Below, piece after piece: positions 1 to 64,000 of a DNA stretch of 64,000 nt. The position numbers and the translations under genes are program-made. The stretch spans positions 3,100,001-3,164,000 of the forward strand of contig NZ_SZZN01000001.1 of NCBI RefSeq assembly GCF_006125015.1. The letters run 5' to 3'. Numbering within the stretch: position 1 is the first letter of the stretch; each line of letters starts with the position of its first letter. Source of the stretch: Roseovarius arcticus (GTDB taxonomy: Bacteria > Pseudomonadota > Alphaproteobacteria > Rhodobacterales > Rhodobacteraceae). Under the pieces are notes generated by a model. It saw only the letters and a program-made list of their open reading frames with translations. It made no database searches and had not been told where the DNA came from.

Positions 1-582
1 CTCCCACAAGAGCAACGCATCAGCAGTTCCGCAGCAAATTCTACGTCATTGAAACCGAAGTACAAGCACAAGCCCAGTGGTTGCCCCGCAAGCTTGTGGC
101 GGATCGCAGATGAATCAACATGGGTATCGACGCAGCAGCCCGGGCAATGCCGATGCGCCATTTCAAATGAGACGGCACCTGCGCGACACCAAGAGTGAGG
201 CACTCGGCAGGCGGAATTTTGCGCATGATTGCGAAGGTGGCCAGACCTACGGAGAGTGCGTTTATCGGCACTTCTCATGCAATCGGCACTTCTCATGCAA
301 TCGGCACTTCTCATGCATTAGAGGACGGTGTGATTTCTCTCGCAACCCCAGCTTAGCAGGCTTGGCTGCACTACGCACCGCCTAACGAGACTTGACTATT
401 CTATAGCGATGACCTCAGTCAAACCCCCCTCCTGACTGGCCCAGTCCAAGGGAACTCAGAACACGTGTTGTACGTATTCCACCTGCGGTCTCACTAGGGT
501 AATGCTATTCGACAATCGCAGTAGACATTGTTACTTAACAACGAGAACAAACGAAAATATCCAGAATAAGAATGAGATTCAA
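1..582. other. Mostly non-coding left edge; possible 3' end of a gene
   Basis: No complete gene is visible. One plus-strand frame is open from the window edge to a TGA at 111-113 and could be the last 36 codons of a gene starting outside the window, but I do not recognise it. The rest holds the short tandem repeat listed separately and the leader of the fucose synthase gene. The other reading frames here show no recognisable protein. Confidence 0.35.
265..317. repeat. 18-bp tandem repeat, about three copies
   Basis: The unit TCGGCACTTCTCATGCAA occurs at 265-282 and 283-300, and again at 301-317 with only the last base changed. The copies are otherwise identical, indicating recent slippage. 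Because the unit is a multiple of three, any reading frame through it stays open, which explains a spurious ORF here. Confidence 0.9.
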
Positions 583-1515
583 ATGTATGATTTGACTGGA
601 AAGCGCGTCTGGGTGTCTGGCCACGGCGGAATGGTCGGCTCGGCACTCGTGCGTCGCCTTGAGCGCGAATCCTGCGAGGTACTGACCTCCGACCGATCCG
701 TCGATTTGCGCGATCCGCGGGCAGTGCGCGAGTGGATGGTAGCCAACAGGCCCGACGCGGTGATCGTTGCGGCGGCAAGGGTCGGCGGCATTATGGCCAA
801 TGATACGCGGCCAGCGGAATTTATTTACGATAACCTGATGATCGGGGCGAATCAGATACACGAGGCACACGCCGCGGGCGTCGAGAAGCTGTTGTTTTTG
901 GGATCGTCTTGTATCTATCCCAAATTCGCCCCTCAGCCAATTCCCGAAGACGCATTGCTCACCGGTCCACTAGAGCCGACCAATCAATGGTATGCGATTG
1001 CAAAGATCGCAGGCATTAAGCTGTGCCAGGCCTACCGGGCGCAGCACGGCGCGGATTTTATTTCTGCCATGCCGACCAACCTCTACGGACCCGGTGATAA
1101 CTACGATCTGACGTCCAGCCATGTCCTGCCCGCGCTTCTTCGCAAGATGCACGAAGCGATGGAGGCGAAACATGCTACCGTCGAGATCTGGGGCTCGGGA
1201 ACGCCGTTGCGCGAGTTCATGCATGTCGACGACTTGGCTGACGCTTGCGTGTTCCTACTACGCAATTATTCGGATGACGCGCATATCAATGTTGGCTCGG
1301 GGATCGAAACGTCCATCCGTGATTTGGCGCAGACGATCGCGAGGGTGGTCGGTTTTGAAGGAAAGTTGCGTTTCGATCAGACAAAGCCTGACGGGACCCC
1401 GCGTAAACTGATGGATAGCTCCCGGCTTCGGCGCCTAGGGTGGACGCCGTCGACTAATCTGCACGATGGGATCGCTGAGGTTTACGAGTCATTTCAAAGT
1501 CAGCAGACCGAGTGA
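583..1515 (+). CDS. fcl: GDP-L-fucose synthase
   Basis: This NAD(P)-dependent short-chain dehydrogenase/epimerase converts GDP-4-keto-6-deoxy-D-mannose to GDP-L-fucose. The 310-residue product has the Rossmann motif GHGGMVG at residues 13-19, the Ser pair at 108-109 (LGSSCIYP), and Tyr137 and Lys141 in WYAIAK. This matches the Ser/Tyr/Lys triad spacing of the E. coli enzyme. I chose the ATG at 583 because the protein starts there like its family; an in-frame start at 502 would add 27 unrelated residues. The substrate would come from Gmd encoded convergently at 5172-6158. It is the first gene of a rightward run with two glycosyltransferases. The family assignment is certain and fucose as product is well supported. 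Confidence 0.95.
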   Translation: MYDLTGKRVWVSGHGGMVGSALVRRLERESCEVLTSDRSVDLRDPRAVREWMVANRPDAVIVAAARVGGIMANDTRPAEFIYDNLMIGANQIHEAHAAGVEKLLFLGSSCIYPKFAPQPIPEDALLTGPLEPTNQWYAIAKIAGIKLCQAYRAQHGADFISAMPTNLYGPGDNYDLTSSHVLPALLRKMHEAMEAKHATVEIWGSGTPLREFMHVDDLADACVFLLRNYSDDAHINVGSGIETSIRDLAQTIARVVGFEGKLRFDQTKPDGTPRKLMDSSRLRRLGWTPSTNLHDGIAEVYESFQSQQTE

Positions 1516-1525
1516 GGTTGATACC

Positions 1526-2998
1526 GTGAGTATTGTACGATCCCTTCGCAAGCGCCTTGTGCGGAATCCTGCCAGCGCGTCCCAAATTACGGCCGCTTTC
1601 AAGCAACATCTTGGGCGCTTGCCAAGTCGAAGAGAAATCGCAAGTTGGCAGCGGAAATGGCTTTCACCCAAGCAATTGGATCGCCGGGTCGAGAGATCGA
1701 CTAAAGGTGCTTATGTCTCTCGCATTCTAAAAGGCGGACTTTTTAACGCTGAATTCTCAGCTAAATTCGTAATGCCCGCGCCAGTCAACAAGCTTTCTGA
1801 TGAGGAGTACGTCAAAACTCTTTACGAGCATATTCTCGGCAGATATCCGAGCCCATCAGATTTGCAAGACACAGCGCTAATGCTTCAATCAGGTGGTTTG
1901 CAACGACATGATCTGATGGCACAGTATTTTGCTGAGCGTGTAGGAGAAGAAATGGATTGGGCGAAAACTGAGAGCGTCAATGACGTAAGCCAGTTCTCTA
2001 TCATGGGTACTGACCGCTCAATGACTGTTAAAAAATGGCGGGCCAAGGCGCGGGTTGGCGGAGCGCCCATCAAACACCATGCGCGTTTCCCGCTGCTACC
2101 TCGCTCATCAGAAGTCGATGTCAGCGTCATCTGCAGTGTTTGGCGAGGTGGCGATTTCATCGAGAAATATCTCGAAAATATCACGTCGCAAAGCATATTC
2201 AATGATCGCTGCGAGTTGATCGTGGTTGATGCCGCCTCTCCAGAGGGCGAAGGCGAGGCCGTGGCGCGCTACGCGGAACGCTTGGGCCACCGCATCGTAT
2301 ATCACCGGCTGCCTTATCGTGCCGGAATCTACGTGGCTTGGAATGTAGGGGTGGGGCTGGCGCGGGGGCATTATCTGACCAACGCCAATCTTGATGATCT
2401 TAGACGCAAGGATTCTCTTGAATTGCAGACGACTACACTCGACGCACTGCCCGATGTCGACGTTGTATATCAAGATTTCTATTATTCCGCTGATCCGGAC
2501 GCTGATTTTGCCAAGATCGCAGGAGCAGGAGTGATCAGTGACCTTCCGATTGTGACGCGCGATGGGTTTTTTAAATTCAATCAGCCGCATAATGCCCCGA
2601 TGTGGCGGTCCTCTTTGCACGACCGGATTGGCATGTTCGACGAGCGTTTACGCTCCGCTGGTGACTATGATTTCTGGATTCGCGCCATCACGGAGGGAGC
2701 GAGATTTTACAAGATTAACGATCCGCACGTGGCCTACTACTACAATCCTGAAGGCATCTCTACGTCGCGGCAGACAACCGGGCTTTTAGAGGCGCGCGAC
2801 ATATTGCGTAGACACGGACGCGCGCTTGTCCCTGAGGCCGCAGCAGAATCTCCAGACAAGTTCCTCGGGCGGCTTGGGTTCGATTTATGGCCAGAACACA
2901 GCGACGGGCTCCCGTTTTCTCGCTATGAAGCCGTGCAGTTGCGTATGCGCCACACGGCTGCGGCGCATGGGCCACGCCAATCCGGAGTGCGGATATGA
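1526..2998 (+). CDS. Family 2 glycosyltransferase with N-terminal DUF4214-like region
   Basis: The product is probably a sugar transferase building a surface polysaccharide. From the GTG at 1526, preceded by a GAGG Shine-Dalgarno, it has 490 residues; an in-frame ATG at 1466 would overlap fcl by 50 bp and seems less likely. Residues about 80-140 contain an LYEHILGRYPSPSDL segment that resembles DUF4214 repeats. A GT-A fold begins near residue 195 (VDVSVICSVW, then ELIVVDAASP) and continues with NANLDD as a candidate metal/nucleotide site and GDYDFWIRA near the acceptor site. The stop codon overlaps the next start (ATGA), so the two transferases are translationally coupled. Donor and acceptor cannot be read from sequence; GDP-fucose or GDP-rhamnose are reasonable guesses from the neighbours. 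Confidence 0.85.
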   Translation: MSIVRSLRKRLVRNPASASQITAAFKQHLGRLPSRREIASWQRKWLSPKQLDRRVERSTKGAYVSRILKGGLFNAEFSAKFVMPAPVNKLSDEEYVKTLYEHILGRYPSPSDLQDTALMLQSGGLQRHDLMAQYFAERVGEEMDWAKTESVNDVSQFSIMGTDRSMTVKKWRAKARVGGAPIKHHARFPLLPRSSEVDVSVICSVWRGGDFIEKYLENITSQSIFNDRCELIVVDAASPEGEGEAVARYAERLGHRIVYHRLPYRAGIYVAWNVGVGLARGHYLTNANLDDLRRKDSLELQTTTLDALPDVDVVYQDFYYSADPDADFAKIAGAGVISDLPIVTRDGFFKFNQPHNAPMWRSSLHDRIGMFDERLRSAGDYDFWIRAITEGARFYKINDPHVAYYYNPEGISTSRQTTGLLEARDILRRHGRALVPEAAAESPDKFLGRLGFDLWPEHSDGLPFSRYEAVQLRMRHTAAAHGPRQSGVRI

Positions 2999-4155
2999 CC
3001 ACAAGAATCCGGCTTGTCTTGGATGGCGTCTTTTTCCAAAGAGCTCAATCAGGTATCGCGAGGGTCTGGCGATCAATATTGCCAATCATTGCACGTCGTA
3101 TGGATGTGATTTTGCTTGACCGTGGAAACTGTCCTCAGATTGAGGGGGTAGAGATGATCCCCTTCGCATCATTTGTCAGTGACAGAGTTCCGCCGAGCGC
3201 CGCCGAATCGGAGGCGCTGGAGGCTATTTGCAAGCAATACGGTGCAGACGTTTTTGCATCAACATACTATAGCACATGCGCCGGCACACCCTCCGTTCAA
3301 CTTGTCTATGACATGATCGCCGAGGTTATGGCCTATGATCTAATCCACCGCGACTGGCAAGAGAAGGATATCGCGATGCTCTATGGGCGGGCGCATATCT
3401 GCATTTCGCACCAGACACGTGACGATCTTCTTCGGTTCTATCCTGAAATTTCACCGGATCGGGTTACCGTCGCGCATTGCGGCATCGAAACGGATGTATT
3501 CAGACCGCGCCCCGCCGCCGAAGTAGACATGTTCCGGCGCGTCCACGATCTTTCTGGTTCCTACCTGATGGTGGTTGGCGCTCGCATGCATGAGGGCGGG
3601 TACAAGAACGGGGCGCATCTCGTAGAGGCGCTCTCAGGAATGGCGCCACGCAAGGATCTTACGGTGCTCTTTGTCGGAGGCGAGCAGGAAATTCCAAAGA
3701 TTCGCATGGGCGGCCGTAAGGTGGAGGCGCGCCGGGTTGTGCTCTCCGATGACGATCTCGCCCGCGCATATTGCGGCGCCGAGGCGCTGGTTTATCCGTC
3801 ACTCTACGAGGGTTTTGGCATGCCTGTCGCCGAGGCGATGGCGTGTGGATGCCCGGTAATCACGACTAACCTTGGCTCACTGGCAGAGGTGGCTGGAGAT
3901 GCTGCGCTGCTCGTATCGGGAACAGACATTGACGAGATGCGCACTGCCCTGTGCGCCGTTCGCGAGCCAGAGGTGCGGGCACGCGCTTTAGTCGCCGGTC
4001 CCGAGCGGGCCCGCGCCTTTCGCTGGGACGCCATGGCCGATCATGTGGCCGACCGCATTGAACAGTTGGCCGAAGAAACACGCGCAGGACAGCATCGAGC
4101 TTTTTTATCAGAATGGGCAGAGCTCCGTCACCTTCAGTCAGAAGTCGACTTCTGA
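2995..4155 (+). CDS. GT4-type glycosyltransferase
   Basis: This 386-residue protein looks like a retaining GT-B glycosyltransferase of the large GT4 (mannosyltransferase-like) family. The C-terminal nucleotide-sugar domain shows the family E-x7-E signature at residues 272-280 (EGFGMPVAE), followed by CGCPVITTNLGSLAEVAGDAA. The linker between domains has SYLMVVGARMHEGGYKNG, where a Lys/Asn-containing loop typical of GT4 sits. The ATG overlaps the stop of the upstream GT2 gene by four bases with GGAG upstream. It probably adds a deoxyhexose or mannose from a GDP donor during O-antigen or capsule assembly, by inference from gmd, fcl and rmd around it. Confidence 0.88.
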   Translation: MTTRIRLVLDGVFFQRAQSGIARVWRSILPIIARRMDVILLDRGNCPQIEGVEMIPFASFVSDRVPPSAAESEALEAICKQYGADVFASTYYSTCAGTPSVQLVYDMIAEVMAYDLIHRDWQEKDIAMLYGRAHICISHQTRDDLLRFYPEISPDRVTVAHCGIETDVFRPRPAAEVDMFRRVHDLSGSYLMVVGARMHEGGYKNGAHLVEALSGMAPRKDLTVLFVGGEQEIPKIRMGGRKVEARRVVLSDDDLARAYCGAEALVYPSLYEGFGMPVAEAMACGCPVITTNLGSLAEVAGDAALLVSGTDIDEMRTALCAVREPEVRARALVAGPERARAFRWDAMADHVADRIEQLAEETRAGQHRAFLSEWAELRHLQSEVDF

Positions 4156-4216
4156 GACAAGCAAATGCGCTCTTGCCATATTCCGCGCCTATCAATCTGA
4201 CCAAGATTAGCTGCGG

Positions 4217-5167
4217 TTAAGTTAATCGCGCTTCCTGGTAGAGAAGCGTTTCATAGAGGGTCTGTTCCAAGCTGAACGCAGGCTTCCATCCTAGATCATG
4301 CACAAGCGCATCGACGCAGCCAACAATACGAGGAAGATCGCTGGAACGTTGCCGTGCGGGATCAGGTGCGACATCGATTTTGATCTCTGCCATCTGAATG
4401 AGGCGATCTAGGATATACTGCATACTAACCGCACGACCGGAAGAAATATTGTAAATCGCCCCGGAATGAAGATCGTCCACCTTCGCAATCAAGGCTGTAT
4501 AGGCAGCCACCACATCCCGAACATCTAAAAAATCTCGCTCTGCTTCGAGATTACCTACCTGAATAACAGGAGGCTGCTGTCCTCGTTTGATACGCGCTAT
4601 CTTGGCGGAAAATGCGGGAATTACAAAATCTTCGGTTTGACCCGGTCCAGCATGATTAAATGGTCGCAACCTGAGGCATTTCAATCCCTGTCCAGCCAGA
4701 ACGCCTATGGCCAAGTCGCCTGCGGCTTTTGTCATGGCATAGGTGTCGATCGGGTCTAGCCTCGCAGCTTCATCCACAGGCGGGCCTTTCAGCGCAGTAC
4801 GCCCGTATATCAAACCTGAACTTACGTGAAACAGCCAACAATCTGGCGATTCTTTCAGCAACATACGCCCAAGGCGGTCCGGCGCCAGCGCATGTAATTC
4901 CCAAGCAAGCTCTGGATCGCGGCTTGCTTCACTCGGTGCGGCAATCCCGACGAGGTTAATGATAAGTGTCGGCCTCTCGCGTCGGACGACCGCGCGGACG
5001 GCCTCTATATCTCGAATATCCAACGCTAACGTCGTAGAATCTCGGGGACTGCGGGTGCTATTCAGAATCCGTGCATTTGCTCCGAACTTTGCGGACAGTG
5101 CAGTGCGCAGATGGGCCCCGACAAAGCCGCCGCCACCTAGTACAAGAATGCACGGATCTCCGGTCAT
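4217..5167 (-). CDS. rmd: NAD-dependent epimerase/dehydratase, probably GDP-4-keto-6-deoxy-D-mannose reductase
   Basis: This is a 316-residue extended short-chain dehydrogenase. The N-terminus carries the dinucleotide motif GGGGFVG, the middle has VSSGLIYG, and Tyr/Lys of the catalytic YxxxK appear in DTYAMTK. It begins four bases after gmd on the same strand, so the two are co-transcribed. That pairing is the usual arrangement for Rmd, which reduces the Gmd product to GDP-D-rhamnose. The family is certain; the exact substrate is inferred from context, and another 4-keto-sugar reductase or a UDP-sugar epimerase cannot be excluded. It ends 62 bp from the oppositely directed glycosyltransferase gene. 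Confidence 0.78.
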   Translation of the reverse strand: MTGDPCILVLGGGGFVGAHLRTALSAKFGANARILNSTRSPRDSTTLALDIRDIEAVRAVVRRERPTLIINLVGIAAPSEASRDPELAWELHALAPDRLGRMLLKESPDCWLFHVSSGLIYGRTALKGPPVDEAARLDPIDTYAMTKAAGDLAIGVLAGQGLKCLRLRPFNHAGPGQTEDFVIPAFSAKIARIKRGQQPPVIQVGNLEAERDFLDVRDVVAAYTALIAKVDDLHSGAIYNISSGRAVSMQYILDRLIQMAEIKIDVAPDPARQRSSDLPRIVGCVDALVHDLGWKPAFSLEQTLYETLLYQEARLT

Positions 5168-5171
5168 CCGT

Positions 5172-6671
<1,500 letters not shown>

Positions 6672-7586
6672 TTAACACTTCCACCATCGTTCAGGCATGG
6701 AAATATCCTCGTAAGCTTCAACATTCTTTCTATCCAGATGATGGGGAAGACTTAGCTTCGAACCATTTCTCAATTTTTCCACATAGTCGTTACGTACAAA
6801 AGTAACCTCGGTAACTCTTGGGAACTCCCATTCGCCACTTGAAAATATGCCGCAACAGTTATTCGGATGCACATGGCAAACTGTAAAGTTCTTGTATATC
6901 TTCTCAAATATACTGGAAAACATTTGGAAGAAATGCTCGTCTCCCATCTGCCCCAAGTCGTGGAACTCTATAGCCATTACAGAAAATCTCTTTAAGGTTT
7001 CATCCGATTCAAAAGTAAGGACATCATATTCTCCGCCTTCAATATCCATCTGTAGGATCAATTCCCTCTCATCACCCTTCAGGCTGGTATCCACCCAAGA
7101 GCTGAGCGTAATGAAGTCATCCTCATCGCGATTTCCAAGAAATTTCTTACTAAAGGAAAAGTTGGGGTCAGAAATTGGCGCGCAATCTACGCTTGCGTCG
7201 GCCATGAAACTTTTTATGCCGTACTTCTTGGATAGATGGTCTTCAAAATCTGACGTGTCGCTGACGCCAGGACTAAAGCAATGACTTATGCCATCAAGAA
7301 TATCAGGAACCAGATAGCCACCATCACCCTCGCCTCCAATGCGAATCAAATCGACCGAAACGAAGTGATTTCTAAACCGTGTCAGAAATCGATTTGCATT
7401 GCTGCAATCCACGGGCTTTTCCATAATTGCATCTTGTTTCTCAAGATTTTTGACTTGCGCCTCAAGACTTTCGACTTGCGCCTCAAGAATCTTGACTTGC
7501 GCCTCAACCACAACAGATGTCTCCTCTGTATCCTTAAGCAAAGTACGCTTAATCATCCTCCGTAGACCCATTTTTAAATCCCTCAC
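6672..7586 (-). CDS. FkbM-family methyltransferase-like protein with N-terminal coiled coil
   Basis: The 304-residue product matches FkbM-type SAM-dependent methyltransferases, which often O-methylate sugars in surface glycans. Family-like segments are IGGEGDGGYLVP, CFSPGVSDTSDFE, and ILQMDIEGGEYDVL, with the last the acidic SAM-domain strand. Residues about 25-52 are a coiled coil built from almost identical heptads (EAQVKxLEAQVxSLEAQV), encoded by 21-bp tandem DNA repeats. A shorter start at 7571 (MGLRR) is possible. The gene is clearly AT-richer than gmd or the formate genes, and stands alone in a non-coding stretch, suggesting acquisition by transfer. The target is unknown; a glycan made by the adjacent sugar genes is the best guess. 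Confidence 0.75.
   Translation of the reverse strand: MRDLKMGLRRMIKRTLLKDTEETSVVVEAQVKILEAQVESLEAQVKNLEKQDAIMEKPVDCSNANRFLTRFRNHFVSVDLIRIGGEGDGGYLVPDILDGISHCFSPGVSDTSDFEDHLSKKYGIKSFMADASVDCAPISDPNFSFSKKFLGNRDEDDFITLSSWVDTSLKGDERELILQMDIEGGEYDVLTFESDETLKRFSVMAIEFHDLGQMGDEHFFQMFSSIFEKIYKNFTVCHVHPNNCCGIFSSGEWEFPRVTEVTFVRNDYVEKLRNGSKLSLPHHLDRKNVEAYEDISMPERWWKC
7441..7510 (-). repeat. 21-bp tandem repeats encoding coiled-coil heptads
   Basis: The plus strand shows CTTGCGCCTCAAGA-type units repeated about three times at 21 bp intervals (near 7452, 7473 and 7494). Read on the minus strand each copy encodes one seven-residue EAQVxxL heptad, so copy-number change would lengthen or shorten the coiled coil by exactly two helical turns without shifting frame. 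Confidence 0.85.
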
Positions 7587-8331
7587 TTTATCTAAATATT
7601 CTTTTTGACATTTCCAAACTAAAATGCCCTCTACGTAAATTTCGCGCTAATTCAAACCCAAAGACCATAGCAGCGCAATGTACACCTTCGAACCCCGTCA
7701 GTATGGTGAGCATCGTAGCGCCTAACGCAGCGAGCAAATCAAATTAACTTGTTGCAGGTATCGTGGACTTTTCTCCATGTTCTCTACTCGTATTGCACAA
7801 GGCTTAGTTTGCCGCTAGTTGACTGCCAGATCGTCGTGGGCGCGTCACAGCTTAAGTGCCACTCCTTTGATTGTACATTCTGCCGCGAACGGTTTCTACT
7901 GCTTTGTCCGAGGTGATCATCGATGCAGCACCGGAACAATCTGGACATGGCCGCGCAACTAAGTAAATCAGCCACCGGCAAACATGGTGCGGTTCATTGC
8001 CAGCCAATAACGCGCTGTGAGAACAAATACGTGGCAACAAAGAGGTACGACCAACCGTCATAGGCTTATTCTTAACGTGATGTCTGTTGCCCAAACCATA
8101 TCTGGGAGACCGGCTTCAAACTTTCGGTCCAACGTGTTGTCAGCAACCGCAGTTGGCTTGCCGCCACCTCATCCCTTTTGAACTCACCCGCAAACCGATT
8201 TTACGATGTCATCTGCGCATATTCTTGGATCCAAAATTACCAAACAAAGGTTCTAAAATTCTCAGGGCATCTCATACAAAACATTTCAGTTTTTCCATAG
8301 AATACCCGGCCCGAGCAGGTTCTGAACTGCT
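7587..8331. other. 745 bp gap with no recognisable gene
   Basis: Short open frames exist on both strands (minus 7784-7981 and 7852-8094, plus 8087-8335) but overlap one another, lack good ribosome sites and resemble nothing I know. The DNA is relatively AT-rich and probably contains decayed genes. A small GC hairpin (GAGCAG/CTGCTC, 8313-8332) overlaps the end of the formate operon but lacks a U tract. Confidence 0.5.
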
Positions 8332-8463
8332 CTAGTTGTCGATCCTGACATTGCCCGGCGACGCCCAGGCTGCCTTGGCTGAGAAATCGCTGGCCGCCAG
8401 TATCAAGTTCACTCCGACCGTGATCGCCGCAAGTGCGACCAATGCTAACAAAAACGCCCTCAT
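8332..8463 (-). CDS. 43-residue membrane peptide at the end of the formate dehydrogenase operon
   Basis: The peptide begins MRAFLLALVALAAITVG, a single hydrophobic helix that may be a signal anchor, and ends with a short polar tail (SPGNVRIDN). Its ATG at 8463 lies one base past the TAA of the cytochrome b subunit gene, with AGGAAG just upstream inside that gene, so the two are almost certainly co-translated. A longer start at 8616 would overlap the cytochrome gene for 150 bp in another frame and is unlikely. No function is known to me; position suggests a small stabilising subunit or assembly peptide of the membrane-bound formate dehydrogenase. Confidence 0.6.
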   Translation of the reverse strand: MRAFLLALVALAAITVGVNLILAASDFSAKAAWASPGNVRIDN

Positions 8464-8464
8464 C

Positions 8465-9649
8465 TTACGCTTCCTTACTCCGGTGCACTTCTGCTTCCTG
8501 CACTTCTTCGACCCAGAGACTATGGTGTTCGCGTGCCCATTGTTCTTCGACTTCCCCGGTGCCCATAGCCTCAAAAGCGCCCTCCATACCCACCGAACCA
8601 ATGTAGATGTGGGCAAAGATTATGGCGGTTAGGACGAGGCTGACAATGGCGTGCCATAGCTGTGCATATTGCATCTCTTCCTGTGGTGAGAGCGGATAGG
8701 GAAGCGGGTCCGATCCGAAAAGGCCGGTCACTCCCCAGTTATTCAGCTTTGCAAAAGTCGCGCCAAACATGTTGAATTCAAAAGGGAACAGTAGGGAAAG
8801 CCCCGATGCGGAGATTGACGTGCCCAGTATTATCACCGACCAGAAAATTATCTTCTGACCCGCGTTGAACTTTTCGGCGGGGGGATGGCCACTGCCAATG
8901 ATGCCGCCGCCCTTGGCGAGCCATACCAGATCGGTGCGGTTGGGAATGTTGTGAGCAACCCAGAAGGCAAAGATGATGACGAGCGCAATCATGAACGCCC
9001 AAGAGACGTTATTGTGTAGCCATTTCGTGCCAATCGCGAGGGTCGAGAAGGCGTCATGGCCGAATGCCGGTATCAGTACCTTGCGCCCAAACAGGGAAAC
9101 CAGGCCGGTCAGACCAAGGATGATAAACGAACTCGCCAACAGCCAATGGCCAAACCGCTCTAGCCCGCTGAAGCGTGTAAGTGTGCGGCCGGTTTTCTCA
9201 CCTTGAATGCGGATGCGTCCGCGGATCAGGTAAAATAGCGCCAGCAGCAGTAATGTGCCGCCCAAGAGGGCCGCGCCGTAAATCAACAGTGGTCCTTCGC
9301 GGAATTTTAGCCACCACATCCCGCCGTCTTGGATAAGTGTCGTCACTGCAGGCCCGCGTGACTGGGTGGTTACGTCCGCCGTATCGTAGCGCATGCCGCG
9401 CCATTGGTCAGAGTCAGATTGGCCACCGCGCGTGCCAAGCGGCGCTGTGATCGGGGCGGCGGCCTCAGCATCGCCGGTTTCCGCGCGCCGGAATTCGTCG
9501 TCCACCTTTTGCTGGGATTGCCTGCGCATGATATCGTCCAGCGTCTGCGCGCCGCCAGTCTCAGCGCGCGGGTTGGCCACGCTCTCTTGCGCTAAGGCCG
9601 GAGTCAGCAAGCCGCAAACAATGACGAAAACTGCGAAGAAGCGGAGCAT
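8465..9649 (-). CDS. Formate dehydrogenase gamma subunit (cytochrome b)
   Basis: This 394-residue inner-membrane subunit carries electrons from the Fe-S subunit to quinone through b hemes. It has a cleavable signal peptide (about 1-20, ending LTPALAQ), an unusually long polar periplasmic region to about residue 115, and then four or five membrane helices starting near LLIYGAALLGG. Candidate heme histidines occur in RFGHWLLA, TKWLHNNV, QLWHAIVS and FAHIYIGS, as expected for the FdnI/FdoI family. The start at 9649 follows AAGGATTG. The E. coli subunits are only a little over 200 residues, so the N-terminal extension is the main oddity, but it is common in alphaproteobacterial versions. It lies 78 bp after the Fe-S subunit gene. 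Confidence 0.94.
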   Translation of the reverse strand: MLRFFAVFVIVCGLLTPALAQESVANPRAETGGAQTLDDIMRRQSQQKVDDEFRRAETGDAEAAAPITAPLGTRGGQSDSDQWRGMRYDTADVTTQSRGPAVTTLIQDGGMWWLKFREGPLLIYGAALLGGTLLLLALFYLIRGRIRIQGEKTGRTLTRFSGLERFGHWLLASSFIILGLTGLVSLFGRKVLIPAFGHDAFSTLAIGTKWLHNNVSWAFMIALVIIFAFWVAHNIPNRTDLVWLAKGGGIIGSGHPPAEKFNAGQKIIFWSVIILGTSISASGLSLLFPFEFNMFGATFAKLNNWGVTGLFGSDPLPYPLSPQEEMQYAQLWHAIVSLVLTAIIFAHIYIGSVGMEGAFEAMGTGEVEEQWAREHHSLWVEEVQEAEVHRSKEA

Positions 9650-9727
9650 CCGGGCAATCCTTTATAGTGTCGAAAAAGGCGAACGGCGCATTGAGCGCCG
9701 CTCGGCTAAGTTGCGCGGGAGCAGATG

Positions 9728-10321
9728 TCAGCCGCCCTTTTGGCCGTAGGCCGTACCCCAACCCCAAGCGCCTGCGCCAAAGCCACGGGCGACGATACGC
9801 TCACGGTAGATGCTGGAGACGTCATCACCATCACCCGCCAGCAAGGCCTTGGTCGAACACATTTCAGCACAGATCGGCAGCTTGCCCTCGGCGATCCGGT
9901 TGCGACCGTATTTGGCAAATTCGGCAGCCGAATTGTTTTCCTCGGGGCCGCCAGCGCAGAAGGTGCATTTGTCCATCTTGCCGCGCGACCCGAAATTGCC
10001 CGCTTGCGGATATTGCGGCGCGCCGAATGGGCACGCGTAAAAGCAATAGCCGCAGCCGATGCACAGGTCCTTTGAGTGCAGGACGATCCCATCTTCGGTC
10101 TGGTAGAAGCAATCGACCGGACAGACCGCCATGCATGGCGCGTCCGAGCAGTGCATGCACGCCACCGAAATCGAGCGCTCGCCCGGTTTGCCGTCGTCGA
10201 TCGTGACCACCTTGCGCCGATTGATGCCCCAAGGTATCTCGTGTTCGTTTTTGCAGGCGGTGACGCACGCATTGCATTCGATGCAGCGTTCAGCGTCGCA
10301 GAGAAACTTTGCTCTAGCCAT
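9728..10321 (-). CDS. fdh3B: Formate dehydrogenase beta subunit, four [4Fe-4S] ferredoxin
   Basis: The 197-residue iron-sulfur subunit passes electrons from the catalytic subunit to the cytochrome. Sixteen cysteines form four cluster sets: C13/16/19/23, C55/58/63/67, C87/90/93/97 and C119/122/151/155. Unlike E. coli FdnH/FdoH it ends soon after the last cluster, in a Gly-rich tail, with no C-terminal membrane helix. This matches the short FDH3-type beta subunit. The ATG follows GAGGAGATCA, and the gene is 13 bp from the catalytic subunit stop. It should ride with the alpha subunit through the Tat pathway because it has no signal of its own. Confidence 0.95.
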   Translation of the reverse strand: MARAKFLCDAERCIECNACVTACKNEHEIPWGINRRKVVTIDDGKPGERSISVACMHCSDAPCMAVCPVDCFYQTEDGIVLHSKDLCIGCGYCFYACPFGAPQYPQAGNFGSRGKMDKCTFCAGGPEENNSAAEFAKYGRNRIAEGKLPICAEMCSTKALLAGDGDDVSSIYRERIVARGFGAGAWGWGTAYGQKGG

Positions 10322-10334
10322 GATTGATCTCCTC

Positions 10335-13300
10335 TTATGCTGTCCAGATTTTGCAGAGGGTCGCTTTGGTCTCTTGCATCTGGGTCACGCTGTCATAGCC
10401 ATAGGTCTGAGCGACGTTACACGACTCCCCCAGCACATACGGATCGGCACCCTCGGGATATTTGTCTCGCAGATCCTTGCCTTCGAAATGGCCACCAAAG
10501 TGGAAAGGCATGAAGGCCACGCCCTCGCCCACACGCTCGGTCACCATGGCCATTACCTTGACCTTGCCGCCCTCAGGCCCTTCGACCCATACCTGTTTGC
10601 CATCACGGATGCCCAGATTGTTGGCATCGCGCGTATTTATCTCGACGAACATGTCCTGCTGCAATTCAGCCAGCCACGGGTTGGAGCGGGTTTCCTCGCC
10701 TCCGCCCTCGTATTCGACCAGACGGCCAGAGGTCAGAATGATCGGGTAGTCTTCGGAAAAGTCGTTTTTCTGGATCGAGCTGTACATCGTGGGCACGCGC
10801 CAGAACTTCTTGTCTTCGTAGGTCGGGTAGTCGGCCACAAGGTCGCGGCGGTTCGAATATAGCGGCTCGCGGTGCAACGGCACAGGATCGGGGAATGTCC
10901 AGACCACGGCGCGTGCCTTGGCGTTGCCGAAGGGTGCGCAGCCATGCGCGATGGCAACCCGCTGGATACCGCCCGACAGGTCTGTCTTCCAATTCACGCC
11001 GCCTGATTTTTCCTCGTAATCTGACGGGATTTCGCCCTGCTGGGATGTCTCGCCCACCTCTTCGTCCTTATTCGAGCCGCCATCGTCTGCAGGCTCTGCG
11101 GCCAGGGGGGCACCGTCAGGATATCCTGCAACGCGGTTGATGCTGGCTTTTTCCTCGTCGGTCAGGTCTTTCTCCCAACCCAAATCACGCAACATTTGCA
11201 CCGTGAATTCCGGGTAGCCGTCCTCGATCTCGGACCCCTTGGAATAGACGCCTTCCGCCAGAAGATTGTCGCCGTCACGCTCCACCCCGAAACGGGCGCG
11301 GAATGTCAGGCCACCTTCGGCGACTGGGACCGACATATCATAAAGGATTGGCGTGCCGGGATGGTTCATCTCGGCGGTCCCCCAGCATGGCCATGGCATC
11401 CCGTAGACATCGCCATCGGCCGGCCCACCATTGGCGCGCAGCGTCGTGCGGTCAAAGGTATGCTGGTTTGCCATGTGCATTTTCATCCGCTCAGGACTCT
11501 GACCCGTGTAGCCAATTGTCCACATGCCACGGTTGAATTCGCGTGTGATGTCCTCCACATTTGGCTCGCCGCCATCGTCGATCGCAATGTTGCGGAACAT
11601 CCTGTCGTGAAAGCCGAATTTCTCGGCGAACTTCGCCATAATCGTGTGATCGGGCAGCGATTCAAACAAGGGGTCAAAGACTTTCTCGCGCCATTGTAGC
11701 GAGCGGTTGGAAGCGGTTACCGAGCCTCTTGTCTCGAACTGTGTGGAAGCCGGCAGCAGATACACGCCATCGGTGCGGTCTTGCATCACGGCAGAAACGG
11801 TCGGATAGGGGTCAACCACGACCAGCATGTCCAGCCGTTCCATCGCGGTCTTCATTTCCTTCATCCGGGTTTGCGAGTTCGGCGCATGACCCCAAAGAAC
11901 CATCGCGCGGGTGTTATCGGGCTGGTCAAGGTTGGCCTTGTCCTCCAGTACGCCGTCGATCCACCGACTGACTGGAATACCAGTCAGGTTCATCATCTTG
12001 GTGTCACCAATCGACGCATCGGAGAACTGCGCCTTAAGCCAATCAAGGTCTTCGTCCCAAACACGAGCCCAATGCGCCCAAGAGCCTTCCGACAGGCCAT
12101 AGTAACCCGGCAACGTATCAGCCAGCACCCCGAGATCAGTCGCGCCTTGCACATTGTCATGGCCACGGAAAATGTTCGTGCCGCCGCCCGGACGGCCCAT
12201 GTTTCCTAGGGCAAGTTGCAAGATACAATAGGCGCGGGTGTTGTTATTGCCGTTGCTGTGCTGGGTGCCACCCATGCACCAGATAACGGTGCCGGGGCGG
12301 TTATTGACCAAAGTGCGCGCAACGCGCTCCAGCTGCTCGCCGGGGGTCCCGGTGACGCGCTCGACTTCTTCGGGGGTCCAGTTCTTTACCTCGTCGCGGA
12401 TCTCGTCCATACCCCAGACGCGGGTACGGATGAATTCCTTGTCCTCCCAGTCGTTCTCAAAGATATGCCACAGGATGCCCCACACCAGCGCCACGTCGCT
12501 GCCGGGGCGAAAGCGCACATATTCATCCGCATGCGCAGCCGTTCGGGTAAAGCGCGGATCGCACACGATCAGCGGTGCGTTATTTTGTTCTTTTGCCTTT
12601 AGAATGTGCAGCAAGGAGACGGGGTGCGCCTCGGCAGGGTTGCTACCGATCAGGAACATCGCCTTGGAATTGTGGATGTCGTTATAGCTGTTGGTCATGG
12701 CGCCGTAGCCCCATGTATTCGCCACGCCCGCCACAGTAGTCGAGTGACAGATGCGCGCTTGGTGGTCGACGTTATTCGTGCCCCAATAAGCTGCGAATTT
12801 GCGGAACAGATAGGCCTGTTCATTGCTATGCTTGGCAGAGCCCAGCCAATAGACCGAATCCGGCCCGCTTTCGTCGCGGATCTTCATCATGCCATCGCCG
12901 ATCTCGCCTATCGCCTGCTCCCAGCTGAGGCGGACCCATTCGCCGTTTTCTTTCTTCATCGGGTATTTCAGTCGCCGCTCGCCATGGGCATGCTCGCGCA
13001 CTGAGGCCCCCTTGGCGCAATGCGACCCAAGATTGAACGGGCTGTCAAAGCCGGGCTCCTGCCCGGTCCATACGCCATTGTCGACCTCGGCAATCACCGT
13101 GCAACCGACCGAGCAGTGGGTGCAAACGGATTTCTTGATCTCGACCGCCCGTGTCGCTGCTGATTGCGCAGTGGCGGGCGCTATGGTGCTGCCGGTTGCG
13201 GCGACAGCGGCCAGCCCGCCAATGGCAAGGCCCGAGCCACGCAGGAATGTACGGCGGTCAACGCCATTCGCAGCGGCGCTAGCTGCTGGCGTCCTTGCAA

Positions 13301-13337
13301 ACCGTCGTGCGCTGCCATTTGTCTTTTTCCTGAGCAT
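10335..13337 (-). CDS. Formate dehydrogenase catalytic (alpha) subunit, molybdopterin-dependent, cysteine form
   Basis: This 1000-residue periplasmic enzyme oxidises formate to CO2 at a Mo- or W-bis-MGD centre. A Tat signal with DRRTFLRG (residues 27-34) is followed by a hydrophobic stretch and ATAQSA. The proximal [4Fe-4S] cluster is held by C72, C75, C79 and C107. The metal-ligand position in HQARICHSTTV is Cys197, where E. coli FdnG has selenocysteine; the following His198 is conserved. The C-terminal molybdopterin-binding region contains LTSGRLVEYEGGGEETRSNP. The start has GGAGG upstream. Length matches FdnG/FdoG. It forms an operon with the beta and gamma subunits downstream and chaperone genes upstream. 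Confidence 0.97.
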   Translation of the reverse strand: MLRKKTNGSARRFARTPAASAAANGVDRRTFLRGSGLAIGGLAAVAATGSTIAPATAQSAATRAVEIKKSVCTHCSVGCTVIAEVDNGVWTGQEPGFDSPFNLGSHCAKGASVREHAHGERRLKYPMKKENGEWVRLSWEQAIGEIGDGMMKIRDESGPDSVYWLGSAKHSNEQAYLFRKFAAYWGTNNVDHQARICHSTTVAGVANTWGYGAMTNSYNDIHNSKAMFLIGSNPAEAHPVSLLHILKAKEQNNAPLIVCDPRFTRTAAHADEYVRFRPGSDVALVWGILWHIFENDWEDKEFIRTRVWGMDEIRDEVKNWTPEEVERVTGTPGEQLERVARTLVNNRPGTVIWCMGGTQHSNGNNNTRAYCILQLALGNMGRPGGGTNIFRGHDNVQGATDLGVLADTLPGYYGLSEGSWAHWARVWDEDLDWLKAQFSDASIGDTKMMNLTGIPVSRWIDGVLEDKANLDQPDNTRAMVLWGHAPNSQTRMKEMKTAMERLDMLVVVDPYPTVSAVMQDRTDGVYLLPASTQFETRGSVTASNRSLQWREKVFDPLFESLPDHTIMAKFAEKFGFHDRMFRNIAIDDGGEPNVEDITREFNRGMWTIGYTGQSPERMKMHMANQHTFDRTTLRANGGPADGDVYGMPWPCWGTAEMNHPGTPILYDMSVPVAEGGLTFRARFGVERDGDNLLAEGVYSKGSEIEDGYPEFTVQMLRDLGWEKDLTDEEKASINRVAGYPDGAPLAAEPADDGGSNKDEEVGETSQQGEIPSDYEEKSGGVNWKTDLSGGIQRVAIAHGCAPFGNAKARAVVWTFPDPVPLHREPLYSNRRDLVADYPTYEDKKFWRVPTMYSSIQKNDFSEDYPIILTSGRLVEYEGGGEETRSNPWLAELQQDMFVEINTRDANNLGIRDGKQVWVEGPEGGKVKVMAMVTERVGEGVAFMPFHFGGHFEGKDLRDKYPEGADPYVLGESCNVAQTYGYDSVTQMQETKATLCKIWTA

Positions 13338-13425
13338 GGTATTCCTCCCTACATCTGCGATCCCCGCAGTCTTGGTACCTTGTCAAATGCCCCTTCCCTG
13401 TTGCTATCAGGCGGGCGGCGCTCCC

Positions 13426-13614
13426 TTAAAAGCGGGTGCTTTCCAAGTAAGCGCGTGTATGTTCCGTGTCCTGCATCACTTGCGATGCCAGATCGACTTC
13501 GGCCGGTGCGGCCTGCGCTGCGCCGCCAGCGGCAACCGCCACAACCCCCGGCACAGCGGTGCCTGCGATCTTCAGGAAATTTCGGCGGGTCGTACCCTTT
13601 GTCGTGTCAGCCAT
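13426..13614 (-). CDS. Formate dehydrogenase region Tat-target small protein
   Basis: This 62-residue protein belongs to the small family found beside formate dehydrogenases and named for its twin-arginine signal. It shows TTRRNFLKIAGTA at residues 8-20, then AAGGAAQAAP and a short tail VMQDTEHTRAYLESTRF. I chose the ATG at 13614; an upstream in-frame start at 13665 would extend into the likely ribosome site. Its exact role is unknown. It may help export or assembly of the catalytic subunit, whose gene begins 88 bp downstream. The signal resembles that of the catalytic subunit, so the same chaperone could bind both. Confidence 0.85.
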   Translation of the reverse strand: MADTTKGTTRRNFLKIAGTAVPGVVAVAAGGAAQAAPAEVDLASQVMQDTEHTRAYLESTRF

Positions 13615-13675
13615 TTTATGTGTCCTCTCCCTACTACCTTCGTGGCGGCCCCTGCCGCCGATCAATCGGCGGGCA

Positions 13676-14284
13676 CTAGCCTGCCATCATGCGAAATGCC
13701 TCTTGCTCAATATCCAAAAACTCGGCTCCCACTGCCCCAACCGAAGCGTAGAGCACCGACGCCTTAGCCCCTTTCAGATCCGCAAAGAAATGCGTGGCCC
13801 ATGGGCGGATATGCTTGCTGTAGAATTCTTTCTGGCGCGCCAATGGGGCCACATTGCCAAAACGTCCGACGATCATGCCGCCCATCATTTCCATCAGCGA
13901 GGCGATGTTGTCCTCCGGCTCGAACGTGTTTTCTGCCCGCGTCATTCCCAGTGCCGCCATGTCGGCGCGCAAATTTGCCAGCGGCTTCTCATTTAGAAAC
14001 CCGGTCATGTAGTAGCTCGCGTAGGGCAGCAATTCGCCGCGCCCAAGGCCGATGAACAAGGCATTATATTCCGTGACGGCGGATTTGGGCTTGGTCACTT
14101 TTGCAACGCGGGCCAGCCCCTCAATCGCCTGCCCCAGAGGTGACGCATCGCCGCTCAGCCCCGCGGTCTGCGCCAACAACATTTCATCGGGCGCACGCGC
14201 CAGCATGACGCCGAGATAATTGTAGAGATCAGCCCGCAGGCGATCCTCTTCGTCAATCTGCGGATGGGCTCTTGCCAATGTCAT
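13676..14284 (-). CDS. TorD/DmsD-type molybdoenzyme chaperone
   Basis: This 202-residue all-helical cytoplasmic protein resembles redox-enzyme maturation proteins that hold a Tat signal and keep the apo-enzyme ready for cofactor. Typical features are the opening LRADLYNYLGVMLA, the central EYNALFIGLGRGELLPYASYY and the later EPEDNIASLMEMMGGMI. It starts inside the end of the DUF3306 gene (four-base overlap), so its translation is coupled. Its client is inferred to be the formate dehydrogenase alpha subunit encoded two genes downstream. Confidence 0.88.
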   Translation of the reverse strand: MTLARAHPQIDEEDRLRADLYNYLGVMLARAPDEMLLAQTAGLSGDASPLGQAIEGLARVAKVTKPKSAVTEYNALFIGLGRGELLPYASYYMTGFLNEKPLANLRADMAALGMTRAENTFEPEDNIASLMEMMGGMIVGRFGNVAPLARQKEFYSKHIRPWATHFFADLKGAKASVLYASVGAVGAEFLDIEQEAFRMMAG

Positions 14285-14880
14285 GAGGTGTTCCCGTCAA
14301 AGTGAAAAACCATCCGGCGAGGCCTGCCGTCGTCCATGTCTTGCGGCGCTAGTTCCTTATCCAGTGCGACGTCCGGTGCAGGCATCTTGATCGTTGCGAC
14401 CGGGTCTTCGCCAATCTCATCTTGTGCCGATTTGTCTTCTTTGTCGAGTAGCGCCTGATCGTCGGTGTTGAATTCTTCGGCTTGCGCAACCTTCAGCACA
14501 TGCGCCAGCAATCCCTTGCCGACCTGATAATTCGTCTGAATCGGAGCATTTCCATAGCTACCGGCCAAATAGTCATCGTCGTAATCGTTCAGCCCATCCA
14601 CACAAGCCAGGACAGGATTGCTACGCCACAACTTGCGCAGCGCGCGTTTGCGGAGGTGCTCTGGCACCGCCTTGGCCATGAATGCGGCGAAATCGTCCCC
14701 TTTGGTCAAGGTGTCTGGATCAGGCAACTCCAACTCAGCCAAGATTTCCTCGTCGCTTTTCTCAGCGAGGGCTTCCTGCTCGTGCAGTTCAAGAGCGGCC
14801 TGCTGGGCGGCGGCATTTGCCTCTGTCTCGGCCTCGACGGCGGCACGGCGGCGGTCCCAGAATGTAGGGATTCGGGTCAT
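14281..14880 (-). CDS. DUF3306 protein of the formate dehydrogenase cluster
   Basis: The 199-residue protein opens FWDRRRAAVEAE, has a long acidic/Ala-rich helix, and then the family core around residues 60-120 (DFAAFMAKAVPEHLRKRALRK-type segment followed by SNPVLACVDGLNDYDDDY). No catalytic motif or membrane helix is visible. DUF3306 genes co-occur with DUF3305, TorD-like chaperones and formate dehydrogenases in proteobacteria, so a role in assembly or maturation is likely, but biochemical function is unknown. It overlaps both neighbours by four bases, showing tight coupling from DUF3305 to TorD. Confidence 0.88.
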   Translation of the reverse strand: MTRIPTFWDRRRAAVEAETEANAAAQQAALELHEQEALAEKSDEEILAELELPDPDTLTKGDDFAAFMAKAVPEHLRKRALRKLWRSNPVLACVDGLNDYDDDYLAGSYGNAPIQTNYQVGKGLLAHVLKVAQAEEFNTDDQALLDKEDKSAQDEIGEDPVATIKMPAPDVALDKELAPQDMDDGRPRRMVFHFDGNTS

Positions 14881-15470
14881 TTCAGCGCACCCGCGCTACG
14901 GCGAGGCGAACGATATACATCGCTGTCCTGCGCAATGCGCGCGTCGCCGATACCGTCCTCGCCCTCCTCGCCCCGCCAATCGCGGCGCTTGCGCTTCACG
15001 AACGCCGCTTCCTCGTGGTGGCGAGTGACGAAATCGGCGACCCAAGCCTGCATGCCATCCGGCATCGCCACCTTTTCGACCAGCGCTTCGGCAGAATCGC
15101 AGTAGTCCTGCGCCTCATAGGGCGACGCCGTCACAAGCGTCACTTTCCATGGTATACCCCGCACCGAGGCGTCCGGGGTGAGCACGATATAGACGGACGG
15201 CTGCCGGGTCTGAAGCTCATAGGCATATGCCTCAGTATCGGACACATACAGTTCAAGCGGCACGGTTGCTGCGTGAAACTCAGTCACGCCGCCCTCGCTT
15301 CGCAGAACGGTCCAGTCAGCTGGCCCCGCACCGGGCAGCATACCTACTGCCCGCCACGCCCATTTCGCCCAGCGCGTCACGCCTGGCGACTTCCGGACCA
15401 CGACCCCAAGGGGGATGGATTGGGAGTTGGGAAAGACGAAGGTCAAGCTGGCACCCGCTGGCTGAAACAC
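14877..15470 (-). CDS. DUF3305 protein of the formate dehydrogenase cluster
   Basis: This is the first gene of the leftward formate operon. The 197-residue product begins with IPLGVVVRKSPGVTRWAKW, the typical DUF3305 opening, and continues with TEFHAATVPLELYVSDTEAY and a basic C-terminal tail. It has no signal or membrane helix. Its function is unknown; co-occurrence with DUF3306 suggests that the two act together in maturing the enzyme. An alternative start slightly inside the frame cannot be excluded. The gene diverges from the polyferredoxin gene across 199 bp. Confidence 0.86.
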   Translation of the reverse strand: MFQPAGASLTFVFPNSQSIPLGVVVRKSPGVTRWAKWAWRAVGMLPGAGPADWTVLRSEGGVTEFHAATVPLELYVSDTEAYAYELQTRQPSVYIVLTPDASVRGIPWKVTLVTASPYEAQDYCDSAEALVEKVAMPDGMQAWVADFVTRHHEEAAFVKRKRRDWRGEEGEDGIGDARIAQDSDVYRSPRRSAGALK

Positions 15471-15669
15471 TAAGATGAGTTTCTTTCAGTGTACTGATTT
15501 ATAGAAGAAATCATAGCAAAGTCTTAGGGTGCGTCCGTTTGCCCCGTTATGTCATTTACAGATCTGCCCACTACCGCACTGCTAGCTCTGGCGGATTGCG
15601 TCGAAACTTTGGGGATCGCCTTTCATCTGCTAACTTTCCGTCCTACGCTATAGCGTACGAGGAGGCGAA
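15471..15669. promoter_or_regulatory. Divergent promoter region of the two formate dehydrogenase operons
   Basis: This 199 bp stretch separates the leftward structural operon from the rightward accessory operon. The leftward side has TATGAT- and TATAAA-like boxes near 15500-15520. The rightward side has a perfect palindrome at 15644-15657 directly before the ribosome site. I cannot name the regulator. Confidence 0.55.
15644..15657. promoter_or_regulatory. Perfect 14-bp palindrome TACGCTATAGCGTA
   Basis: The sequence equals its own reverse complement and ends two bases before the GAGGAGG ribosome site of the polyferredoxin gene. It could be an operator controlling the accessory operon or, less likely, a small mRNA hairpin. 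Confidence 0.45.
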
Positions 15670-17625
15670 ATGAAAAAATCTCTGCTGATTTGTGATTGTC
15701 TCGGCACCCAGACCATTGATGCGGCTGCGCTAAAGGCGGCGACGGGGCTGGAATGTTCGCGGCTGCACACCGCCCTCTGCCAATCCCAGATCGCCCTCGC
15801 CGCCAAAGCGATGGAAGGCGGGGAGGTTTTAATCGCCTGCCAGCAAGAGGCTGGCCGCTTTGCCGATCTGGCCGAAGACATTGCCGCGCCCATGCCGGAG
15901 TTTGTCGATGTACGCGACCGCGCAGGCTGGACAGCTGACACCGCGGGCACCACACCAAAAATGGCCGCATTGCTGGCAGACGCCGCGCTACCACAGCCGC
16001 CGCTCAAGACAATTGACGTTGCGTCAGACGGGATCTGCCTGATCATCGGTGCGCCAGAGGTCGCGTTTGCCGCCGCCGAAAAGCTGGCCGATATATTGGC
16101 GGTGACGGTGATGGCGCCAACTGGCGCAGATATACCAGTAACTGGCCGCTATAATTGCTGCACCGGGCGGCTGCACAGTGTCTCTGGGACGCTTGGGGCG
16201 TTCCGCATTTCGATCGACGCATTCCAGCAGGTATTGCCGGGCGGACGCGGCGCGGCGCAACTGACAGAGCCACGCGATGGCGCGCAGTCCGAATGTGATC
16301 TGATCCTTGATTTGACCGGAGACACGCCCCTCTTTCCCGCTCCGGAAAAGCGCGACGGATACCTGCGCGCCGATCCCGGCAGCTTGCCTGCAGTGGCAGA
16401 TGCCATTCTGGCCGCCAGCCAATTGGTCGGCACGTTTGAAAAACCGCTTTATATTCGGTTAGAGACTTCTCTTTGCGCCCATTCCCGCGCTGCACAGCCC
16501 GCCTGCTCTAACTGCCTGAATGTCTGCCCGACCGGCGCAATCCTGCCCGCGGGCGAGCATGTCAGCATCGACCCACTTATCTGCGCCGGATGTGGCGCAT
16601 GCTCTGCGGTTTGTCCTTCGGGCGCGATCAGCTATGACGCGCCGCCAGTGGACCATATTTTCCGCCGCATTGGCACGCTTGCCTCGACCTATCGCAAGGC
16701 GGGCGGCCAGTCGGGCGCATTATTGGTCCACGATGTGCACGGGGGCGAGATGATCCGCCTTGCTGCGCGGTACGGCAACGGCCTGCCCGCTCACGTGATC
16801 CCGCTAGAGATCGACGCGCTTGCCATGTTTGGCCATGCTGAAATGCTGGCCGCGCTGGCCAGTGGGTTTGCCCGTGTCGATATCCTGCTCGCCCCCAACA
16901 GCGACCGGGACGTCCTGCAGGGTCAGGCAGAACTGGCCGCGGCGATGGGCGCGGGCGATGCCGTGGCCCTGCTGGATATTGCTGACCCTGACGCGCTATC
17001 GGACCATCTGTTTGACCGCGCTCCAGCGGCCGGCGCAGCGATCACGCCAATTCTGCCGCAAGGATCGCGCCGCCAAATCGCACGCCTCGCCGCAAAGGCC
17101 CTGTCGCCCGATGCGCAAATCATCCCGCTCCCCGCCAACGCGCCATACGGGGCGGTGATCGTCGACACCGACGCCTGCACGCTCTGCCTTGCCTGCGTGT
17201 CCCTGTGCCCGTCTGGCGCGCTAATGGATAATCCCGACATGCCGCAACTGCGCTTTCAGGAGGATGCGTGCCTGCAATGCGGCCTTTGCGCCAATGTCTG
17301 CCCCGAGGACGCGATCACCTTAAAGCCGCAGATTGACCTGACCGACGCGGCCCTGAGCCAAGTGGTCCTGAACGAAGAAGAACCGTTTGCCTGCGTCGAA
17401 TGCGGTAGCCTGTTTGGCGTCAAATCCACGGTCGAGCGGATCATGGAAAAGCTGGCCGGCAATCACGCGATGTTCGCCAATCCTACCGCCTCGCGGATGA
17501 TTCAGATGTGCGACAACTGCCGCGTTCAGGCGCATTTTCATTCCCAAAACAACCCGTTTGCGGGCAAGGAACGCCCGCGCGTACGGACGACCGAGGACTA
17601 CTTGTCCAAGCGCAAGGATCACTAA
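15670..17625 (+). CDS. 651-residue polyferredoxin of the formate dehydrogenase cluster
   Basis: A large cytoplasmic iron-sulfur protein without signal or membrane helix. It has Cys-rich spots near the N-terminus (CDC at 8-10, CC at 163-164), then two ferredoxin domains, each with two [4Fe-4S] motifs: around C279-C286 with C305-C315, and C503-C513 with C534-C544. The C-terminal part adds CVEC (575-578) and CDNC (614-617), which could bind a further metal. An intervening segment (about 330-490) lacks cysteine motifs. It starts the rightward operon with GAGGAGG upstream. Homologues occur beside formate dehydrogenases in related bacteria as 4Fe-4S binding proteins of unknown function. Electron supply for cofactor insertion or sulfuration is my inference. 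Confidence 0.88.
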   Translation: MKKSLLICDCLGTQTIDAAALKAATGLECSRLHTALCQSQIALAAKAMEGGEVLIACQQEAGRFADLAEDIAAPMPEFVDVRDRAGWTADTAGTTPKMAALLADAALPQPPLKTIDVASDGICLIIGAPEVAFAAAEKLADILAVTVMAPTGADIPVTGRYNCCTGRLHSVSGTLGAFRISIDAFQQVLPGGRGAAQLTEPRDGAQSECDLILDLTGDTPLFPAPEKRDGYLRADPGSLPAVADAILAASQLVGTFEKPLYIRLETSLCAHSRAAQPACSNCLNVCPTGAILPAGEHVSIDPLICAGCGACSAVCPSGAISYDAPPVDHIFRRIGTLASTYRKAGGQSGALLVHDVHGGEMIRLAARYGNGLPAHVIPLEIDALAMFGHAEMLAALASGFARVDILLAPNSDRDVLQGQAELAAAMGAGDAVALLDIADPDALSDHLFDRAPAAGAAITPILPQGSRRQIARLAAKALSPDAQIIPLPANAPYGAVIVDTDACTLCLACVSLCPSGALMDNPDMPQLRFQEDACLQCGLCANVCPEDAITLKPQIDLTDAALSQVVLNEEEPFACVECGSLFGVKSTVERIMEKLAGNHAMFANPTASRMIQMCDNCRVQAHFHSQNNPFAGKERPRVRTTEDYLSKRKDH

Positions 17626-17661
17626 CGACGTCTGCCCACAAACCCCGAAAAGGAGACAATA

Positions 17662-17850
17662 ATGAGCGATGATTTCAACATGTCGATGCGCAAATTCCTC
17701 AAGCAGGTCGGCGTAACCTCGCAACAGGCTATTGAGGAAGCGTTTCGCAAGGCAGGCGGCACCGAGGGCAAGCAGTTTGAGGCGCGGATGGTCCTGACCG
17801 TCGATGGTGTGGATTTGGAACATGTGGTGACTGGCACGATCAAGGGTTGA
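17662..17850 (+). CDS. DUF6494 family small protein
   Basis: A 62-residue soluble protein, SDDFNMSMRKFLKQVGVTSQ at its start, then an amphipathic helix and a short beta-like tail VDLEHVVTGTIKG. I recognise it as the DUF6494 family, known from formate dehydrogenase neighbourhoods. The start is supported by AAAAGGAGACA. It lies between the polyferredoxin and Mrp genes with short gaps, so it belongs to the same operon. Its function is unknown; the size suggests an adaptor or carrier-like peptide for the Mrp ATPase next door. Confidence 0.82.
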   Translation: MSDDFNMSMRKFLKQVGVTSQQAIEEAFRKAGGTEGKQFEARMVLTVDGVDLEHVVTGTIKG

Positions 17851-17857
17851 GGCAGCG

Positions 17858-18925
17858 ATGACACTCGCCCGAGAGGATGTGCTGGCCGCGCTGAAAGCAT
17901 TGACCGATCCGGTTAGCGGCGCGTCGCTGGTTGATGCCGGTTTGGTCAAGGCACTGACTGTCCAGGACGGCGCCGTGCGTTTTGTGCTGGAGGTCAGCGG
18001 CAACCATGCGGTGGCCTATGGCAAGGTGAAGGACGAGGTCGAGGCCAAACTCAAGGCCCTCCCCGGCGTCGAAAAGCTGTCCGTCGTGATGACAGCCCAC
18101 AGCGCCCCTGCAGCCCCACCCGATCTAAAGGTGAGCCGCCCGGCAGAACCGTCTGGACCGCAGAAAATCCCCGGCGTGGACCGGATAATTGCGGTGGCGT
18201 CAGGCAAAGGCGGCGTAGGTAAGTCCACGGTCGCCGCAAACCTGGCCTGCGCGCTGGCGGCCGAGGGGCGCCGCGTTGGCCTGCTTGATGCCGATGTCTA
18301 CGGCCCGTCGCAGCCTCGCATGCTGGGTGTGTCCGGCAGGCCGTCTTCGCCCGATGGCAAGACAATCCTACCAATGCGCAACTTCGGTGTGACGATGATG
18401 TCCATGGGCCTGATGACAAATGATGATCAGGCTGTCGTCTGGCGCGGACCCATGCTGATGGGTGCCTTGCAACAGATGCTAACACAGGTGCAGTGGGGCG
18501 CGTTGGACGTGCTAATCGTCGATCTGCCGCCCGGCACTGGCGACGTCCAAATGACGCTGGCACAAAAGGCGCAGCTGAACGGCGCGATCATCGTTTCGAC
18601 ACCGCAGGATGTAGCCTTGCTTGATGCCCGCAAAGGTATCGACATGTTCAATCAGTTGGGCACGCCGATCCTTGGAATGATCGAAAATATGTCCACGCAT
18701 ATCTGTTCGCAGTGTGGGCATGAGGAACACACCTTCGGCCATGGCGGCGTCGCGGATGAGGCGGCCAAGCTGGGCGTGCCACTGCTGGCGGAAATACCGC
18801 TGCATCTGGATATCCGGCTAGCGGCAGACGGCGGTGCGCCAATCGTAGTGTCCAAGCCCGACTCTGCGCAAGCGGCGGGATTTCGCGCTGTGGCGCAGCA
18901 GCTGATTGCACTTGGCCACGCATGA
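17858..18925 (+). CDS. mrp: Mrp/NBP35-type Fe-S cluster carrier ATPase
   Basis: The 355-residue P-loop ATPase (ApbC/Mrp family) can bind and transfer Fe-S clusters. Residues 1-85 form a MIP18/DUF59-like domain, then a Pro-rich linker, then the ATPase with deviant Walker A SGKGGVGKST at 115-124 and DLPPGTGD near 222-229. The bridging-cluster cysteines are C283 and C286 (CSQC). In this operon it is most simply a dedicated cluster donor to the formate dehydrogenase, which has five clusters, or to the polyferredoxin; it may alternatively be the general housekeeping Mrp. It overlaps the following gene by four bases. Confidence 0.93.
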   Translation: MTLAREDVLAALKALTDPVSGASLVDAGLVKALTVQDGAVRFVLEVSGNHAVAYGKVKDEVEAKLKALPGVEKLSVVMTAHSAPAAPPDLKVSRPAEPSGPQKIPGVDRIIAVASGKGGVGKSTVAANLACALAAEGRRVGLLDADVYGPSQPRMLGVSGRPSSPDGKTILPMRNFGVTMMSMGLMTNDDQAVVWRGPMLMGALQQMLTQVQWGALDVLIVDLPPGTGDVQMTLAQKAQLNGAIIVSTPQDVALLDARKGIDMFNQLGTPILGMIENMSTHICSQCGHEEHTFGHGGVADEAAKLGVPLLAEIPLHLDIRLAADGGAPIVVSKPDSAQAAGFRAVAQQLIALGHA

Positions 18926-19626
18926 CCCCGCCGGTGTTCCCTCCGCTGTTCTTTGGGCTTAATGCGGATGGCGCAGATCCGTTCGTTCTGGCCTGCGCCA
19001 AGGCAGCAGGGGTGTGCGACGCAGGTTTGGTTGTCTATGATCTGGGCGCTGACCGACTGCGCGCTGCCATGGTGTTTGCGCCCGATGTGCCACTGCGGGA
19101 TGCCGCCTGCATGCTCCCCCTCTGCGGGGTTGGCTTCCAAAACGCGCTCGGCGCGCTTGCGCCGCCGGAGGTGGCTGTGCATCTGGGCTGGAGCGGGGAA
19201 ATCTATATCAACGGCGGACGATGCGGCGCCATGCAACTAGCTGCCGCCGCCACAGACGCCGACACTATTCCCGGCTGGCTGGTTGTCGGCCTCTCGCTGG
19301 ACCTTTGGCCACCCTCGCACGACACTGGCCTGACGCCCAATGAGACAGCCCTTTATGCTGAGGGATGCCGAGAAGTAGAGCCGATCACACTGATTGAGGC
19401 TTGGGTCCGCCACACTCTGGTCGAAATCAACGCCTGGATTGATGACGGGGCGGCACGGCTGCACCGCAACTGGCTGGCTGTGGCGCGGGGACTGAATAGC
19501 GACATGACGATTGGCGGATATGACGGGACTTTCATCGGAATTGATGAGACCCTTGGCCTGCTGATGAAAACCAACGATGGTGTGCGCCTGATCCCCCTCA
19601 CCGCACTTCTGACGGAGCTTGCATGA
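18922..19626 (+). CDS. Biotin/lipoate-ligase-fold protein, probably catalytically degenerate
   Basis: The 234-residue protein aligns by eye with BirA-type ligases: YINGGRCGAMQL (95-106) corresponds to the YLxxRKLAGILVE strand, GWLVVGLSLDL to the VIGAGIN strand, and a C-terminal small domain reads TFIGIDETLGLL. The ligase signature GRGRRGR is absent, and the KWPND lysine is replaced (GWSGE at 89-93). It therefore probably does not make biotinyl- or lipoyl-AMP. Such proteins are often annotated biotin/lipoate ligase with a DUF4444 end. It is translationally coupled to Mrp upstream and overlaps DUF6505 downstream by four bases. A scaffold or acyl-carrier binding role is speculation. Confidence 0.78.
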   Translation: MTPPVFPPLFFGLNADGADPFVLACAKAAGVCDAGLVVYDLGADRLRAAMVFAPDVPLRDAACMLPLCGVGFQNALGALAPPEVAVHLGWSGEIYINGGRCGAMQLAAAATDADTIPGWLVVGLSLDLWPPSHDTGLTPNETALYAEGCREVEPITLIEAWVRHTLVEINAWIDDGAARLHRNWLAVARGLNSDMTIGGYDGTFIGIDETLGLLMKTNDGVRLIPLTALLTELA

Positions 19627-20111
19627 AACTTGCGCGCGCAATTCATTTCGACGAAAGCGACACCCGGGTTTTCCACAACCCTGCCAGAACCGGCGAATGG
19701 TGCATCTCGGGCGGATTTGAGTTTTCCAACTGGTCCGAGGCCGATCTGACCGGCAAGGCCCGGCAGGCGTTTGCCAACGGCTGGATGGGTTGCGAAACCT
19801 TTGGCCGCGTCAGCTTTGTCGCCGTAACCCAGATCGAGCCCACTGAACGGGACACATTAGCAGACATCCTGGCGCAGCATTTCGTCGATATTTACGGAGC
19901 GCCCTCACTGACCCTGGCGCGCAACGTCGCACTAGAAGAACTGTCGCAGATGGCGGATCTGTGCAACGATCATGATCCCAACACCCTGATGACCGTCGCG
20001 CGCGATCTGACCGAAGCTGGCGTTAGAGAAACCTATCGCATGATCGAAGCGCAGGCCGCTGAGCTTGACCAGTTCGCGATCCACGGGTCACTGGATGATC
20101 CGCAGCATTAG
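19623..20111 (+). CDS. DUF6505 family protein
   Basis: The last gene of the accessory operon encodes 162 residues with no signal or membrane helix. It opens KLARAIHFDESDTRVFHNPA and contains a mixed alpha/beta core with WCISGGFEFSNW and GWMGCETFG. This matches my memory of the DUF6505 family found next to Mrp and formate dehydrogenase genes. Function is unknown. Start overlaps the previous stop by four bases. A GC stem with a 28-base loop (20124-20167) follows but lacks a clear U tract. Confidence 0.8.
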   Translation: MKLARAIHFDESDTRVFHNPARTGEWCISGGFEFSNWSEADLTGKARQAFANGWMGCETFGRVSFVAVTQIEPTERDTLADILAQHFVDIYGAPSLTLARNVALEELSQMADLCNDHDPNTLMTVARDLTEAGVRETYRMIEAQAAELDQFAIHGSLDDPQH

Positions 20112-20380
20112 CTCTTTTGCTTCGGGCGGGCATTGGCCAAAAGCGCCCCCAAAAACGAAGCCCGCCCAAACCGCACATTGCGACGTAAGTTAACTATCGT
20201 TCCGCAGCGAAGTGCCAGCGTCGGCGACTTAGCACTGAGGGAAAAGTATAGTCCCCAAACACCTCACCGCATTTTGATGAGCGGATCGGCGGCCGCGTGA
20301 TAGGATACTGCTAAACGGTGCTTGATCGTCGCGTGGTTTGGCAGGTCGGCACTTACTCATCTGTGCTCGGAGGTTTTCCA

Positions 20381-21244
20381 ATGGTAAAACCGGTCAAGAC
20401 AATCGGAAATCCTGGGTCTTGGCTGATGCAAGCATTTGGCGATGCTTCACATTATGCCAAGGACGCGGCCCATGAAATCCATGGTGATGTGATCTCGCAT
20501 CCCAAAGTGAAACGGATTGGCATCGAGGATATCAGGATCGCGCTCCGAAAAGGTGCGAACGATTTTTTGGCGCTTCGCACTGATGTGCTATTTATCGCTA
20601 TCCTCTATCCGATCATAGGGCTGTCCCTTTCGGCAATTTTCTTCCATCGCGAGCTTTTGCATCTCTTTTTCCCGCTTATTTCAGGTTTTGCGCTGCTCGG
20701 GCCCATCGCGGCTGTCGGCCTTTACGAAATGAGCCGGCGCCGGGAAAACGGCGAGACGGCAGATTTTCGCGCGGCGCTCGGTGTCATGGGGTCGCCCGCT
20801 ATCGGCGCGGTTCTGATAATCGGCTTGGGTCTGGTCTTGATGTTTATCGTCTGGATGCTCACGGCTTATCTTATTTTCACACTGACGCTGGGGCCCGAAC
20901 CTCCAATCTCGCTAACGTCATTCTTGTGGGATGTTTTCACGACGGGCGCTGGTTGGGCGATGCTGGTCATTGGTTGCGCGGTGGGATCTGTGTTCGCTGC
21001 CGTGACCCTTGCCATGACTGTGGTTTCTATACCGCTGCTACTACACCGGCATGTGGGCGTGCGTGTCGCAATAGAGACTTCATTGGAGCTAACGAGAAAG
21101 AACCCGGTAACGGTGGCGATTTGGGGGTTGATCATCGCCGCATGCCTGATTGTCGCTATGATCCCGCTTTTTCTCGGATTGATATTAGCGTTTCCGATCC
21201 TTGGGCATGCGACGTGGCACCTCTACCGCAGAGCGGTAGAATGA
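20381..21244 (+). CDS. DUF2189 integral membrane protein
   Basis: A 287-residue inner-membrane protein with about six hydrophobic helices beginning near DVLFIAILYPIIG, and a cytoplasmic N-terminus carrying VKRIGIEDIRIALRKGANDF, the sequence that leads into the first helix in DUF2189 proteins. I moved the start to the ATG at 20381, which has GGAGG eight bases upstream, instead of an in-frame start at 20318. The family occurs widely in Rhodobacteraceae, sometimes near cytochrome oxidase genes; its function is unknown. It stands alone here between the formate accessory operon and the arsenic operon. Confidence 0.87.
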   Translation: MVKPVKTIGNPGSWLMQAFGDASHYAKDAAHEIHGDVISHPKVKRIGIEDIRIALRKGANDFLALRTDVLFIAILYPIIGLSLSAIFFHRELLHLFFPLISGFALLGPIAAVGLYEMSRRRENGETADFRAALGVMGSPAIGAVLIIGLGLVLMFIVWMLTAYLIFTLTLGPEPPISLTSFLWDVFTTGAGWAMLVIGCAVGSVFAAVTLAMTVVSIPLLLHRHVGVRVAIETSLELTRKNPVTVAIWGLIIAACLIVAMIPLFLGLILAFPILGHATWHLYRRAVE

Positions 21245-21639
21245 CGGACCGAATCCTGATCGAGCCAATCATCTCAATTTTCGCGTTCCCGCGCTAAGTT
21301 TTCCACTGTGCAGGTTAGGGCACCGCAAGTCACCAATTAGGATACGCCAGCGGTGAAATTTGAAGCCTGTGTTGGGTCTATCAGATGAAACCACAGCCGC
21401 AGTTTGCGATCCCGCTCTAGGTCGCATTCTTGCTTCATTGCACATTCTTGCTTCATTGCAGAAGGCAGCTTGGTGCCAGTCCAACCGTTATTCTGCTATG
21501 CGGCGAATGGTGGCGATTTTTGGGATGGTCAGAGAATTTCAATAACTGTTGGGGTTCGGAAGGGGCCTTGGGCTTGTGTGAAGGGAACGTGTTTACCGTA
21601 CCTTCGAGAAAGGGAGCGTCTCCGTTACTGCAAGCTGCC
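21245..21639. other. 395 bp gap with an 18-bp direct duplication
   Basis: No gene is visible between the DUF2189 gene and the end of arsJ. Reading frames here are short and unlike known proteins. The stretch contains the direct repeat at 21425-21460. No terminator for arsJ is evident. Confidence 0.5.
21425..21460. repeat. Perfect 18-bp direct duplication
   Basis: CATTCTTGCTTCATTGCA occurs at 21425-21442 and, without spacer, again at 21443-21460. The period equals that of the repeat at 265-317, but the sequences are not the same. Confidence 0.9.
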
Positions 21640-22905
21640 TTATGGCATCACGTCAGATGCTTCCCTTGCTCTAAGCTGCGATGTTGCTAGCGAGCTCAAC
21701 CCGATCATCACTACAGCGGTCCCGAGGCAAAATGGGAGCCCGCCAAGTTGGTATGTGAAACCGGACAAGACCGTGCCAATCAATCGGCCAGCTGCGTTCG
21801 CCATATAGTAGAAGCCAACATCCATCGTGACCCGCTTTGCGTCCGTTAAGCTGAGGATCAGAAACGAATGCAGGGCAGAATTCACGGCAAAGATGCCACC
21901 AAAGACCAAGAGGCCCAGCACAATTGTTGATGTAAGCAAATTGGAGGGTGCTGGGGCCAGCCAGACCAAACCGGCAAGAAAAGCGGGCACAACGATCAAT
22001 AGGCCAACCCATCTATTTGCCAATCGTAGGATCTCGGCATCTGTCCTCGATCCTGCTTTCAGAATGCGCGGCGCCAAACTCTGGACGACGCCATAAAGGA
22101 TCGTCCAGACTGCCATGAACGTGCCGATCATGAAGAACGCCGCGCGATTACCCTCATTGCTGCCATCCGACAGCACGGCGTAGAAATAGATCGGGATGCC
22201 GACCACGAACCAAACATCCCGAGCCCCGAACAAGAACAGTCGTGCGACACTCAGCCAGTTGATATTGCGGTTCTTGGAAAACACTTCTGAGAACTTTGCG
22301 TCCTTGCGCCCGACCGGCAGGCCTGATGGCATGCCGATCACAACGCAGGTAAGGATGACAAACAGGATCGCCGCCATCGTCAGCACGGATGGGACAAAGC
22401 CAAAAACAGCCAGCAGTGCCGCACCCAATAAAAAGCCGCTGCCTTTCACGGCATTCTTTGATCCGGTCAGCAGGGCCACCCAGCGGAACAGCCCCCCGCC
22501 ATCTGTTGGAGCTAGGATTTTGACTGCACTTTTGGAACTCATCTTGGCTAAGTCTTTTGCTACACCAGACAGTCCCTGCACCAGCATAACAAACACTACA
22601 GAGGCTGTAATGCTCCACGCTGGTTCAAGCTGTGTAAGCGCCAGAAGCGCCACGATCTGTAACGACAGCCCGGCATAGAGCGTAGAGGTGAGGCCGAACC
22701 GTGCCGCGATCCATCCTGCGGACAGGTTGGTCACCACACCTGCGATCTCATAGAGGACAAACAGATAGGCCAGTTGCACCGGCGAAAAGCCAAGCGTGTG
22801 GAAGTGCAGCAAAACCAGCATCCTGAGAGCGCCATCAGTCAACATGAACGCCCAATAGGCCGCTGTCACGGTAATGTAGGCGGCAAATCCTACTGGGCGT
22901 GTCAC
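21640..22905 (-). CDS. arsJ: ArsJ organoarsenical efflux permease (MFS)
   Basis: This 421-residue major-facilitator protein with about 12 membrane helices fits ArsJ, which exports 1-arseno-3-phosphoglycerate. The N-terminus ([20 protein letters not shown]) and [18 protein letters not shown] are typical of ArsJ. Its gene overlaps the end of the GAPDH gene by four bases, giving the diagnostic gapdh-arsJ pair. In that pathway GAPDH uses arsenate in place of phosphate, and ArsJ removes the unstable product, giving arsenate resistance. The hydrolysed product outside the cell regenerates arsenate. Confidence 0.94.
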
Positions 22906-23900
22906 AGCTTGTCGCCGACCATCAAGGCTACATCGATAAGACGATATGCATAGCCATATTCGTTGTCATACCAAGCATAGACTTTGAGTTGGGTCCCGTT
23001 CACGACCATCGTTGATGGCGCGTCGATGATGCTGCTGCGCTGATCATTTGTATAGTCCGAAGAGACAAGAGGCCGCTCCTCATACCCAAGGATGCCTTTC
23101 AGGGGACCATCGGCGGCGGCTTTGAACAGTCCGTTCACCTCTTCCACAGTTGTTTCACGCGCCATTTCAAACACACAATCGGTGATGGATGCGTTCAAAA
23201 GCGGGACGCGCACTGCATGGCCATTTAGCTTGCCCGTCAATTCGGGATAGATCAGCGTGATGGCCGTGGCAGAGCCAGTGGTGGTTGGGATCAGATTGGT
23301 TAGCGCCGACCGCGCACGGCGCAGATCTTTGGCGGGACGATCTACAATCGTCTGGGTGTTGGTCACATCGTGGATAGTCGTGATCGAGCCGTGCTTGATG
23401 CCGATCCCTTCCAGCAGAACCTTCACCACCGGCGCAAGGCAATTTGTAGTGCAGCTTGCGGCCGTCACAACTTGGTGGACGTCCGCGTCGTAAATATCAT
23501 CATTGACGCCATAGACGATATTGGCAGTTGGCCCGTCCTTGACTGGCGCTGAGACGATCACCTTTTTTACGCCCGCCGCAAAATACGGGGCCAGCTTGGC
23601 CTCTGTTTTAAATGCCCCGGTGCAATCGATCACAACATCCACGCCGTCCAGCGGCAGGTCTTCCAGATTGGGGGTGGTGGTGACCGGAATACGTGTGCCG
23701 TCAATGTTAATCGACCCTTCGCCTACCTCAAACGCGGCAGGCCAACGGCCATGGATGGAATCGAACTCCAGAAGGTGCGCGTGCATCGCAGGATCACCCA
23801 CTGCATCATTGATAAAAGCAATCTTTGCACCGCGCTCCAAGAGAGGGCGAAGAGCAAGTTTGCCGATGCGGCCAAGGCCGTTGAGTGCATAAGTGGTCAT
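22902..23900 (-). CDS. ArsJ-associated glyceraldehyde-3-phosphate dehydrogenase
   Basis: A 332-residue GAPDH with NAD-binding NGLGRIGK (7-14) and catalytic Cys150 in [10 protein letters not shown]; the partner histidine lies in [10 protein letters not shown]. It belongs to the GAPDH variants encoded with arsJ, which form 1-arseno-3-phosphoglycerate from glyceraldehyde-3-phosphate and arsenate. The gene lies six bases after the ArsR-ArsC fusion stop and overlaps arsJ. The housekeeping GAPDH must be elsewhere, as nothing here suggests a glycolytic cluster. Function in arsenic detoxification is firmly suggested by context. Confidence 0.94.
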
Positions 23901-23906
23901 GAATGA

Positions 23907-24749
23907 TCATTCCTGTTTGGCTGTTTTCTTGCCGATTTCATCAACACATTTTTGCAGCGATCCACGGTTCAAACCCTCGAACGACAAAGCGGTAAATGCG
24001 AGAATCCGGTTATGCAGCGCCCCGTAGGTCTGGTGGAATGCGAGACGTTTTTCCGCATCTGTCCCTTTGGCCTTCACCGGGTCCGGCATACCCCAGTGGC
24101 CTGAGACGGGTTGACCCGGCCAAGTGGGGCATTCTTCATTCGCAGCACGGTCACAAACGGTAAATACAAAATCCATTTGCGGCGAGTCGGCACCCTGAAA
24201 TTCCTCGATGTTTTTAGACCGCAAAAGCGACACGTCATGTCCCTTCGACTTGAGCATCTCGACAGCAAAAGGGTTAAGCCCTGAGAGATGCGCCGTACCC
24301 GCAGAATAGGCGGTGAATTTGTCACCCACCATGTCGCGCAGAATGGTCTCGGCAAAGATTGATCGCGCCGAGTTACCAGTGCAAACAAAAAGGACGTTGA
24401 ACTTCTTGTCAGTCTTTGGAGAGATACTCGTGAGAAGATCAGAGAATTGGGGCGGACATAGGTCTGCCCGTCCACGGCAGCAATCGAAAAACAGTCCCGC
24501 AACAACCTCGCGGGCGGTGTCCAGATTTACGGCATAAAGCAGGCGCGTCCCGTCTCGACGTTGTGCGATCAAATCTGCTTGGGTCAGTGCTGACAGATAA
24601 ACCGACGCTGTGCTTGCTTTAAGCTCCAAGGCTTCGGCTATCTCTCCTGCAGGCAGTTCATCTGGGCAGCGCCGCATAAGCAAACGGAACACGGCCATCC
24701 GCTGAGGGTGACTGAGAGTTGCGAGGCGGTCTGTAAGCAATGATTCCAT
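23907..24749 (-). CDS. ArsR repressor fused to thioredoxin-type arsenate reductase
   Basis: The 280-residue protein joins two arsenic functions. Residues 1-105 are an ArsR/SmtB winged helix with a C-terminal FFDCCRGRADLC, whose Cys90, Cys91 and Cys98 could bind As(III). Residues 115-275 are a low-molecular-weight phosphatase-fold ArsC with P-loop CTGNSARS (Cys123 to Ser130), followed by Cys199 and Cys207 in VCDRAANEEC as the redox relay. It likely represses the operon until arsenite is present and may reduce arsenate itself. No strong ribosome site precedes the ATG, which lies directly beside a dyad, so the gene may be leaderless or poorly translated until derepressed. Confidence 0.92.
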   Translation of the reverse strand: MESLLTDRLATLSHPQRMAVFRLLMRRCPDELPAGEIAEALELKASTASVYLSALTQADLIAQRRDGTRLLYAVNLDTAREVVAGLFFDCCRGRADLCPPQFSDLLTSISPKTDKKFNVLFVCTGNSARSIFAETILRDMVGDKFTAYSAGTAHLSGLNPFAVEMLKSKGHDVSLLRSKNIEEFQGADSPQMDFVFTVCDRAANEECPTWPGQPVSGHWGMPDPVKAKGTDAEKRLAFHQTYGALHNRILAFTALSFEGLNRGSLQKCVDEIGKKTAKQE

Positions 24750-24769
24750 ATTTCATGGATAATGGAAAT
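24750..24769 (-). promoter_or_regulatory. Putative ArsR operator
   Basis: An imperfect dyad with outer arms ATTTC and GAAAT (ATTTCAT.. ..ATGGAAAT) abuts the start codon of the arsR-arsC gene. Location and AT content suit autoregulation by the fused repressor. The binding site has not been tested. Confidence 0.5.
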
Positions 24770-25091
24770 AATGCAAATTGGTCAAGTTGAATTTTACGCA
24801 TAGCGTCCGATGCCAAGAAACGACTTCTCCCCATGTCAGTAATCCGTCAGCAGCGTAGCCCATCACTGAAAGCAACCGTTGGCACAGATGAAGACCACTA
24901 TGCCGACATCGTTTCCAAATTCGGGCGCGCGTTGCCCGATATTATGGTGCCGTTGGCGCACTGCGCTCTACAACAAGATGTTGGCCATCGGAACGCGGGC
25001 GCTTATCACCGGTTCCGGCTCCAGCTCGTCGAAGGTCTAGGTGCTCACTCGATGCGGATGGAAGCGACCTTTGAGACCGACGACCGTAGCT
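24770..25091. other. 322 bp gap, possible decayed gene
   Basis: A plus-strand frame from 24833 to 25102 is open for 89 codons but overlaps the stop of the following gene and resembles no family I know. The arsenic operon promoter must lie in the right-hand part near 24770-24830. Nothing else is recognisable. Confidence 0.4.
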
Positions 25092-25535
25092 TTACGGCCT
25101 GACCTCGCCCTCCTCCATCCCGTCCCAATAATGGATGCGGTCGGCATCGACGCGGATCATGATCATGCCCGGCGTGTCTATCCCATCCTTGAACCAATAC
25201 TCAAGCTCCGGCACCCAGTGCTCTTCAAACGTTGCGCGGTCGTCGATCAGGCTTGCACGGCCTTGGACGTGGATCATCGCACCCGGCTTGCCGACAAGTC
25301 CCAGCACCCCTCCCGAACCCTGAAAGGACAGTCCGACACGGTGGTCGTCCCTAAGGTCGCGGATCTTACGGCTGTCCTCGTAGCTGTAGAACCAGCTCTG
25401 CCCGCGATACTCCACATCGCCATTTGAACTCATGGGTCGGGCGGCAATGCGGCCGTCGTCGCTATGGGTTTCCATCATGCAAAAGTCGATCTTCGCCATC
25501 AACTCAGCGACGTCCTTCACGGTCTTTTCGGCCAT
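25092..25535 (-). CDS. Pyridoxamine 5'-phosphate oxidase-fold general stress protein
   Basis: The 147-residue protein has the split-barrel flavin fold of the general-stress FMN-binding family (type 26): DVAELMAKIDFCMMETH, then ARPMSSNGDVEYRGQSWFYSYEDS and GRASLIDDRATFEEHW. The ATG at 25535 has GAGGAGAAG upstream; earlier in-frame starts would add about 70 unrelated residues. These small proteins bind flavins and are induced by stress, but their reaction is mostly unknown. It is monocistronic here, near the signalling block but on the opposite strand. Confidence 0.9.
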   Translation of the reverse strand: MAEKTVKDVAELMAKIDFCMMETHSDDGRIAARPMSSNGDVEYRGQSWFYSYEDSRKIRDLRDDHRVGLSFQGSGGVLGLVGKPGAMIHVQGRASLIDDRATFEEHWVPELEYWFKDGIDTPGMIMIRVDADRIHYWDGMEEGEVRP

Positions 25536-25841
25536 ATCTCTTCTCCTCGCGGCGCGGGCTGCGCCCTGTGCGAGCTGAACGCGCGACCGCGCCTCAAGGT
25601 TGCTGGATGGTTCGATGTTTTGTTCGACGGGCGCCGACACCGATGACGATGCGTACTGCGCCCACCGGATCGCAAGTCGTCCGGCAATGCCTGCTTGGAT
25701 ATTCCATATCATCCAACCTGTGATGGACCGCCGGAAACCCATCTCAAATTTTCAAGGAACCATTGCGTGTACGGGTAAGTTTCAATAGCTAGTGTGTTTC
25801 TAAGGTGGTCTTGTTAGACGTCTCACAACTCCGAGGTGTAT

Positions 25842-26819
25842 GTGAAGATTTTATACGTGGACGACGAACCGGTCAGTCTCGAACTTCTTACAATGATGGC
25901 TGCCAAGGCAGGTTTTTTGGATGTGTCGACAGCGCTCTCAGGTGAGATTGCATTGAACATGCTGAACAATGGTGATGTCACCTACGATTGTCTGCTGCTT
26001 GATATCAATATGCCCGACATGGATGGGATCGAGCTTTGTAAGCTGGTTCGCGCCATGCCCTCTTATCACAAGACACCGATCATTATGCTGACAGCGGTGG
26101 CCGAGAGGGACTATATCGACCACGCCTTCACGGCGGGCGCCACTGATTATGCTAACAAACCTTTCAACATCGTAGAGTTAAGTGCACGCCTCCGCATGGC
26201 GGAAGAGGTGGTCATCGCGCGGCGCGAGGTGGCAGCAGTCATATCGACAGTGGATGCACATCGCCCGACAATCGCAAGGCAGCACACCTTTGATCTGCCT
26301 GACGCGATCCACATTGATGGCATCAAGAATTTTATCGAATATTCCGCCTTGGGAAATTATCTGACGCAGCTTTCACATGCAGGACTGGTCGGCTCGCAAG
26401 TGCTGGCATTCAAGATCGACCGGATTGGGGCGATCTATGCTCGAGCCTCGACAGATGAATTTTTCTACGCTCTCACCGAGGTCGCGGATGCCATTGGCGA
26501 TGCGCTAAGAGCGAGTGGCTACATGATGGCCTATGCTGGAAACGGGGCATTCGTCGTTGTCTCAAACAAGGCCGATCTTGAACCGTCCGGCGGCTTGGAA
26601 AGCAAAATCCAGAACGCGATTGACGAGAAGAATACCGAATACGACAACGGCGACCCGCTGGACATTGAAATCTCCATCGGGAATCCACTGCGGCCTAACA
26701 TGAGTAAGACACAGCGCATTCGCAAGACCTTCGACCGCGCCATTGCCCGCGCCGAGAACCGTGTCTTGAAAAAACGAAATGAGCCGAGACGGCCTAACAT
26801 TCGCCTGATTGGCGGGTAG
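25842..26819 (+). CDS. Response regulator with degenerate GGDEF-like output domain
   Basis: The 325-residue protein has a receiver domain with acidic pocket DDE at 7-9, phosphoacceptor Asp54 (LLLDINMPD) and Lys106 (ANKPF). Residues about 150-320 have the order of a GGDEF domain: LAFKIDRIGAIYARAS for the FDxDxFK strand, YAGNGAFVVV (231-240) in place of GGDEF, and IEISIGNPL with a final helix FDRAIARAENRV. The active-site acids are missing, so it should not make c-di-GMP. I chose GTG 25842 because CGAGG lies five bases upstream; GTG 25836 overlaps that site. It is paralogous to the regulator at 29049 and convergent with the kinase between them. Confidence 0.85.
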   Translation: MKILYVDDEPVSLELLTMMAAKAGFLDVSTALSGEIALNMLNNGDVTYDCLLLDINMPDMDGIELCKLVRAMPSYHKTPIIMLTAVAERDYIDHAFTAGATDYANKPFNIVELSARLRMAEEVVIARREVAAVISTVDAHRPTIARQHTFDLPDAIHIDGIKNFIEYSALGNYLTQLSHAGLVGSQVLAFKIDRIGAIYARASTDEFFYALTEVADAIGDALRASGYMMAYAGNGAFVVVSNKADLEPSGGLESKIQNAIDEKNTEYDNGDPLDIEISIGNPLRPNMSKTQRIRKTFDRAIARAENRVLKKRNEPRRPNIRLIGG

Positions 26820-26882
26820 AGCAGCTAAGTCCGGACTCATCGCTCGATCTTTTGTTTCCGAAAATCAAAGGGCAGTTGCTGG

Positions 26883-28706
26883 TCAGTGCGGATCCTCGAT
26901 CGGGACCGTAAACCAAAAAATTGTCTTGCCGCCCTCATGGCTATCGAAACCGATGGTGCCACCGGTCTGCTCCACGATCTGTTTCGTGATATTAAGCCCA
27001 ACGCCGGTCCCTCCCCTTGCACGTGTGGCCGCAGACGAGGCCTGCGAGAAGGGCTTGAATATATCATCGCGGAACGAGTCTGGTATGCCATCGCCGTCAT
27101 TGGCAACCGATATCCGGACTGTTCTCGATTGCTCTTCGACCGTCACGTCGATCATGCTGCCCCTGTCAGCGAACTTGGCCGCGTTGGAGAGAAGGTTCGT
27201 AATAACTTGCTGAAACCGCTTAGGGTCAACAAATCCCGTCAAAGATCGATCCGGGCAAATGATATTAAATCGAACCCCAAATCTATCTGCCGAGGCAAGA
27301 TTGGCCATCGTAGCTTCTTCGACCAATCCAATGATGCACTGGCGCGACGGCGAGAAGCGCATTTGCCGGGCAGAGAATTTCTCAAAATCCAGAATGTCAT
27401 CGACGAGCGCGTGCAGGCGCTTACCATTCTCCTGTGCGATGAATAGCAGTCTTTGCGCACCGTCCGATAAGGGCTCACTATCCATCGTCGACAGGAGTGT
27501 TAGCGAACCCAGCACGGACGTCAGCGGCGTTCGCAGCTCATGGCTGACAGTCGCCACGAACTCGCTTCTCAGTTCGTTTAATCGACGTTGTTCGGTCACA
27601 TCGACGATCTGTGATATGAAATGGTCAGGCATCCCGTCCGCGTCTTTGACTATTCCAACGCTGAGCAGTCCCCACATAACGGCGCCGTTGGACCTGATAT
27701 AACGCTTCTCGGTCTGGTAGGATCGAGCATTGCCTTCCTTGAGATGATCGAGCTTGATCAGACCGCTGTCCAGATCATCGGGGTGGGTCAGCGACTGAAA
27801 GTTTGTTTTCAGCAGTTCCTCTTCCGAATATCCGAGAAGATCGCAAAGAGCCCGATTTGCACCAAGCCATTGGCCGTCGAGACCGACAATCGCCTTGCCG
27901 ACGGTCGCATTATCGAAGGCCGATCTGAACTGTTCGACGCTTCTGCGCAGATCGTTTTCAGCTGTCTTTCGTTCTGTGATGTCCGTCATCGCACCAATGA
28001 CACGGATCACCTTGCCATCTTGGTCCCGTCTGGCGACAGCAACATCTGTCTGCATCCAGCGCCACCGCGATCCATTTTTTGATCGAAGGCGATATTCGCA
28101 ACTGGCACGCTCACTAATATCTTCCAGGCAGATACGGATAGGCTCCAACGCCGCTGCGAGATCATCTGGATGCACACGTTCGCGCCACTCCACTTGGACG
28201 TCGACCTCGTCGGTCGGATCCAACTCAAGCAATTCCCGCCAGATGTCTGAAACGATCACCGTCTCTGTCAGGGGGGTGTACTCAAAGACCCCAATCCGCG
28301 CGCCTTTGATCGCATTGTTGGCACGCGTCAGTTCGTTTCTGGCTAGGCAAGCTGCGTCCCTCTCGTCGGTAATGTCTCGCAGGACCAGCGCATGTTGAAG
28401 TCCTTGTATCGCGTCGTTCGAGGCTGTCATGTGCACCGCAAGCGGGATCGGACTGCCGCACTTCCTTGTTCCGAGCATGTCCTTGATGTTCGCGTTGCTC
28501 GCAGGCGCTTTGATATGGGCGTTGAGTTCCGCCACGGAGGCAACTGGCAAAACCAAGGAGGAAGCCCGACCTATCAGATCGTCGCCACCATACCCAAACA
28601 GGCGATGCGTCGCATCATTGCAGTACTGAATTGTGCCGTCTGGCCCAATAATCATCAGCGGGACCTGCATATGTCTAAACGCATGTATGATCGACGCGTC
28701 GTCCAT
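26883..28706 (-). CDS. Triple-PAS sensor histidine kinase
   Basis: A 607-residue soluble kinase. Three PAS domains follow one another (about 5-120, 130-255, 260-385), with RDITDERDA, GAMTDITERK and SQIVDVTEQR at their C-terminal ends, then a HisKA dimerisation helix with SHELRTPL and an ATPase domain with N-box NLLSNAAKF, DGDGIPD and GTGVGLNI. The ATG at 28706 follows AAGGA; a longer frame to 28847 looks spurious. No membrane helix is present, so it should sense a cytoplasmic signal such as redox, light or a ligand. It has no receiver domain; the two neighbouring regulators are the obvious partners. Confidence 0.92.
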   Translation of the reverse strand: MDDASIIHAFRHMQVPLMIIGPDGTIQYCNDATHRLFGYGGDDLIGRASSLVLPVASVAELNAHIKAPASNANIKDMLGTRKCGSPIPLAVHMTASNDAIQGLQHALVLRDITDERDAACLARNELTRANNAIKGARIGVFEYTPLTETVIVSDIWRELLELDPTDEVDVQVEWRERVHPDDLAAALEPIRICLEDISERASCEYRLRSKNGSRWRWMQTDVAVARRDQDGKVIRVIGAMTDITERKTAENDLRRSVEQFRSAFDNATVGKAIVGLDGQWLGANRALCDLLGYSEEELLKTNFQSLTHPDDLDSGLIKLDHLKEGNARSYQTEKRYIRSNGAVMWGLLSVGIVKDADGMPDHFISQIVDVTEQRRLNELRSEFVATVSHELRTPLTSVLGSLTLLSTMDSEPLSDGAQRLLFIAQENGKRLHALVDDILDFEKFSARQMRFSPSRQCIIGLVEEATMANLASADRFGVRFNIICPDRSLTGFVDPKRFQQVITNLLSNAAKFADRGSMIDVTVEEQSRTVRISVANDGDGIPDSFRDDIFKPFSQASSAATRARGGTGVGLNITKQIVEQTGGTIGFDSHEGGKTIFWFTVPIEDPH

Positions 28707-29048
28707 CTTGATAGATCCTTGTTTCCGCAAAGCATTCCGTCGCCGGTTTGAAAACACTCTAGCGACCTCGCGCCCAGACCCAAGCGCATTGTCAAAACGA
28801 TGACCTTGAATGGCTTTTGCAAACAATCTGTGGTGCCGAAACCCCATTGCTGCTCAAAAAGTCTACTGCGCCCCCGCGTAAGCCACAATTTCGCCATGAG
28901 GTTGAAGCACACATTTCTCTAGGTTGTTGTTTCCGCAATCCTGAAAAGGGGAAATTAGCAACAAAGACGAGGCGTTGATGAGATTCGCAATTGCATCACT
29001 CCCCTCTAGGTTGTTTGTTGAGTTGGCCGCATCGTTGGAGATACACGC
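28707..29048. other. 342 bp divergent gap between kinase and membrane regulator genes
   Basis: This holds the promoters of the leftward kinase and the rightward regulator. No gene or clear operator is seen. The regulator ATG is preceded by GGAGATACACGC. Confidence 0.5.
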
Positions 29049-30293
29049 ATGGTAGTTGGATACATTCTGGTCGGCAGCGTTGCGGGTTTGATTGCATCCT
29101 TTGTTGCCCTTCTTTTCGGGGCCTCGTTCTGGCTTGCGTTCGGTCTCTACGTTTTGATTGGCTCTGCCACTCTGGTTCTGCTTCCACTAACGATAATGCT
29201 GGTCGGACACCTCGCCAATCGCGGCAAGGACCGAGCCGCGACTGGTCCTAGAGATCAGCAAGGCGATGCGCCATTGGTCAACCCTTCGTCAGACCAGACG
29301 ATTGGCGAAAATCAAGCTCCAATGAGAATTCTCGCGGTTGATGACGAGCCGTTCATTCTAGAACTCATACCGATGATCTCAGCGAAGGCGGGATTTTCTG
29401 CGGTAACACCCGCTGCATCCGGCGAAGAAGCTTTGAGGCTGCTTGCCAAAGGCGATGCGATTTTCGACTGTCTGTTGATCGATATCAGCATGCCTGGCAT
29501 GGACGGTATCGAGCTTTGTCGACGGGTTCGGCAGATGCCCCAGTACCGCCATACGCCGATTGTCATGCTTACCGCGATGCGGGACATGCAGAACATGGGC
29601 GACGCCTACAGGGCCGGAGCGACCGATTACGCAACCAAACCTTTCGATATCGAAGAACTGGGAACGCGTCTGCAACTGGCGCAGGAGGCGATCCACACTC
29701 GGACCGCGATCAATACTACAAGGCATGCAAATTCGAACGCCAGTCGTCGGGATCAGATACCCAAAACCAACTTTGAGCTGCCTCAAAGATTGCAGGTCCA
29801 AGGCATGGGAAGCCTTGTCGATCTCACTGCCCTGTCGAATTATTTGACCCAGTTGCCTCGTAAAGACGTCGTCGATGTCCAGATGTTCGGTATTAGTATC
29901 GATGAGATCGAGGCGGTCCACGCCCGATATTCAACTGAGCAGCTTGTGACATTACTTGAAGATCTTGCGTCGGCTGCCAACGAATGTTTCGGTGCTGATA
30001 GAACTGTCATGGCCTACACCAAAGACGCGATACTTCTGATCGCGACTGACTCTGCCAACCTGCCGACTGTGAGCAGTATCGAGTTCAACATCGAAGGGCG
30101 ACTTAAGAGCACCATCTCCAGCTATGATATAGGAGAAGTCTCAGCAATAGGCGTCTCGGTTGGCGGACCAGCACGGGCGCAAGGCGAAAAGGCAGACCGT
30201 GCCGAGATAACCACAGGCTACGTGATCGCCCTTACTGAAAACAGAGCTTTGGACAAACAAGGTCGACGAGTTGCCGGACTGTTTAGTCGCTAG
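29049..30293 (+). CDS. Membrane-anchored response regulator with degenerate GGDEF-like domain
   Basis: The 414-residue product starts with two hydrophobic helices (about 5-27 and 29-54), then a polar linker, then a receiver domain beginning near residue 92 with phosphoacceptor Asp145 (LLIDISMPG) and ATKPF. The C-terminal part is paralogous to that of the regulator at 25842 (both share LxNYLTQL), but the GGDEF position reads AYTKDAILLIA, so it is also inactive as a cyclase. Membrane anchoring of a response regulator is unusual and suggests that it acts on a membrane partner, not on DNA. Histidine kinase at 26883 is the likely phosphodonor. Confidence 0.83.
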   Translation: MVVGYILVGSVAGLIASFVALLFGASFWLAFGLYVLIGSATLVLLPLTIMLVGHLANRGKDRAATGPRDQQGDAPLVNPSSDQTIGENQAPMRILAVDDEPFILELIPMISAKAGFSAVTPAASGEEALRLLAKGDAIFDCLLIDISMPGMDGIELCRRVRQMPQYRHTPIVMLTAMRDMQNMGDAYRAGATDYATKPFDIEELGTRLQLAQEAIHTRTAINTTRHANSNASRRDQIPKTNFELPQRLQVQGMGSLVDLTALSNYLTQLPRKDVVDVQMFGISIDEIEAVHARYSTEQLVTLLEDLASAANECFGADRTVMAYTKDAILLIATDSANLPTVSSIEFNIEGRLKSTISSYDIGEVSAIGVSVGGPARAQGEKADRAEITTGYVIALTENRALDKQGRRVAGLFSR

Positions 30294-30589
30294 CCGTCAG
30301 GGCAGCGCATTGAAAACGCGCCACAATCAGCATCACTCCCAGCACATGTCGGCGAGTACATCACGGCTCACAGCTTGCCTCGGTGCGACGCTCGAAGCGC
30401 TGCGGTTTAGCTTGGCCCGTGCCACCAGTAATCGCTGATTCATTCTACCCTTTGAGAATGGCACGCAACCGTCCGGCCTATGGGCTGAGCCGCCCAACTT
30501 TAGCTGGACTTTCAACCTATAGTAGAACTCTTCATGCCTTTAATGTAGTGTAGCTTGATATCTAACACCTCGCCCGGAAAGGTTAAAAT
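30294..30589. other. 296 bp gap, nothing recognised
   Basis: No gene is evident. The stretch should contain the promoter for the oxidoreductase-fold/kinase pair; TATAGT near 30522 is a possible -10 element. Confidence 0.4.
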
Positions 30590-31069
30590 ATGAGAGAAAA
30601 GTTGCTTCATTTAGCTCGTAATACATTGGCAATGCTCTTCCTTGCACTGCCTACTGTGAGTTATGCTGAGGGTCTGCTTACGGTAACTACCGATGGCGCG
30701 TCTGAGTCGCTGAGCCTGGATGATTTGCTCGCCATGCCGCAATCCACGGTCATAACTAAAAATGACTATGTAGATGATACCACGGAGTTTTCTGGCCCAG
30801 CACTAAAAGACTTGCTGGTAAGGTACGACATAGGCCCAGACGAGACACTGACCCTGCGCGCGATAAATGACTTCTCTGTCAGCGTACCGGCTGCCGACGC
30901 CTACCAGTACAATGTAATCTTGGCCCTTTTCAGTAACGGGGAAAAATTGACAACACGGGACAAAGGCCCAATCTGGGTCATCTATCCCATGAGCGATCAC
31001 GAAGAGCTGCGCGATGATAGCTACAACAGCCGAATAATTTGGCAACTGACAAGCATCACTGCCGAATGA
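30590..31069 (+). CDS. Small periplasmic molybdopterin-oxidoreductase-fold protein lacking the metal-ligand cysteine
   Basis: A 159-residue exported protein with signal peptide (about 1-26, ending VSYAEG). The mature part resembles the sulfite-oxidase/MsrP fold: VTTDGASESLSLDDLLAMPQ, EFSGPALKDLLVRYDI, and WVIYPMSDHEEL. The chain has no cysteine at all, so the residue that binds molybdenum in true enzymes is absent. It is likely a ligand-binding or sensory relative. The stop overlaps the start of the next gene (ATGA), coupling it to a membrane histidine kinase; sensing for that kinase is the best inference. Ribosome site AAAGG. Confidence 0.82.
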   Translation: MREKLLHLARNTLAMLFLALPTVSYAEGLLTVTTDGASESLSLDDLLAMPQSTVITKNDYVDDTTEFSGPALKDLLVRYDIGPDETLTLRAINDFSVSVPAADAYQYNVILALFSNGEKLTTRDKGPIWVIYPMSDHEELRDDSYNSRIIWQLTSITAE

Positions 31070-32469
31070 TCAAAGCTGGCAGCGCACTTCGAATTGCCCT
31101 TGCGCTTTTGTGTTTGGCTGCGGTCCTTTTGGGAGGCACCGTCATTTGGAAACTCAGCGACCGTGTATACCAAATCAGAACCGCTGAACAAAGTGACCCG
31201 TTATGGATCGCGTCAAAGCTACAATTCGAGCTTCTAAATTTTAACGCTGAACTAGCAGAATATGCCATCGGCGCACGATCGGCTGAGGAAGTGTCGACTC
31301 GGTTTGATATTCTATGGAGCAGACTCAACATCATGCAAGAAGGCAAGATGGCCGAGTTAATAAGTGAAGCTAATGTTGACCGGACTGCACTCGTTGAATT
31401 CGAGCGGGTGCTCGAGAAAGTTGATCCTCTGGTTCAATCGCTTCCTGAATCGGATATCTTAGGGCTCGACCGCCAAGTGGCGGCGAGGGAAATACTTGTA
31501 GAAATCGATCCATACAATCTAAAATTCAAACAGCTGTCCTTATCAATGGCACAGGAGCGATCCCGCATTCTATCGGAGTTTCGGAACGGCCTCCTATCGC
31601 TGTCGAATGCCGTTGCCTACTTGGGTATTGCTATTGTGGCACTCGCAAGCATCGTTGTTATCATACTCATAGCTGACCTTCGTTTGAGCAGACAAAAGTC
31701 GCGACAACTTCAAAACCTCGTTCTTGAGGTTGAGGCATCATCAAAAATGAAAGACAACTTTATGATTGTTGTCAGCCATGAGTTACGCACGCCTCTCACG
31801 TCGATCATTGGTGGGATCAGCCTTTTCAAGGCAAAGTTTGGAACGGGACTAGATGAGGGGGCGACTAAATTGATTGATATCGCTCACCGCAATTCAGAAC
31901 GACTACTAAGCCTGGTAAATGATATTCTGGATGCGCAATCTTTGAGCGAAGGAAAGATCAACCTCAAGAAGGAGTGTATGAACTTAAATTCAGTAATTAT
32001 AGCGACAGCCGAAGAGTGTGAAGTCTATGCTAGTGAACTTGGTGTCAAGTTCTCGGTCGCGCAACCCGGTGCAGAAGTGATCGTGAGTGCTGATGAGGCC
32101 CGTATTTCACAGGTTATAAGTAACCTACTCTCGAATGCGGCTAAATTCAGCCATGCTGGAGGGATCGTTGACATCAGCGCACGGCAGACTGGCTCTTGGA
32201 TACGGGTCGAGGTCACCGACTACGGAAAAGGGATGTTGCAAGCAGATCAAGCAAACCTATTCTCTCGTTTTCATCAGATTAACCCAGGAACAACGACCGC
32301 TCGAAAGAGCAGTGGTCTGGGTTTAAGCATTACAAAAAATTTAGTTGAAATGCATGGTGGAAAAGTTGGCGTTAACTCAGTCAAAGGTGAAGGTTCGACA
32401 TTTTGGTTTAGCTTGCCCGTTACCGATATCGCAATATCAGACAACGCCCGACTTCAAGACCGACCCTGA
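31066..32469 (+). CDS. Membrane sensor histidine kinase
   Basis: The 467-residue kinase has two membrane helices (about 7-27 and 180-205) enclosing a helical periplasmic domain of about 150 residues, then a coiled linker, HisKA with His238 in VVSHELRTPL, and the ATPase domain with NLLSNAAKF, DYGKGM and SSGLGLSI. The start ATG overlaps the preceding stop; an earlier start at 31039 would give a charged, unlikely lead. No regulator gene follows. Being co-translated with a periplasmic oxidoreductase-fold protein, it probably reads that protein's state, and may signal to one of the regulators at 25842 or 29049. Confidence 0.9.
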   Translation: MIKAGSALRIALALLCLAAVLLGGTVIWKLSDRVYQIRTAEQSDPLWIASKLQFELLNFNAELAEYAIGARSAEEVSTRFDILWSRLNIMQEGKMAELISEANVDRTALVEFERVLEKVDPLVQSLPESDILGLDRQVAAREILVEIDPYNLKFKQLSLSMAQERSRILSEFRNGLLSLSNAVAYLGIAIVALASIVVIILIADLRLSRQKSRQLQNLVLEVEASSKMKDNFMIVVSHELRTPLTSIIGGISLFKAKFGTGLDEGATKLIDIAHRNSERLLSLVNDILDAQSLSEGKINLKKECMNLNSVIIATAEECEVYASELGVKFSVAQPGAEVIVSADEARISQVISNLLSNAAKFSHAGGIVDISARQTGSWIRVEVTDYGKGMLQADQANLFSRFHQINPGTTTARKSSGLGLSITKNLVEMHGGKVGVNSVKGEGSTFWFSLPVTDIAISDNARLQDRP

Positions 32470-32493
32470 CTTTCGATCTACTTTCACTCTCGA

Positions 32494-33234
32494 CTATGCC
32501 GTGCGCTTAAATCTTTTTGGAATGCCTTCACTTGCCGATATGTAAGAGTTATCAATCTCCTGATAATCACCAGGGATATTTTTCAGAGCATTAATTAATG
32601 CGTAGTCATCTTCATACAGGTTTTTGATTTTGGTATCTGTTTCTCTAGATACCTCAATATCAAACTTTCTACTTTCGTTCCGATCTAATGGGGTGAAGAT
32701 CTCTTTAGTATCGGTAACTTCGTCAATCCACCTGTATACTTTCTGCAGTCCTCGCTCGAACAAAAAGACCTTCATGTTGGGTCCGATGAAATCGATTTGA
32801 GGTCTTATATGGTTGTCGCAGACGCGCGAATCCCTTTGATACTTCATAAAAACATGATCGACCCACTCGTCGAAGGTACCTTGAAATTCTTCATTCCAAT
32901 CCAGCTCTACCTTCATTCCCTCGGACAAGCTCAGGCGCCCCGAAATTGGGTTTTGGCTGCTATGCCTTGTGACTCGATAACGATATTCGCTTAATAGTCT
33001 GGCTAGCGGATCGCGCATTATTGCGAATGACTCATCAGCGAAACCTTCGGGTATAAGCGCTCTGCTGACGTCGAACTCCAGATGCTGTGGCGTTGACTGA
33101 GCCCAGGCTAGCTGCTCTCGTGAGTAAAGCGCGATGTCCCCCTTTTTCCTCATATAATCAGTAACACCAGCCCCGCCAGTCTTCGGAATATGAACTAAGT
33201 GTAGGAGGTAATTATTTATTCTGGCGAGTGGCAA
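32494..33234 (-). CDS. Sulfotransferase family protein
   Basis: The 246-residue protein carries PAPS-binding elements of the sulfotransferase-2-like family: LVHIPKTGG (5'-phosphosulfate loop, about 12-20) and FAIMRDPLARLLSEYRY (3'-phosphate site). Later CDNHIRPQIDF and EIFTPLDRNES fit the family. It probably sulfates a surface glycan or another extracellular acceptor. The gene is AT-richer than its surroundings and isolated, convergent with the kinase gene only 24 bp away, so it may be a recent arrival. The acceptor is unknown. Confidence 0.82.
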   Translation of the reverse strand: MPLARINNYLLHLVHIPKTGGAGVTDYMRKKGDIALYSREQLAWAQSTPQHLEFDVSRALIPEGFADESFAIMRDPLARLLSEYRYRVTRHSSQNPISGRLSLSEGMKVELDWNEEFQGTFDEWVDHVFMKYQRDSRVCDNHIRPQIDFIGPNMKVFLFERGLQKVYRWIDEVTDTKEIFTPLDRNESRKFDIEVSRETDTKIKNLYEDDYALINALKNIPGDYQEIDNSYISASEGIPKRFKRTA

Positions 33235-33657
33235 GGATTCAGCCTTCTTTGAAAAGCAACTTGAGGGTAAAACTCAGCTGGATTTGGATTAAACATGCTT
33301 GCCACGGCAGTGAAACGCGTAATCTAACGATCATGCATCACCCATCGCCATCCAACCACGCTAGCAACCTTAGGTTGTACTGAATGTCGTTCAAGATCAA
33401 CCCCGTTTGATCAGGCGTCGGTTACTTAGTTTTATAAATGTATTCTAAGTGGGCTTCCGGAACGTTTGAAGTCGGCAGGGCCGGTTTCCAAGACACTAAA
33501 CGCGACCCAGCTTCCTCGACGATACCGATACGTAACGCCGCCCCCGATTTATAATTAGTGAAGCCCACACTATTCCCGGCACCACCCTTGTACGCTTTTC
33601 CATGGAACACCTCAGCAGTTACGCCCCCCAATCAAACCCGATCGGGCAGCCTGAAAA
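33235..33657. other. 423 bp gap with a doubtful small ORF
   Basis: A minus-strand frame at 33422-33631 (TTG start, 69 codons, SVGFTNYKSGAALRIGIVEE inside) is open but directly preceded by a stop, lacks a good ribosome site, and matches nothing I know. It could be the end of a decayed secreted protein. No other feature is seen. Confidence 0.35.
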
Positions 33658-34293
33658 CTACGTCGGCAAGTTCGCCAGTATTTCTTGGGTAAGGGCCGCA
33701 ACTTCTTCCGCCGCAGGGCCCTTAGGCGCTGCGTCCTGCACGCCTTGACCTCGGCCCAAGGTCTCAGCGTAGAGTATTCTATTCGCCAAGGTCGCTTGCG
33801 CTAGTCCGGCGTCGATTTTAGCGGCCTCTTCGGCGATCTCAGCGCCTAAACGCGTCCCGACGCGGGTCCGGTTCAAGACGAGCATCGCCGGAGTGCCTGC
33901 CCTCCGCGCGAGATCAAGCACACTCTCTGTTGCCCACAAGTCCACGTGGCTGGTTGCCACAGGAACCAGCACCAGCGCGGCTTTGCGCAGCGCCGGTCGC
34001 AGATCGCTGTCTGCTTTGGGGGGCGTGTCCACCAGAACAAAATCATACGCATCAGCCAGCTTGCCAGCCTCATAATCGACCCCCCAAGCGGAGGAGGTGG
34101 AGAATTCCAAGCCAGGGTCAGACATCAACTCCCGGCGGGTCATGAACCATCGCCCAAGGCTACCCTGAGGATCTGTGTCGATGAGAGCAACACTATGCCC
34201 TAACGCCGCAAGAGCTACGGCGAGGTTCGCAGTCAACGTGGTCTTGCCACTGCCGCCCTTTTGCTGTGCAACTGTGATTACCGTGCCGCTCAT
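33658..34293 (-). CDS. Orphan ParA-family ATPase
   Basis: The 211-residue P-loop ATPase has the deviant Walker [12 protein letters not shown] at about 9-19, [11 protein letters not shown], and [10 protein letters not shown] as Walker B region. It is shorter than chromosomal ParA (no N-terminal helix-turn-helix), like plasmid Ib-type ParA, ParC or positioning proteins for cargo such as chemoreceptors or carboxysomes. The ATG at 34293 has GGAGG; the longer frame to 34479 overlaps a palindrome and is unlikely. No parB, cargo gene or plasmid replication gene is near, so the cargo is unknown. Confidence 0.92.
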
Positions 34294-34315
34294 GTCTACC
34301 TCCACCAAGAAGTGC

Positions 34316-34332
34316 TGCAATGCAGCATTGCA
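34316..34332. promoter_or_regulatory. Perfect palindrome TGCAATGC-A-GCATTGCA upstream of the ParA gene
   Basis: Eight-base arms around one central A lie 23 bp before the ParA start codon. Position fits an operator (autorepression) or a centromere-like site for a partner protein. Confidence 0.5.
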
Positions 34333-34666
34333 CAGGCAGCGACAAATTGCACTAGCCAAACCGCATACGAGAGCGTCCTTCGGGGAGGTGAAGGCTGATT
34401 GCATGGCCAGCATTTCAACGACCCGCCAGCTGGATGATTGTCGCTCTGCTGACCCACGCAATCCCGGCTCGCGCAGCAATCGCGATGTACGTGGTAATTC
34501 AAGCGCCGCTGAATGACCCTAGATCAGTCCCTTGAAAGAAGTTTAACCAAACTAAGCGTCCACCTCTGAACTGACGCGTCTTTTGCCAGGCCCAACTCTC
34601 AAACGAGTTTCGCAAATCGCCAGTAACACGGCTGCGTTTCTCAGCGGAGCTACTGGCGCTGCCTCT
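34333..34666. other. 334 bp gap upstream of the ParA gene
   Basis: It separates the ParA gene from the end of the COG4705 gene, all leftward. It must contain the ParA promoter. I see no gene in it. Confidence 0.45.
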
Positions 34667-35482
34667 CTAACGCTCAGCGAGCGTTTCTTCACCCCGATGG
34701 CTCATGGAAATCCACGCCACGATACCGATGATAACCGCAAGAAAAATCGCGCTGGTCAGGATTGTTCCCAGCCCCAGTCCGCCATAATCGGCAGGTTGCG
34801 ACAGCAGGTCCCCAAAGGATGCGCCCAAAGGCCGGGTAAAGATATAGGCGATCCAGAACGCCCAGATCCCGTCGAGCTTCAGGACGTAGTAGCCGAAGGT
34901 AATCGAGGCGATGATCATGCCAAAGAGGATGCCGGTCGCCATATATCCCAGGCCGAAATGCTCGGCCACAAGATCGCCAGCGGCGGTACCCAAAGCGAAG
35001 GTGAAGAGGATTGCCAGCCAATAGAACGCTTCGCGACGCGTGGTGAAGATCGAATGGATCGACAGGGTTTTCTCGTACGCGAACCAGACCGCAAAGGTGG
35101 CGGCGAGCGCAGAAGTGAAAAAGATCGTCGTTGCCATCAATGACACGCCGAAATTATCGACGAGGTTATCGGTAACGAGGGTGCCCACAATGCTGATCAA
35201 CACAACCGCGAGCCAATAGGACCACGGAACATAGCGGTGCTGGCGAAACTGCGTTGTCAGCGCGATGCCAAGAATCGCCGCCATCAAAAGCGATGTGGCC
35301 GTCAGGCCAAGGCCAAGGTTAACGGCCAGAAAGTCAGCCGCCGTCTCGCCCATGGTCACGGCCATCAATTTAATCAGCCAAAATTCAGTCGTGACGGCCG
35401 GAACACGGTTGTGGGCCCGAGTTGATGGTAGCGAGATCCGTGGATTGCCGGAGGCGCTTGCGACGCCGGATACTTGGGTCAT
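34667..35482 (-). CDS. COG4705 family integral membrane protein
   Basis: A 271-residue inner-membrane protein with about eight helices arranged as repeats. Each repeat unit carries acidic/amide signatures such as TMGETAADFLAVNLGLG, GTLVTDNLVDNFGV, GTAAGDLVAEHFGLGY and PLGASFGDLLSQPADY, typical for the COG4705 family of uncharacterised membrane-anchored proteins. The ATG at 35482 has AGGAA; an upstream GTG at 35509 overlaps the previous stop. It is the last gene of a leftward envelope operon starting with the DedA-PAP2-LssY gene. The repeated buried acids suggest metal or cation binding, but function is unknown. Confidence 0.88.
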   Translation of the reverse strand: MTQVSGVASASGNPRISLPSTRAHNRVPAVTTEFWLIKLMAVTMGETAADFLAVNLGLGLTATSLLMAAILGIALTTQFRQHRYVPWSYWLAVVLISIVGTLVTDNLVDNFGVSLMATTIFFTSALAATFAVWFAYEKTLSIHSIFTTRREAFYWLAILFTFALGTAAGDLVAEHFGLGYMATGILFGMIIASITFGYYVLKLDGIWAFWIAYIFTRPLGASFGDLLSQPADYGGLGLGTILTSAIFLAVIIGIVAWISMSHRGEETLAER

Positions 35483-35505
35483 AGGATCGTTCCTCAAATT
35501 AGGGG

Positions 35506-36150
35506 TCACTTGCGCATCAGGGCGATGCCCTGAGCGAAAAACTCATCTGCGCGGGCATCATCGTCGGCGTTGCAACGCTCAAGGCCCTTGGACTGAAACG
35601 TATCGGCGGTCGCACCATCCGCGCCTGAGAGGTTGGCACTCGCGCGGGCCGCCTTGAAGGTGGTGTGCATCAATTCGCAAGGAAGGGGGCGACCACTTGC
35701 GTCGGTGACGTCGGCACCAGCGATCTGGCGGATCGCGCCCAATGCAACATCCCCGCCAGACGGATCGCCCAACTTGGTCTGGAGTATTGTCAGAACCCGG
35801 CTTGCCTCGGCGGGATCAGTGGCCTTCGCGCGGAGCGCCGACAGGGCGGCATCTATGGCGCCGTCGACATTGCCCCACGCGGCCGTATTGATCGGGCGCA
35901 AGGTTTTTTGCGCCTCATCCCACGCGGTCTCAAGGTCCGTGATCCGCTTTTCAGCGGCGACGAGGTCATCAGACGCGACGATGGATTGCATATCAGCCAC
36001 GATTGTCTGAAAGGGGGCCATGTCCCCAAGGGACGGGGTGGTTGCCGTGGCAACCGTCTGTGGCGCCGGGGTAGCGGTCATGGAATAGACAGCGCTGAAC
36101 GCGCCGACCGGAATAGCGATGAGCGCAGCGCTCAGAAGCAGGTTTCTCAT
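35506..36150 (-). CDS. Exported helical protein of unknown function
   Basis: The 214-residue product starts with an export signal (RNLLLSAALIAIPVGAFSAVYS) and continues as a largely helical periplasmic protein. Two cysteines (LPCELMHTTF and LERCNADDD) may form a disulfide. The family occurs with COG4705, PepSY and two-component genes in alphaproteobacteria, which agrees with the context here. The ATG at 36150 follows GAGAGGA; a longer frame to 36273 lacks a signal and is unlikely. It ends 23 bases before the next ATG. Confidence 0.72.
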   Translation of the reverse strand: MRNLLLSAALIAIPVGAFSAVYSMTATPAPQTVATATTPSLGDMAPFQTIVADMQSIVASDDLVAAEKRITDLETAWDEAQKTLRPINTAAWGNVDGAIDAALSALRAKATDPAEASRVLTILQTKLGDPSGGDVALGAIRQIAGADVTDASGRPLPCELMHTTFKAARASANLSGADGATADTFQSKGLERCNADDDARADEFFAQGIALMRK

Positions 36151-36294
36151 GGTCAGTCCTCTCTCGCCGGACGGTCCGGCGGCTTTCGGCGCGAAGGCAA
36201 ATCCTGCGTCCGAAGGTCTGATCCTAGAGCCCGCAGGCTGCCGGGGCGTGTCGGCCAGATTACATCTGCGCAATCTGTGGCTTGTGAGGGGTGT

Positions 36295-38304
36295 TTATTG
36301 GCTCGCGTCCGGGAGGGAGCGAGCGACCAGCCCTGCGGTCTGCAGGGCGGAGGCGAGATCGACCTTATCACTCGCAGAACGCAAGGGGGCTGCGTCGCTC
36401 TCTTGGAGGACGTAAAGTGGATCTTCAGCCATTGCCGATCCAGCGAATTGTACGCTCCCATCCTTTGCCGCGCCCAATTGCCAGAACCGAGCATGCAGGC
36501 GCAGACCACCGTGCACTGACGCGGCTTTTGAAAACGCTAGGTCATTGGGATGACTGTCCCAGAAGGTCGGCAGGACCAGCGGATCGGGCACGCTGCCTTC
36601 GGTCCAGTCTGCCCAAACTGCTGCCATCAACGTGCCAAGCCCCGGACGCGGTGCGAGGGTCCAGCCCATGCTCTCCATTGAAGAGATCAGATTTCCAACG
36701 TCATTAATTTCAAGAATAACGCTCAGGCTCGCCCGAGGCGACCCTGTCAGCGTGTGAGTGCCGAGGGTCAACTCGCCGGACGCCACGGCGTCGGCCATAT
36801 GTGAGCGGTCTGGTGCGGCAATTACATCGACGGAATTGAGTGGTTCGGTAAGAGTGGATGCCAGTGCAAGCGACACCGCCAACGCGGTAGCAACGCTTGC
36901 CGCTGCCCCGCGCCTGCGGTTCGTCGTGACAGCGCGCGCCCGCAGGAAGTCCCGCCGCCACTCACAAAAAGCCACACCCAGCGTTAACCATAAGGCCCCC
37001 ACCAGCCAGCCGTTTAGGACGTCCGAGAGGTAATGCTCGATCAGATAAACACGGCTGAGACCGATCAGAAATGCCAAAGCGATCGCTGTCATCCCAGCCG
37101 ACGCTGCGGACAAGTATCTAGTTCGCCACGCCACGTAAAATAGCATGCCCCACACCGCGACTGACGCGGCCGCATGACCGCTTGGAAAGCTGCCGGATGT
37201 TTCGATGAAATACCCCAGGGGCGAACGGGGCCGGTCGAAAAAACTCTTGAGCAACGCGACCGTCAGCTGATTGCCAATCGCCGTTAGCACCAGACCGCCT
37301 AGCAGGTCATGGCGCCTGAGTAGCAACAATGCCGACCCCGCCCCGACCAGCATAGGCAGAGTGATATGCCAGCCCCCGAGAGCAGTAATCCATCCGAACA
37401 CCGCTGTTAGGCGCGCGTCCCGCAACGCGAATAGCAGATTTGCAAGTCGCGCATCGGCCTCGGTCACACTGGCGTTGCCGACAAAATCAAACACGGAATC
37501 CAGATAGACTCCGAGCAAATATACAAACAGAACCGTAAGCACCGTGCCAGTCAGACCCAAAAACTGTGCGGTTGCGAACCGATTGGCCAGAAACCCTGTC
37601 GCCCGCGGAAATCGCTTGGCCAATCGCTGCATACTTGGTTTTGCACGCAGTCCGCTGACCGCAGATTGCATAATCAGCAAGAGCAGAGGCCAGGCACGGC
37701 GCAGGCGGCGCTGGAGAAACCAAATGAGCGCCACGATAATAAGTACGCCCGCTCCGAATGCCAAAAAGCGGGGCGCGGCGGCGCCCAACGTTCCGATGGC
37801 GCTTCCAAAGAAGTATCCGATGGCTGGCAGACTGAGTGCGTAGGGAACCGCGCTTATGGCGTTCCACATGGTAAAGCGCCGATGGCTCATCCCCGCCATG
37901 GCCGCTGAAAACGGCACGAAGGCGGAAAGCGGCCCCAAAAATCGCCCGATGATCATAGCAAATCCGCCATAAGCCGTCAGGAGGTTCTGCGCGCGCATCA
38001 TATGCGATGATCCGGTCAATCGCTGACGACCCTTCAGACCTTGCGCCGTCAGCCGCCCTAATCGGTAGCTGATTTCGCTACCCAGAACCGCGCCAGCCGC
38101 GACGAACCATGCGAGATCGAAAAAATCGATTGTGCCTCGCTGAACCAAGATGCCCCCCGCAATGATCACCAATGCGCCCGGCGCAATCACCCCGGTCAAA
38201 ATGATTGCCTCGAGCATGGCAAACAGGGCCAATATCCAGTACGTCCAAAGTCCCAAAGATTGCAGCGACGGTAATAACTGATCGAGAGTGTGAGGCAGAG
38301 ACAT
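36295..38304 (-). CDS. DedA-PAP2-LssY fusion membrane protein
   Basis: The 669-residue protein joins three modules. Residues about 20-190 are a DedA/VTT domain (GRFLGPLSAFVPFSAAMAGM). Residues about 250-460 are a PAP2 lipid phosphatase with KSFFDRPRSP, SFPSGHA and SRVYLIEHYLSD providing the catalytic His/Arg/Asp set. The C-terminal 150 residues are an LssY-type periplasmic domain with WTLAPRPGLGTLMAAVW and LPTFWDSHPND. It likely flips and dephosphorylates a lipid carrier or phospholipid at the inner membrane. It heads the leftward operon and diverges from the PepSY/two-component operon, which probably controls it. Confidence 0.92.
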   Translation of the reverse strand: MSLPHTLDQLLPSLQSLGLWTYWILALFAMLEAIILTGVIAPGALVIIAGGILVQRGTIDFFDLAWFVAAGAVLGSEISYRLGRLTAQGLKGRQRLTGSSHMMRAQNLLTAYGGFAMIIGRFLGPLSAFVPFSAAMAGMSHRRFTMWNAISAVPYALSLPAIGYFFGSAIGTLGAAAPRFLAFGAGVLIIVALIWFLQRRLRRAWPLLLLIMQSAVSGLRAKPSMQRLAKRFPRATGFLANRFATAQFLGLTGTVLTVLFVYLLGVYLDSVFDFVGNASVTEADARLANLLFALRDARLTAVFGWITALGGWHITLPMLVGAGSALLLLRRHDLLGGLVLTAIGNQLTVALLKSFFDRPRSPLGYFIETSGSFPSGHAAASVAVWGMLFYVAWRTRYLSAASAGMTAIALAFLIGLSRVYLIEHYLSDVLNGWLVGALWLTLGVAFCEWRRDFLRARAVTTNRRRGAAASVATALAVSLALASTLTEPLNSVDVIAAPDRSHMADAVASGELTLGTHTLTGSPRASLSVILEINDVGNLISSMESMGWTLAPRPGLGTLMAAVWADWTEGSVPDPLVLPTFWDSHPNDLAFSKAASVHGGLRLHARFWQLGAAKDGSVQFAGSAMAEDPLYVLQESDAAPLRSASDKVDLASALQTAGLVARSLPDASQ

Positions 38305-38753
38305 TAACTAACTTTCTTGTGGTTCTGTCGCCGCGACGCGCGAGGCGTTCATGTGCCGGCAGGGAGGCTCCGCGCAGCACTAGTGATACAGACGCCGCCG
38401 GCCCCATCAAGTGCCGGTTTCCAGATCACAAGTCTTCACGCTACTATCGGTAGCGATGGTGACAACGATGTTTCGCACCGACTTGCCAGAGATCATTTAG
38501 CGTGTCGCCCCCACTGTTATGCAACGCTCCTTCCGGCAGGTCCGGCACCGGTCATATACGTTGCGCCTCGCCCGAACGTCACGGCGGGTATACGGATCTG
38601 CAATCTCCAATGTTCGCAGTCGTCTTTGTTCATGCGCGGTTTTTGCCGGATTGCAAATCTGTAACCTCACTGTCAGGCGATACCGCGGTGCACCTCTCAT
38701 CTTGGTTGCAGAGGACGGCATGGTGCCCGTCCCGCAACCCAAGGAGACAAGAC
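38305..38753. promoter_or_regulatory. 449 bp divergent region between envelope operon and PepSY/two-component operon
   Basis: No gene is supported. It must contain both promoters and likely the binding sites of the OmpR-type regulator encoded at 39192. No obvious direct repeats stood out by eye. Confidence 0.45.
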
Positions 38754-39122
38754 ATGCAACGCAAGACATTCCCAAATTTCGGCAAGATCGTCCTTCTGAG
38801 CGCGGCGCTCGTGACCGGCGGCGTGGCTTTGGCCAATGCCGAGCAGAAATCAGGCGAAGGCAAAGAGAACCAGATGGAGGTGCAAACCTTCCTGGCGTCA
38901 CCACAATCGCTTGGCCAAGCGATCACGGCAGCCGAGGGTGAAACCGGCGGCAAAGCAATGGACGCTTCCTTCGATCTCGCCAAGGATAACAGCGGCGTCT
39001 ACGAGGTCGAACTGGTCAAGCCCGACGGCACTCAGGTCGAAGTGATCGTCGATGCCAAGGGCGCCGTTACGGTTCAGGCCATGGTTGACGACCACGATGA
39101 AGGCGACAACGACAACGATTAA
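38754..39122 (+). CDS. PepSY-domain periplasmic protein
   Basis: A 122-residue secreted protein: signal peptide to about residue 29 (LVTGGVALANA), then a PepSY-like domain (AITAAEGETGGKAMDASFDL, VYEVELVKPDGTQVEVIVDA) and a very acidic tail rich in Asp. PepSY proteins with acidic tails are often the first gene of two-component operons and are thought to bind cations or inhibit proteases. The ATG follows AAGGAGACA. It precedes the OmpR-type regulator by 69 bp in one operon. Confidence 0.9.
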   Translation: MQRKTFPNFGKIVLLSAALVTGGVALANAEQKSGEGKENQMEVQTFLASPQSLGQAITAAEGETGGKAMDASFDLAKDNSGVYEVELVKPDGTQVEVIVDAKGAVTVQAMVDDHDEGDNDND

Positions 39123-39191
39123 TCCCTATATTGATCGGGGCGGCCCCGGCGGTGCGTTCTGCGCACTGCCGGTTTCCGACGAGAGGATGAA

Positions 39192-39866
39192 ATGAAAATA
39201 CTCGTGATCGAAGACGACAGGATGACAGGCTCCTACATCGCGGAGGGCCTGCGTGAAGAGGGGCATTCTGTCGATTTGATCGACGATGGCACCGACGGTC
39301 TTATTCAGGCCACCGTGGGGTCCTACGACTTGATGATCGTCGACCGGATGCTGCCCGGCCTCGACGGCGTCAGCATCGTCAAAACTCTGCGCGGCGCCAA
39401 GAACCGCGTGCCGATCCTATTGCTGACTGCGCTCGGAGGTGTTGATGATCGCATCGAGGGTCTGAATTCAGGCGGTGACGACTATCTGGTCAAGCCCTTC
39501 GCGTTCGGGGAACTCAGTGCGCGTGTCGCAGCGCTTGGGCGCAGGCCACAAATGAGCGACGAGCCAACCTTTCTTCGCATCCGTGATCTTGAAATAAACC
39601 TGCTGACGCGCAAAGTGACCCGCGCAGGACAGGTGATCGACCTCCTGCCGAGGGAATTCGCGCTGCTAGAGCAACTGACCCGCCGCAAAGGGCGCATCCT
39701 GACGCGAACCATGCTGCTTGAGGCGGTTTGGGACATCCACTTCGATCCGCAGACAAATGTTGTGGAAACCCACATCAGCCGCCTGCGGGCAAAGGTGGAC
39801 AAACCTTTCGATAGTGAGCTGATCCATACCGTTCGCGGATCGGGGTACCGGATCAACGCGGAATGA
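39192..39866 (+). CDS. OmpR-family response regulator
   Basis: The 224-residue regulator has a receiver domain with EDD at 7-9, phosphoacceptor Asp51 (IVDRMLPG) and a conserved VKPF, then a winged-helix DNA-binding domain ending IHTVRGSGYRI. It belongs with the QseB/PmrA/TctD type. The stop overlaps the start of the kinase gene by four bases, so the pair is co-translated. The targets are likely the PepSY operon itself and the divergent DedA-PAP2-LssY operon. Confidence 0.95.
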   Translation: MKILVIEDDRMTGSYIAEGLREEGHSVDLIDDGTDGLIQATVGSYDLMIVDRMLPGLDGVSIVKTLRGAKNRVPILLLTALGGVDDRIEGLNSGGDDYLVKPFAFGELSARVAALGRRPQMSDEPTFLRIRDLEINLLTRKVTRAGQVIDLLPREFALLEQLTRRKGRILTRTMLLEAVWDIHFDPQTNVVETHISRLRAKVDKPFDSELIHTVRGSGYRINAE

Positions 39867-41251
39867 AAGCGCCCCTCTCTGCCTTGCGCCGCTCGACCCC
39901 GCTTAGACTGACGGCAGTTTTGATCGGCATTTTCATGCTGTCCTCGCTGCTCACTTTCTCTGTGGCCTATCTGGTGATCCGCAACAATTTCGACACCAGC
40001 CTAGAAGACCAGATCGAACTGGCGATGGACAGCTACGATGCCATCAAGAGCCCTGCTGACCTGCGCGCACGGCTTGTCGCGGATGCGGCCTCGACCGATT
40101 CCGATGCAATGATCCTGTACTACCTTTCCGATACCGGCCGCTTGATCTCGAATGTTGATCGGATGCCTGCGGTCGATGATTTCACGATAATTTCGGATAC
40201 AGCAATCGACGGCGATGACCTTGCCGACAGTTATCGTGCGGCCGGTGAGCGCATCGGTGCAGGCTACCTAATTTTTGCCGTTTCGCGTGAGCCAATCATA
40301 GAAATGGGCGAGATATTTTTAAGCATTTTTCTGATAGGCCTGTTGCCGACGCTGGCCCTTGCCTCGGCCTTCGGACGGCTTGCAGCGGGCCGCGTTCAGG
40401 TTCGGATCGACGCCATTCGCTCTGTTCTTGGGCAACTCACCGCAGGAAACCTGTCGGCCAGGACCGAAGCCGTCGACGGCGATATTGATGATTTGGCCCA
40501 GATCGGCCGCGCTGTGAACCATATGGCAGCGGCGCAGCAAGCGTCTGTTGCATCGCTCAAACAGATCTCGACCGATATCGCCCACGATCTTAAAACACCG
40601 ATTCAGCGGGTGTCGGTACTGCTCGACAGGTTAGAGAAAAAGACGCACTTGTCAGAGGATCAAAAGGCAATCGTTGATGCGGCGCTGGATGAAACGGACC
40701 GAATGGTCAAAACGTTTCATGCCCTTCTGCAGATCGCGCAGATCGAAGGCGGCAGCGTGCGCGACAGGTTTGAGCAGATGGACTTGCGCGAAATCGTGGA
40801 GACTTTTGCTGATGTTTACGGGCCTTCTGCGGATGAAACAGGCCATCGGCTGTCAGTGCAGATTGACGGAACCAGCGCATATTCAGTTCGCGGTGATCGG
40901 CATCTTCTGGGGCAAGTGCTGGCCAATCTGATTGAAAACGCACTGAGGCATGTCCCGGCGGGCGGGATTTTTAACGTGGCATTGAGCGAGGCAAATCAAG
41001 CAGTCATTATGTCAGTCGCCGACAACGGACCCGGTATTCCGCCCGGCGAGCGCAGTAACGTCCTGCGCCGTCTCTACCGTCTGGAAAGGAGCCGCACGAC
41101 ACCAGGCAACGGACTTGGCCTTAGCCTCGTTGCTGCAATCTGCGAGCTGCATGGCGCGGTACTGGAGCTGGCAGACAATGCGCCAGGATTACTTGTTCGC
41201 ATCCGCTTCCCGCTGGCGCCAATGAACGAAAGGGCCATGGGCAAGGGGTGA
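39863..41251 (+). CDS. Membrane sensor histidine kinase, partner of the OmpR-type regulator
   Basis: A 462-residue kinase with two membrane helices (about 15-40 and 150-172), a small periplasmic sensor, HAMP linker, HisKA with His241 in IAHDLKTPI, and ATPase domain (NLIENALRHV, DNGPGIPP, GNGLGLSL). The N-terminal topology and the HDLKTP box suit the QseC/TctE-like kinases. The periplasmic region is acidic and may sense cations or membrane-active compounds. It ends the PepSY operon. Confidence 0.94.
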   Translation: MKAPLSALRRSTPLRLTAVLIGIFMLSSLLTFSVAYLVIRNNFDTSLEDQIELAMDSYDAIKSPADLRARLVADAASTDSDAMILYYLSDTGRLISNVDRMPAVDDFTIISDTAIDGDDLADSYRAAGERIGAGYLIFAVSREPIIEMGEIFLSIFLIGLLPTLALASAFGRLAAGRVQVRIDAIRSVLGQLTAGNLSARTEAVDGDIDDLAQIGRAVNHMAAAQQASVASLKQISTDIAHDLKTPIQRVSVLLDRLEKKTHLSEDQKAIVDAALDETDRMVKTFHALLQIAQIEGGSVRDRFEQMDLREIVETFADVYGPSADETGHRLSVQIDGTSAYSVRGDRHLLGQVLANLIENALRHVPAGGIFNVALSEANQAVIMSVADNGPGIPPGERSNVLRRLYRLERSRTTPGNGLGLSLVAAICELHGAVLELADNAPGLLVRIRFPLAPMNERAMGKG

Positions 41252-41658
41252 TAGCACGCCATCGCCGAACAATTCAGAGCCTTCGGTTCCCAATCGCTCT
41301 TTGGGCTTGGTCCGACCAAGATGAAGTTGCCAATCCTAACCAAAAGCTATCTGTTCATGTAGGCGATTGTGCACCAAGGGGCCGCGATCAGCGTCCTAGA
41401 AATATTTCGCGATTGGTTACTAAAGCTACTCACAAATTTTAGGTCGCATGGAAAATCGAAAAGCCAGATTGCAGCCTGCGGCGAAGTTATGTTCCGCAAA
41501 CCCATTAAAAGCGTCGCTAGCTAAAGCAAACCAAATCCAGATAAATACCGGGAGAAACCGTTCCAGAATGTCGAGCGCACAGAACCTGGCGTCGGCCTAT
41601 ATATCGCGCCCGCGCGCTCGCGCCAACGCACGATTTCCGCCAGAATTCGCGGTGCCGC
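41252..41658. other. 407 bp gap between convergent operons
   Basis: Rightward PepSY operon and leftward permease-associated genes converge here. No gene or strong terminator is visible. A plus-strand frame at 41448-41804 is the shadow of the leftward small membrane gene. Confidence 0.45.
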
Positions 41659-41946
41659 TTAACCAGTGCGCCCGCTGGCCGCCCAGACTGCATGGCGGAC
41701 ACGGGCGGTTTTGTACGCGTCGTATATCGCCATCGCATAGACAAACAGGCCGCCCGACAGTTTGCCCACTATGGACACGTCCGCCGCAGCGGTTTGGAGC
41801 GTGAATCCGCCCAGCAGCAGGATGAAGAATACAAACACCAGCCCGCGAACGGGCTGCCGGTTTAGCACCTGCCCTGAGGCTGGCAAGACAATGGCCGAGG
41901 CCAGAACGAGATGCGGGTTTGGCGCGGGGCGAGACACAGTACTCAT
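41659..41946 (-). CDS. Small membrane protein, two predicted helices
   Basis: A 95-residue protein with LVLASAIVLPASGQVLN, then a strong helix GLVFVFFILLLGGFTL and a weaker one near GKLSGGLFVYAMAIYDAYK. I do not know the family by name. It starts within the stop of the upstream 232-residue protein gene (four-base overlap), so the two are co-translated and likely act together. Nothing in the sequence suggests an enzyme. Confidence 0.65.
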   Translation of the reverse strand: MSTVSRPAPNPHLVLASAIVLPASGQVLNRQPVRGLVFVFFILLLGGFTLQTAAADVSIVGKLSGGLFVYAMAIYDAYKTARVRHAVWAASGRTG

Positions 41947-42641
41947 GCCCGCAACTCTTGCACCTCGATCGCGGCGACGTCCAGGACATCCGCGCGCAGT
42001 GCAATTAGCTGGTCAAGCTTAGGCTTCAGCAGGTCCAGCGCTAGCGGCGTGGCGCCCATCTCCGCGTCGCGATAGATCAGATAGCGGCTGCGCTGCGCCT
42101 CTTCGGCCAGAAACACTATTCGCACGCCCTTGGGCGATATCACCAGCTCCTTAACCTTTGGATCGTCAAAGATATGCAGATGCGCGCGCACCAAGTCCTC
42201 GGGCGGCATGTGGGCGCGGCTGTCAGTGCGGATTGCGCAATCTTCGGGGAAATCATCGGGCGAGTCCAACTGGTGCGTTAGCGTGTGAAAGCGCGAAAAC
42301 GGCTCTATCCCGGTCGGGCGGATCATCAGGTTCATCGTGGCACCCACTGGCAGCGGGCCGGGCAACGTTACCAGCACCCAGAGCGCAGGCAGCTTGCGAA
42401 AGGTCAACGTGTCGGGCAGCACTTGGACATCCGCCTCGACCCCGCGGTAATGCCCGCCCAGCCGGGCAAATCCGCTGCCGCCGCACCCCATACGCGGCGC
42501 GCCAAGCAGTGCGCGACAGACATCCAGATACCCGGTGCGCTGCGCATGACGCTCGGCCGAGGCGCGGCGTAGGTGCCGGAATAGCAGCACCAATAGCACC
42601 GCGGCCCCTACCAAAATCGCGCCTGTGATAAATCGGTCCAT
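41943..42641 (-). CDS. Membrane-anchored protein of unknown function
   Basis: The 232-residue product has one N-terminal helix (ITGAILVGAAVLLVLLF) and a soluble cytoplasmic or periplasmic domain with RALLGAPRMGCGGSGFARLGGHYRG and LVISPKGVRIVFLAEEAQRSRYLIYRDAE. I do not recognise it. It has its own GGAGAAACG ribosome site, and a hairpin terminator separates it from the APC permease gene upstream, yet orientation suggests a linked role. Confidence 0.65.
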   Translation of the reverse strand: MDRFITGAILVGAAVLLVLLFRHLRRASAERHAQRTGYLDVCRALLGAPRMGCGGSGFARLGGHYRGVEADVQVLPDTLTFRKLPALWVLVTLPGPLPVGATMNLMIRPTGIEPFSRFHTLTHQLDSPDDFPEDCAIRTDSRAHMPPEDLVRAHLHIFDDPKVKELVISPKGVRIVFLAEEAQRSRYLIYRDAEMGATPLALDLLKPKLDQLIALRADVLDVAAIEVQELRA

Positions 42642-42654
42642 CGTTTCTCCGGGC

Positions 42655-42690
42655 CAAAAATGTCCGGCCCGCCGAATGGGCGGGCCGGTT
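42655..42690 (-). terminator. Hairpin terminator after the APC permease gene
   Basis: A ten-base GC stem CCGGCCCGCC/GGCGGGCCGG (42664-42673 and 42679-42688) with a five-base loop is flanked by TTTTT on the minus-strand exit and TTTT on the plus side. It can stop transcription in both directions, mainly that of the permease operon. Confidence 0.8.
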
Positions 42691-42701
42691 TTCCGTCTGT
42701 A

Positions 42702-44117
42702 TCAGTAGCCGCGCGGCCTAGGCCAAGGCATCGTGAACTGCGCTGCCCGGCGCACAAACCGGTATCGCCAGAAATGGAACCAGAGCGACACGATGATGTA
42801 GAATGACAGCATCGCCACTAATTGCGAGCCATAGCCGAGGAATACGGCAAAGAACGTCACCCCGCACAAGCACAGTAGAATGATTGCCGGGATCGGGTGG
42901 AACGGATGCTCATATCCGCGCTTGATCGTGTCCAGTGGCCATTTGCGACGAAACAGGATCACGTTCAGCGGCATGAAGGTATAGCCCAAAAGGCCCGACA
43001 GGATGGAGAAGGTGATAACCTGATCCAAAGGTGCGCCCAGTGCAAAAACCAGCGCGATCGGCACGAGAAAGATGATCGACCGATAAGGCGTGCGGAATTT
43101 AGGATGCACCGCACCGAACCAATCCGGCAGATAGTGATCGCGCCCCATGGCGAACCATGCGCGGCTGGCATCGTTGATACAGCCATTGGCCGAGGCCAGC
43201 GTTGCAAACATTGTGCCAATACCCAAAAGCACCATCAGCGTCATCGAACCCGACAGTCGCGCCGCGTCAAAGAGCGGAACGCCCGCTTGGCCCAGATACT
43301 CCCACGGCATCAGGCCGACACAGACATACCATGTCAAACTTGCCGCGATCAGCAGCGTCATGATGCCCGCCAGCGTGCCGAAGGGCAGCGAGCGCGCGGG
43401 CGACCGGACCTCTTCTGCCGCCTGGCAAGTGCCTTCGATTCCGAGGTAGTACCACAGGCCGAAATGCATCGCCGCCAAAACACCAAGCCAGCCGTACGGC
43501 AGGTCAGTCATCAACTCGACATGACGCAGCGGGCTGTCGGACATGAACACCGCCGTGGACAAAAAGAGTGCGATGATCGCGCAAAAGGCGAACGCCGTTA
43601 TGACCAGACTGAAGGTCAGCGTCGCCAGAACACCGCGGTAGTTCAGCCAAGCCAGAAACATGATCGACAGAATAATGAAGGGCCTCTCATCGAGGCCGTC
43701 ATGCCCGGTCATTCCGGCCACCGTATCTATCAAAAAGCCAAAGGTGATCGCATTCGCCGCCTCCAGCATCGTATAGGCAAACACCAGATAGAGGCCGACA
43801 TTGAAGGCCATTAGCGGGCCGACAATATGCTTGGCCTGCGTGTACTGACCGCCGGCTGCGGCGACAGTCGATGTCACCTCGCTGTCGATCATGGCGACGC
43901 AGGAATAGAGTATCCCGGCGAACCAGCACGCGAGCAGTGCGGCATAGGCGCCGCCCTTGCCGACGGCAAAGTTCCAGCCCATGTATTCGCCCACGAGGAC
44001 AATTCCTACACCAAGGCCCCAGATATGCGCCGGCCCCAAAACCCGCGCCAGACCCAGCTTGGTCCCCTTGGGGCCCATTCCATCCATCTGCGTGGATGTG
44101 ATATCCGTATCAGACAT
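42702..44117 (-). CDS. APC-family amino acid/amine permease
   Basis: A 471-residue transporter with about 12 membrane helices of the amino acid-polyamine-organocation superfamily. The start of helix 1 (GPAHIWGLGVGIVLVGEYMGWN) and the phrase LGIEGTCQAAEEVRSPARSLP resemble ethanolamine permeases. Later NDASRAWFAMGRDHYLPDWF is typical for the superfamily. Substrate is probably ethanolamine or a related amine or amino acid, but no catabolic gene is close by to confirm. It is the fourth gene of an operon that starts with three small membrane proteins. Confidence 0.88.
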   Translation of the reverse strand: MSDTDITSTQMDGMGPKGTKLGLARVLGPAHIWGLGVGIVLVGEYMGWNFAVGKGGAYAALLACWFAGILYSCVAMIDSEVTSTVAAAGGQYTQAKHIVGPLMAFNVGLYLVFAYTMLEAANAITFGFLIDTVAGMTGHDGLDERPFIILSIMFLAWLNYRGVLATLTFSLVITAFAFCAIIALFLSTAVFMSDSPLRHVELMTDLPYGWLGVLAAMHFGLWYYLGIEGTCQAAEEVRSPARSLPFGTLAGIMTLLIAASLTWYVCVGLMPWEYLGQAGVPLFDAARLSGSMTLMVLLGIGTMFATLASANGCINDASRAWFAMGRDHYLPDWFGAVHPKFRTPYRSIIFLVPIALVFALGAPLDQVITFSILSGLLGYTFMPLNVILFRRKWPLDTIKRGYEHPFHPIPAIILLCLCGVTFFAVFLGYGSQLVAMLSFYIIVSLWFHFWRYRFVRRAAQFTMPWPRPRGY

Positions 44118-44131
44118 CTTTTTCTCCCCGT

Positions 44132-44299
44132 TCAGAGTTTGCGTTCTTCGGTCATCGCTTCAAGCTCGCCTTCGCGCGAGGACATCAGCTCTTCTTCGCT
44201 GTAGGTGCTGTCGGTCTTTATCCAATCGATGACGATATAAAGCCCGAAGACGATCGAAAGACCCCAGGCGGCGTACTCCATGACATTCCAGATATCCAT
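44132..44299 (-). CDS. 55-residue single-helix membrane protein in the permease operon
   Basis: The peptide starts MDIWNVMEYAAWGLSIVFG, one membrane helix (about residues 9-26), followed by a highly charged cytoplasmic tail (DSTYSEEELMSSREGELEAM). It has AGGGA upstream and lies 13 bp after the preceding small membrane gene and 14 bp before the permease gene. Its size kept it below usual annotation cut-offs. The topology resembles small regulatory subunits of transporters, which is my inference. Confidence 0.78.
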   Translation of the reverse strand: MDIWNVMEYAAWGLSIVFGLYIVIDWIKTDSTYSEEELMSSREGELEAMTEERKL

Positions 44300-44312
44300 G
44301 TTCAGTCCCTGC

Positions 44313-44693
44313 TCATTTGTCGCCGAATTTTTCGGAAATTACGTCGGTATATTCCTTGCCGGAGAACCGCAGCACGATCGCGTAATAGCCAACGACCACG
44401 ACGATCATCACCAAAAGGCTGAGGATCGAGAACGAGTAATCGAAGCGCGCCGTGATCATCTCCGCCGCGTCGGCGGCATTGGCATAGCCAAGCTCGTTCC
44501 ATTTTTCGACCATGGTGGGGTTTTGCCCCAAACTCTCCCATGTGGGGTTGTCCGGCACGTTCGATGTCTGTGCGCTGCCGGCCAGGTTCATGAACAGCGG
44601 CACATAAAGCGCGCCAACCGCCAAAACCAGCAGCACGATCACGTCGAAGATCTGGCTTATCTTGCTTTGGACGGGGGGAATGTAGTCTGCCAT
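44313..44693 (-). CDS. 126-residue two-helix membrane protein in the permease operon
   Basis: Two membrane helices (about 15-38, IFDVIVLLVLAVGALYVPLF; and 85-108, FSILSLLVMIVVVVGYY) enclose a periplasmic loop of about 45 residues with NPTWESLGQNPTMVEKW and NAADAAEMITARFD. I do not recognise the family. The loop could contact a substrate or a partner. It is the second gene, 12 bp after the first small gene, in the same operon as the APC permease. Confidence 0.78.
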   Translation of the reverse strand: MADYIPPVQSKISQIFDVIVLLVLAVGALYVPLFMNLAGSAQTSNVPDNPTWESLGQNPTMVEKWNELGYANAADAAEMITARFDYSFSILSLLVMIVVVVGYYAIVLRFSGKEYTDVISEKFGDK

Positions 44694-44705
44694 ATCCGTG
44701 TCCTC

Positions 44706-44996
44706 TCAGCGTTTTTTCTGGGCACGGGCGAGATCAAGAAACTTGATATCCAGCCCGTACATGAAATCGCGATCCTCGAGGTAATGACGCAGCATCGCTA
44801 CGATTGCGGCGGTGTTGAGCACCAGAATAGTCGCGCCGCCGATCAGCAGGACGATACGTGCCGTGCTGCTGGGCGCGAGGTTCCAGGTGGCCAGCGCGAC
44901 AAAGATGATGGCCAGCCAAAGGCCGACGACGAAGGCCCACGCAACGGCGGTATCTCGACCGTGCATCTTTTTGATGCGTTCGGTTAATTCGGGCAT
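44706..44996 (-). CDS. 96-residue two-helix membrane protein, first gene of the permease operon
   Basis: Two close membrane helices (AVAWAFVVGLWLAIIFVALAT about 17-37; ARIVLLIGGATILVLNTAAI about 46-66) and charged ends (TERIKKMHGRD and DLARAQKKR). No family is recognised. The ATG at 44996 follows GGAGAG. It is followed closely by two other small membrane genes and the APC permease, so it probably forms a subunit or assembly factor of that transporter. Confidence 0.78.
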   Translation of the reverse strand: MPELTERIKKMHGRDTAVAWAFVVGLWLAIIFVALATWNLAPSSTARIVLLIGGATILVLNTAAIVAMLRHYLEDRDFMYGLDIKFLDLARAQKKR

Positions 44997-45050
44997 TGAA
45001 CTCTCCTGTTGGCTGTAAGCTGAGGCGCTCTTGTGAATGGCGCCGTTTAT

Positions 45051-45075
45051 TGACAGTAAAAACTTTGCCCTGTCA
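45051..45075 (-). promoter_or_regulatory. Inverted repeat TGACAG-N13-CTGTCA over the putative permease promoter
   Basis: Six-base arms at 45051-45056 and 45070-45075 lie between and over the proposed promoter boxes, a location expected for a repressor site. Confidence 0.4.
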
Positions 45076-45098
45076 GGAACGCACAGACTGCGACTTTA

Positions 45099-45112
45099 TG
45101 TCAAGCTTGACA
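45099..45112. promoter_or_regulatory. Perfect palindrome TGTCAAGCTTGACA
   Basis: A 14-bp perfect palindrome about 105 bp upstream of the first small membrane gene. Its half-site TTGACA shares TGACA with the second dyad nearby, so one dimeric regulator could bind both. Confidence 0.45.
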
Positions 45113-45555
45113 AATCCGGGCGCAGACAGTCGAGGAGACTGTTCGCATAGGCGCGAGACGTTCTTCACCGCTGAAATCTACATTTTTCAGTTATCCCGCG
45201 AGCGTTCCACCGCGCCGGACCGAACCAAATTAATCCCGGAACAAAACGTCAGTCGGACAGCTTCTCTGACGTTTCCGCGCCCCTTTTCAGCGCTCTCAAT
45301 CCGATCTGAGGCCGACTCTGGATCACGGATGATGGCGACGCGTGTTCGGCCGCTTTGAAATTCTGTGGTACGCGGGCCTGACGTCGATGTGTGGTGACAC
45401 CAAGAGAGGCAGATCTAGTAACCGGTCATGTTTCGCCATGCTGTGAATGACTGAAACTTGAAGCTTAAAAACTCACGGTACCGATACTGGGAATCGTATC
45501 GACTGCGCCCTATGTTTAGCCCTAACAAAGCGCAAGACATAAAGGACAGAGATCC

Positions 45556-46005
45556 ATGAACCTGAAACAACTTGGTATGGCCGCCTTGTTCGCGGGTATC
45601 GCGACATCTTCGGGTGCCCAAACCGCGATGTCCGTCGCGAAGGACGCAAACTGCGGCTGCTGCGCGTCTTGGGCTACTATCATGGAACGGGAGGGCTACG
45701 CCGTGGCAATCGAAAATACCTCCTACGAGGCCTTGGAGGCGCTGAAGGCTGCGCGCGGCGTGCCCGCAGCCATGGCCGGATGCCACACCGCAACCGTCGA
45801 GGGTTACACAATTGAGGGACACGTTCCTGCTGCGGATATCGCCCGCCTGCTGGCGGAGCGCCCGGACGCGATCGGATTAGCTGTGCCGGGGATGCCTATG
45901 GGATCGCCGGGCATGGGGCCGGAAACAAAGCGCGACGCATATGACGTTATCCTCATCAAGGCAGACGGCAAGACTGAGGTCTTTGCATCCTACCCTGCCC
46001 GTTAG
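45556..46005 (+). CDS. DUF411 exported metal-associated protein
   Basis: A 149-residue periplasmic protein with a signal peptide (to about residue 22, ATSSGAQT). The mature domain begins MSVAKDANCGCCASW, with Cys33, Cys35 and Cys36, and continues with VPAAMAGCHTATVEGYTIEGHVPAADIARLL in pieces typical of DUF411. The family is thought to bind metals such as copper. A Met/Gly-rich stretch (GMPMGSPGMG) near residue 112 also suits copper. The start has AAGGACAGAG. No copper pump or oxidase gene is adjacent. Confidence 0.92.
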   Translation: MNLKQLGMAALFAGIATSSGAQTAMSVAKDANCGCCASWATIMEREGYAVAIENTSYEALEALKAARGVPAAMAGCHTATVEGYTIEGHVPAADIARLLAERPDAIGLAVPGMPMGSPGMGPETKRDAYDVILIKADGKTEVFASYPAR

Positions 46006-46306
46006 ACTCGAGGGGGGGGGTCGTGGGATATGATGCGCGGGCTTTAGACGCTCTGTCTGAAATGCTGCCCGTGCCTGTGGTGAGACGTCATTGGACGGCT
46101 CGCCCACATTTTCATCTGCGCCTACTCCAAAAATCAAGTTCAGGATGTGCGTTCCAACAGCGGGGATGGAGGCGTATTGGCTAGGCGGCGGCGCCAAAGT
46201 CCATGGTTATCGTTTCGACGCAAAGTTTGGCTCCTGTAACGGTGGAACATCAGGCCCCCTGCGCAGTTGAGCACCGAGGACGGCGCAGCGACAACAGGAT
46301 TATCCG
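46006..46306. other. 301 bp gap with a nine-G tract
   Basis: Directly after the DUF411 stop there is a run of nine G (46012-46020). No gene or hairpin is evident in the rest, which leads to the lipid-kinase gene. Confidence 0.5.
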
Positions 46307-47246
46307 ATGACGCAAGATACCAGCGAACATATCTCTGCGCGCATTTGCGTGTTGCTGAACGGAGGTTCGGGCAAGACCGACGCAGAGGAGATCGCCGTAG
46401 CGATACGCAGTAATCTGTCCGCCATCGCCCGAAATTACGAGGTGTGGGTCCTTAACCATGACGACGATATCGCCTCATCTGCGCGAGCAGCCTTAGACGA
46501 AGGGTTCGAAGTCATTGTCGCAGCGGGCGGCGATGGCACCATTGCCGCAGTCGCAAGCGCACTGCGCGGGGGGGGAAGCCAGCCTCGGTATCATTCCGCT
46601 AGGCACGTTCAACTACTTCGCCCGCTCGCTAGACGTGCCCACCGACATCGCCAGCGCAGTCCGGCTATTGGGACGCGGCGTGCGGAGGCCCCTGCGGGTG
46701 GGCGACATCAACGGGCGCATTTTTCTAAACAATGCCAGCCTTGGCGCCTACCCCAGCATCCTACGCACGCGCGAGCAAACGTACCGCAAATGGGGCCGCA
46801 GCCGCATCGCCGCATACTGGTCAGTTCTGGTGACGCTGGCGACACTGCGCCGCCCGCTCAAGCTAACGATCGAGGCAAACGGGGAACGTATCCAGAGGCG
46901 CACGCCCCTCGCCTTCGCGGTCAACAATGCTTTCCAGTTGGACCAGATGGGCCTGGAGGGCCGTGAGCATATAGCAAATGGGCGTCTGGCGCTTTTCATT
47001 TCGCCTGATACCGGACGGTGGGGCATGCTACGAAGTGCGCTGGCACTGGCCATGGGTCGCGCTCAGCGAGACGTGGACTTCGATATGATCGCTGCGGACA
47101 GCATCCGCATTGAAACGCACCGACGCTCTTGTGACGTCGCCTGCGACGGCGAGCGCGGTCGCATGCGCGCGCCGCTGGAACTGAAGGTAGTTCAGGACGC
47201 CCTCACCGTAATCGTCCCACCTGAACGGCAGGAGGATACGCGGTGA
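46307..47246 (+). pseudogene. Diacylglycerol kinase-family gene split by a frameshift in a G8 tract
   Basis: The first frame (46307-46966) encodes the N-terminal half of a YegS/BmrU-type lipid kinase: ICVLLNGGSGKT and VIVAAGGDGTIAAVASAL with the GGDG catalytic loop. At eight G (46568-46575) the family sequence leaves this frame and goes on in the next: GIIPLGTFNYFARSLDVP, then FLNNASLGAYP and FAVNNAFQLD, ending at 47246. With seven G the gene would encode one 312-residue protein. So it is a recent pseudogene, a phase-variable gene, a slippage-expressed gene, or a sequencing error. Start has AGGA. The stop overlaps the GTG start of the phosphoesterase gene, showing a coupled pair. Confidence 0.88.
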
Positions 47247-48040
47247 GGCGCGTCGTTCACCTGTCTGACTTGCATTTTGGCCGCGACCGGCCCGAGCTGC
47301 TGGCACCGCTAATCACAGCGGTAAACGCGCTCGAACCCGATCTGGTGGCGATCTCGGGGGACCTGACCCAGCGCGCTAAATCTGTGCAGTTTCGCGCCGC
47401 GCTTGCGTTTTTGGAGTGCCTTCAGGCGCCAGTGCTTGTGGTGCCCGGAAATCACGATATCCCGCTGCACAATCCATTTGCGCGAATCGTGCGGCCATGG
47501 CGGCAATATCGCAGCCACATCTCGCCCCAATTAGAGCCTAGCTTCAGGGATGACGAGCTCATCGTGCTCGGCATAAATACCGTCAATCGCTTTACCCATC
47601 AAAGCGGCCGGGTGTCGCTCCGGGCGCTCGCGCGTATCGAACGCGCGCTGGACGGTGCCAAGAGGCGCACCTGCCTGATCATTGCGCATCATCCGCTCGA
47701 ACAACTGGTGACTGACCGCAAGAGGCCAACGCGCGGCGCGGAACGCGCCAAGGATATGCTGGCACAGATCGGTGTCGACGCAGTCTTGTCGGGTCATCTG
47801 CACAGTTGGCGCGCAGAACCTTACGCGCACACTGACGGGCGCAATACTGTTCTACAGATTCATGCGGGTACTGGCCTGTCGACGCGCCAGCGCGGCGAGG
47901 AAAACGATTTTAACCTGCTCGACATTGACGTTGGCTCCATCACTGTCACCCGGCACACCGCAAGCGCAGAAACCGAAAGCTTTGTTCAGTCCCAGACCCG
48001 GCGCTTCATCCTCGGGGATGGTGGCTGGAGCTTGGTGTAG
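47243..48040 (+). CDS. Calcineurin-type metallophosphoesterase
   Basis: A 265-residue soluble phosphoesterase with all five family blocks: SDLHFG, SGDLTQR, PGNHDI, IIAHHPLE and SGHLHSW, which supply the Asp/His/Asn ligands for two metals. It starts with GTG overlapping the stop of the lipid-kinase gene. Such kinase-phosphoesterase pairs are frequent in alphaproteobacteria; a role in phospholipid or nucleotide-lipid turnover is inferred. If the kinase gene is out of frame, translation of this coupled gene could be reduced. Confidence 0.93.
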   Translation: MRRVVHLSDLHFGRDRPELLAPLITAVNALEPDLVAISGDLTQRAKSVQFRAALAFLECLQAPVLVVPGNHDIPLHNPFARIVRPWRQYRSHISPQLEPSFRDDELIVLGINTVNRFTHQSGRVSLRALARIERALDGAKRRTCLIIAHHPLEQLVTDRKRPTRGAERAKDMLAQIGVDAVLSGHLHSWRAEPYAHTDGRNTVLQIHAGTGLSTRQRGEENDFNLLDIDVGSITVTRHTASAETESFVQSQTRRFILGDGGWSLV

Positions 48041-48211
48041 CAAAGGGTCAGCCTACGATCTACATTTGGAAAATCTCGCCGGAAAAACCTGCCGATGCAC
48101 CGGTCAAGTGAACAAAAAGTCCACTAGTTTAGACGGTTTATCAGCCTCGGATACCTTGGCGACAGACAACCCACCCTGCGCCACTCACCCTAGCTTTGGC
48201 CGGCAAGGCTC

Positions 48212-48964
48212 TTATGTAAGTTGGTGCCTGCCAGTTGATTTACGGCGTCTCCAACCAAACGCCATTAGCGCAAAAATCCCACTTGCTAGCAACGGAAATG
48301 CTGCTGGCAAAGGCACCATTGATACCTGGAGATTGTCGAGAGACATCTCACCACACCATTCGTAACAGGCGAAATCGCCGGCGCCATAAGGTAGATCGAC
48401 TATGCCGTTTCCAGGCCACGCTTGCCAAGCGTATGTTGTTCGATTTTCAGGAAGCAGAAAAGACACGCGAAACTGATCAAGATTCTGAAAGAGGCTGCCC
48501 CAATTCACCATACCACCTACACTGCCCGGACCCGCGACAATCTGGGTGATGCTGGCAACCAAATTTCCATTTCGAAATCCCTCAGCCAAATAGCTTAGTG
48601 TTGGGATGAAATCGAGATGCATCAACTGGCCATTGAGCTGATACTCAAGGTTCGTATCTCCGGTCGGATGTGCGCCGGCAAACGCGCCGTATAGCAAGCT
48701 GTATGCGCCCAAGGATGCTCCATGCGCACTAAATCTGCGCCCGTCATCCCTTTTGAATGTAGAAGAGATCACACCGCCATCGTCGTGCAGTAAAACTTGC
48801 TCGCCATTGCTATAAGCTAGGCTGTTGTCGAAGGTGAATCCTTGCTCACTTTGCAGGTTGTTTCCGACCCACTTGCTGTCGACGCCGAAATTAAGCGTGA
48901 GTGCCATCGCTGGCGGAGCGAACAGGACAAAAATCAAACCAAGCAGTGAAGCTCTTCGTATCAT
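48212..48964 (-). CDS. VPLPA-CTERM sorting-domain exported protein
   Basis: The 250-residue protein has an N-terminal signal (LLGLIFVLFAPPAMA) and a C-terminal sorting tripartite: VPLPAAFPLLASG, a hydrophobic helix, and the basic end WRRRK. VPLPA-CTERM proteins of roseobacters are processed by an exosortase-like enzyme and attached to or released from the surface, often with exopolysaccharide. The mature domain is beta-rich and unrecognised; CYEWCGE may form a disulfide. No exosortase gene is in the window. Confidence 0.9.
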   Translation of the reverse strand: MIRRASLLGLIFVLFAPPAMALTLNFGVDSKWVGNNLQSEQGFTFDNSLAYSNGEQVLLHDDGGVISSTFKRDDGRRFSAHGASLGAYSLLYGAFAGAHPTGDTNLEYQLNGQLMHLDFIPTLSYLAEGFRNGNLVASITQIVAGPGSVGGMVNWGSLFQNLDQFRVSFLLPENRTTYAWQAWPGNGIVDLPYGAGDFACYEWCGEMSLDNLQVSMVPLPAAFPLLASGIFALMAFGWRRRKSTGRHQLT

Positions 48965-49450
48965 TCGTACTCTCCTTGATAGAACATTTTGATCCTAATC
49001 GATTTTTCGCTTTCCAACAATATGTAAGGCCGACGTCCCGGACGCATCAGCGTTTCTACGCCGAGCCTTTCCCACACGGCAGCGCGCCAGCAGCCCTGCC
49101 TGAGTGGTCCAATTTTCAGCTTGGGTTGCTGCCAGATAAGCGCCGAACCTTGTCCTGAAATCGGTCAGGATTTCCTGCGCACTCTAGCTGTGATGGGACG
49201 GATTAAGCGACCAACGCCCGCTCAGCAGGGGCGACAGAACAATGACGCAGAATAGCACTGACCGTGTTCCGATCGGACATCGATGCCAACTCTGACATCG
49301 GCCAACACTAGCTGCTACACGCCTTAGGCATTTCTACCATTCAGCCAACGCGCAGGAGTCTTTCGCGAACTTGTCGCTCTGGAAATAAAGGAAGTTCTCG
49401 CCTTGGCGGATGGGCCTTGCCTGCGTGAATGTCGAGTAGGGTTCAGAATC
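48965..49450. other. 486 bp gap, nothing recognised
   Basis: Separates the VPLPA-CTERM gene from the rpsU terminator. Short frames exist, for example plus 48901-49158, but overlap the signal-peptide region of the neighbouring gene and match no family I know. Confidence 0.45.
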
Positions 49451-49490
49451 AAAAACAAACCCCCCGCCGCCATTGGGCCACGGGGGGTTT
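49451..49490 (-). terminator. Rho-independent terminator of rpsU
   Basis: Minus-strand stem AAACCCCCCG (rc of 49481-49490) and its perfect partner (49457-49466), ten pairs, 14-base loop, followed by GTTTTT. It lies 31 bp after the rpsU stop. Confidence 0.92.
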
Positions 49491-49521
49491 GCGATTCGTC
49501 AGAGTAACAGTGTGACTCGCA

Positions 49522-49722
49522 TCACGCTTCGCGCTCTAACTTTTTACGCGCCAATTTACGGGCGCGGCGGATCGCTTCGGCCTTCTGGCGCGCATTTTTC
49601 TCGGACGGCTTCTCGAAATGTTGCTTGAGCTTCATTTCGCGGAACACGCCTTCGCGCTGTAGCTTCTTCTTCAAAGCTCGAAGAGCTTGATCGACGTTGT
49701 TGTCGCGGACACTAACCTGCAT
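49522..49722 (-). CDS. rpsU: 30S ribosomal protein S21
   Basis: The 66-residue basic protein matches S21 from its start ([20 protein letters not shown]) to the Arg/Lys-rich tail ([15 protein letters not shown]). S21 sits near the 3' end of 16S rRNA and supports initiation at weak Shine-Dalgarno sites. It is a single gene here with its own terminator. A GAAA-capped hairpin covers part of its ribosome site directly before the AUG, and larger alternative stems lie further upstream. Confidence 0.97.
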
Positions 49723-49740
49723 GTGGTTTTCACCACCTCT
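49723..49740 (-). promoter_or_regulatory. GNRA-tetraloop hairpin at the rpsU ribosome site
   Basis: In the mRNA, GUGGU-GAAA-ACCAC (49736 down to 49723) ends exactly at the AUG, with the Shine-Dalgarno AGAGG leading into the 5' arm. A stem this close to the start can limit initiation. Confidence 0.55.
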
Positions 49741-49827
49741 CTAAGAAAAAATTTGCAATAACTTGCAGGACCCCGCCCTCTAACAAGATCAGAGGGATTT
49801 GTCGAGTCTGATATGACGACCTTTGGG

Positions 49828-49911
49828 TGCCCGTCCTAAAATTTGCACCATAGCTAACACCGCCTGCTCCGAATTGTAATCAGAAGCCGCTTTGCCTAAT
49901 TCGGACGGGCA
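49828..49911 (-). promoter_or_regulatory. Overlapping alternative stems between rnk and rpsU
   Basis: TGCCCGTCC (minus strand, 49911-49903) is fully complementary to GGACGGGCA (49836-49828). A second stem, CCGAATT with AATTCGG (49904-49898 with 49875-49869), shares two bases with the first, so both cannot form completely. The structure abuts the stop codon of the Rnk gene. Confidence 0.5.
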
Positions 49912-49912
49912 T

Positions 49913-50359
49913 TCACGACCCAATCGCGCCTTTTGCATGGGGCTGCTCGACGCGGATGACGGTCAACTGACGGCGCTGATCTTTGCGCGTGTCCCAGTAG
50001 AACCCCGCGCCCTCCGACAGACCCAGAAGGGCAACACCTATCGGGGTCATGATTGAAACCTGCTGGCGCGAGATATCGGCGTTTTCAGGGTAAACAAGCG
50101 TCACAGCCTTTTCCTGACCCGTTGTTTCATCGCGGTAAGTTACCGCACTGCCAATCGTCACAACATTCGCGGGCATTTTCTTGGATTTTGCGATGCGGGC
50201 GCGGCCAATTTCGTTCAGCAGGCGTTCGGCCAGTGCTGGATTGTGCTGCATCGCACCGGCTGCAAGTGCCTCGATGTGAGTGAGCTCATCCTCACTGATT
50301 ACGATTTTAGGGTCACGCGCGCGGCGGGTCTTGGTGGCGTGAAGGATCTGGTGTGTCAT
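49913..50359 (-). CDS. rnk: Rnk-type nucleoside diphosphate kinase regulator
   Basis: A 148-residue protein of the Rnk branch of the GreA/GreB C-terminal fold. It shows a short helical N-terminus (SEDELTHIEALAAGAM), then the FKBP-like domain: VVTIGSAVTYRDETTGQEKAVTLVYPENAD and SIMTPIGVALLGLSEGAGFYW. Rnk proteins bind RNA polymerase near the secondary channel. The ATG at 50359 has GGAGG upstream; an in-frame start at 50404 is weaker. A divergent paralogue precedes it on the same strand. Confidence 0.93.
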   Translation of the reverse strand: MTHQILHATKTRRARDPKIVISEDELTHIEALAAGAMQHNPALAERLLNEIGRARIAKSKKMPANVVTIGSAVTYRDETTGQEKAVTLVYPENADISRQQVSIMTPIGVALLGLSEGAGFYWDTRKDQRRQLTVIRVEQPHAKGAIGS

Positions 50360-50430
50360 TGGATGACCTCCGTTGGAGAGCGTTGGAAACATGGCATCTT
50401 GCAAATTGCCTTATGGCAAAGAGGCGTCCC

Positions 50431-50874
50431 TCAGGCTGCGGACGTAACTTTCAGAACCCTCAGCGAGGCGATCGTGCCATCCTCGCGCAGCAGCGGCGCG
50501 CGCTGGCCGACTCGCATCCCAATCAGCGCAGCCCCCAGATTTGAACAAACCGGGATCACGTCGCACTCTAGTTCGCTTCGCGGCCTGTGGCGCATCAGAC
50601 CGATCTGCGCCGGATCGCCATTCACCGAATAGGTCACATAGGACGCGCCAGTCACAAGATCTTCGTACATCCCGTCGCAGTTATGCGTGATTGTGCTGAG
50701 CTTGTGTCGCAGGACGTACCGTAAAAATGGCTGATCTGCGACGTCGGGCTGGTTCAGATGCTGCCGAAGCTGCCGGTAATCTTCGTCAGGCAAGGGCGCC
50801 GACCGTCTTGGGGCGGTTTTGATTCCAGAATGCTCTTTGGAAGTGATCAGTTGATGTGGATTGATGCCGTGCAT
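50431..50874 (-). CDS. Divergent Rnk/GreA-C-type protein
   Basis: The 147-residue protein has the same layout as the neighbouring Rnk: a helical start (DEDYRQLRQHLNQPDV) and a GreA-C-like barrel (YVTYSVNGDPAQIGLMRHRP, VIPVCSNLGAALIGMRVGQRAPL). The central sequence differs strongly, so it is an old duplicate. The ATG at 50874 follows GAGGAG; an earlier start at 50910 would overlap this site. It lies 71 bp upstream of rnk and likely shares its mRNA. A strongly folded leader precedes it. Confidence 0.85.
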   Translation of the reverse strand: MHGINPHQLITSKEHSGIKTAPRRSAPLPDEDYRQLRQHLNQPDVADQPFLRYVLRHKLSTITHNCDGMYEDLVTGASYVTYSVNGDPAQIGLMRHRPRSELECDVIPVCSNLGAALIGMRVGQRAPLLREDGTIASLRVLKVTSAA

Positions 50875-50928
50875 GGATACTCCTCGGACGCCGCAACGTC
50901 TCGTACTCAATTCAGATTGGTGAGGAGG

Positions 50929-50973
50929 CCCCGGGAAACGTAGAAGGCGCGCTTGCGCCTAAATCCCCCGGGG
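50929..50973 (-). promoter_or_regulatory. Two-tier stem in the leader of the Rnk-like gene
   Basis: Outer arms CCCCGGG/CCCGGGG (50929-50935, 50967-50973) enclose an inner stem AGGCGC-GCTT-GCGCCT (50945-50960). In the minus-strand RNA it lies about 55 nt before the start codon. No U tract follows, so a terminator is unlikely. Confidence 0.55.
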
Positions 50974-50999
50974 AGGCAGGCGGTTTAGCAAAAGAAACC

Positions 51000-51400
51000 G
51001 AAAATGATCTACATGTGCCTTCATAGCCATTGATGTAGGAATGCTTCTTGTGTGTGTCAATTGTTGACCGGTCAAAGAGTGATGTCAGTAAATCGCTTCG
51101 GTGCCATATCGCATCAGCGCATCGTGATGTTGTCGGGAGGCCCATCTTGCCCCGAGTCATTCCACCGTTCTGTCGGCGGGGCCGGATGTCGGGTTAGCTC
51201 ACGAAAGTGGCTGGCGCATTCACGACTTCCCTTGCGCCTTCAGCGATGGCCCGCTTCCATCCGTCTCGAAGGTGCCTTGCAGCAGGCCGGATCGGGCTAA
51301 AGCAAGTGTATTCAAGATCACCATCCTCCAACGCCGGACTGTATAACGCGAGAAATTCAGATCGGCTGCAAGCTTACTGCAAGACTGCGGGGGGGCAATG
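51000..51400. other. Gap downstream of the CcsR-like RNAs
   Basis: No protein gene is visible between the Rnk-like leader and the hairpin RNAs. The minus strand past 51402 reads CCCACATTGCCCCCCC and has no classic terminator, so the sRNA 3' end is undetermined. Confidence 0.45.
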
Positions 51401-51401
51401 T

Positions 51402-51439
51402 GGGCCAGCATCCTCGGGAGGAGGTGAAGATGCTGGCCC
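51402..51439 (-). ncRNA. CcsR/cuckoo-type sRNA hairpin with CCUCCUCCC loop (distal)
   Basis: Minus-strand arms GGGCCAGCATC and GATGCTGGCCC (51429-51439, 51402-51412) form a perfect 11-bp stem. The 16-base loop displays CCUCCUCCC. An anti-Shine-Dalgarno loop of this type after a DUF1127 gene is the hallmark of CcsR (cuckoo) RNAs of Rhodobacter sphaeroides and relatives, which are cut from the DUF1127 mRNA. Confidence 0.8.
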
Positions 51440-51441
51440 CT

Positions 51442-51476
51442 GCGGCGTTCAGCCCTGGGAGGCAGGACCGCGCCGC
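51442..51476 (-). ncRNA. Middle hairpin between the two CCUCCUCCC loops
   Basis: Stem GCGGCG/CGCCGC (51442-51447, 51471-51476) encloses a second small stem CCTG/CAGG whose loop shows CCUCC on the minus strand, a partial copy of the motif. It may be a processing spacer or a reduced third unit. Confidence 0.55.
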
Positions 51477-51478
51477 TC

Positions 51479-51514
51479 GTGCTGGTCGGCTCTGGGAGGA
51501 GTGAGAGCCAGCAC
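51479..51514 (-). ncRNA. CcsR/cuckoo-type sRNA hairpin with CUCCUCCC loop (proximal)
   Basis: Minus-strand stem GTGCT + GGCTCT pairs with AGAGCC + AGCAC, leaving a four-base bulge. The ten-base loop exposes ACUCCUCCC, eight of nine motif bases. It lies 71 bp after the DUF1127 stop and 40 bp upstream of the distal hairpin, the two-hairpin plan of the cuckoo family. Confidence 0.78.
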
Positions 51515-51523
51515 TTTCTCGGG

Positions 51524-51555
51524 ATGACCGCCTGCTGAGAGGCGCAGCCGGTCAT
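51524..51555 (-). ncRNA. Stem-loop directly after the DUF1127 coding region
   Basis: Arms ATGACCG/CGGTCAT (51524-51530, 51549-51555) with inner GCCT/AGGC pairs. It lacks the CUCCUCC motif and may mark the processing site between mRNA and sRNAs. Confidence 0.5.
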
Positions 51556-51584
51556 GACGCTTGGCGCCTTGGCGCATGTCAGTC

Positions 51585-51860
51585 TTAGTCCGAATGATCT
51601 GTCATCAGGGTTTCGGCGTAGGCGGGAATCTCGGTGCGCTTGATCCCAATTTCTGCCAACTGGCGGTCATTCATCTCGTAGAGCACTTTCACCATGCGGC
51701 TGAGCTGCACCGTGTACATCAGCGATGCGAGCCAGCGCACTGTGCCGGCGCCCATGCGCACCAATGCGGCACCAAGCGGCGCGGCCCAGTTTGGCCTGTG
51801 AAAATCAACGGAGGCGAAGCGGCGCACATCATGTGCAACCTGTTTGATGCTAGCAGCCAT
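51585..51860 (-). CDS. DUF1127 protein (CcaF1-like), longer form
   Basis: The 91-residue protein carries the DUF1127/YjiS motif near the C-terminus (LYEMNDRQLAEIGIKRTEI), preceded by a hydrophobic stretch (LGAALVRMGAGTVRWLASLMY). Small basic DUF1127 proteins bind RNA; CcaF1 of R. sphaeroides, encoded in front of CcsR RNAs, affects sRNA processing and stability. This gene directly precedes the CCUCCUCCC hairpins. It overlaps the upstream DUF1127 gene by 11 bp, so the two are co-translated. Confidence 0.88.
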   Translation of the reverse strand: MAASIKQVAHDVRRFASVDFHRPNWAAPLGAALVRMGAGTVRWLASLMYTVQLSRMVKVLYEMNDRQLAEIGIKRTEIPAYAETLMTDHSD

Positions 51861-52074
51861 ATGCTGTCTCCCATGCGAGACGTGTGATGTGGCTGCGGGG
51901 AATTGCCAGATCTCGTAGTTCCTGGTCCGATAGGGCCGAGAGCTCTGTGATCGTCCGGCAGTAAAGTTTGCGGCGGCTCCGTGCCGCCTGAAGCTTGCCC
52001 ACGGCTTGCTGAAAAACCGTGCGCGTGCCTACAAAAACGCCGCCGAGTTGTTGCATTGAATGTGTATCGGTCAT
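51850..52074 (-). CDS. DUF1127 protein, shorter form
   Basis: A 74-residue protein ending with the DUF1127 motif ITELSALSDQELRDLAIPR and an Arg-rich region (AARSRRKLYCR) before it, consistent with RNA binding. It is the first gene of the unit and has GAGGAGCAA as ribosome site. Two consecutive DUF1127 genes before CcsR-like hairpins differ from the single CcaF1 gene of R. sphaeroides. It is divergent from a LysR gene. Confidence 0.9.
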   Translation of the reverse strand: MTDTHSMQQLGGVFVGTRTVFQQAVGKLQAARSRRKLYCRTITELSALSDQELRDLAIPRSHITRLAWETAYGC

Positions 52075-52104
52075 GTTTGCTCCTCGGTGCTTGCTGCAGC
52101 GCGG

Positions 52105-52138
52105 AATTTATGCTGCACTGCAGAAATAGGCGGCCAAG
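52105..52138 (-). promoter_or_regulatory. Possible heat-shock-type promoter of the DUF1127/sRNA unit
   Basis: On the minus strand CTTGG (52138-52134) and CATAAA (52111-52106) stand at a spacing suitable for an RpoH-like promoter, 30-65 bp before the first start. CcsR operons are known to be RpoH controlled. The match is only partial. Confidence 0.35.
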
Positions 52139-52204
52139 ACGGGGCTCACAACTCTTCAAAACCGCATAGCCGCTATGACGGAATGGAACAGGAAGCTCGC
52201 AAAG

Positions 52205-53119
52205 ATGGATATTTCGTCGCAGATGTTGCTTTTCGTAAAGGTCGTTGAGCGCGGCAGCATATCCGCCGCCGCGCGCGCTGTGGGTCAGACCCCTTCAGCG
52301 GTCAGCAAGCAGATCGGGATGCTAGAGGATCAAGTTCGTCACCGCCTGCTAAACCGGACGCGCAGCGGCGTGCTACCAACGCCCGAAGGCCACGATTTCT
52401 ACGAAAAGTGTAAGGCGCTGGCGGAAAAGTTCGCAGATGCCAAGGCACACATCCAAAGCCTTGATGGGTCACCGCGCGGCAAACTGAAGATCGCGTCCAG
52501 CGTGGCGTTTGGTAAATCGCAACTTATTCCGGTTCTGCCCAAATTCCTTAACGCCTATCCGGACGTCAGCGTAGCATTGGACCTAACTGACCGCGATATC
52601 GACATTGAGGCCGAACGCTTTGACGTCGCGATCTGCTTTGCCGAGCAGCGTAAAATGTCCGACATCGTCGTCCGTAAATTTATGCAGAGCCGAAGGATAC
52701 TTTGCGCGGCGCCTGCATATCTGGAGCGTGCAGGCCACCCTCAGAATTTTGCGGATTTGGCGCAGCACAATTGCCTGCGGCTTGCGGGTAATCACGAGCG
52801 AAACGAGTGGATATGGCAAAGCGATGCCAAGAGCGCGAATTTCGAGGCAAAGGGCAATTTCGAGGGCAACAGCACTGACGTGGTCTTTCGCGCGACGCTT
52901 GCAGGCCTCGGAATTGCGCGATTGCCGTCCTATCTGGTTGCGGCCAAGCTGCAATCGGCTGAACTGATCCGCGTGCTGCCTGAGTATTCACAGCAGAATG
53001 CTGAAATCGCAGTGCTTTTTGCTGACAAACGCAACCTGGCGCCCAGGATCCGGGTATTCGTCGATTTCCTCGTGAAGGAGTTTCGTAGCGGTCCGGAGTT
53101 CTGCCTAGTTGAAGCGTAG
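52205..53119 (+). CDS. LysR-family transcriptional regulator
   Basis: The 304-residue regulator has the N-terminal winged helix (VVERGSISAAARAVGQTPSAVSKQIGMLED) and a LysR substrate-binding domain (GKLKIASSVAFGKSQLIPVLPKF, ERFDVAICFAEQRK). I prefer ATG 52205 with AGGAAG upstream; ATG 52175 would add ten residues. It resembles the large group acting on divergent oxidoreductase or efflux genes, but here the divergent unit is DUF1127/sRNA and the next gene downstream is benE after a gap, so the target is unclear. Confidence 0.93.
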   Translation: MDISSQMLLFVKVVERGSISAAARAVGQTPSAVSKQIGMLEDQVRHRLLNRTRSGVLPTPEGHDFYEKCKALAEKFADAKAHIQSLDGSPRGKLKIASSVAFGKSQLIPVLPKFLNAYPDVSVALDLTDRDIDIEAERFDVAICFAEQRKMSDIVVRKFMQSRRILCAAPAYLERAGHPQNFADLAQHNCLRLAGNHERNEWIWQSDAKSANFEAKGNFEGNSTDVVFRATLAGLGIARLPSYLVAAKLQSAELIRVLPEYSQQNAEIAVLFADKRNLAPRIRVFVDFLVKEFRSGPEFCLVEA

Positions 53120-53528
53120 CTCTGAAAGGATCGATTTTCACTCTGCCACCTTTAGGTAAGGCCTCAGCAATTGGGGCCCGAAATGATCAGAGAACTGAAC
53201 TCCGTTAGGCACATCTGGAAGATGCCGAGCGAACACCATGTGCGTGTTTTGTTGGAAGAATTGATCTGGCCTATTGGTCACTGCTGCCCGCACGGCTGCA
53301 GTATGCGGTCCGTGGCGCTGTCAATCGGCGCGTGGTGGGCTGTATCAATGCGCCAAACCTGAATGCCGTAAGCAGTCTACAATTACTACCAAAACGCCAA
53401 GGCGTTCGACAAAGCTGGACCTTTGAGTAGCCGCGCTCTTCGTCGTACTGACATACAGCAAGGCAATATCGTCAGTTCTTATGTCAGGGATCTTGGGCGA
53501 GCATCGGAAAGCTGCTTGGGAACTCGGG
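53120..53528. other. Gap containing an insertion-sequence remnant
   Basis: The stretch between the LysR gene and benE has no intact gene. It contains the broken IS1595-type fragment listed separately and some unassigned sequence. Confidence 0.6.
53171..53395 (+). pseudogene. Remnant of an IS1595-family transposase N-terminus
   Basis: One frame reads VRVLLEELIWPIGHCCPHGC followed by SMRSVAL, matching the first half of the IS1595 zinc ribbon (usual form WPxGxxCPHCGS). The frame then shifts by one near 53330, and the adjacent frame continues GLYQCAKPECRKQSTITT, the second half of the same ribbon. No catalytic domain or inverted repeats follow. So it is a truncated and frameshifted fossil of an insertion sequence. 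Confidence 0.72.
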
Positions 53529-54713
53529 TCAGTGATCGATTGACCGATTTGCAATTGTCTTTGACAACCAGATGAGCGCGCCAACAACAACACCCCAAAA
53601 CGCCCCGCTTACGCCGAAAAGCGTCATGCCGCTTGCTGCTATCAAAAACGTCAGTGCTGGCGCTTCCAACTGAGTGGATTCGCTGAAAGCAGCCGAGATC
53701 GAGCCAACCAAAGCGGGGATAAGCGCCAGCCCAGCCACCGAAGTGATGAGCGCGATCGGCGCAAGGCTGGCCAATGACGTTACAAGCGCTGCGGCAAAGG
53801 CCAGGAATACATAAACGATCCCCGATGTTATCGCAGCCCAGTAACGGATCGCTGGATCGCGGCCAGCGTCTTCACCTGCCATCATCGCCGCCGTGATCGC
53901 GGACATGTTGACGGGAATCGATCCGAACGATGCAAACGCAAGGCTGACAAGGCCGGTTTTCCGGATGAGGGGTTGGCGTTCCACCGGATAGCCGTTCAGT
54001 TCCAGCACCGCAAAGCCGGGGATGTTTTGCCCCGCCATCGTCACCAGATAAAGCGGCAGAGCGATGGAAAAGAATGACTGGATTGTAAAGATCGGCACGG
54101 TTGGGGCAAAGGCAGGCAGCCATACTATGTCAGTTTGAATAGTGTTGCCCGACGTGTCGACGGCGAAATAGAGAACCAAAAGAAACGCAAACACCGCAAA
54201 CGGCATTGCGGCCAGCCTGTTCCATGTCAATCCAATCAGCCACGCGACGAGTACAGGCAGGACCAACAAAGGAATGGTGCCGAGCGCAATCGCAGGGGCC
54301 AGACACAGCTTGAGCAGGACACCTGCAAGCAACCCGTTTGCGATGGGTTTCGGGATGGCGGCTACGATCCGACCAAGGGTTGGTATAAAGCCCGTTAGGA
54401 CGATCAATCCGGCGCAAAAAATCAGCGCCCCGACAGCCTCGGCAAAACCGCCCGGCAAAGTGGCCGTTGCCGCAAGAAATGCGGCCCCAGGCGTGGACCA
54501 TGCTACAGCGGCGGGAATTCGCGTCACGGCAGGTAGCCAGATGCTGCAAATACCCATGCCGACGGTTGCAAAGAAAAGCCCGGTCGTAGCCTGCTCGCCC
54601 GTCGCCCCCATCGCAGTCAGCCCCGCTAGCACGATGGCGAATGACGCTGAATATCCCACAAATGCGGCGAGCATTCCCATGGAAACGGCAGGTATTGAAA
54701 GATCGCGGAACAT
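53529..54713 (-). CDS. benE: BenE-family benzoate/H+ symporter
   Basis: A 394-residue membrane protein with about 12 helices and the BenE signatures AAFVGYSASFAIVLAGLTAMGA, AWSTPGAAFLA, and PVNMSAITAAMMAGEDAGRDP. BenE proteins import benzoate with protons. No benzoate catabolic genes are near, so another aromatic acid or an export role is possible. The gene is leftward and isolated; the LysR gene at 52205 is convergent, not divergent, and therefore not an obvious regulator. Confidence 0.92.
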   Translation of the reverse strand: MFRDLSIPAVSMGMLAAFVGYSASFAIVLAGLTAMGATGEQATTGLFFATVGMGICSIWLPAVTRIPAAVAWSTPGAAFLAATATLPGGFAEAVGALIFCAGLIVLTGFIPTLGRIVAAIPKPIANGLLAGVLLKLCLAPAIALGTIPLLVLPVLVAWLIGLTWNRLAAMPFAVFAFLLVLYFAVDTSGNTIQTDIVWLPAFAPTVPIFTIQSFFSIALPLYLVTMAGQNIPGFAVLELNGYPVERQPLIRKTGLVSLAFASFGSIPVNMSAITAAMMAGEDAGRDPAIRYWAAITSGIVYVFLAFAAALVTSLASLAPIALITSVAGLALIPALVGSISAAFSESTQLEAPALTFLIAASGMTLFGVSGAFWGVVVGALIWLSKTIANRSIDH

Positions 54714-55141
54714 AGAATTAAAACGCCCTGGTTCGATTTTTCGACACCTTTATAGACATCGACTAATCTTCCATAGGGGTCATTCAAAATCGCAAGCAAG
54801 AAGGCAGCTTCGTCTAAGATTTTTCGCCGCTGCATCACAAGATGACAGCAGCCACAGACCTTAGCCTTAGGACACATTCCACCCTACGTTTCACTGATGC
54901 ACTGCAGCCAGCACAAGCAGACATCCGCGAAGGGATGAATAATCAGCACTATACTGCTTTCACAACATCGAATTCAGAAGCAATGCGCGGACGCACTCCA
55001 GGATCCATAGTCACCGACGCGAGAGAGAACTTGAACGGTGCTAATGCGCCGAATGTTGTGCAAATCAACGGATCCTAGACCCTATCGAGCACTAAATTCA
55101 CATATTTGGCTTTGCGGCATCAATTGAACGAGGTTTATTCC
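54714..55141. other. 428 bp gap, doubtful small ORF
   Basis: A plus-strand frame at 54842-55078 (78 codons) is open but lacks a ribosome site and any similarity known to me. The benE promoter should lie at the left end. No other structure seen. Confidence 0.4.
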
Positions 55142-56038
55142 TCAAAGGATTGAAATCGAGAGCAGCGCGAGGCTGAACCATAAAATCAGGACACCCGCGA
55201 TGATCTGGAGAACCGGTGCCGCGACCCCGATGACGCTGGCCCGCCCGCCTGAAAAAGCCGCCACGCCACGCAAGGCAACGCTGGAAATGGCCACGCCGGA
55301 GGTCAGGATCGCGGTGCCTAGCCCCATTGCGATCGTCGCGACAAACCCGGCCGCTTTGATGTCGAGTTGCCAGGCGATCACAAGCAGGAAAATGGCGCCA
55401 GTGCAGGGGCGTATGGCGATACTGGCAACTAGCGCCGCAGATTCACGAAATGTCTTTATGGACGCTACCTGTTCGGGATCGGGGCCGTGTGCGTGGCCGC
55501 AGCCGTCACTGTGATGCACATGTCCTGCGTGGTCAGGAGTGTTTGTTTTTCGGCGCGATATAGTGCGCAATCCGCGCAGCATAACGATGATCCCGACGAC
55601 GGCGATTGCCAGATAGCTTGCGGGGGCGAGCCATTGTTCCGCGATCACGGTCAGGTGGTTTGCCGACAACTGAAGCAGCGAAAAGCCACCGTAGACAAGC
55701 ACGACAGCCCAAATAGCTTGTGCTAGGCTCGATGCGACGGCCAGAACGATCATGCGGGACGCGGGAACGGTCGACCCCAAACCCACCCCGCCAATCAGGT
55801 ATTTGCCATGGCCGGGACCGGCGGCATGAACGACACCGTAAGCGCCTGCCGCCAATAGCAGCGCGGCCCAGCCGCCCGGTGCGCCCGATCTGATCGCGCG
55901 CACGGCGGCGGCCATCTCGTTCTGGAACGCACGCTGTTGGGTGACGGCCCAGTCCATCACACCGGGGAACGTAGCGGACCCGATGGCGAACAGCAGGGCC
56001 GCAGCCAAGATCAGAACAATCGGGATCGTTAAGCGCAA
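55142..56038 (-). CDS. NicO-family nickel/cobalt-type exporter
   Basis: The 298-residue membrane protein has the NicO signature HAAGPGHGKYLIGG near residue 72, a His-rich cytosolic loop (HAGHVHHSDGCGHAHGPD), and a second RPCTGAIFLLVIAW segment. These resemble RcnA and related metal transporters with six helices. The gene overlaps the DUF1007 gene by 10 bp. Such DUF1007-NicO pairs occur in Rhodobacteraceae and are often under zinc- or nickel-responsive control; the metal cannot be decided from sequence. Confidence 0.88.
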   Translation of the reverse strand: MRLTIPIVLILAAALLFAIGSATFPGVMDWAVTQQRAFQNEMAAAVRAIRSGAPGGWAALLLAAGAYGVVHAAGPGHGKYLIGGVGLGSTVPASRMIVLAVASSLAQAIWAVVLVYGGFSLLQLSANHLTVIAEQWLAPASYLAIAVVGIIVMLRGLRTISRRKTNTPDHAGHVHHSDGCGHAHGPDPEQVASIKTFRESAALVASIAIRPCTGAIFLLVIAWQLDIKAAGFVATIAMGLGTAILTSGVAISSVALRGVAAFSGGRASVIGVAAPVLQIIAGVLILWFSLALLSISIL

Positions 56039-56679
56039 TTTACAACGATCCGGTCTGCGAACAATTGGCCGACATTGGCGATGTCCGGTGTTTCTTCGCG
56101 ATTGAGAAGCGCAAGGCTTTGTTTCATTTCGTCGGATTGTTCGCCGGGTGTGTAAGGGACGACGACCGCTTCACATGTTTCATTCCCAACGAAGGATGGA
56201 TCATTCGTAATGGCGAAAGCAAAGAAATAAGTAGATTCGTAGAACGCGACCTCGACGGATTTGTTGGTGAGGATGGCAGGCGTTTCCAACTTGCGCAAAA
56301 AAGTCAGTTGAAGTCGTCCGTCAACGAGATCGACGGCAAGATCGCTGGGCCAAGCCATTTCTATCAGGTCACTATCGATAGAGAGATGCGCGGAACCGTC
56401 GAAATCGTCCGGCCAATCGCTATAGGCAGCGCGGATCGCTTCACGGTCCGCATTGGACAGGGTGCCGTCAGGTTGCGGCTCGATACCACGCGACGACAAA
56501 TCATACAGGGTTTCGAATTCATCATAAAGCCAAGTGATCGACAAGGCATCGAGCGTTTCGTCACCTGACATGATAAAATCTATGCCACCATCCACAAATA
56601 TGTGGGGGTGCGCATTCATTGGTGCGGCAAGGGCAATACCAACGGTCATTCCGATCACGAAGACGAATGGTCGTTTCAC
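56029..56679 (-). CDS. DUF1007 periplasmic protein, partner of the NicO transporter
   Basis: A 216-residue secreted protein: signal (VIGMTVGIALAAPMNA), then the DUF1007 opening AHPHIFVDGGIDF, in which the two histidines could bind metal, and WLYDEFETLYDLSSRG. The end is VGQLFADRIVVNCA. DUF1007 proteins are encoded directly before NicO transporters and are presumed to deliver or receive the metal in the periplasm. Start ATG 56679. Confidence 0.9.
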   Translation of the reverse strand: MKRPFVFVIGMTVGIALAAPMNAHPHIFVDGGIDFIMSGDETLDALSITWLYDEFETLYDLSSRGIEPQPDGTLSNADREAIRAAYSDWPDDFDGSAHLSIDSDLIEMAWPSDLAVDLVDGRLQLTFLRKLETPAILTNKSVEVAFYESTYFFAFAITNDPSFVGNETCEAVVVPYTPGEQSDEMKQSLALLNREETPDIANVGQLFADRIVVNCA

Positions 56680-56914
56680 GAGTATTCAGTCCTGTTTTGA
56701 TGCATCGGTTTGATATGATAGCGCTTGAAAAAACACAAACCTTGCGACGCGAGAGCGGCCGGTTTGCGCCTGTCGAGATGTCGTGGAAGCCAAGCGGGTC
56801 GCCACTGTATTGTTGCAACCGTGCTGCGAACCGGGCCACTTAGTCCTTTGGATGAAAGATACGGGTCGTTTTTTTAATTTAGAGTAGGAACGTCCAAATG
56901 TCGCCAATGTGGGA
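56680..56914. other. Promoter region of the DUF1007-NicO pair
   Basis: About 235 bp between two leftward genes. I looked for a clear Zur or NikR palindrome and saw none that is convincing. Confidence 0.4.
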
Positions 56915-57379
56915 TTAAATATTGCAGATCAGAAGGTGCTTACTCGGGGTTCTTTTTACGAACTCGTCTTCTATCCAGCTAAGAACGCGTCGTTGCCCGC
57001 CAAAGGCCACCATCTCAATTGCCTTTCCAAAACTCACCCATCGGTATTCGCTGTGCTCATGATTTAATGACACAGTCGTGGAGGCGTCTATGAAGGCGAC
57101 AAACACGGGGGCTATCGTAATCGCATCACGATCAGCTTCATAGAATTGCTCGCAAGTGTCAGCCGAATACAATGCGCTAGGCTTCAAGCCAGTCTCTTCA
57201 TTGAGTTCACGCAGGGCGGTTTGCCAAGCTGTTTCACCTTCCTCAATGCTTCCCGCCACCTGACACCACTCGCCTATCAAAGTCTGAGTTCTTTTAAGTA
57301 GTAAAACTTCATGCCGCGCCTCAGTTTTTCGGATAGCTACGAGCGATGCAAGGAACGACCTGATTGGAATTTCCGCCAT
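56915..57379 (-). CDS. Nudix hydrolase
   Basis: The 154-residue enzyme has a complete Nudix box starting at about residue 43: GSIEEGETAWQTALRELNEE followed by TGL, with the REhxEE metal ligands. The region before it (EVLLLKRTQTLIGEWCQVAG) and NHEHSEYRWVSFGKA after it resemble dihydroneopterin triphosphate or (d)NTP pyrophosphatases. A precise substrate cannot be set. It is a single gene, more AT-rich than neighbours. Confidence 0.9.
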   Translation of the reverse strand: MAEIPIRSFLASLVAIRKTEARHEVLLLKRTQTLIGEWCQVAGSIEEGETAWQTALRELNEETGLKPSALYSADTCEQFYEADRDAITIAPVFVAFIDASTTVSLNHEHSEYRWVSFGKAIEMVAFGGQRRVLSWIEDEFVKRTPSKHLLICNI

Positions 57380-58090
57380 AGTCTATATTTCACACCTTAT
57401 TATTTGCTGCCTCTTTTTAGGTGACTGGGTGTGATTGGCAAAGGGTCGCAATGTCCGCAGAACCGCCATACGCGTAAAGCGTTCGGCTTCGTTTGGTGAA
57501 AAATCGGGATTAAATTTGATCGCCCGGACTTCGCAACTTCTGCATCCTGCGCGTCGCAACCCGGTGTGGAGGCTGCAGCGCCAGCGGCCGGGTGTGCCGG
57601 TCTACGAGCGCCTTATGTCATCTGGCTGAGGAATGAACCGCGCACCTGAAGCGTATTCACACTTTCCGCCCCATATATGCCGATGACAGATAATACATGG
57701 ACGGCCCAGAGCATGCGTAATTGGGCTGCGCGCTGTTCTGAGGGTCAACTCACGATAAGATCACAGGATGACCGCAAAGCGTAAAGATCGACGGCAATTT
57801 CGCCCTGAAGCCCGGCCAGCGCGCTGTTTCAGAGTGTTGGATAGGTCAACATGTTGGCTATTTCCGACTTTTTAAGAGATTGCAGAGCATTTCAGAACTG
57901 GTTTCAAACGTAGTGGCAGGGCCACGCGGCGGCGTTTGGTTTGTGCGAGGAATCCGGGCTGCCTCCGCCAATCTGCGTACATTTTTTTGGTCAAGGGGGC
58001 GATCATAGCCTGTGCTGACACTGCCACCGGGACAATCGTAATGCGCGGAGGGCGCGCCGCGCAGTGATCCGCGACGCGCCTTCCTCAGCC
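57380..58090. other. 711 bp gap, possible gene fragments
   Basis: A plus-strand frame at 57435-57629 (64 codons, ending GVPVYERLMSSG) and a minus-strand frame at 57858-58124 are open but unrecognised; the second overlaps the following gene. A GC stem (GGCGCG/CGCGCC near 58045-58080) may end the AhpD-like transcript. Nothing else is supported. Confidence 0.4.
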
Positions 58091-58657
58091 TTACACCTTC
58101 AGAGGTGTGTCGCTGCGTTTCCACTCCAGCGGTTGGAACACTTCATCAACGGGTGTTTCGGCCACGTGGTTGACGTAATTCGACATGGTTTTCTGCGCTA
58201 AACCCAAGATCACGTCCAGAACCGCACGGTGACCATAGCCCGCGTCAAAGAACGCTTTCATCTGCGCTTCTGATACATTCCCACGCTCGCGCACCATCTG
58301 AACCGTAAACGTGCGCAGCGCCTCAAGCTTGGCGGTAGGGAGCGCCGTCTCGTTGCGGAGCGCGTCTGTGATGTCGTCTGACACCTTCATCATCTTGGCG
58401 ATGCCGGTGTGGGCCGGAACGCAATAGTGGCACTCATGCTCAACGTTGATCGACTGCCAGACAACCGTAAGCTCGTCGGCATTGAAATCCGTTTCAGTGA
58501 ACAATTTATGAAGCAACTGATAGCCTTCATAGGCCTGCGGGCTTTCGGCGAGCACCTTGTGCAATCCCGGCAAACGGCCAAAGGCTTTTTGCGATTGCAC
58601 TAAAAGCGGCTTGGAGGCGTCGGGCGCGGAATCTTGGTCGTGGAATGGAAACTTCAT
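58091..58657 (-). CDS. AhpD-like carboxymuconolactone decarboxylase-family protein
   Basis: The 188-residue helical protein has the redox motif ECHYCVPAHTG (CxxC with a following His) of AhpD-like peroxidase-associated proteins. It is preceded by FTETDFNADELTVVWQSINV and followed by the family helix. It may act as a disulfide reductant or alkylhydroperoxidase. I chose ATG 58657 with AAGG upstream; the open frame reaches into the operator region. It diverges from a TetR gene across two strong operator sites, so it is almost surely repressed by that TetR. Confidence 0.92.
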   Translation of the reverse strand: MKFPFHDQDSAPDASKPLLVQSQKAFGRLPGLHKVLAESPQAYEGYQLLHKLFTETDFNADELTVVWQSINVEHECHYCVPAHTGIAKMMKVSDDITDALRNETALPTAKLEALRTFTVQMVRERGNVSEAQMKAFFDAGYGHRAVLDVILGLAQKTMSNYVNHVAETPVDEVFQPLEWKRSDTPLKV

Positions 58658-58704
58658 TTGGTCAACCTTTACTAAATTGTCATTAGATATCAGTTTACGC
58701 TTTC

Positions 58705-58720
58705 TTGATCGATCACTCAA
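58705..58720. promoter_or_regulatory. TetR operator copy 1
   Basis: TTGATCGATCACTCAA fits the palindrome TTGANNGATCNNTCAA. It lies in the 101 bp between the divergent AhpD-like and TetR genes. Confidence 0.75.
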
Positions 58721-58728
58721 GTATATAT

Positions 58729-58744
58729 TTGAGCGATCATTCAA
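58729..58744. promoter_or_regulatory. TetR operator copy 2
   Basis: TTGAGCGATCATTCAA is a second copy of TTGANNGATCNNTCAA, centre-to-centre 24 bp from the first, on a slightly shifted helical face. The start of the TetR gene is 14 bp further on. Confidence 0.75.
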
Positions 58745-58758
58745 CATATGGTGATCTG

Positions 58759-59331
58759 ATGCCGCGCAAACCGAACCATGACCGCAATGACCTGATCAAA
58801 CGCGCCCGCGACCTATTTTGGCGCCGTGGTTGGGCTGGAACGTCTTTGAAAGATCTCGAGGCTGCCTTGCAGGTAAAGCCAGGAAGTTTTTATGCAGCAT
58901 TCGGATCAAAGGATGCGCTATTTGAACTTGCGATGGACAAGTACGCGATGGATGGCGCCGAGCGGTTGAAGGAACTGGCTCGGACCTATGGCCCAATCAA
59001 AGCGCTCCAGCGCTTTCCTGAAATGGCAATCGGAAGCAACGAGGCCCCCGCCAAGGCCTGCATGCTATCCAAGACGCTCCTTGAGCTTCATGCGCATAAT
59101 CACCCGTTGGCGAGTAAGGCGAACCTGCATCTCTTGAGGATGGAGGAGCAATTTGCAGAGCTGTTCCAACAGGCACAGTCCGCCGGGGACATTGGCAGCG
59201 AACATGACCCCAAAGTGCTCGCCCGCCGGTATCAGTCCGACCTTCTGGGGCTGCGGGTGTCTGCAGAACGAGACGGTGTCGACGCCAAGGCAATTGCGCA
59301 GGAGATTGCAGACAGTCTGGTCCGCCTTTGA
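58759..59331 (+). CDS. TetR-family transcriptional repressor
   Basis: The 190-residue regulator starts PRKPNHDRNDLIKRARDLFW, then GTSLKDLEAALQVKPGSFYAAFGSKDALF, a typical TetR helix-turn-helix like that of AcnR/RutR relatives that control redox-enzyme genes. The C-terminal part (KACMLSKTLLELHAHN) contains a Cys that could sense electrophiles. The ATG at 58759 fits the family N-terminus; an in-frame start at 58705 would lie inside the operator. It likely represses itself and the divergent AhpD-like gene. Confidence 0.93.
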   Translation: MPRKPNHDRNDLIKRARDLFWRRGWAGTSLKDLEAALQVKPGSFYAAFGSKDALFELAMDKYAMDGAERLKELARTYGPIKALQRFPEMAIGSNEAPAKACMLSKTLLELHAHNHPLASKANLHLLRMEEQFAELFQQAQSAGDIGSEHDPKVLARRYQSDLLGLRVSAERDGVDAKAIAQEIADSLVRL

Positions 59332-59456
59332 CGGCTGTGCTGAGATGTGAAGCCAAATTTTTGGGAAATCACCTCGCACCTTTCGCAGATCCAGTACTGT
59401 CGGCGCAATATTGTCTGTCCTATCGGTTTTGCCAACAACTGCCCTCGCAATAATGA

Positions 59457-59714
59457 TCATTCAAAATCGCAGAAGCCAACATTCCCATCGTTACTGGAAT
59501 TGGGCATTTTGGGCTCCGAATTCGCGAGATCTCCCTGATTTTCTAGGTGCATGCTTCGTTCAGCCTCGCGAATCGAGCCAATAACGCCTATCGGGCCGGC
59601 AACAGCACCCAGATTTTGATATCTGGAATATGTTTTTGGCTGCGTTTTGATGCCCTTGGCCAACCGATGATAGGTATCATGCATATCCTTGAATGAAGGG
59701 TGAGGGATGACCAT
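59457..59714 (-). CDS. Small protein of unknown function near tRNA-Arg
   Basis: A possible 85-residue protein (MVIPHPSFKDMHDTYHRLAK at its start, later YQNLGAVAGPIGVIGSIREAERS). A GTG start at 59741 is also possible. I do not recognise it; codon use is not strongly typical, and the surroundings are AT-rich. It lies downstream of the tRNA 3' end where mobile elements often insert, so it could be a leftover of one. Low certainty that it is a gene. Confidence 0.35.
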   Translation of the reverse strand: MVIPHPSFKDMHDTYHRLAKGIKTQPKTYSRYQNLGAVAGPIGVIGSIREAERSMHLENQGDLANSEPKMPNSSNDGNVGFCDFE

Positions 59715-59865
59715 TACAACCCCATCCCCTCGGGTTCGCACCTACAAATCAATGTCATGCAATTCGTCATGCAAAATGTCATGCCGCCAGCGGGAGCCAA
59801 AGCTCTCCACGGGCGTATAATATATTTAATTTCAGTTAGTTAGATAGATTTTCACGGGGGGATTA

Positions 59866-59942
59866 TGGTGGACCGAGGAGGATTCGAACCCCCGACCCCC
59901 TGATTCGTAGTCAGGTACTCTATCCAGCTGAGCTATCGGTCC
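59866..59942 (-). tRNA. tRNA-Arg(ACG)
   Basis: The minus strand folds into a full 77-nt cloverleaf with encoded CCA. Acceptor GGACCGA/TCGGTCC, D arm GCTC..GAGT, anticodon stem CCTGA/TCAGG with loop CTACGAA (anticodon ACG), and T arm with GTTCGAATC. The wobble A is expected to become inosine, reading CGU, CGC and CGA. Confidence 0.97.
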
Positions 59943-60024
59943 ACGCGGGCAGCAATTAGCGGCTGTGTTCCGGCTTTGCAAGGGGCGATTGCCAGTCAGG
60001 TGGGGTGATTTATAGAAACTGCGC

Positions 60025-61434
60025 TCAATCGTTATGCGGCTTGGGTGTCCGGGCGCCCGGCAGTTCGCCCTTGGGCAGCGTGATCAGGAACGATGTCCCC
60101 TTTGGGCCGGTATGCTCCAACTCCAGCGTACCGCCATGGCCGCGCACCAGCTCGACCGAGATGGTCAGGCCGAGGCCCGATCCGCCCTTCGTTGCGCCGC
60201 CCTGAAATGGTGTGAACAGATGTTCGCGCGCTTTGGGAGGCAGGCCGGGGCCGGTGTCGCTGATGCGGATAAGCACGGCATCGTCCGTCTCGCTACTTTG
60301 GACAGCGATCTCGCCGGGACGGGCGCTGGTGACGATAGCCTGACGTGCGTTGCGCACAAGGTTGGCGATCACGCGGTACAGTTGCTCGGGGTCGGCGCGC
60401 AGCTGAAAGCCTGCCCGCACATCCTCGGAAAAGCTGATGTCGGCCTCGCCGGCGGACAAGCGCTCGCTGTCGATGACGTCGGTGACGATGTCCAACAGGG
60501 CAAAACGTGAAAGGCGAGGCGCAGGCTCTTCGGCCTTGCCATAAGCCAGCGTAGACTCGCACAGGTTGACCGCGCGGGTAATCGAATTGACCAGTTTGGG
60601 CGCCATGCGTTTGACCATCGGGTCCTCCGATGTCTCAAGCCTGTCGGTGAACAACTGCGCGCTTGTCAGGATGTTGCGCAGATCGTGGCTGACCTTGGCC
60701 ACTGCGCTGCCCAATCCGGCAAGGCGTTCTTTTTGCCGCAAGGCTCCGGTCAGCTGGGTTTGCATCAGCGCCAGTGTCTCTTCGGCCTCGCGCAGCTCGG
60801 TAATGGTCGAGCTGGGGGCGATGACGCCGCGAGCGTCCTCGGGTGCGCTGGCATAGGCTTTCATCGAGCCGACGACGCGGCTGATGGGCCGCACAAGAAA
60901 CACGCGCACGGCTAAAAATAGCAGCACGGCGGTGATGATCGAGATGACGGCCGATAGCAAAAGGATGCGCAGACCGTAGTCGATCATTGCCATGCGCAGC
61001 GTCTGCGTCTCCATAGTGACCTCGATCAACATCCCGGCGCTGCGTACGGGCATTCCGATAACACGCACCACTTGGTCCTCGCGTGTCATCAGCCGCGCCA
61101 GTGCGTCGCGCATTAACCTCCAGGCGCCTGCGTCTCGCAGATCGTATGTGGCAGCGATGGCAACGGGCAGCGGCGACGACAGCACCAACTGGCGCGCATC
61201 GTTGCGGCGCAGCACCACGTTAAAGACGCCGGCATTTGCCAGCAGCTCATCCTCCAGGTCTGGGCTGATCTCGTCGCCGGCCAGACGGGCAAGTGACGCG
61301 ATCTGCGCCCGTTCTAGACGGGACAGCAGAAAATCCTCGCGAAATCGCGCGATGGACGGCACAAAGATCAAGATCTCGGCCAACATCACAAAGATCGCCG
61401 TAAGGATCAGGAAACGGCCTGAGAGTGAATTCAT
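60025..61434 (-). CDS. Sensor histidine kinase (orphan)
   Basis: A 469-residue membrane kinase with helices at about 7-27 and 153-178, a periplasmic domain (ISPDLEDELLANAGVFNVVLRR inside), HAMP, then HisKA with the box AKVSHDLRNIL and an ATPase domain with NLVRNARQAI, DTGPGLPPKA and GGSGLGL. HDLRN boxes of this type resemble NtrB-like kinases. It is the last gene of an operon with the flavin reductase and the TVP38 protein; no response regulator is near. It begins 25 bp after the flavin reductase gene. Confidence 0.93.
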   Translation of the reverse strand: MNSLSGRFLILTAIFVMLAEILIFVPSIARFREDFLLSRLERAQIASLARLAGDEISPDLEDELLANAGVFNVVLRRNDARQLVLSSPLPVAIAATYDLRDAGAWRLMRDALARLMTREDQVVRVIGMPVRSAGMLIEVTMETQTLRMAMIDYGLRILLLSAVISIITAVLLFLAVRVFLVRPISRVVGSMKAYASAPEDARGVIAPSSTITELREAEETLALMQTQLTGALRQKERLAGLGSAVAKVSHDLRNILTSAQLFTDRLETSEDPMVKRMAPKLVNSITRAVNLCESTLAYGKAEEPAPRLSRFALLDIVTDVIDSERLSAGEADISFSEDVRAGFQLRADPEQLYRVIANLVRNARQAIVTSARPGEIAVQSSETDDAVLIRISDTGPGLPPKAREHLFTPFQGGATKGGSGLGLTISVELVRGHGGTLELEHTGPKGTSFLITLPKGELPGARTPKPHND

Positions 61435-61459
61435 CTTGCCCTCCTGCCCCTAGGGTCGC

Positions 61460-62878
61460 CTATGGCAGCCAGCGCTGCACAAAGCGCACCGCGCGCTTGA
61501 CGCAGATACTATCAAATAGGCGCGGGCTAAAATAGGCTCCAGCGGCACGTTTGTTGACTTCTCCGATGGTGGGATAGGGGGCGACCATGGCGGCAATCTG
61601 GCTCATCTTCATGTCGTTTGCCAGCGCCAAAGCCCACAGCCCGATCAGCTCGCCCGCCTGTTCACCGGCAATGGACGCGCCTAACGGGCGGCCACGAACG
61701 ACCATGACCTTGATCAGGCCGCGCGTCTTGCGTTCGGCGATGGCGCGGTCGTTATGCTCATATTCAAAACGCACGACCTCCAGCTTATCACCATGCTCCT
61801 CGCGGGCCTGCGCCTCGGTCAGGCCGACCTGCGCCAGCTCGGGCGCGGTGTAGGTGGCCCACGGAATGTGGCTGGTTTTCGCTTTGGCGGGCAGGCCCAG
61901 CACGGCCGAGCGGATGATGATGCCTGCATGATAGCTTGCAACATGGGTAAATTGCAGCCCACCTGCGACGTCGCCAATGGCATAGACGCGCGAGTTGGTG
62001 GTTTTTAGCCGGTCGTCAACCTTGATACCGCGTTTGGTAGTCTCGATGCCCGCTTTATCGAGGTTCAGCTTGTCGACATTGCTCTTGCGGCCCACCGCCA
62101 TCAGCAAGTGAGAGCCCTTGAAAACGCGCCCATCCTTAGCCTCGACCTCAATGTTGCCCGCCTTGCCGCGTATCTCGGCAGCCAGCGCATCTTCGGCTAT
62201 TTCAATGCCTTCCTCGCGCAGCGTATCCAGCACGATCGCGGCGGTTTCGGGATCGTCATTGGCGAGCGCCTTGGCGCCCTCGATCACCGTCACTTTGCAG
62301 CCAAGCCGCCGATGCGCCTGCGCCATTTCCATGCCGATAGGGCCGCCCCCTACGATTAGCAGATGCTCGGGTTGAGTACGCAAATCGAACAGCGTCTCAT
62401 TTGTCAAATACGGCACGCTATCCAGACCCGGAATGGGCGGCACAAGCGGGGACGAGCCGGTGGCGATCACGATGCGGCGGGCCTTGATGACTGTATCGCC
62501 GGCCTGCACCTCGGTATCCGAGATAAACTCTCCGTATTCTTGAATCACTTGCACGCCCAGTCCTTCGAACCGCTCGACGCTGTCGACGGGCGCGATGGTG
62601 GCGATGACATCCGCAACATGATCCTTGGCGGCAGCATAGTCGACGCCTGGCACCACATTGGCCACGCCGTAGCGCGCCGCATGGGACTGCGCATAAGCCG
62701 CCTTGCCCGACGCGATCAGCGCCTTGGACGGCACGCAGCCGTAGTTCAAACAATCGCCGCCCATTTTGTGCCCTTCCAGCAGGACGACACGCGCGCCCAT
62801 CTGGACCGCGCCCGCCGCAACCGACAGACCGCCCGAGCCTGCACCGATCACCAAAATATCTGTCTCAATCCGTTTCAT
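61460..62878 (-). CDS. Pyridine nucleotide-disulfide oxidoreductase (mercuric reductase/lipoamide dehydrogenase-like)
   Basis: The 472-residue flavoenzyme has FAD motif IGAGSGG at 11-17, the redox disulfide GGDCLNYGCVPSK (about 41-53), NAD motif VGGGPIGMEMA, and YAIGDVAGGLQFTHVA. The C-terminal dimer domain ends with VAPYPTIGEVNKRAAG. No heavy-metal HMA domain or C-terminal Cys pair is seen, so it is not a real MerA. Pairing with a TVP38/DedA membrane protein three bases upstream is common and suggests a membrane-linked redox function of unknown substrate. Confidence 0.92.
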   Translation of the reverse strand: MKRIETDILVIGAGSGGLSVAAGAVQMGARVVLLEGHKMGGDCLNYGCVPSKALIASGKAAYAQSHAARYGVANVVPGVDYAAAKDHVADVIATIAPVDSVERFEGLGVQVIQEYGEFISDTEVQAGDTVIKARRIVIATGSSPLVPPIPGLDSVPYLTNETLFDLRTQPEHLLIVGGGPIGMEMAQAHRRLGCKVTVIEGAKALANDDPETAAIVLDTLREEGIEIAEDALAAEIRGKAGNIEVEAKDGRVFKGSHLLMAVGRKSNVDKLNLDKAGIETTKRGIKVDDRLKTTNSRVYAIGDVAGGLQFTHVASYHAGIIIRSAVLGLPAKAKTSHIPWATYTAPELAQVGLTEAQAREEHGDKLEVVRFEYEHNDRAIAERKTRGLIKVMVVRGRPLGASIAGEQAGELIGLWALALANDMKMSQIAAMVAPYPTIGEVNKRAAGAYFSPRLFDSICVKRAVRFVQRWLP

Positions 62879-62881
62879 GCC

Positions 62882-63628
62882 TCAAATACCTTTCTTGCCG
62901 CGTACGGCCTTTATAATGATCGGCAGCGCGGCGAGCGCACTGAGGCCCAGAAGAGGCGCGATAATCTGCGGCTCCCACAGCAGGCTAAGGTCGGGGCTGT
63001 CGCCGCGATCGAATACCTCGCCAAGGCCGACACCGATCCATGTAAAGACCAGCGCTCCGGGGATAATGCCAATCACGGTCGTCAGCACAAAATTGCGGAA
63101 TTTGACGCCCACCAAGGCGGGCAGCAGATTGGCGACAAAAAACGGTACCGCCGGAACAAGGCGCATCAGAAACAGCACGCTAATCTCGTTCTCGTTCAGC
63201 CCGTCCTTGATTTTCTTTAGCGTGCCGTCGCTCGCGTCCAGCCGCGCGGCCAGCGTTTTGCCCAGCCCCATGCGGGCGGCCTGAAAAATGGCGATAGCGC
63301 CCAGCGAAGCGGCCGTCACATTGAATGTGGTTCCCCATATGATGCCAAAAAGAAACCCGCCAGTGACCGACGCGACTGCTGCACCGGGCAGCGAAAATGC
63401 CACGATGACAAAATAGATCGCCACGAACCCTGCGACCATCAGCGCGAAATGCGCGTCGCGAAAGGCCAGCAGCGCCTCGCGGTTCTCGCGCAGCGTGTCA
63501 AAGCTGAGGTAGTCGCGCAAGGTGAAGGCGCCAATGGCCGCCACCAGCACAATCAGCGCTAAAGGCGCATGGCGCAGCACCGGGTGCTTGCGCTCCGTCT
63601 GCTGGTCGTTCTGATCGGCCTTTTGCAT
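62882..63628 (-). CDS. TVP38/TMEM64-family membrane protein
   Basis: A 248-residue inner-membrane protein of the VTT/DedA superfamily. It has six or so helices, with FSLPGAAVASVTGGFLFG and VLFLMRLVPAVPFFVANLLPAL as the family hallmarks; the second contains the conserved F..R..P motif. The ATG at 63628 has AGGAAGG upstream; the open frame further upstream is not coding-like. Proteins of this type scramble or flip lipids. It is the first gene of an operon with the flavin reductase and a histidine kinase. Confidence 0.9.
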   Translation of the reverse strand: MQKADQNDQQTERKHPVLRHAPLALIVLVAAIGAFTLRDYLSFDTLRENREALLAFRDAHFALMVAGFVAIYFVIVAFSLPGAAVASVTGGFLFGIIWGTTFNVTAASLGAIAIFQAARMGLGKTLAARLDASDGTLKKIKDGLNENEISVLFLMRLVPAVPFFVANLLPALVGVKFRNFVLTTVIGIIPGALVFTWIGVGLGEVFDRGDSPDLSLLWEPQIIAPLLGLSALAALPIIIKAVRGKKGI

Positions 63629-63807
63629 GTGTGGTACCTTCCTCGGGGTTGCGGCAATTGACCATAGATGACCGCAAGAGCCCCCCCTGAATAGCCGTAT
63701 CACGCCGCGTTGATCGCGCGTGAGGCATACGGGGCGTCTGAGGCACCTCAGACCCGTTCTTGTAACATCCCAGCGGGCATTTGTTGCAATAAGGGGCCCG
63801 GCGGGGT

Positions 63808-63836
63808 TTGACTTGGGCAAAACCGCCTACTATAGA
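63808..63836 (+). promoter_or_regulatory. Sigma-70 promoter of rpmH
   Basis: TTGACT (63808-63813) and TATAGA (63831-63836) are exactly 17 bp apart. Transcription would start near 63843, leaving a leader of about 70 nt before rpmH. Confidence 0.8.
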
Positions 63837-63913
63837 CCGAGCTTCGGAGATACCCGGATGGCTGCGCGATTCCCCGTAAACGCGCCCGTTCGCACAAATT
63901 TGGAGACGGAGCG

Positions 63914-64000
63914 ATGAAACGCACCTTTCAACCCTCGAATCTGGTTCGCAAACGGCGCCATGGTTTTCGCGCGCGTATGGCTACAAAAGCCGGCCGCAAG
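63914..64000 (+). CDS. rpmH: 50S ribosomal protein L34 (partial, runs off the window)
   Basis: The first 29 codons begin [20 protein letters not shown], which is L34 without doubt; the usual length is 44 residues, so about 15 codons are missing at the right edge. GGAG lies in the leader (TGGAGACGGAGCG). In most bacteria rpmH is followed by rnpA and the membrane insertase gene, which should lie beyond the window. Confidence 0.97.

Follow-up and report, generated by a model that had tools for sequence, protein, structure and literature searches.

The window, a 64,000-nt stretch of the Roseovarius arcticus genome, carries a LysR-linked twin DUF1127 locus that is best read as a variant of the known cuckoo-type 3'UTR sRNA loci. 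We consider it very probable that the locus is a genuine anti-Shine-Dalgarno (aSD) RNA operon. We also lean slightly towards a fuller proposal, in which it is a regulated operon of the cuckoo/CIN1 kind that forms a separate conserved type, is controlled by LysR and PhaR, and is matured by DUF1127 proteins. The grounds for this proposal are observed ones, namely the anatomy of the locus, its conservation, the covariation of its hairpins, its linkage to the LysR gene, and the conservation of two promoter boxes. The features of the locus are as follows.

51850..52074, minus strand: gene A, first DUF1127 protein, 74 aa (PF06568, E = 1.5e-6, above cut-off)
51585..51860, minus strand: gene B, second, divergent DUF1127 protein, 91 aa (sub-threshold DUF1127 match; conserved in alignments A1 and A6; an orthologue above cut-off)
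51478..51515, minus strand: hairpin H1, loop ACUCCUCCC (covariation; ordinary energy)
51442..51476, minus strand: hairpin H2, partial motif CCUCCC (z = -2.79 for the window sequence)
51402..51439, minus strand: hairpin H3, loop CCUCCUCCC / ACCUCCUCCC, 14-bp stem (z = -5.12; covariation; model matches)
52092..52103, minus strand: PhaR-type box 2, CGCGCTGCAGCA (position kept in 17/17 aligned loci)
52111..52122, minus strand: PhaR-type box 1, TGCAGTGCAGCA (position kept in 17/17 aligned loci)
52123..52151, minus strand: predicted promoter core TTGTGA-N17-TATTTC (spacing kept in 17/22 loci by pattern)
52208..53119, plus strand: divergent LysR-type regulator gene (domains LysR_substrate and HTH_1; adjacent orthologues)

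The LysR open reading frame opens at 52175, and the alignment of its relatives begins at 52208. This anatomy confirmed the observation made in the initial annotation, which had described two overlapping DUF1127 genes (here A and B, which we find to overlap by 11 bp on the minus strand, with A above the Pfam cut-off) followed on the same strand by two hairpins with a partial third between them (H1, H3, and the partial H2). The interpretation placed on that observation was partly supported, as set out below.

Gene B encodes the more unusual of the two proteins. Against PF06568, the window's B scored 15.6 bits (gathering cut-off 23.3); all four of the aligned B proteins matched DUF1127 at E ≤ 1 (best, 8.9e-6), and the B orthologue of locus L133 reached 24.7 bits, above the same cut-off of 23.3. 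BLASTP detected no similarity between A and B. The B profile also picked up ordinary DUF1127 genes of the same genome, and a scan of the genome's contigs with B itself returned a single poor match. Judged by sequence, the B proteins of twin loci are a distinct subfamily, one trait that sets the locus apart. The 74-residue A is present in 13 further loci. The 11-bp overlap is found in 13 loci (the window, G026, G028, G029, G101, L133–L139, and L141), while A and B overlap by 8 bp in L140 and by 4 bp in L142, L145, and L180, and are separated by a gap in L181. Weak B matches in G121, G123, G103, and G004 were discarded, as on inspection they were apparently single DUF1127 genes. In L126 (G050), both DUF1127 open reading frames appear degenerate by eye and the boxes and hairpins are retained, as if the RNAs had outlasted the proteins. 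In several loci, a GNAT-like gene lies after the hairpins (that of L134 scores above the Pfam cut-off); none was seen by eye in the window.

Conservation of the hairpins in related genomes, on which the initial annotation had made its claim depend, was borne out by a pattern search of 19 loci (6 from the genus and 13 from the family), in which H1-type hairpins were present in 17 and H3-type hairpins in 15. By this pattern, neither type was found in G029 and G026, and the H3 type was not found in L144 and L145. As a whole, the 211-nt hairpin stretch of the window folded better than 200 of 200 shuffled sequences (z = -5.92). Folded singly, the hairpins gave z values of -5.12 (H3), -2.79 (H2), and -0.06 (H1), so that H1 is not special by energy. 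Motif counts added little: CTCCTCCC occurs in the window at chance level (2 found vs 1.86 expected), and the genomic count of CYCCTCCC was uninformative (138 vs 159 in the control).

Covariation of H1 and H3 provides strong evidence for the hairpins, and the earlier identification of CcsR/cuckoo-type aSD hairpins downstream of the DUF1127 genes was right. For H1, pairs were counted in 16 of 20 rows (L134, L135, L136, and L140 were dropped as identical in paired columns) of an alignment in which an N had been inserted by hand in 10 rows. Pairing was 97.2%, and 8 of the 11 pairs had changed on both sides, in 31 such cells; on four of five measures, no shuffle among 500 reached the observed value, and on the fifth, the number of pairs changed on both sides, 2 of 500 reached it. 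For H3, 13 of 16 rows were counted, leaving out L135 and L136 (identical in paired columns) and the middle hairpin of L142; here, 97.3% of cells were paired, 8 of 14 pairs had changed on both sides, and no shuffle out of 500 scored as high on any of the five measures. In slid controls for H1 and H3, pairing fell to 28–47%. Models of H1 (R1) and H3 (R2) were then searched over 30 chosen sources. R2 matched the unused twin loci L181 (E = 1.1e-12), L180 (1.2e-11), and L177 (3.4e-10), and its best match to a canonical locus was 7.7e-5. Among the same unused loci, R1 found L177 only (E = 0.0017) and missed L180 and L181, the next matches being two canonical loci (E = 0.18 and 0.37).

The covariance-model search on which the initial annotation had likewise staked its claim gave no match at the locus at Rfam gathering thresholds, the window's only match being a tRNA elsewhere; in our judgment, the conservation and covariation outweigh this missing match. 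Under relaxed thresholds, ar14 (RF02344) spanned all three hairpins with 35.1 bits (E = 1.4e-4 for 1,151 bases; gathering 58.8) and CcsR1 (RF02791) reached 17.7 bits (E = 0.19; gathering 65.3). Since both scores lie below gathering, the locus is filed under neither family. The 6C RNA model matched H2–H3 with 33.7 bits (E = 0.022; cut-off 47); we set it aside in favour of ar14, which has the better E-value and extends over all three hairpins. Seen against the cuckoo motif, which is defined with two to four hairpins (PMC4504443), the locus has three adjacent hairpins, with the loop motif CCUCCUCCC exact in H3, matched at 8 of 9 positions in H1 (ACUCCUCCC), and reduced to CCUCCC in H2, and the stems of H1 and H3 vary in sequence yet remain paired. 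As in CIN1, a short DUF1127 gene, A, adjoins CcsR-like hairpins that lie downstream of it. The stoichiometry of proteins and hairpins, earlier taken to mark a distinct variant, is a weak argument because the three hairpins fall within the known range of two to four and RS0680a, an RNA of R. sphaeroides, carries two aSD stem-loops (PMC3927594).

The reverse complement of the H1 stem is nearly the same as the H3 stem (GUGCUGG..CCAGCAC vs CCAGCAUC..GAUGCUGG). Both are shifted to the GUGCCAG form in L143, and in L142 and L144 the two stems do not match each other; an exchange of arms between the hairpins or a shared origin is possible. Across L133–L140, most loci have AGGGAGCG or AGGGAACG in the interval that separates H1 from H3, at the place where the window has H2 (CCUCCC), and these sequences could pair with the aSD loops.

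In relatives, the DUF1127 genes keep company with the LysR gene: they are divergent from it in all 18 LysR loci that were read, the window included. Within the genus, where up to 27 candidates per genome were scored, a LysR orthologue was found at E ≤ 1e-70 in 5 of 84 genomes (G000, G026, G028, G050, and G101). All five carry the twin genes, the pair of G050 being degenerate by eye, and in G026, G028, G101, and G050 the LysR gene lies divergently beside the pair, the same as in the window. B orthologues at E < 1e-18 were found in G000, G026, G028, G029, and G101, the next match among the 84 genomes being 2.9e-9, and some DUF1127 match at E ≤ 0.01 was present in 84 of 84. The pair of G029 does not have this LysR beside it, and a LysR orthologue is absent from that genome at E ≤ 1e-70. 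The four genomes behind the genus B profile had been picked by B alone, regardless of LysR, and the co-occurrence is thus not a product of construction; Fisher's test gave 1.9e-7, a value that cannot be read as a true probability, the genomes being related.

At the level of the family, LysR was matched at E ≤ 1e-90 in at least 12 of 395 genomes (five candidates scored per genome). Besides the window, DUF1127 genes were divergent from LysR in 13 of 13 matches, with both A and B in 12 of them. L144 has A and hairpins with no B alongside, and its genome, G209, has another twin locus, L177, that does not have this LysR. The B profile A6 matched 14 of 395 genomes at E ≤ 1e-12, comprising the 12 with LysR together with G498 and G417, and 42 genomes at E ≤ 1e-6. 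With the two sets of 395 genomes taken as the same draw, B was present in 12 of 12 genomes with LysR and in 2 of 383 without it (Fisher 3.6e-21). Some circularity attaches to this count, since most of the loci behind A6 were LysR-linked and the E ≤ 1e-12 line was drawn afterwards, and we put no weight on its Fisher value; neither the genus count nor the inspection of neighbours is affected. Twin loci without this LysR adjoining are those of G029, L177, L180, and L181, and by eye the pair of G498 stands in the opposite order, next to another LysR. For the window's LysR, the best NCBIfam model was YafC (190 bits vs a cut-off of 470), and the nearest PDB sequence was 3mz1, a putative regulator that is uninformative on the ligand. 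Control of the operon by this LysR is a likely reading of the arrangement.

Two PhaR-type boxes lie between the promoter core and gene A. A strict pattern found them exactly 19 bp apart in 18 of the 22 loci of the twin set, the exceptions being L177 (spacing of 21 bp), G029 (one box), and L145 and L181 (zero boxes); in L178 a looser pair is spaced by 22 bp, and L184 has no boxes. When the promoters of 17 of the 18 LysR loci were aligned (the box-less L145 having been omitted beforehand), the best-kept part was the two boxes and their AT-rich spacer. A core of the form TTG-N20-TANNT stands ahead of box 1 in 17 of 22 loci. The window's predicted core has TTG at -35 and TAT at -12, which fits sigma-70 promoters and RpoHI/HII promoters alike, the latter needing TTG and TAT (PMC10673084). 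No second perfect match to the box pair exists in the window, where 0.05 matches are expected even with three mismatches. Genome-wide, the double palindrome with a single mismatch occurs at three places, the window's among them; with three mismatches the count is swamped (86 vs 40 per strand). Single boxes prove little because they number 115 in the genome vs 45 in the control.

The boxes fit two published consensus sequences, one from footprints of Bradyrhizobium PhaR (TGCRNYGCASMA; PMC6201568) and one reported for R. sphaeroides PhaR (CTGCNNNGCAG; PMC12542648); box 1 matches exactly, and box 2 has C for the first T. The genome encodes PhaR (PF07879, E = 2.5e-27), and a phasin-like gene (below the Pfam cut-off) beside phaR has two similar boxes upstream, 28 bp apart by eye. 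The box matches listed include ones upstream of a cuckoo-like place at C1:1530453 and of a DUF1127 gene at C1:358686. We hold control of the operon by PhaR, as suggested by these motifs, to be reasonably probable. In S. meliloti, PhaR represses mmgR, and a PhaR site between the -10 element and the start of SMa1961 goes with strong repression (PMC12542648). Elsewhere in the window (34313-34327), a perfect palindromic PhaR-type box, TGCTGCAATGCAGCA, stands directly upstream of the likely start of the gene at 33658-34479 on the minus strand, which encodes a ParA/MipZ-like ATPase.

Canonical loci were represented by 15 of 18 single-DUF1127 stretches (L065, L066, and L077 were omitted as incomplete or hairpin-less). 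Such a box was found in none of the 15 within 330 nt before the DUF1127 domain, and 12 of the 15 have another palindrome, CTGCATAGCAG or CTGCATGGCAG. The canonical loci L025, L064, L067–L076, and L078–L080 have TGCATRGCAGCATTG in common, which is close to the reverse complement of the Brucella VtlR motif CAATGCAGCCATGCA quoted in PMC12595884; the canonical CTGCATRGCAG likewise resembles the VtlR motif.

The R. arcticus genome has seven DUF1127 matches at E ≤ 0.1, of which six lie above the cut-off and the seventh is B, and three ar14-like places at E ≤ 1, one of them the window locus and none above the cut-off. The place at C1:3805493 lies directly downstream of a single DUF1127 gene, the canonical arrangement, and that at C1:1530453 has no adjoining DUF1127 match. 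Because a canonical locus exists at C1:3805493, the window locus is an additional type and not this genome's ccaF1–CcsR counterpart. On sequence grounds, we regard the twin type as a separate conserved module rather than a recounted ccaF1–CcsR locus. The proposal of a variant distinct from ccaF1–CcsR therefore stands, upheld by the divergent LysR, the B subfamily, and the paired PhaR-type boxes.

Several known systems share parts of this architecture. In ccaF1–CcsR1-4 of R. sphaeroides (CIN1, cuckoo RNAs), a DUF1127 gene is likewise followed by aSD hairpins on the same strand, but there is one such gene and its promoter is reported to be RpoHI/RpoHII dependent (PMC10253847), whereas the window has two DUF1127 genes that are unlike each other, together with a divergently oriented LysR gene and two boxes of the PhaR type. 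The NfeR1/alpha-r14 RNAs of rhizobia (ar14) also have three aSD hairpins, and NfeR1 is LysR-controlled by LsrB (PMC10746234, PMC7143759); the window locus differs in its ar14 score below the cut-off and in belonging to a DUF1127 operon that has a LysR neighbour of its own. The sRNA MmgR of Sinorhizobium meliloti has an aSD motif and is repressed by PhaR/AniA (PMC12542648, PMC7143759), but it belongs to RNA family alpha-r8, is a single gene, and is tied to phasin levels. The VtlR regulon of Brucella likewise places DUF1127 genes and an sRNA under a LysR regulator (PMC12595884), but its targets are scattered.

Could the locus nevertheless be an ordinary extra copy of ccaF1–CcsR, driven by RpoHI/RpoHII under heat and singlet oxygen, with a simple duplication of the protein and with the LysR gene and boxes incidental? 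The general layout is the same as that of ccaF1–CcsR (PMC10253847), and the core carries TTG and TAT, both required by RpoHI/HII promoters (PMC10673084). We nonetheless find this unlikely, given that A and B lack BLASTP similarity, that relatives keep both the neighbouring LysR and the paired boxes, and that the canonical loci have the other palindrome and no such box. An equally doubtful reading holds that the adjacent LysR, not PhaR, binds the two boxes, which would make the locus a plain LysR-controlled sRNA operon like nfeR1. The boxes do accompany LysR in 17 of the 18 LysR loci, and LsrB controls NfeR1 (PMC10746234); yet the boxes remain at twin loci without this LysR adjoining (L177, L180, and one box in G029, whose genome has no LysR orthologue at E ≤ 1e-70), and they fit published PhaR consensus sequences (PMC12542648, PMC6201568). 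It is very improbable that the H1 stretch is a third small gene, with an invariant core LxPPRV in one frame and the hairpins as a by-product: LAPPRV or a near variant can be read in an open frame in many of the listed loci, but the stems vary as base pairs (H1 covariation), and the distance between the H1 and H3 motifs shifts by non-multiples of three (e.g. 78, 79, 81, and 82).

For the favoured regulated operon, we infer transcription, processing, binding, and targets as follows. The promoter TTGTGA-N17-TATTTC before A would give one transcript that comprises A, B, and a 3' UTR with two to four aSD hairpins, and translation of A and B is probably coupled via the 11-bp overlap. CcaF1 and RNase E mature the CcsR RNAs from CcaF1's own transcript (PMC10253847, PMC8625941); by analogy, the basic DUF1127 proteins (A, B, or both) may bind the transcript and aid RNase E in cutting the 3' UTR into stable hairpin RNAs. 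LsrB, a LysR regulator, activates the aSD RNA NfeR1, which silences ntrB (PMC10746234). On the NfeR1 model, the CU-rich loops would pair with the Shine-Dalgarno regions of selected mRNAs and lower their translation, and such action of the hairpins on Shine-Dalgarno regions is quite likely. The divergent LysR would be a dedicated regulator, most likely an activating one. PhaR, in turn, would act as a repressor at the two boxes, which adjoin the -10 element and overlie the likely start site, and this repression would be lifted as PHB granules titrate PhaR away. Against the operon reading stand the twin genes of G029 and G026, which have no hairpins by pattern, the box-less L145 and L181 and single-box G029, and the loci without this LysR adjoining (G029, L177, L180, and L181). 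The sub-threshold Rfam scores, the single unused twin locus matched by R1, the abundance of single boxes, the disputed role of DUF1127 proteins, and the core's fit to RpoHI/HII promoters also weigh on that side.

More tentatively, the locus may be a carbon-storage-gated aSD cassette, in which LysR and the PHB sensor PhaR would jointly control the operon and two unlike DUF1127 proteins would mature two structurally distinct hairpin classes (H1 and H3). Were this so, DUF1127/cuckoo loci would form a branch of the PhaR regulon in Rhodobacteraceae that links stored carbon to translation; the PhaR-type boxes point to stored PHB as the physiological input. On the favoured reading too, this marine bacterium's conserved module of two small proteins and three hairpins that mimic the mRNA-recognition sequence of the ribosome is probably switched by its LysR neighbour and by the carbon-storage regulator PhaR, and this would couple protein synthesis to stored carbon. 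In the passages of the literature covered, we found no proposal of a PHB input for DUF1127/cuckoo loci; PMC9230146 contains the words DUF1127, PhaR, and polyhydroxybutyrate. Similarly, no description of the LysR-linked twin form was found in the portions of the DUF1127/cuckoo RNA literature covered, and one may exist elsewhere. DUF1127 proteins occur widely, and whether they act by binding RNA or by binding proteins is disputed (PMC12501420); a conserved twin module with aSD RNAs and a regulator gene makes a natural test case for this disputed mode of action.

Two further observations concern the surroundings of the hairpins. An extra stable hairpin without the aSD motif (51520-51559, minus strand, z = -3.72) lies between gene B and H1. 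Downstream of the locus, at 49913-50910 on the minus strand, a nucleoside diphosphate kinase regulator gene (Rnk/GreA type) stands in tandem with a weakly similar gene (E = 3.2e-5).
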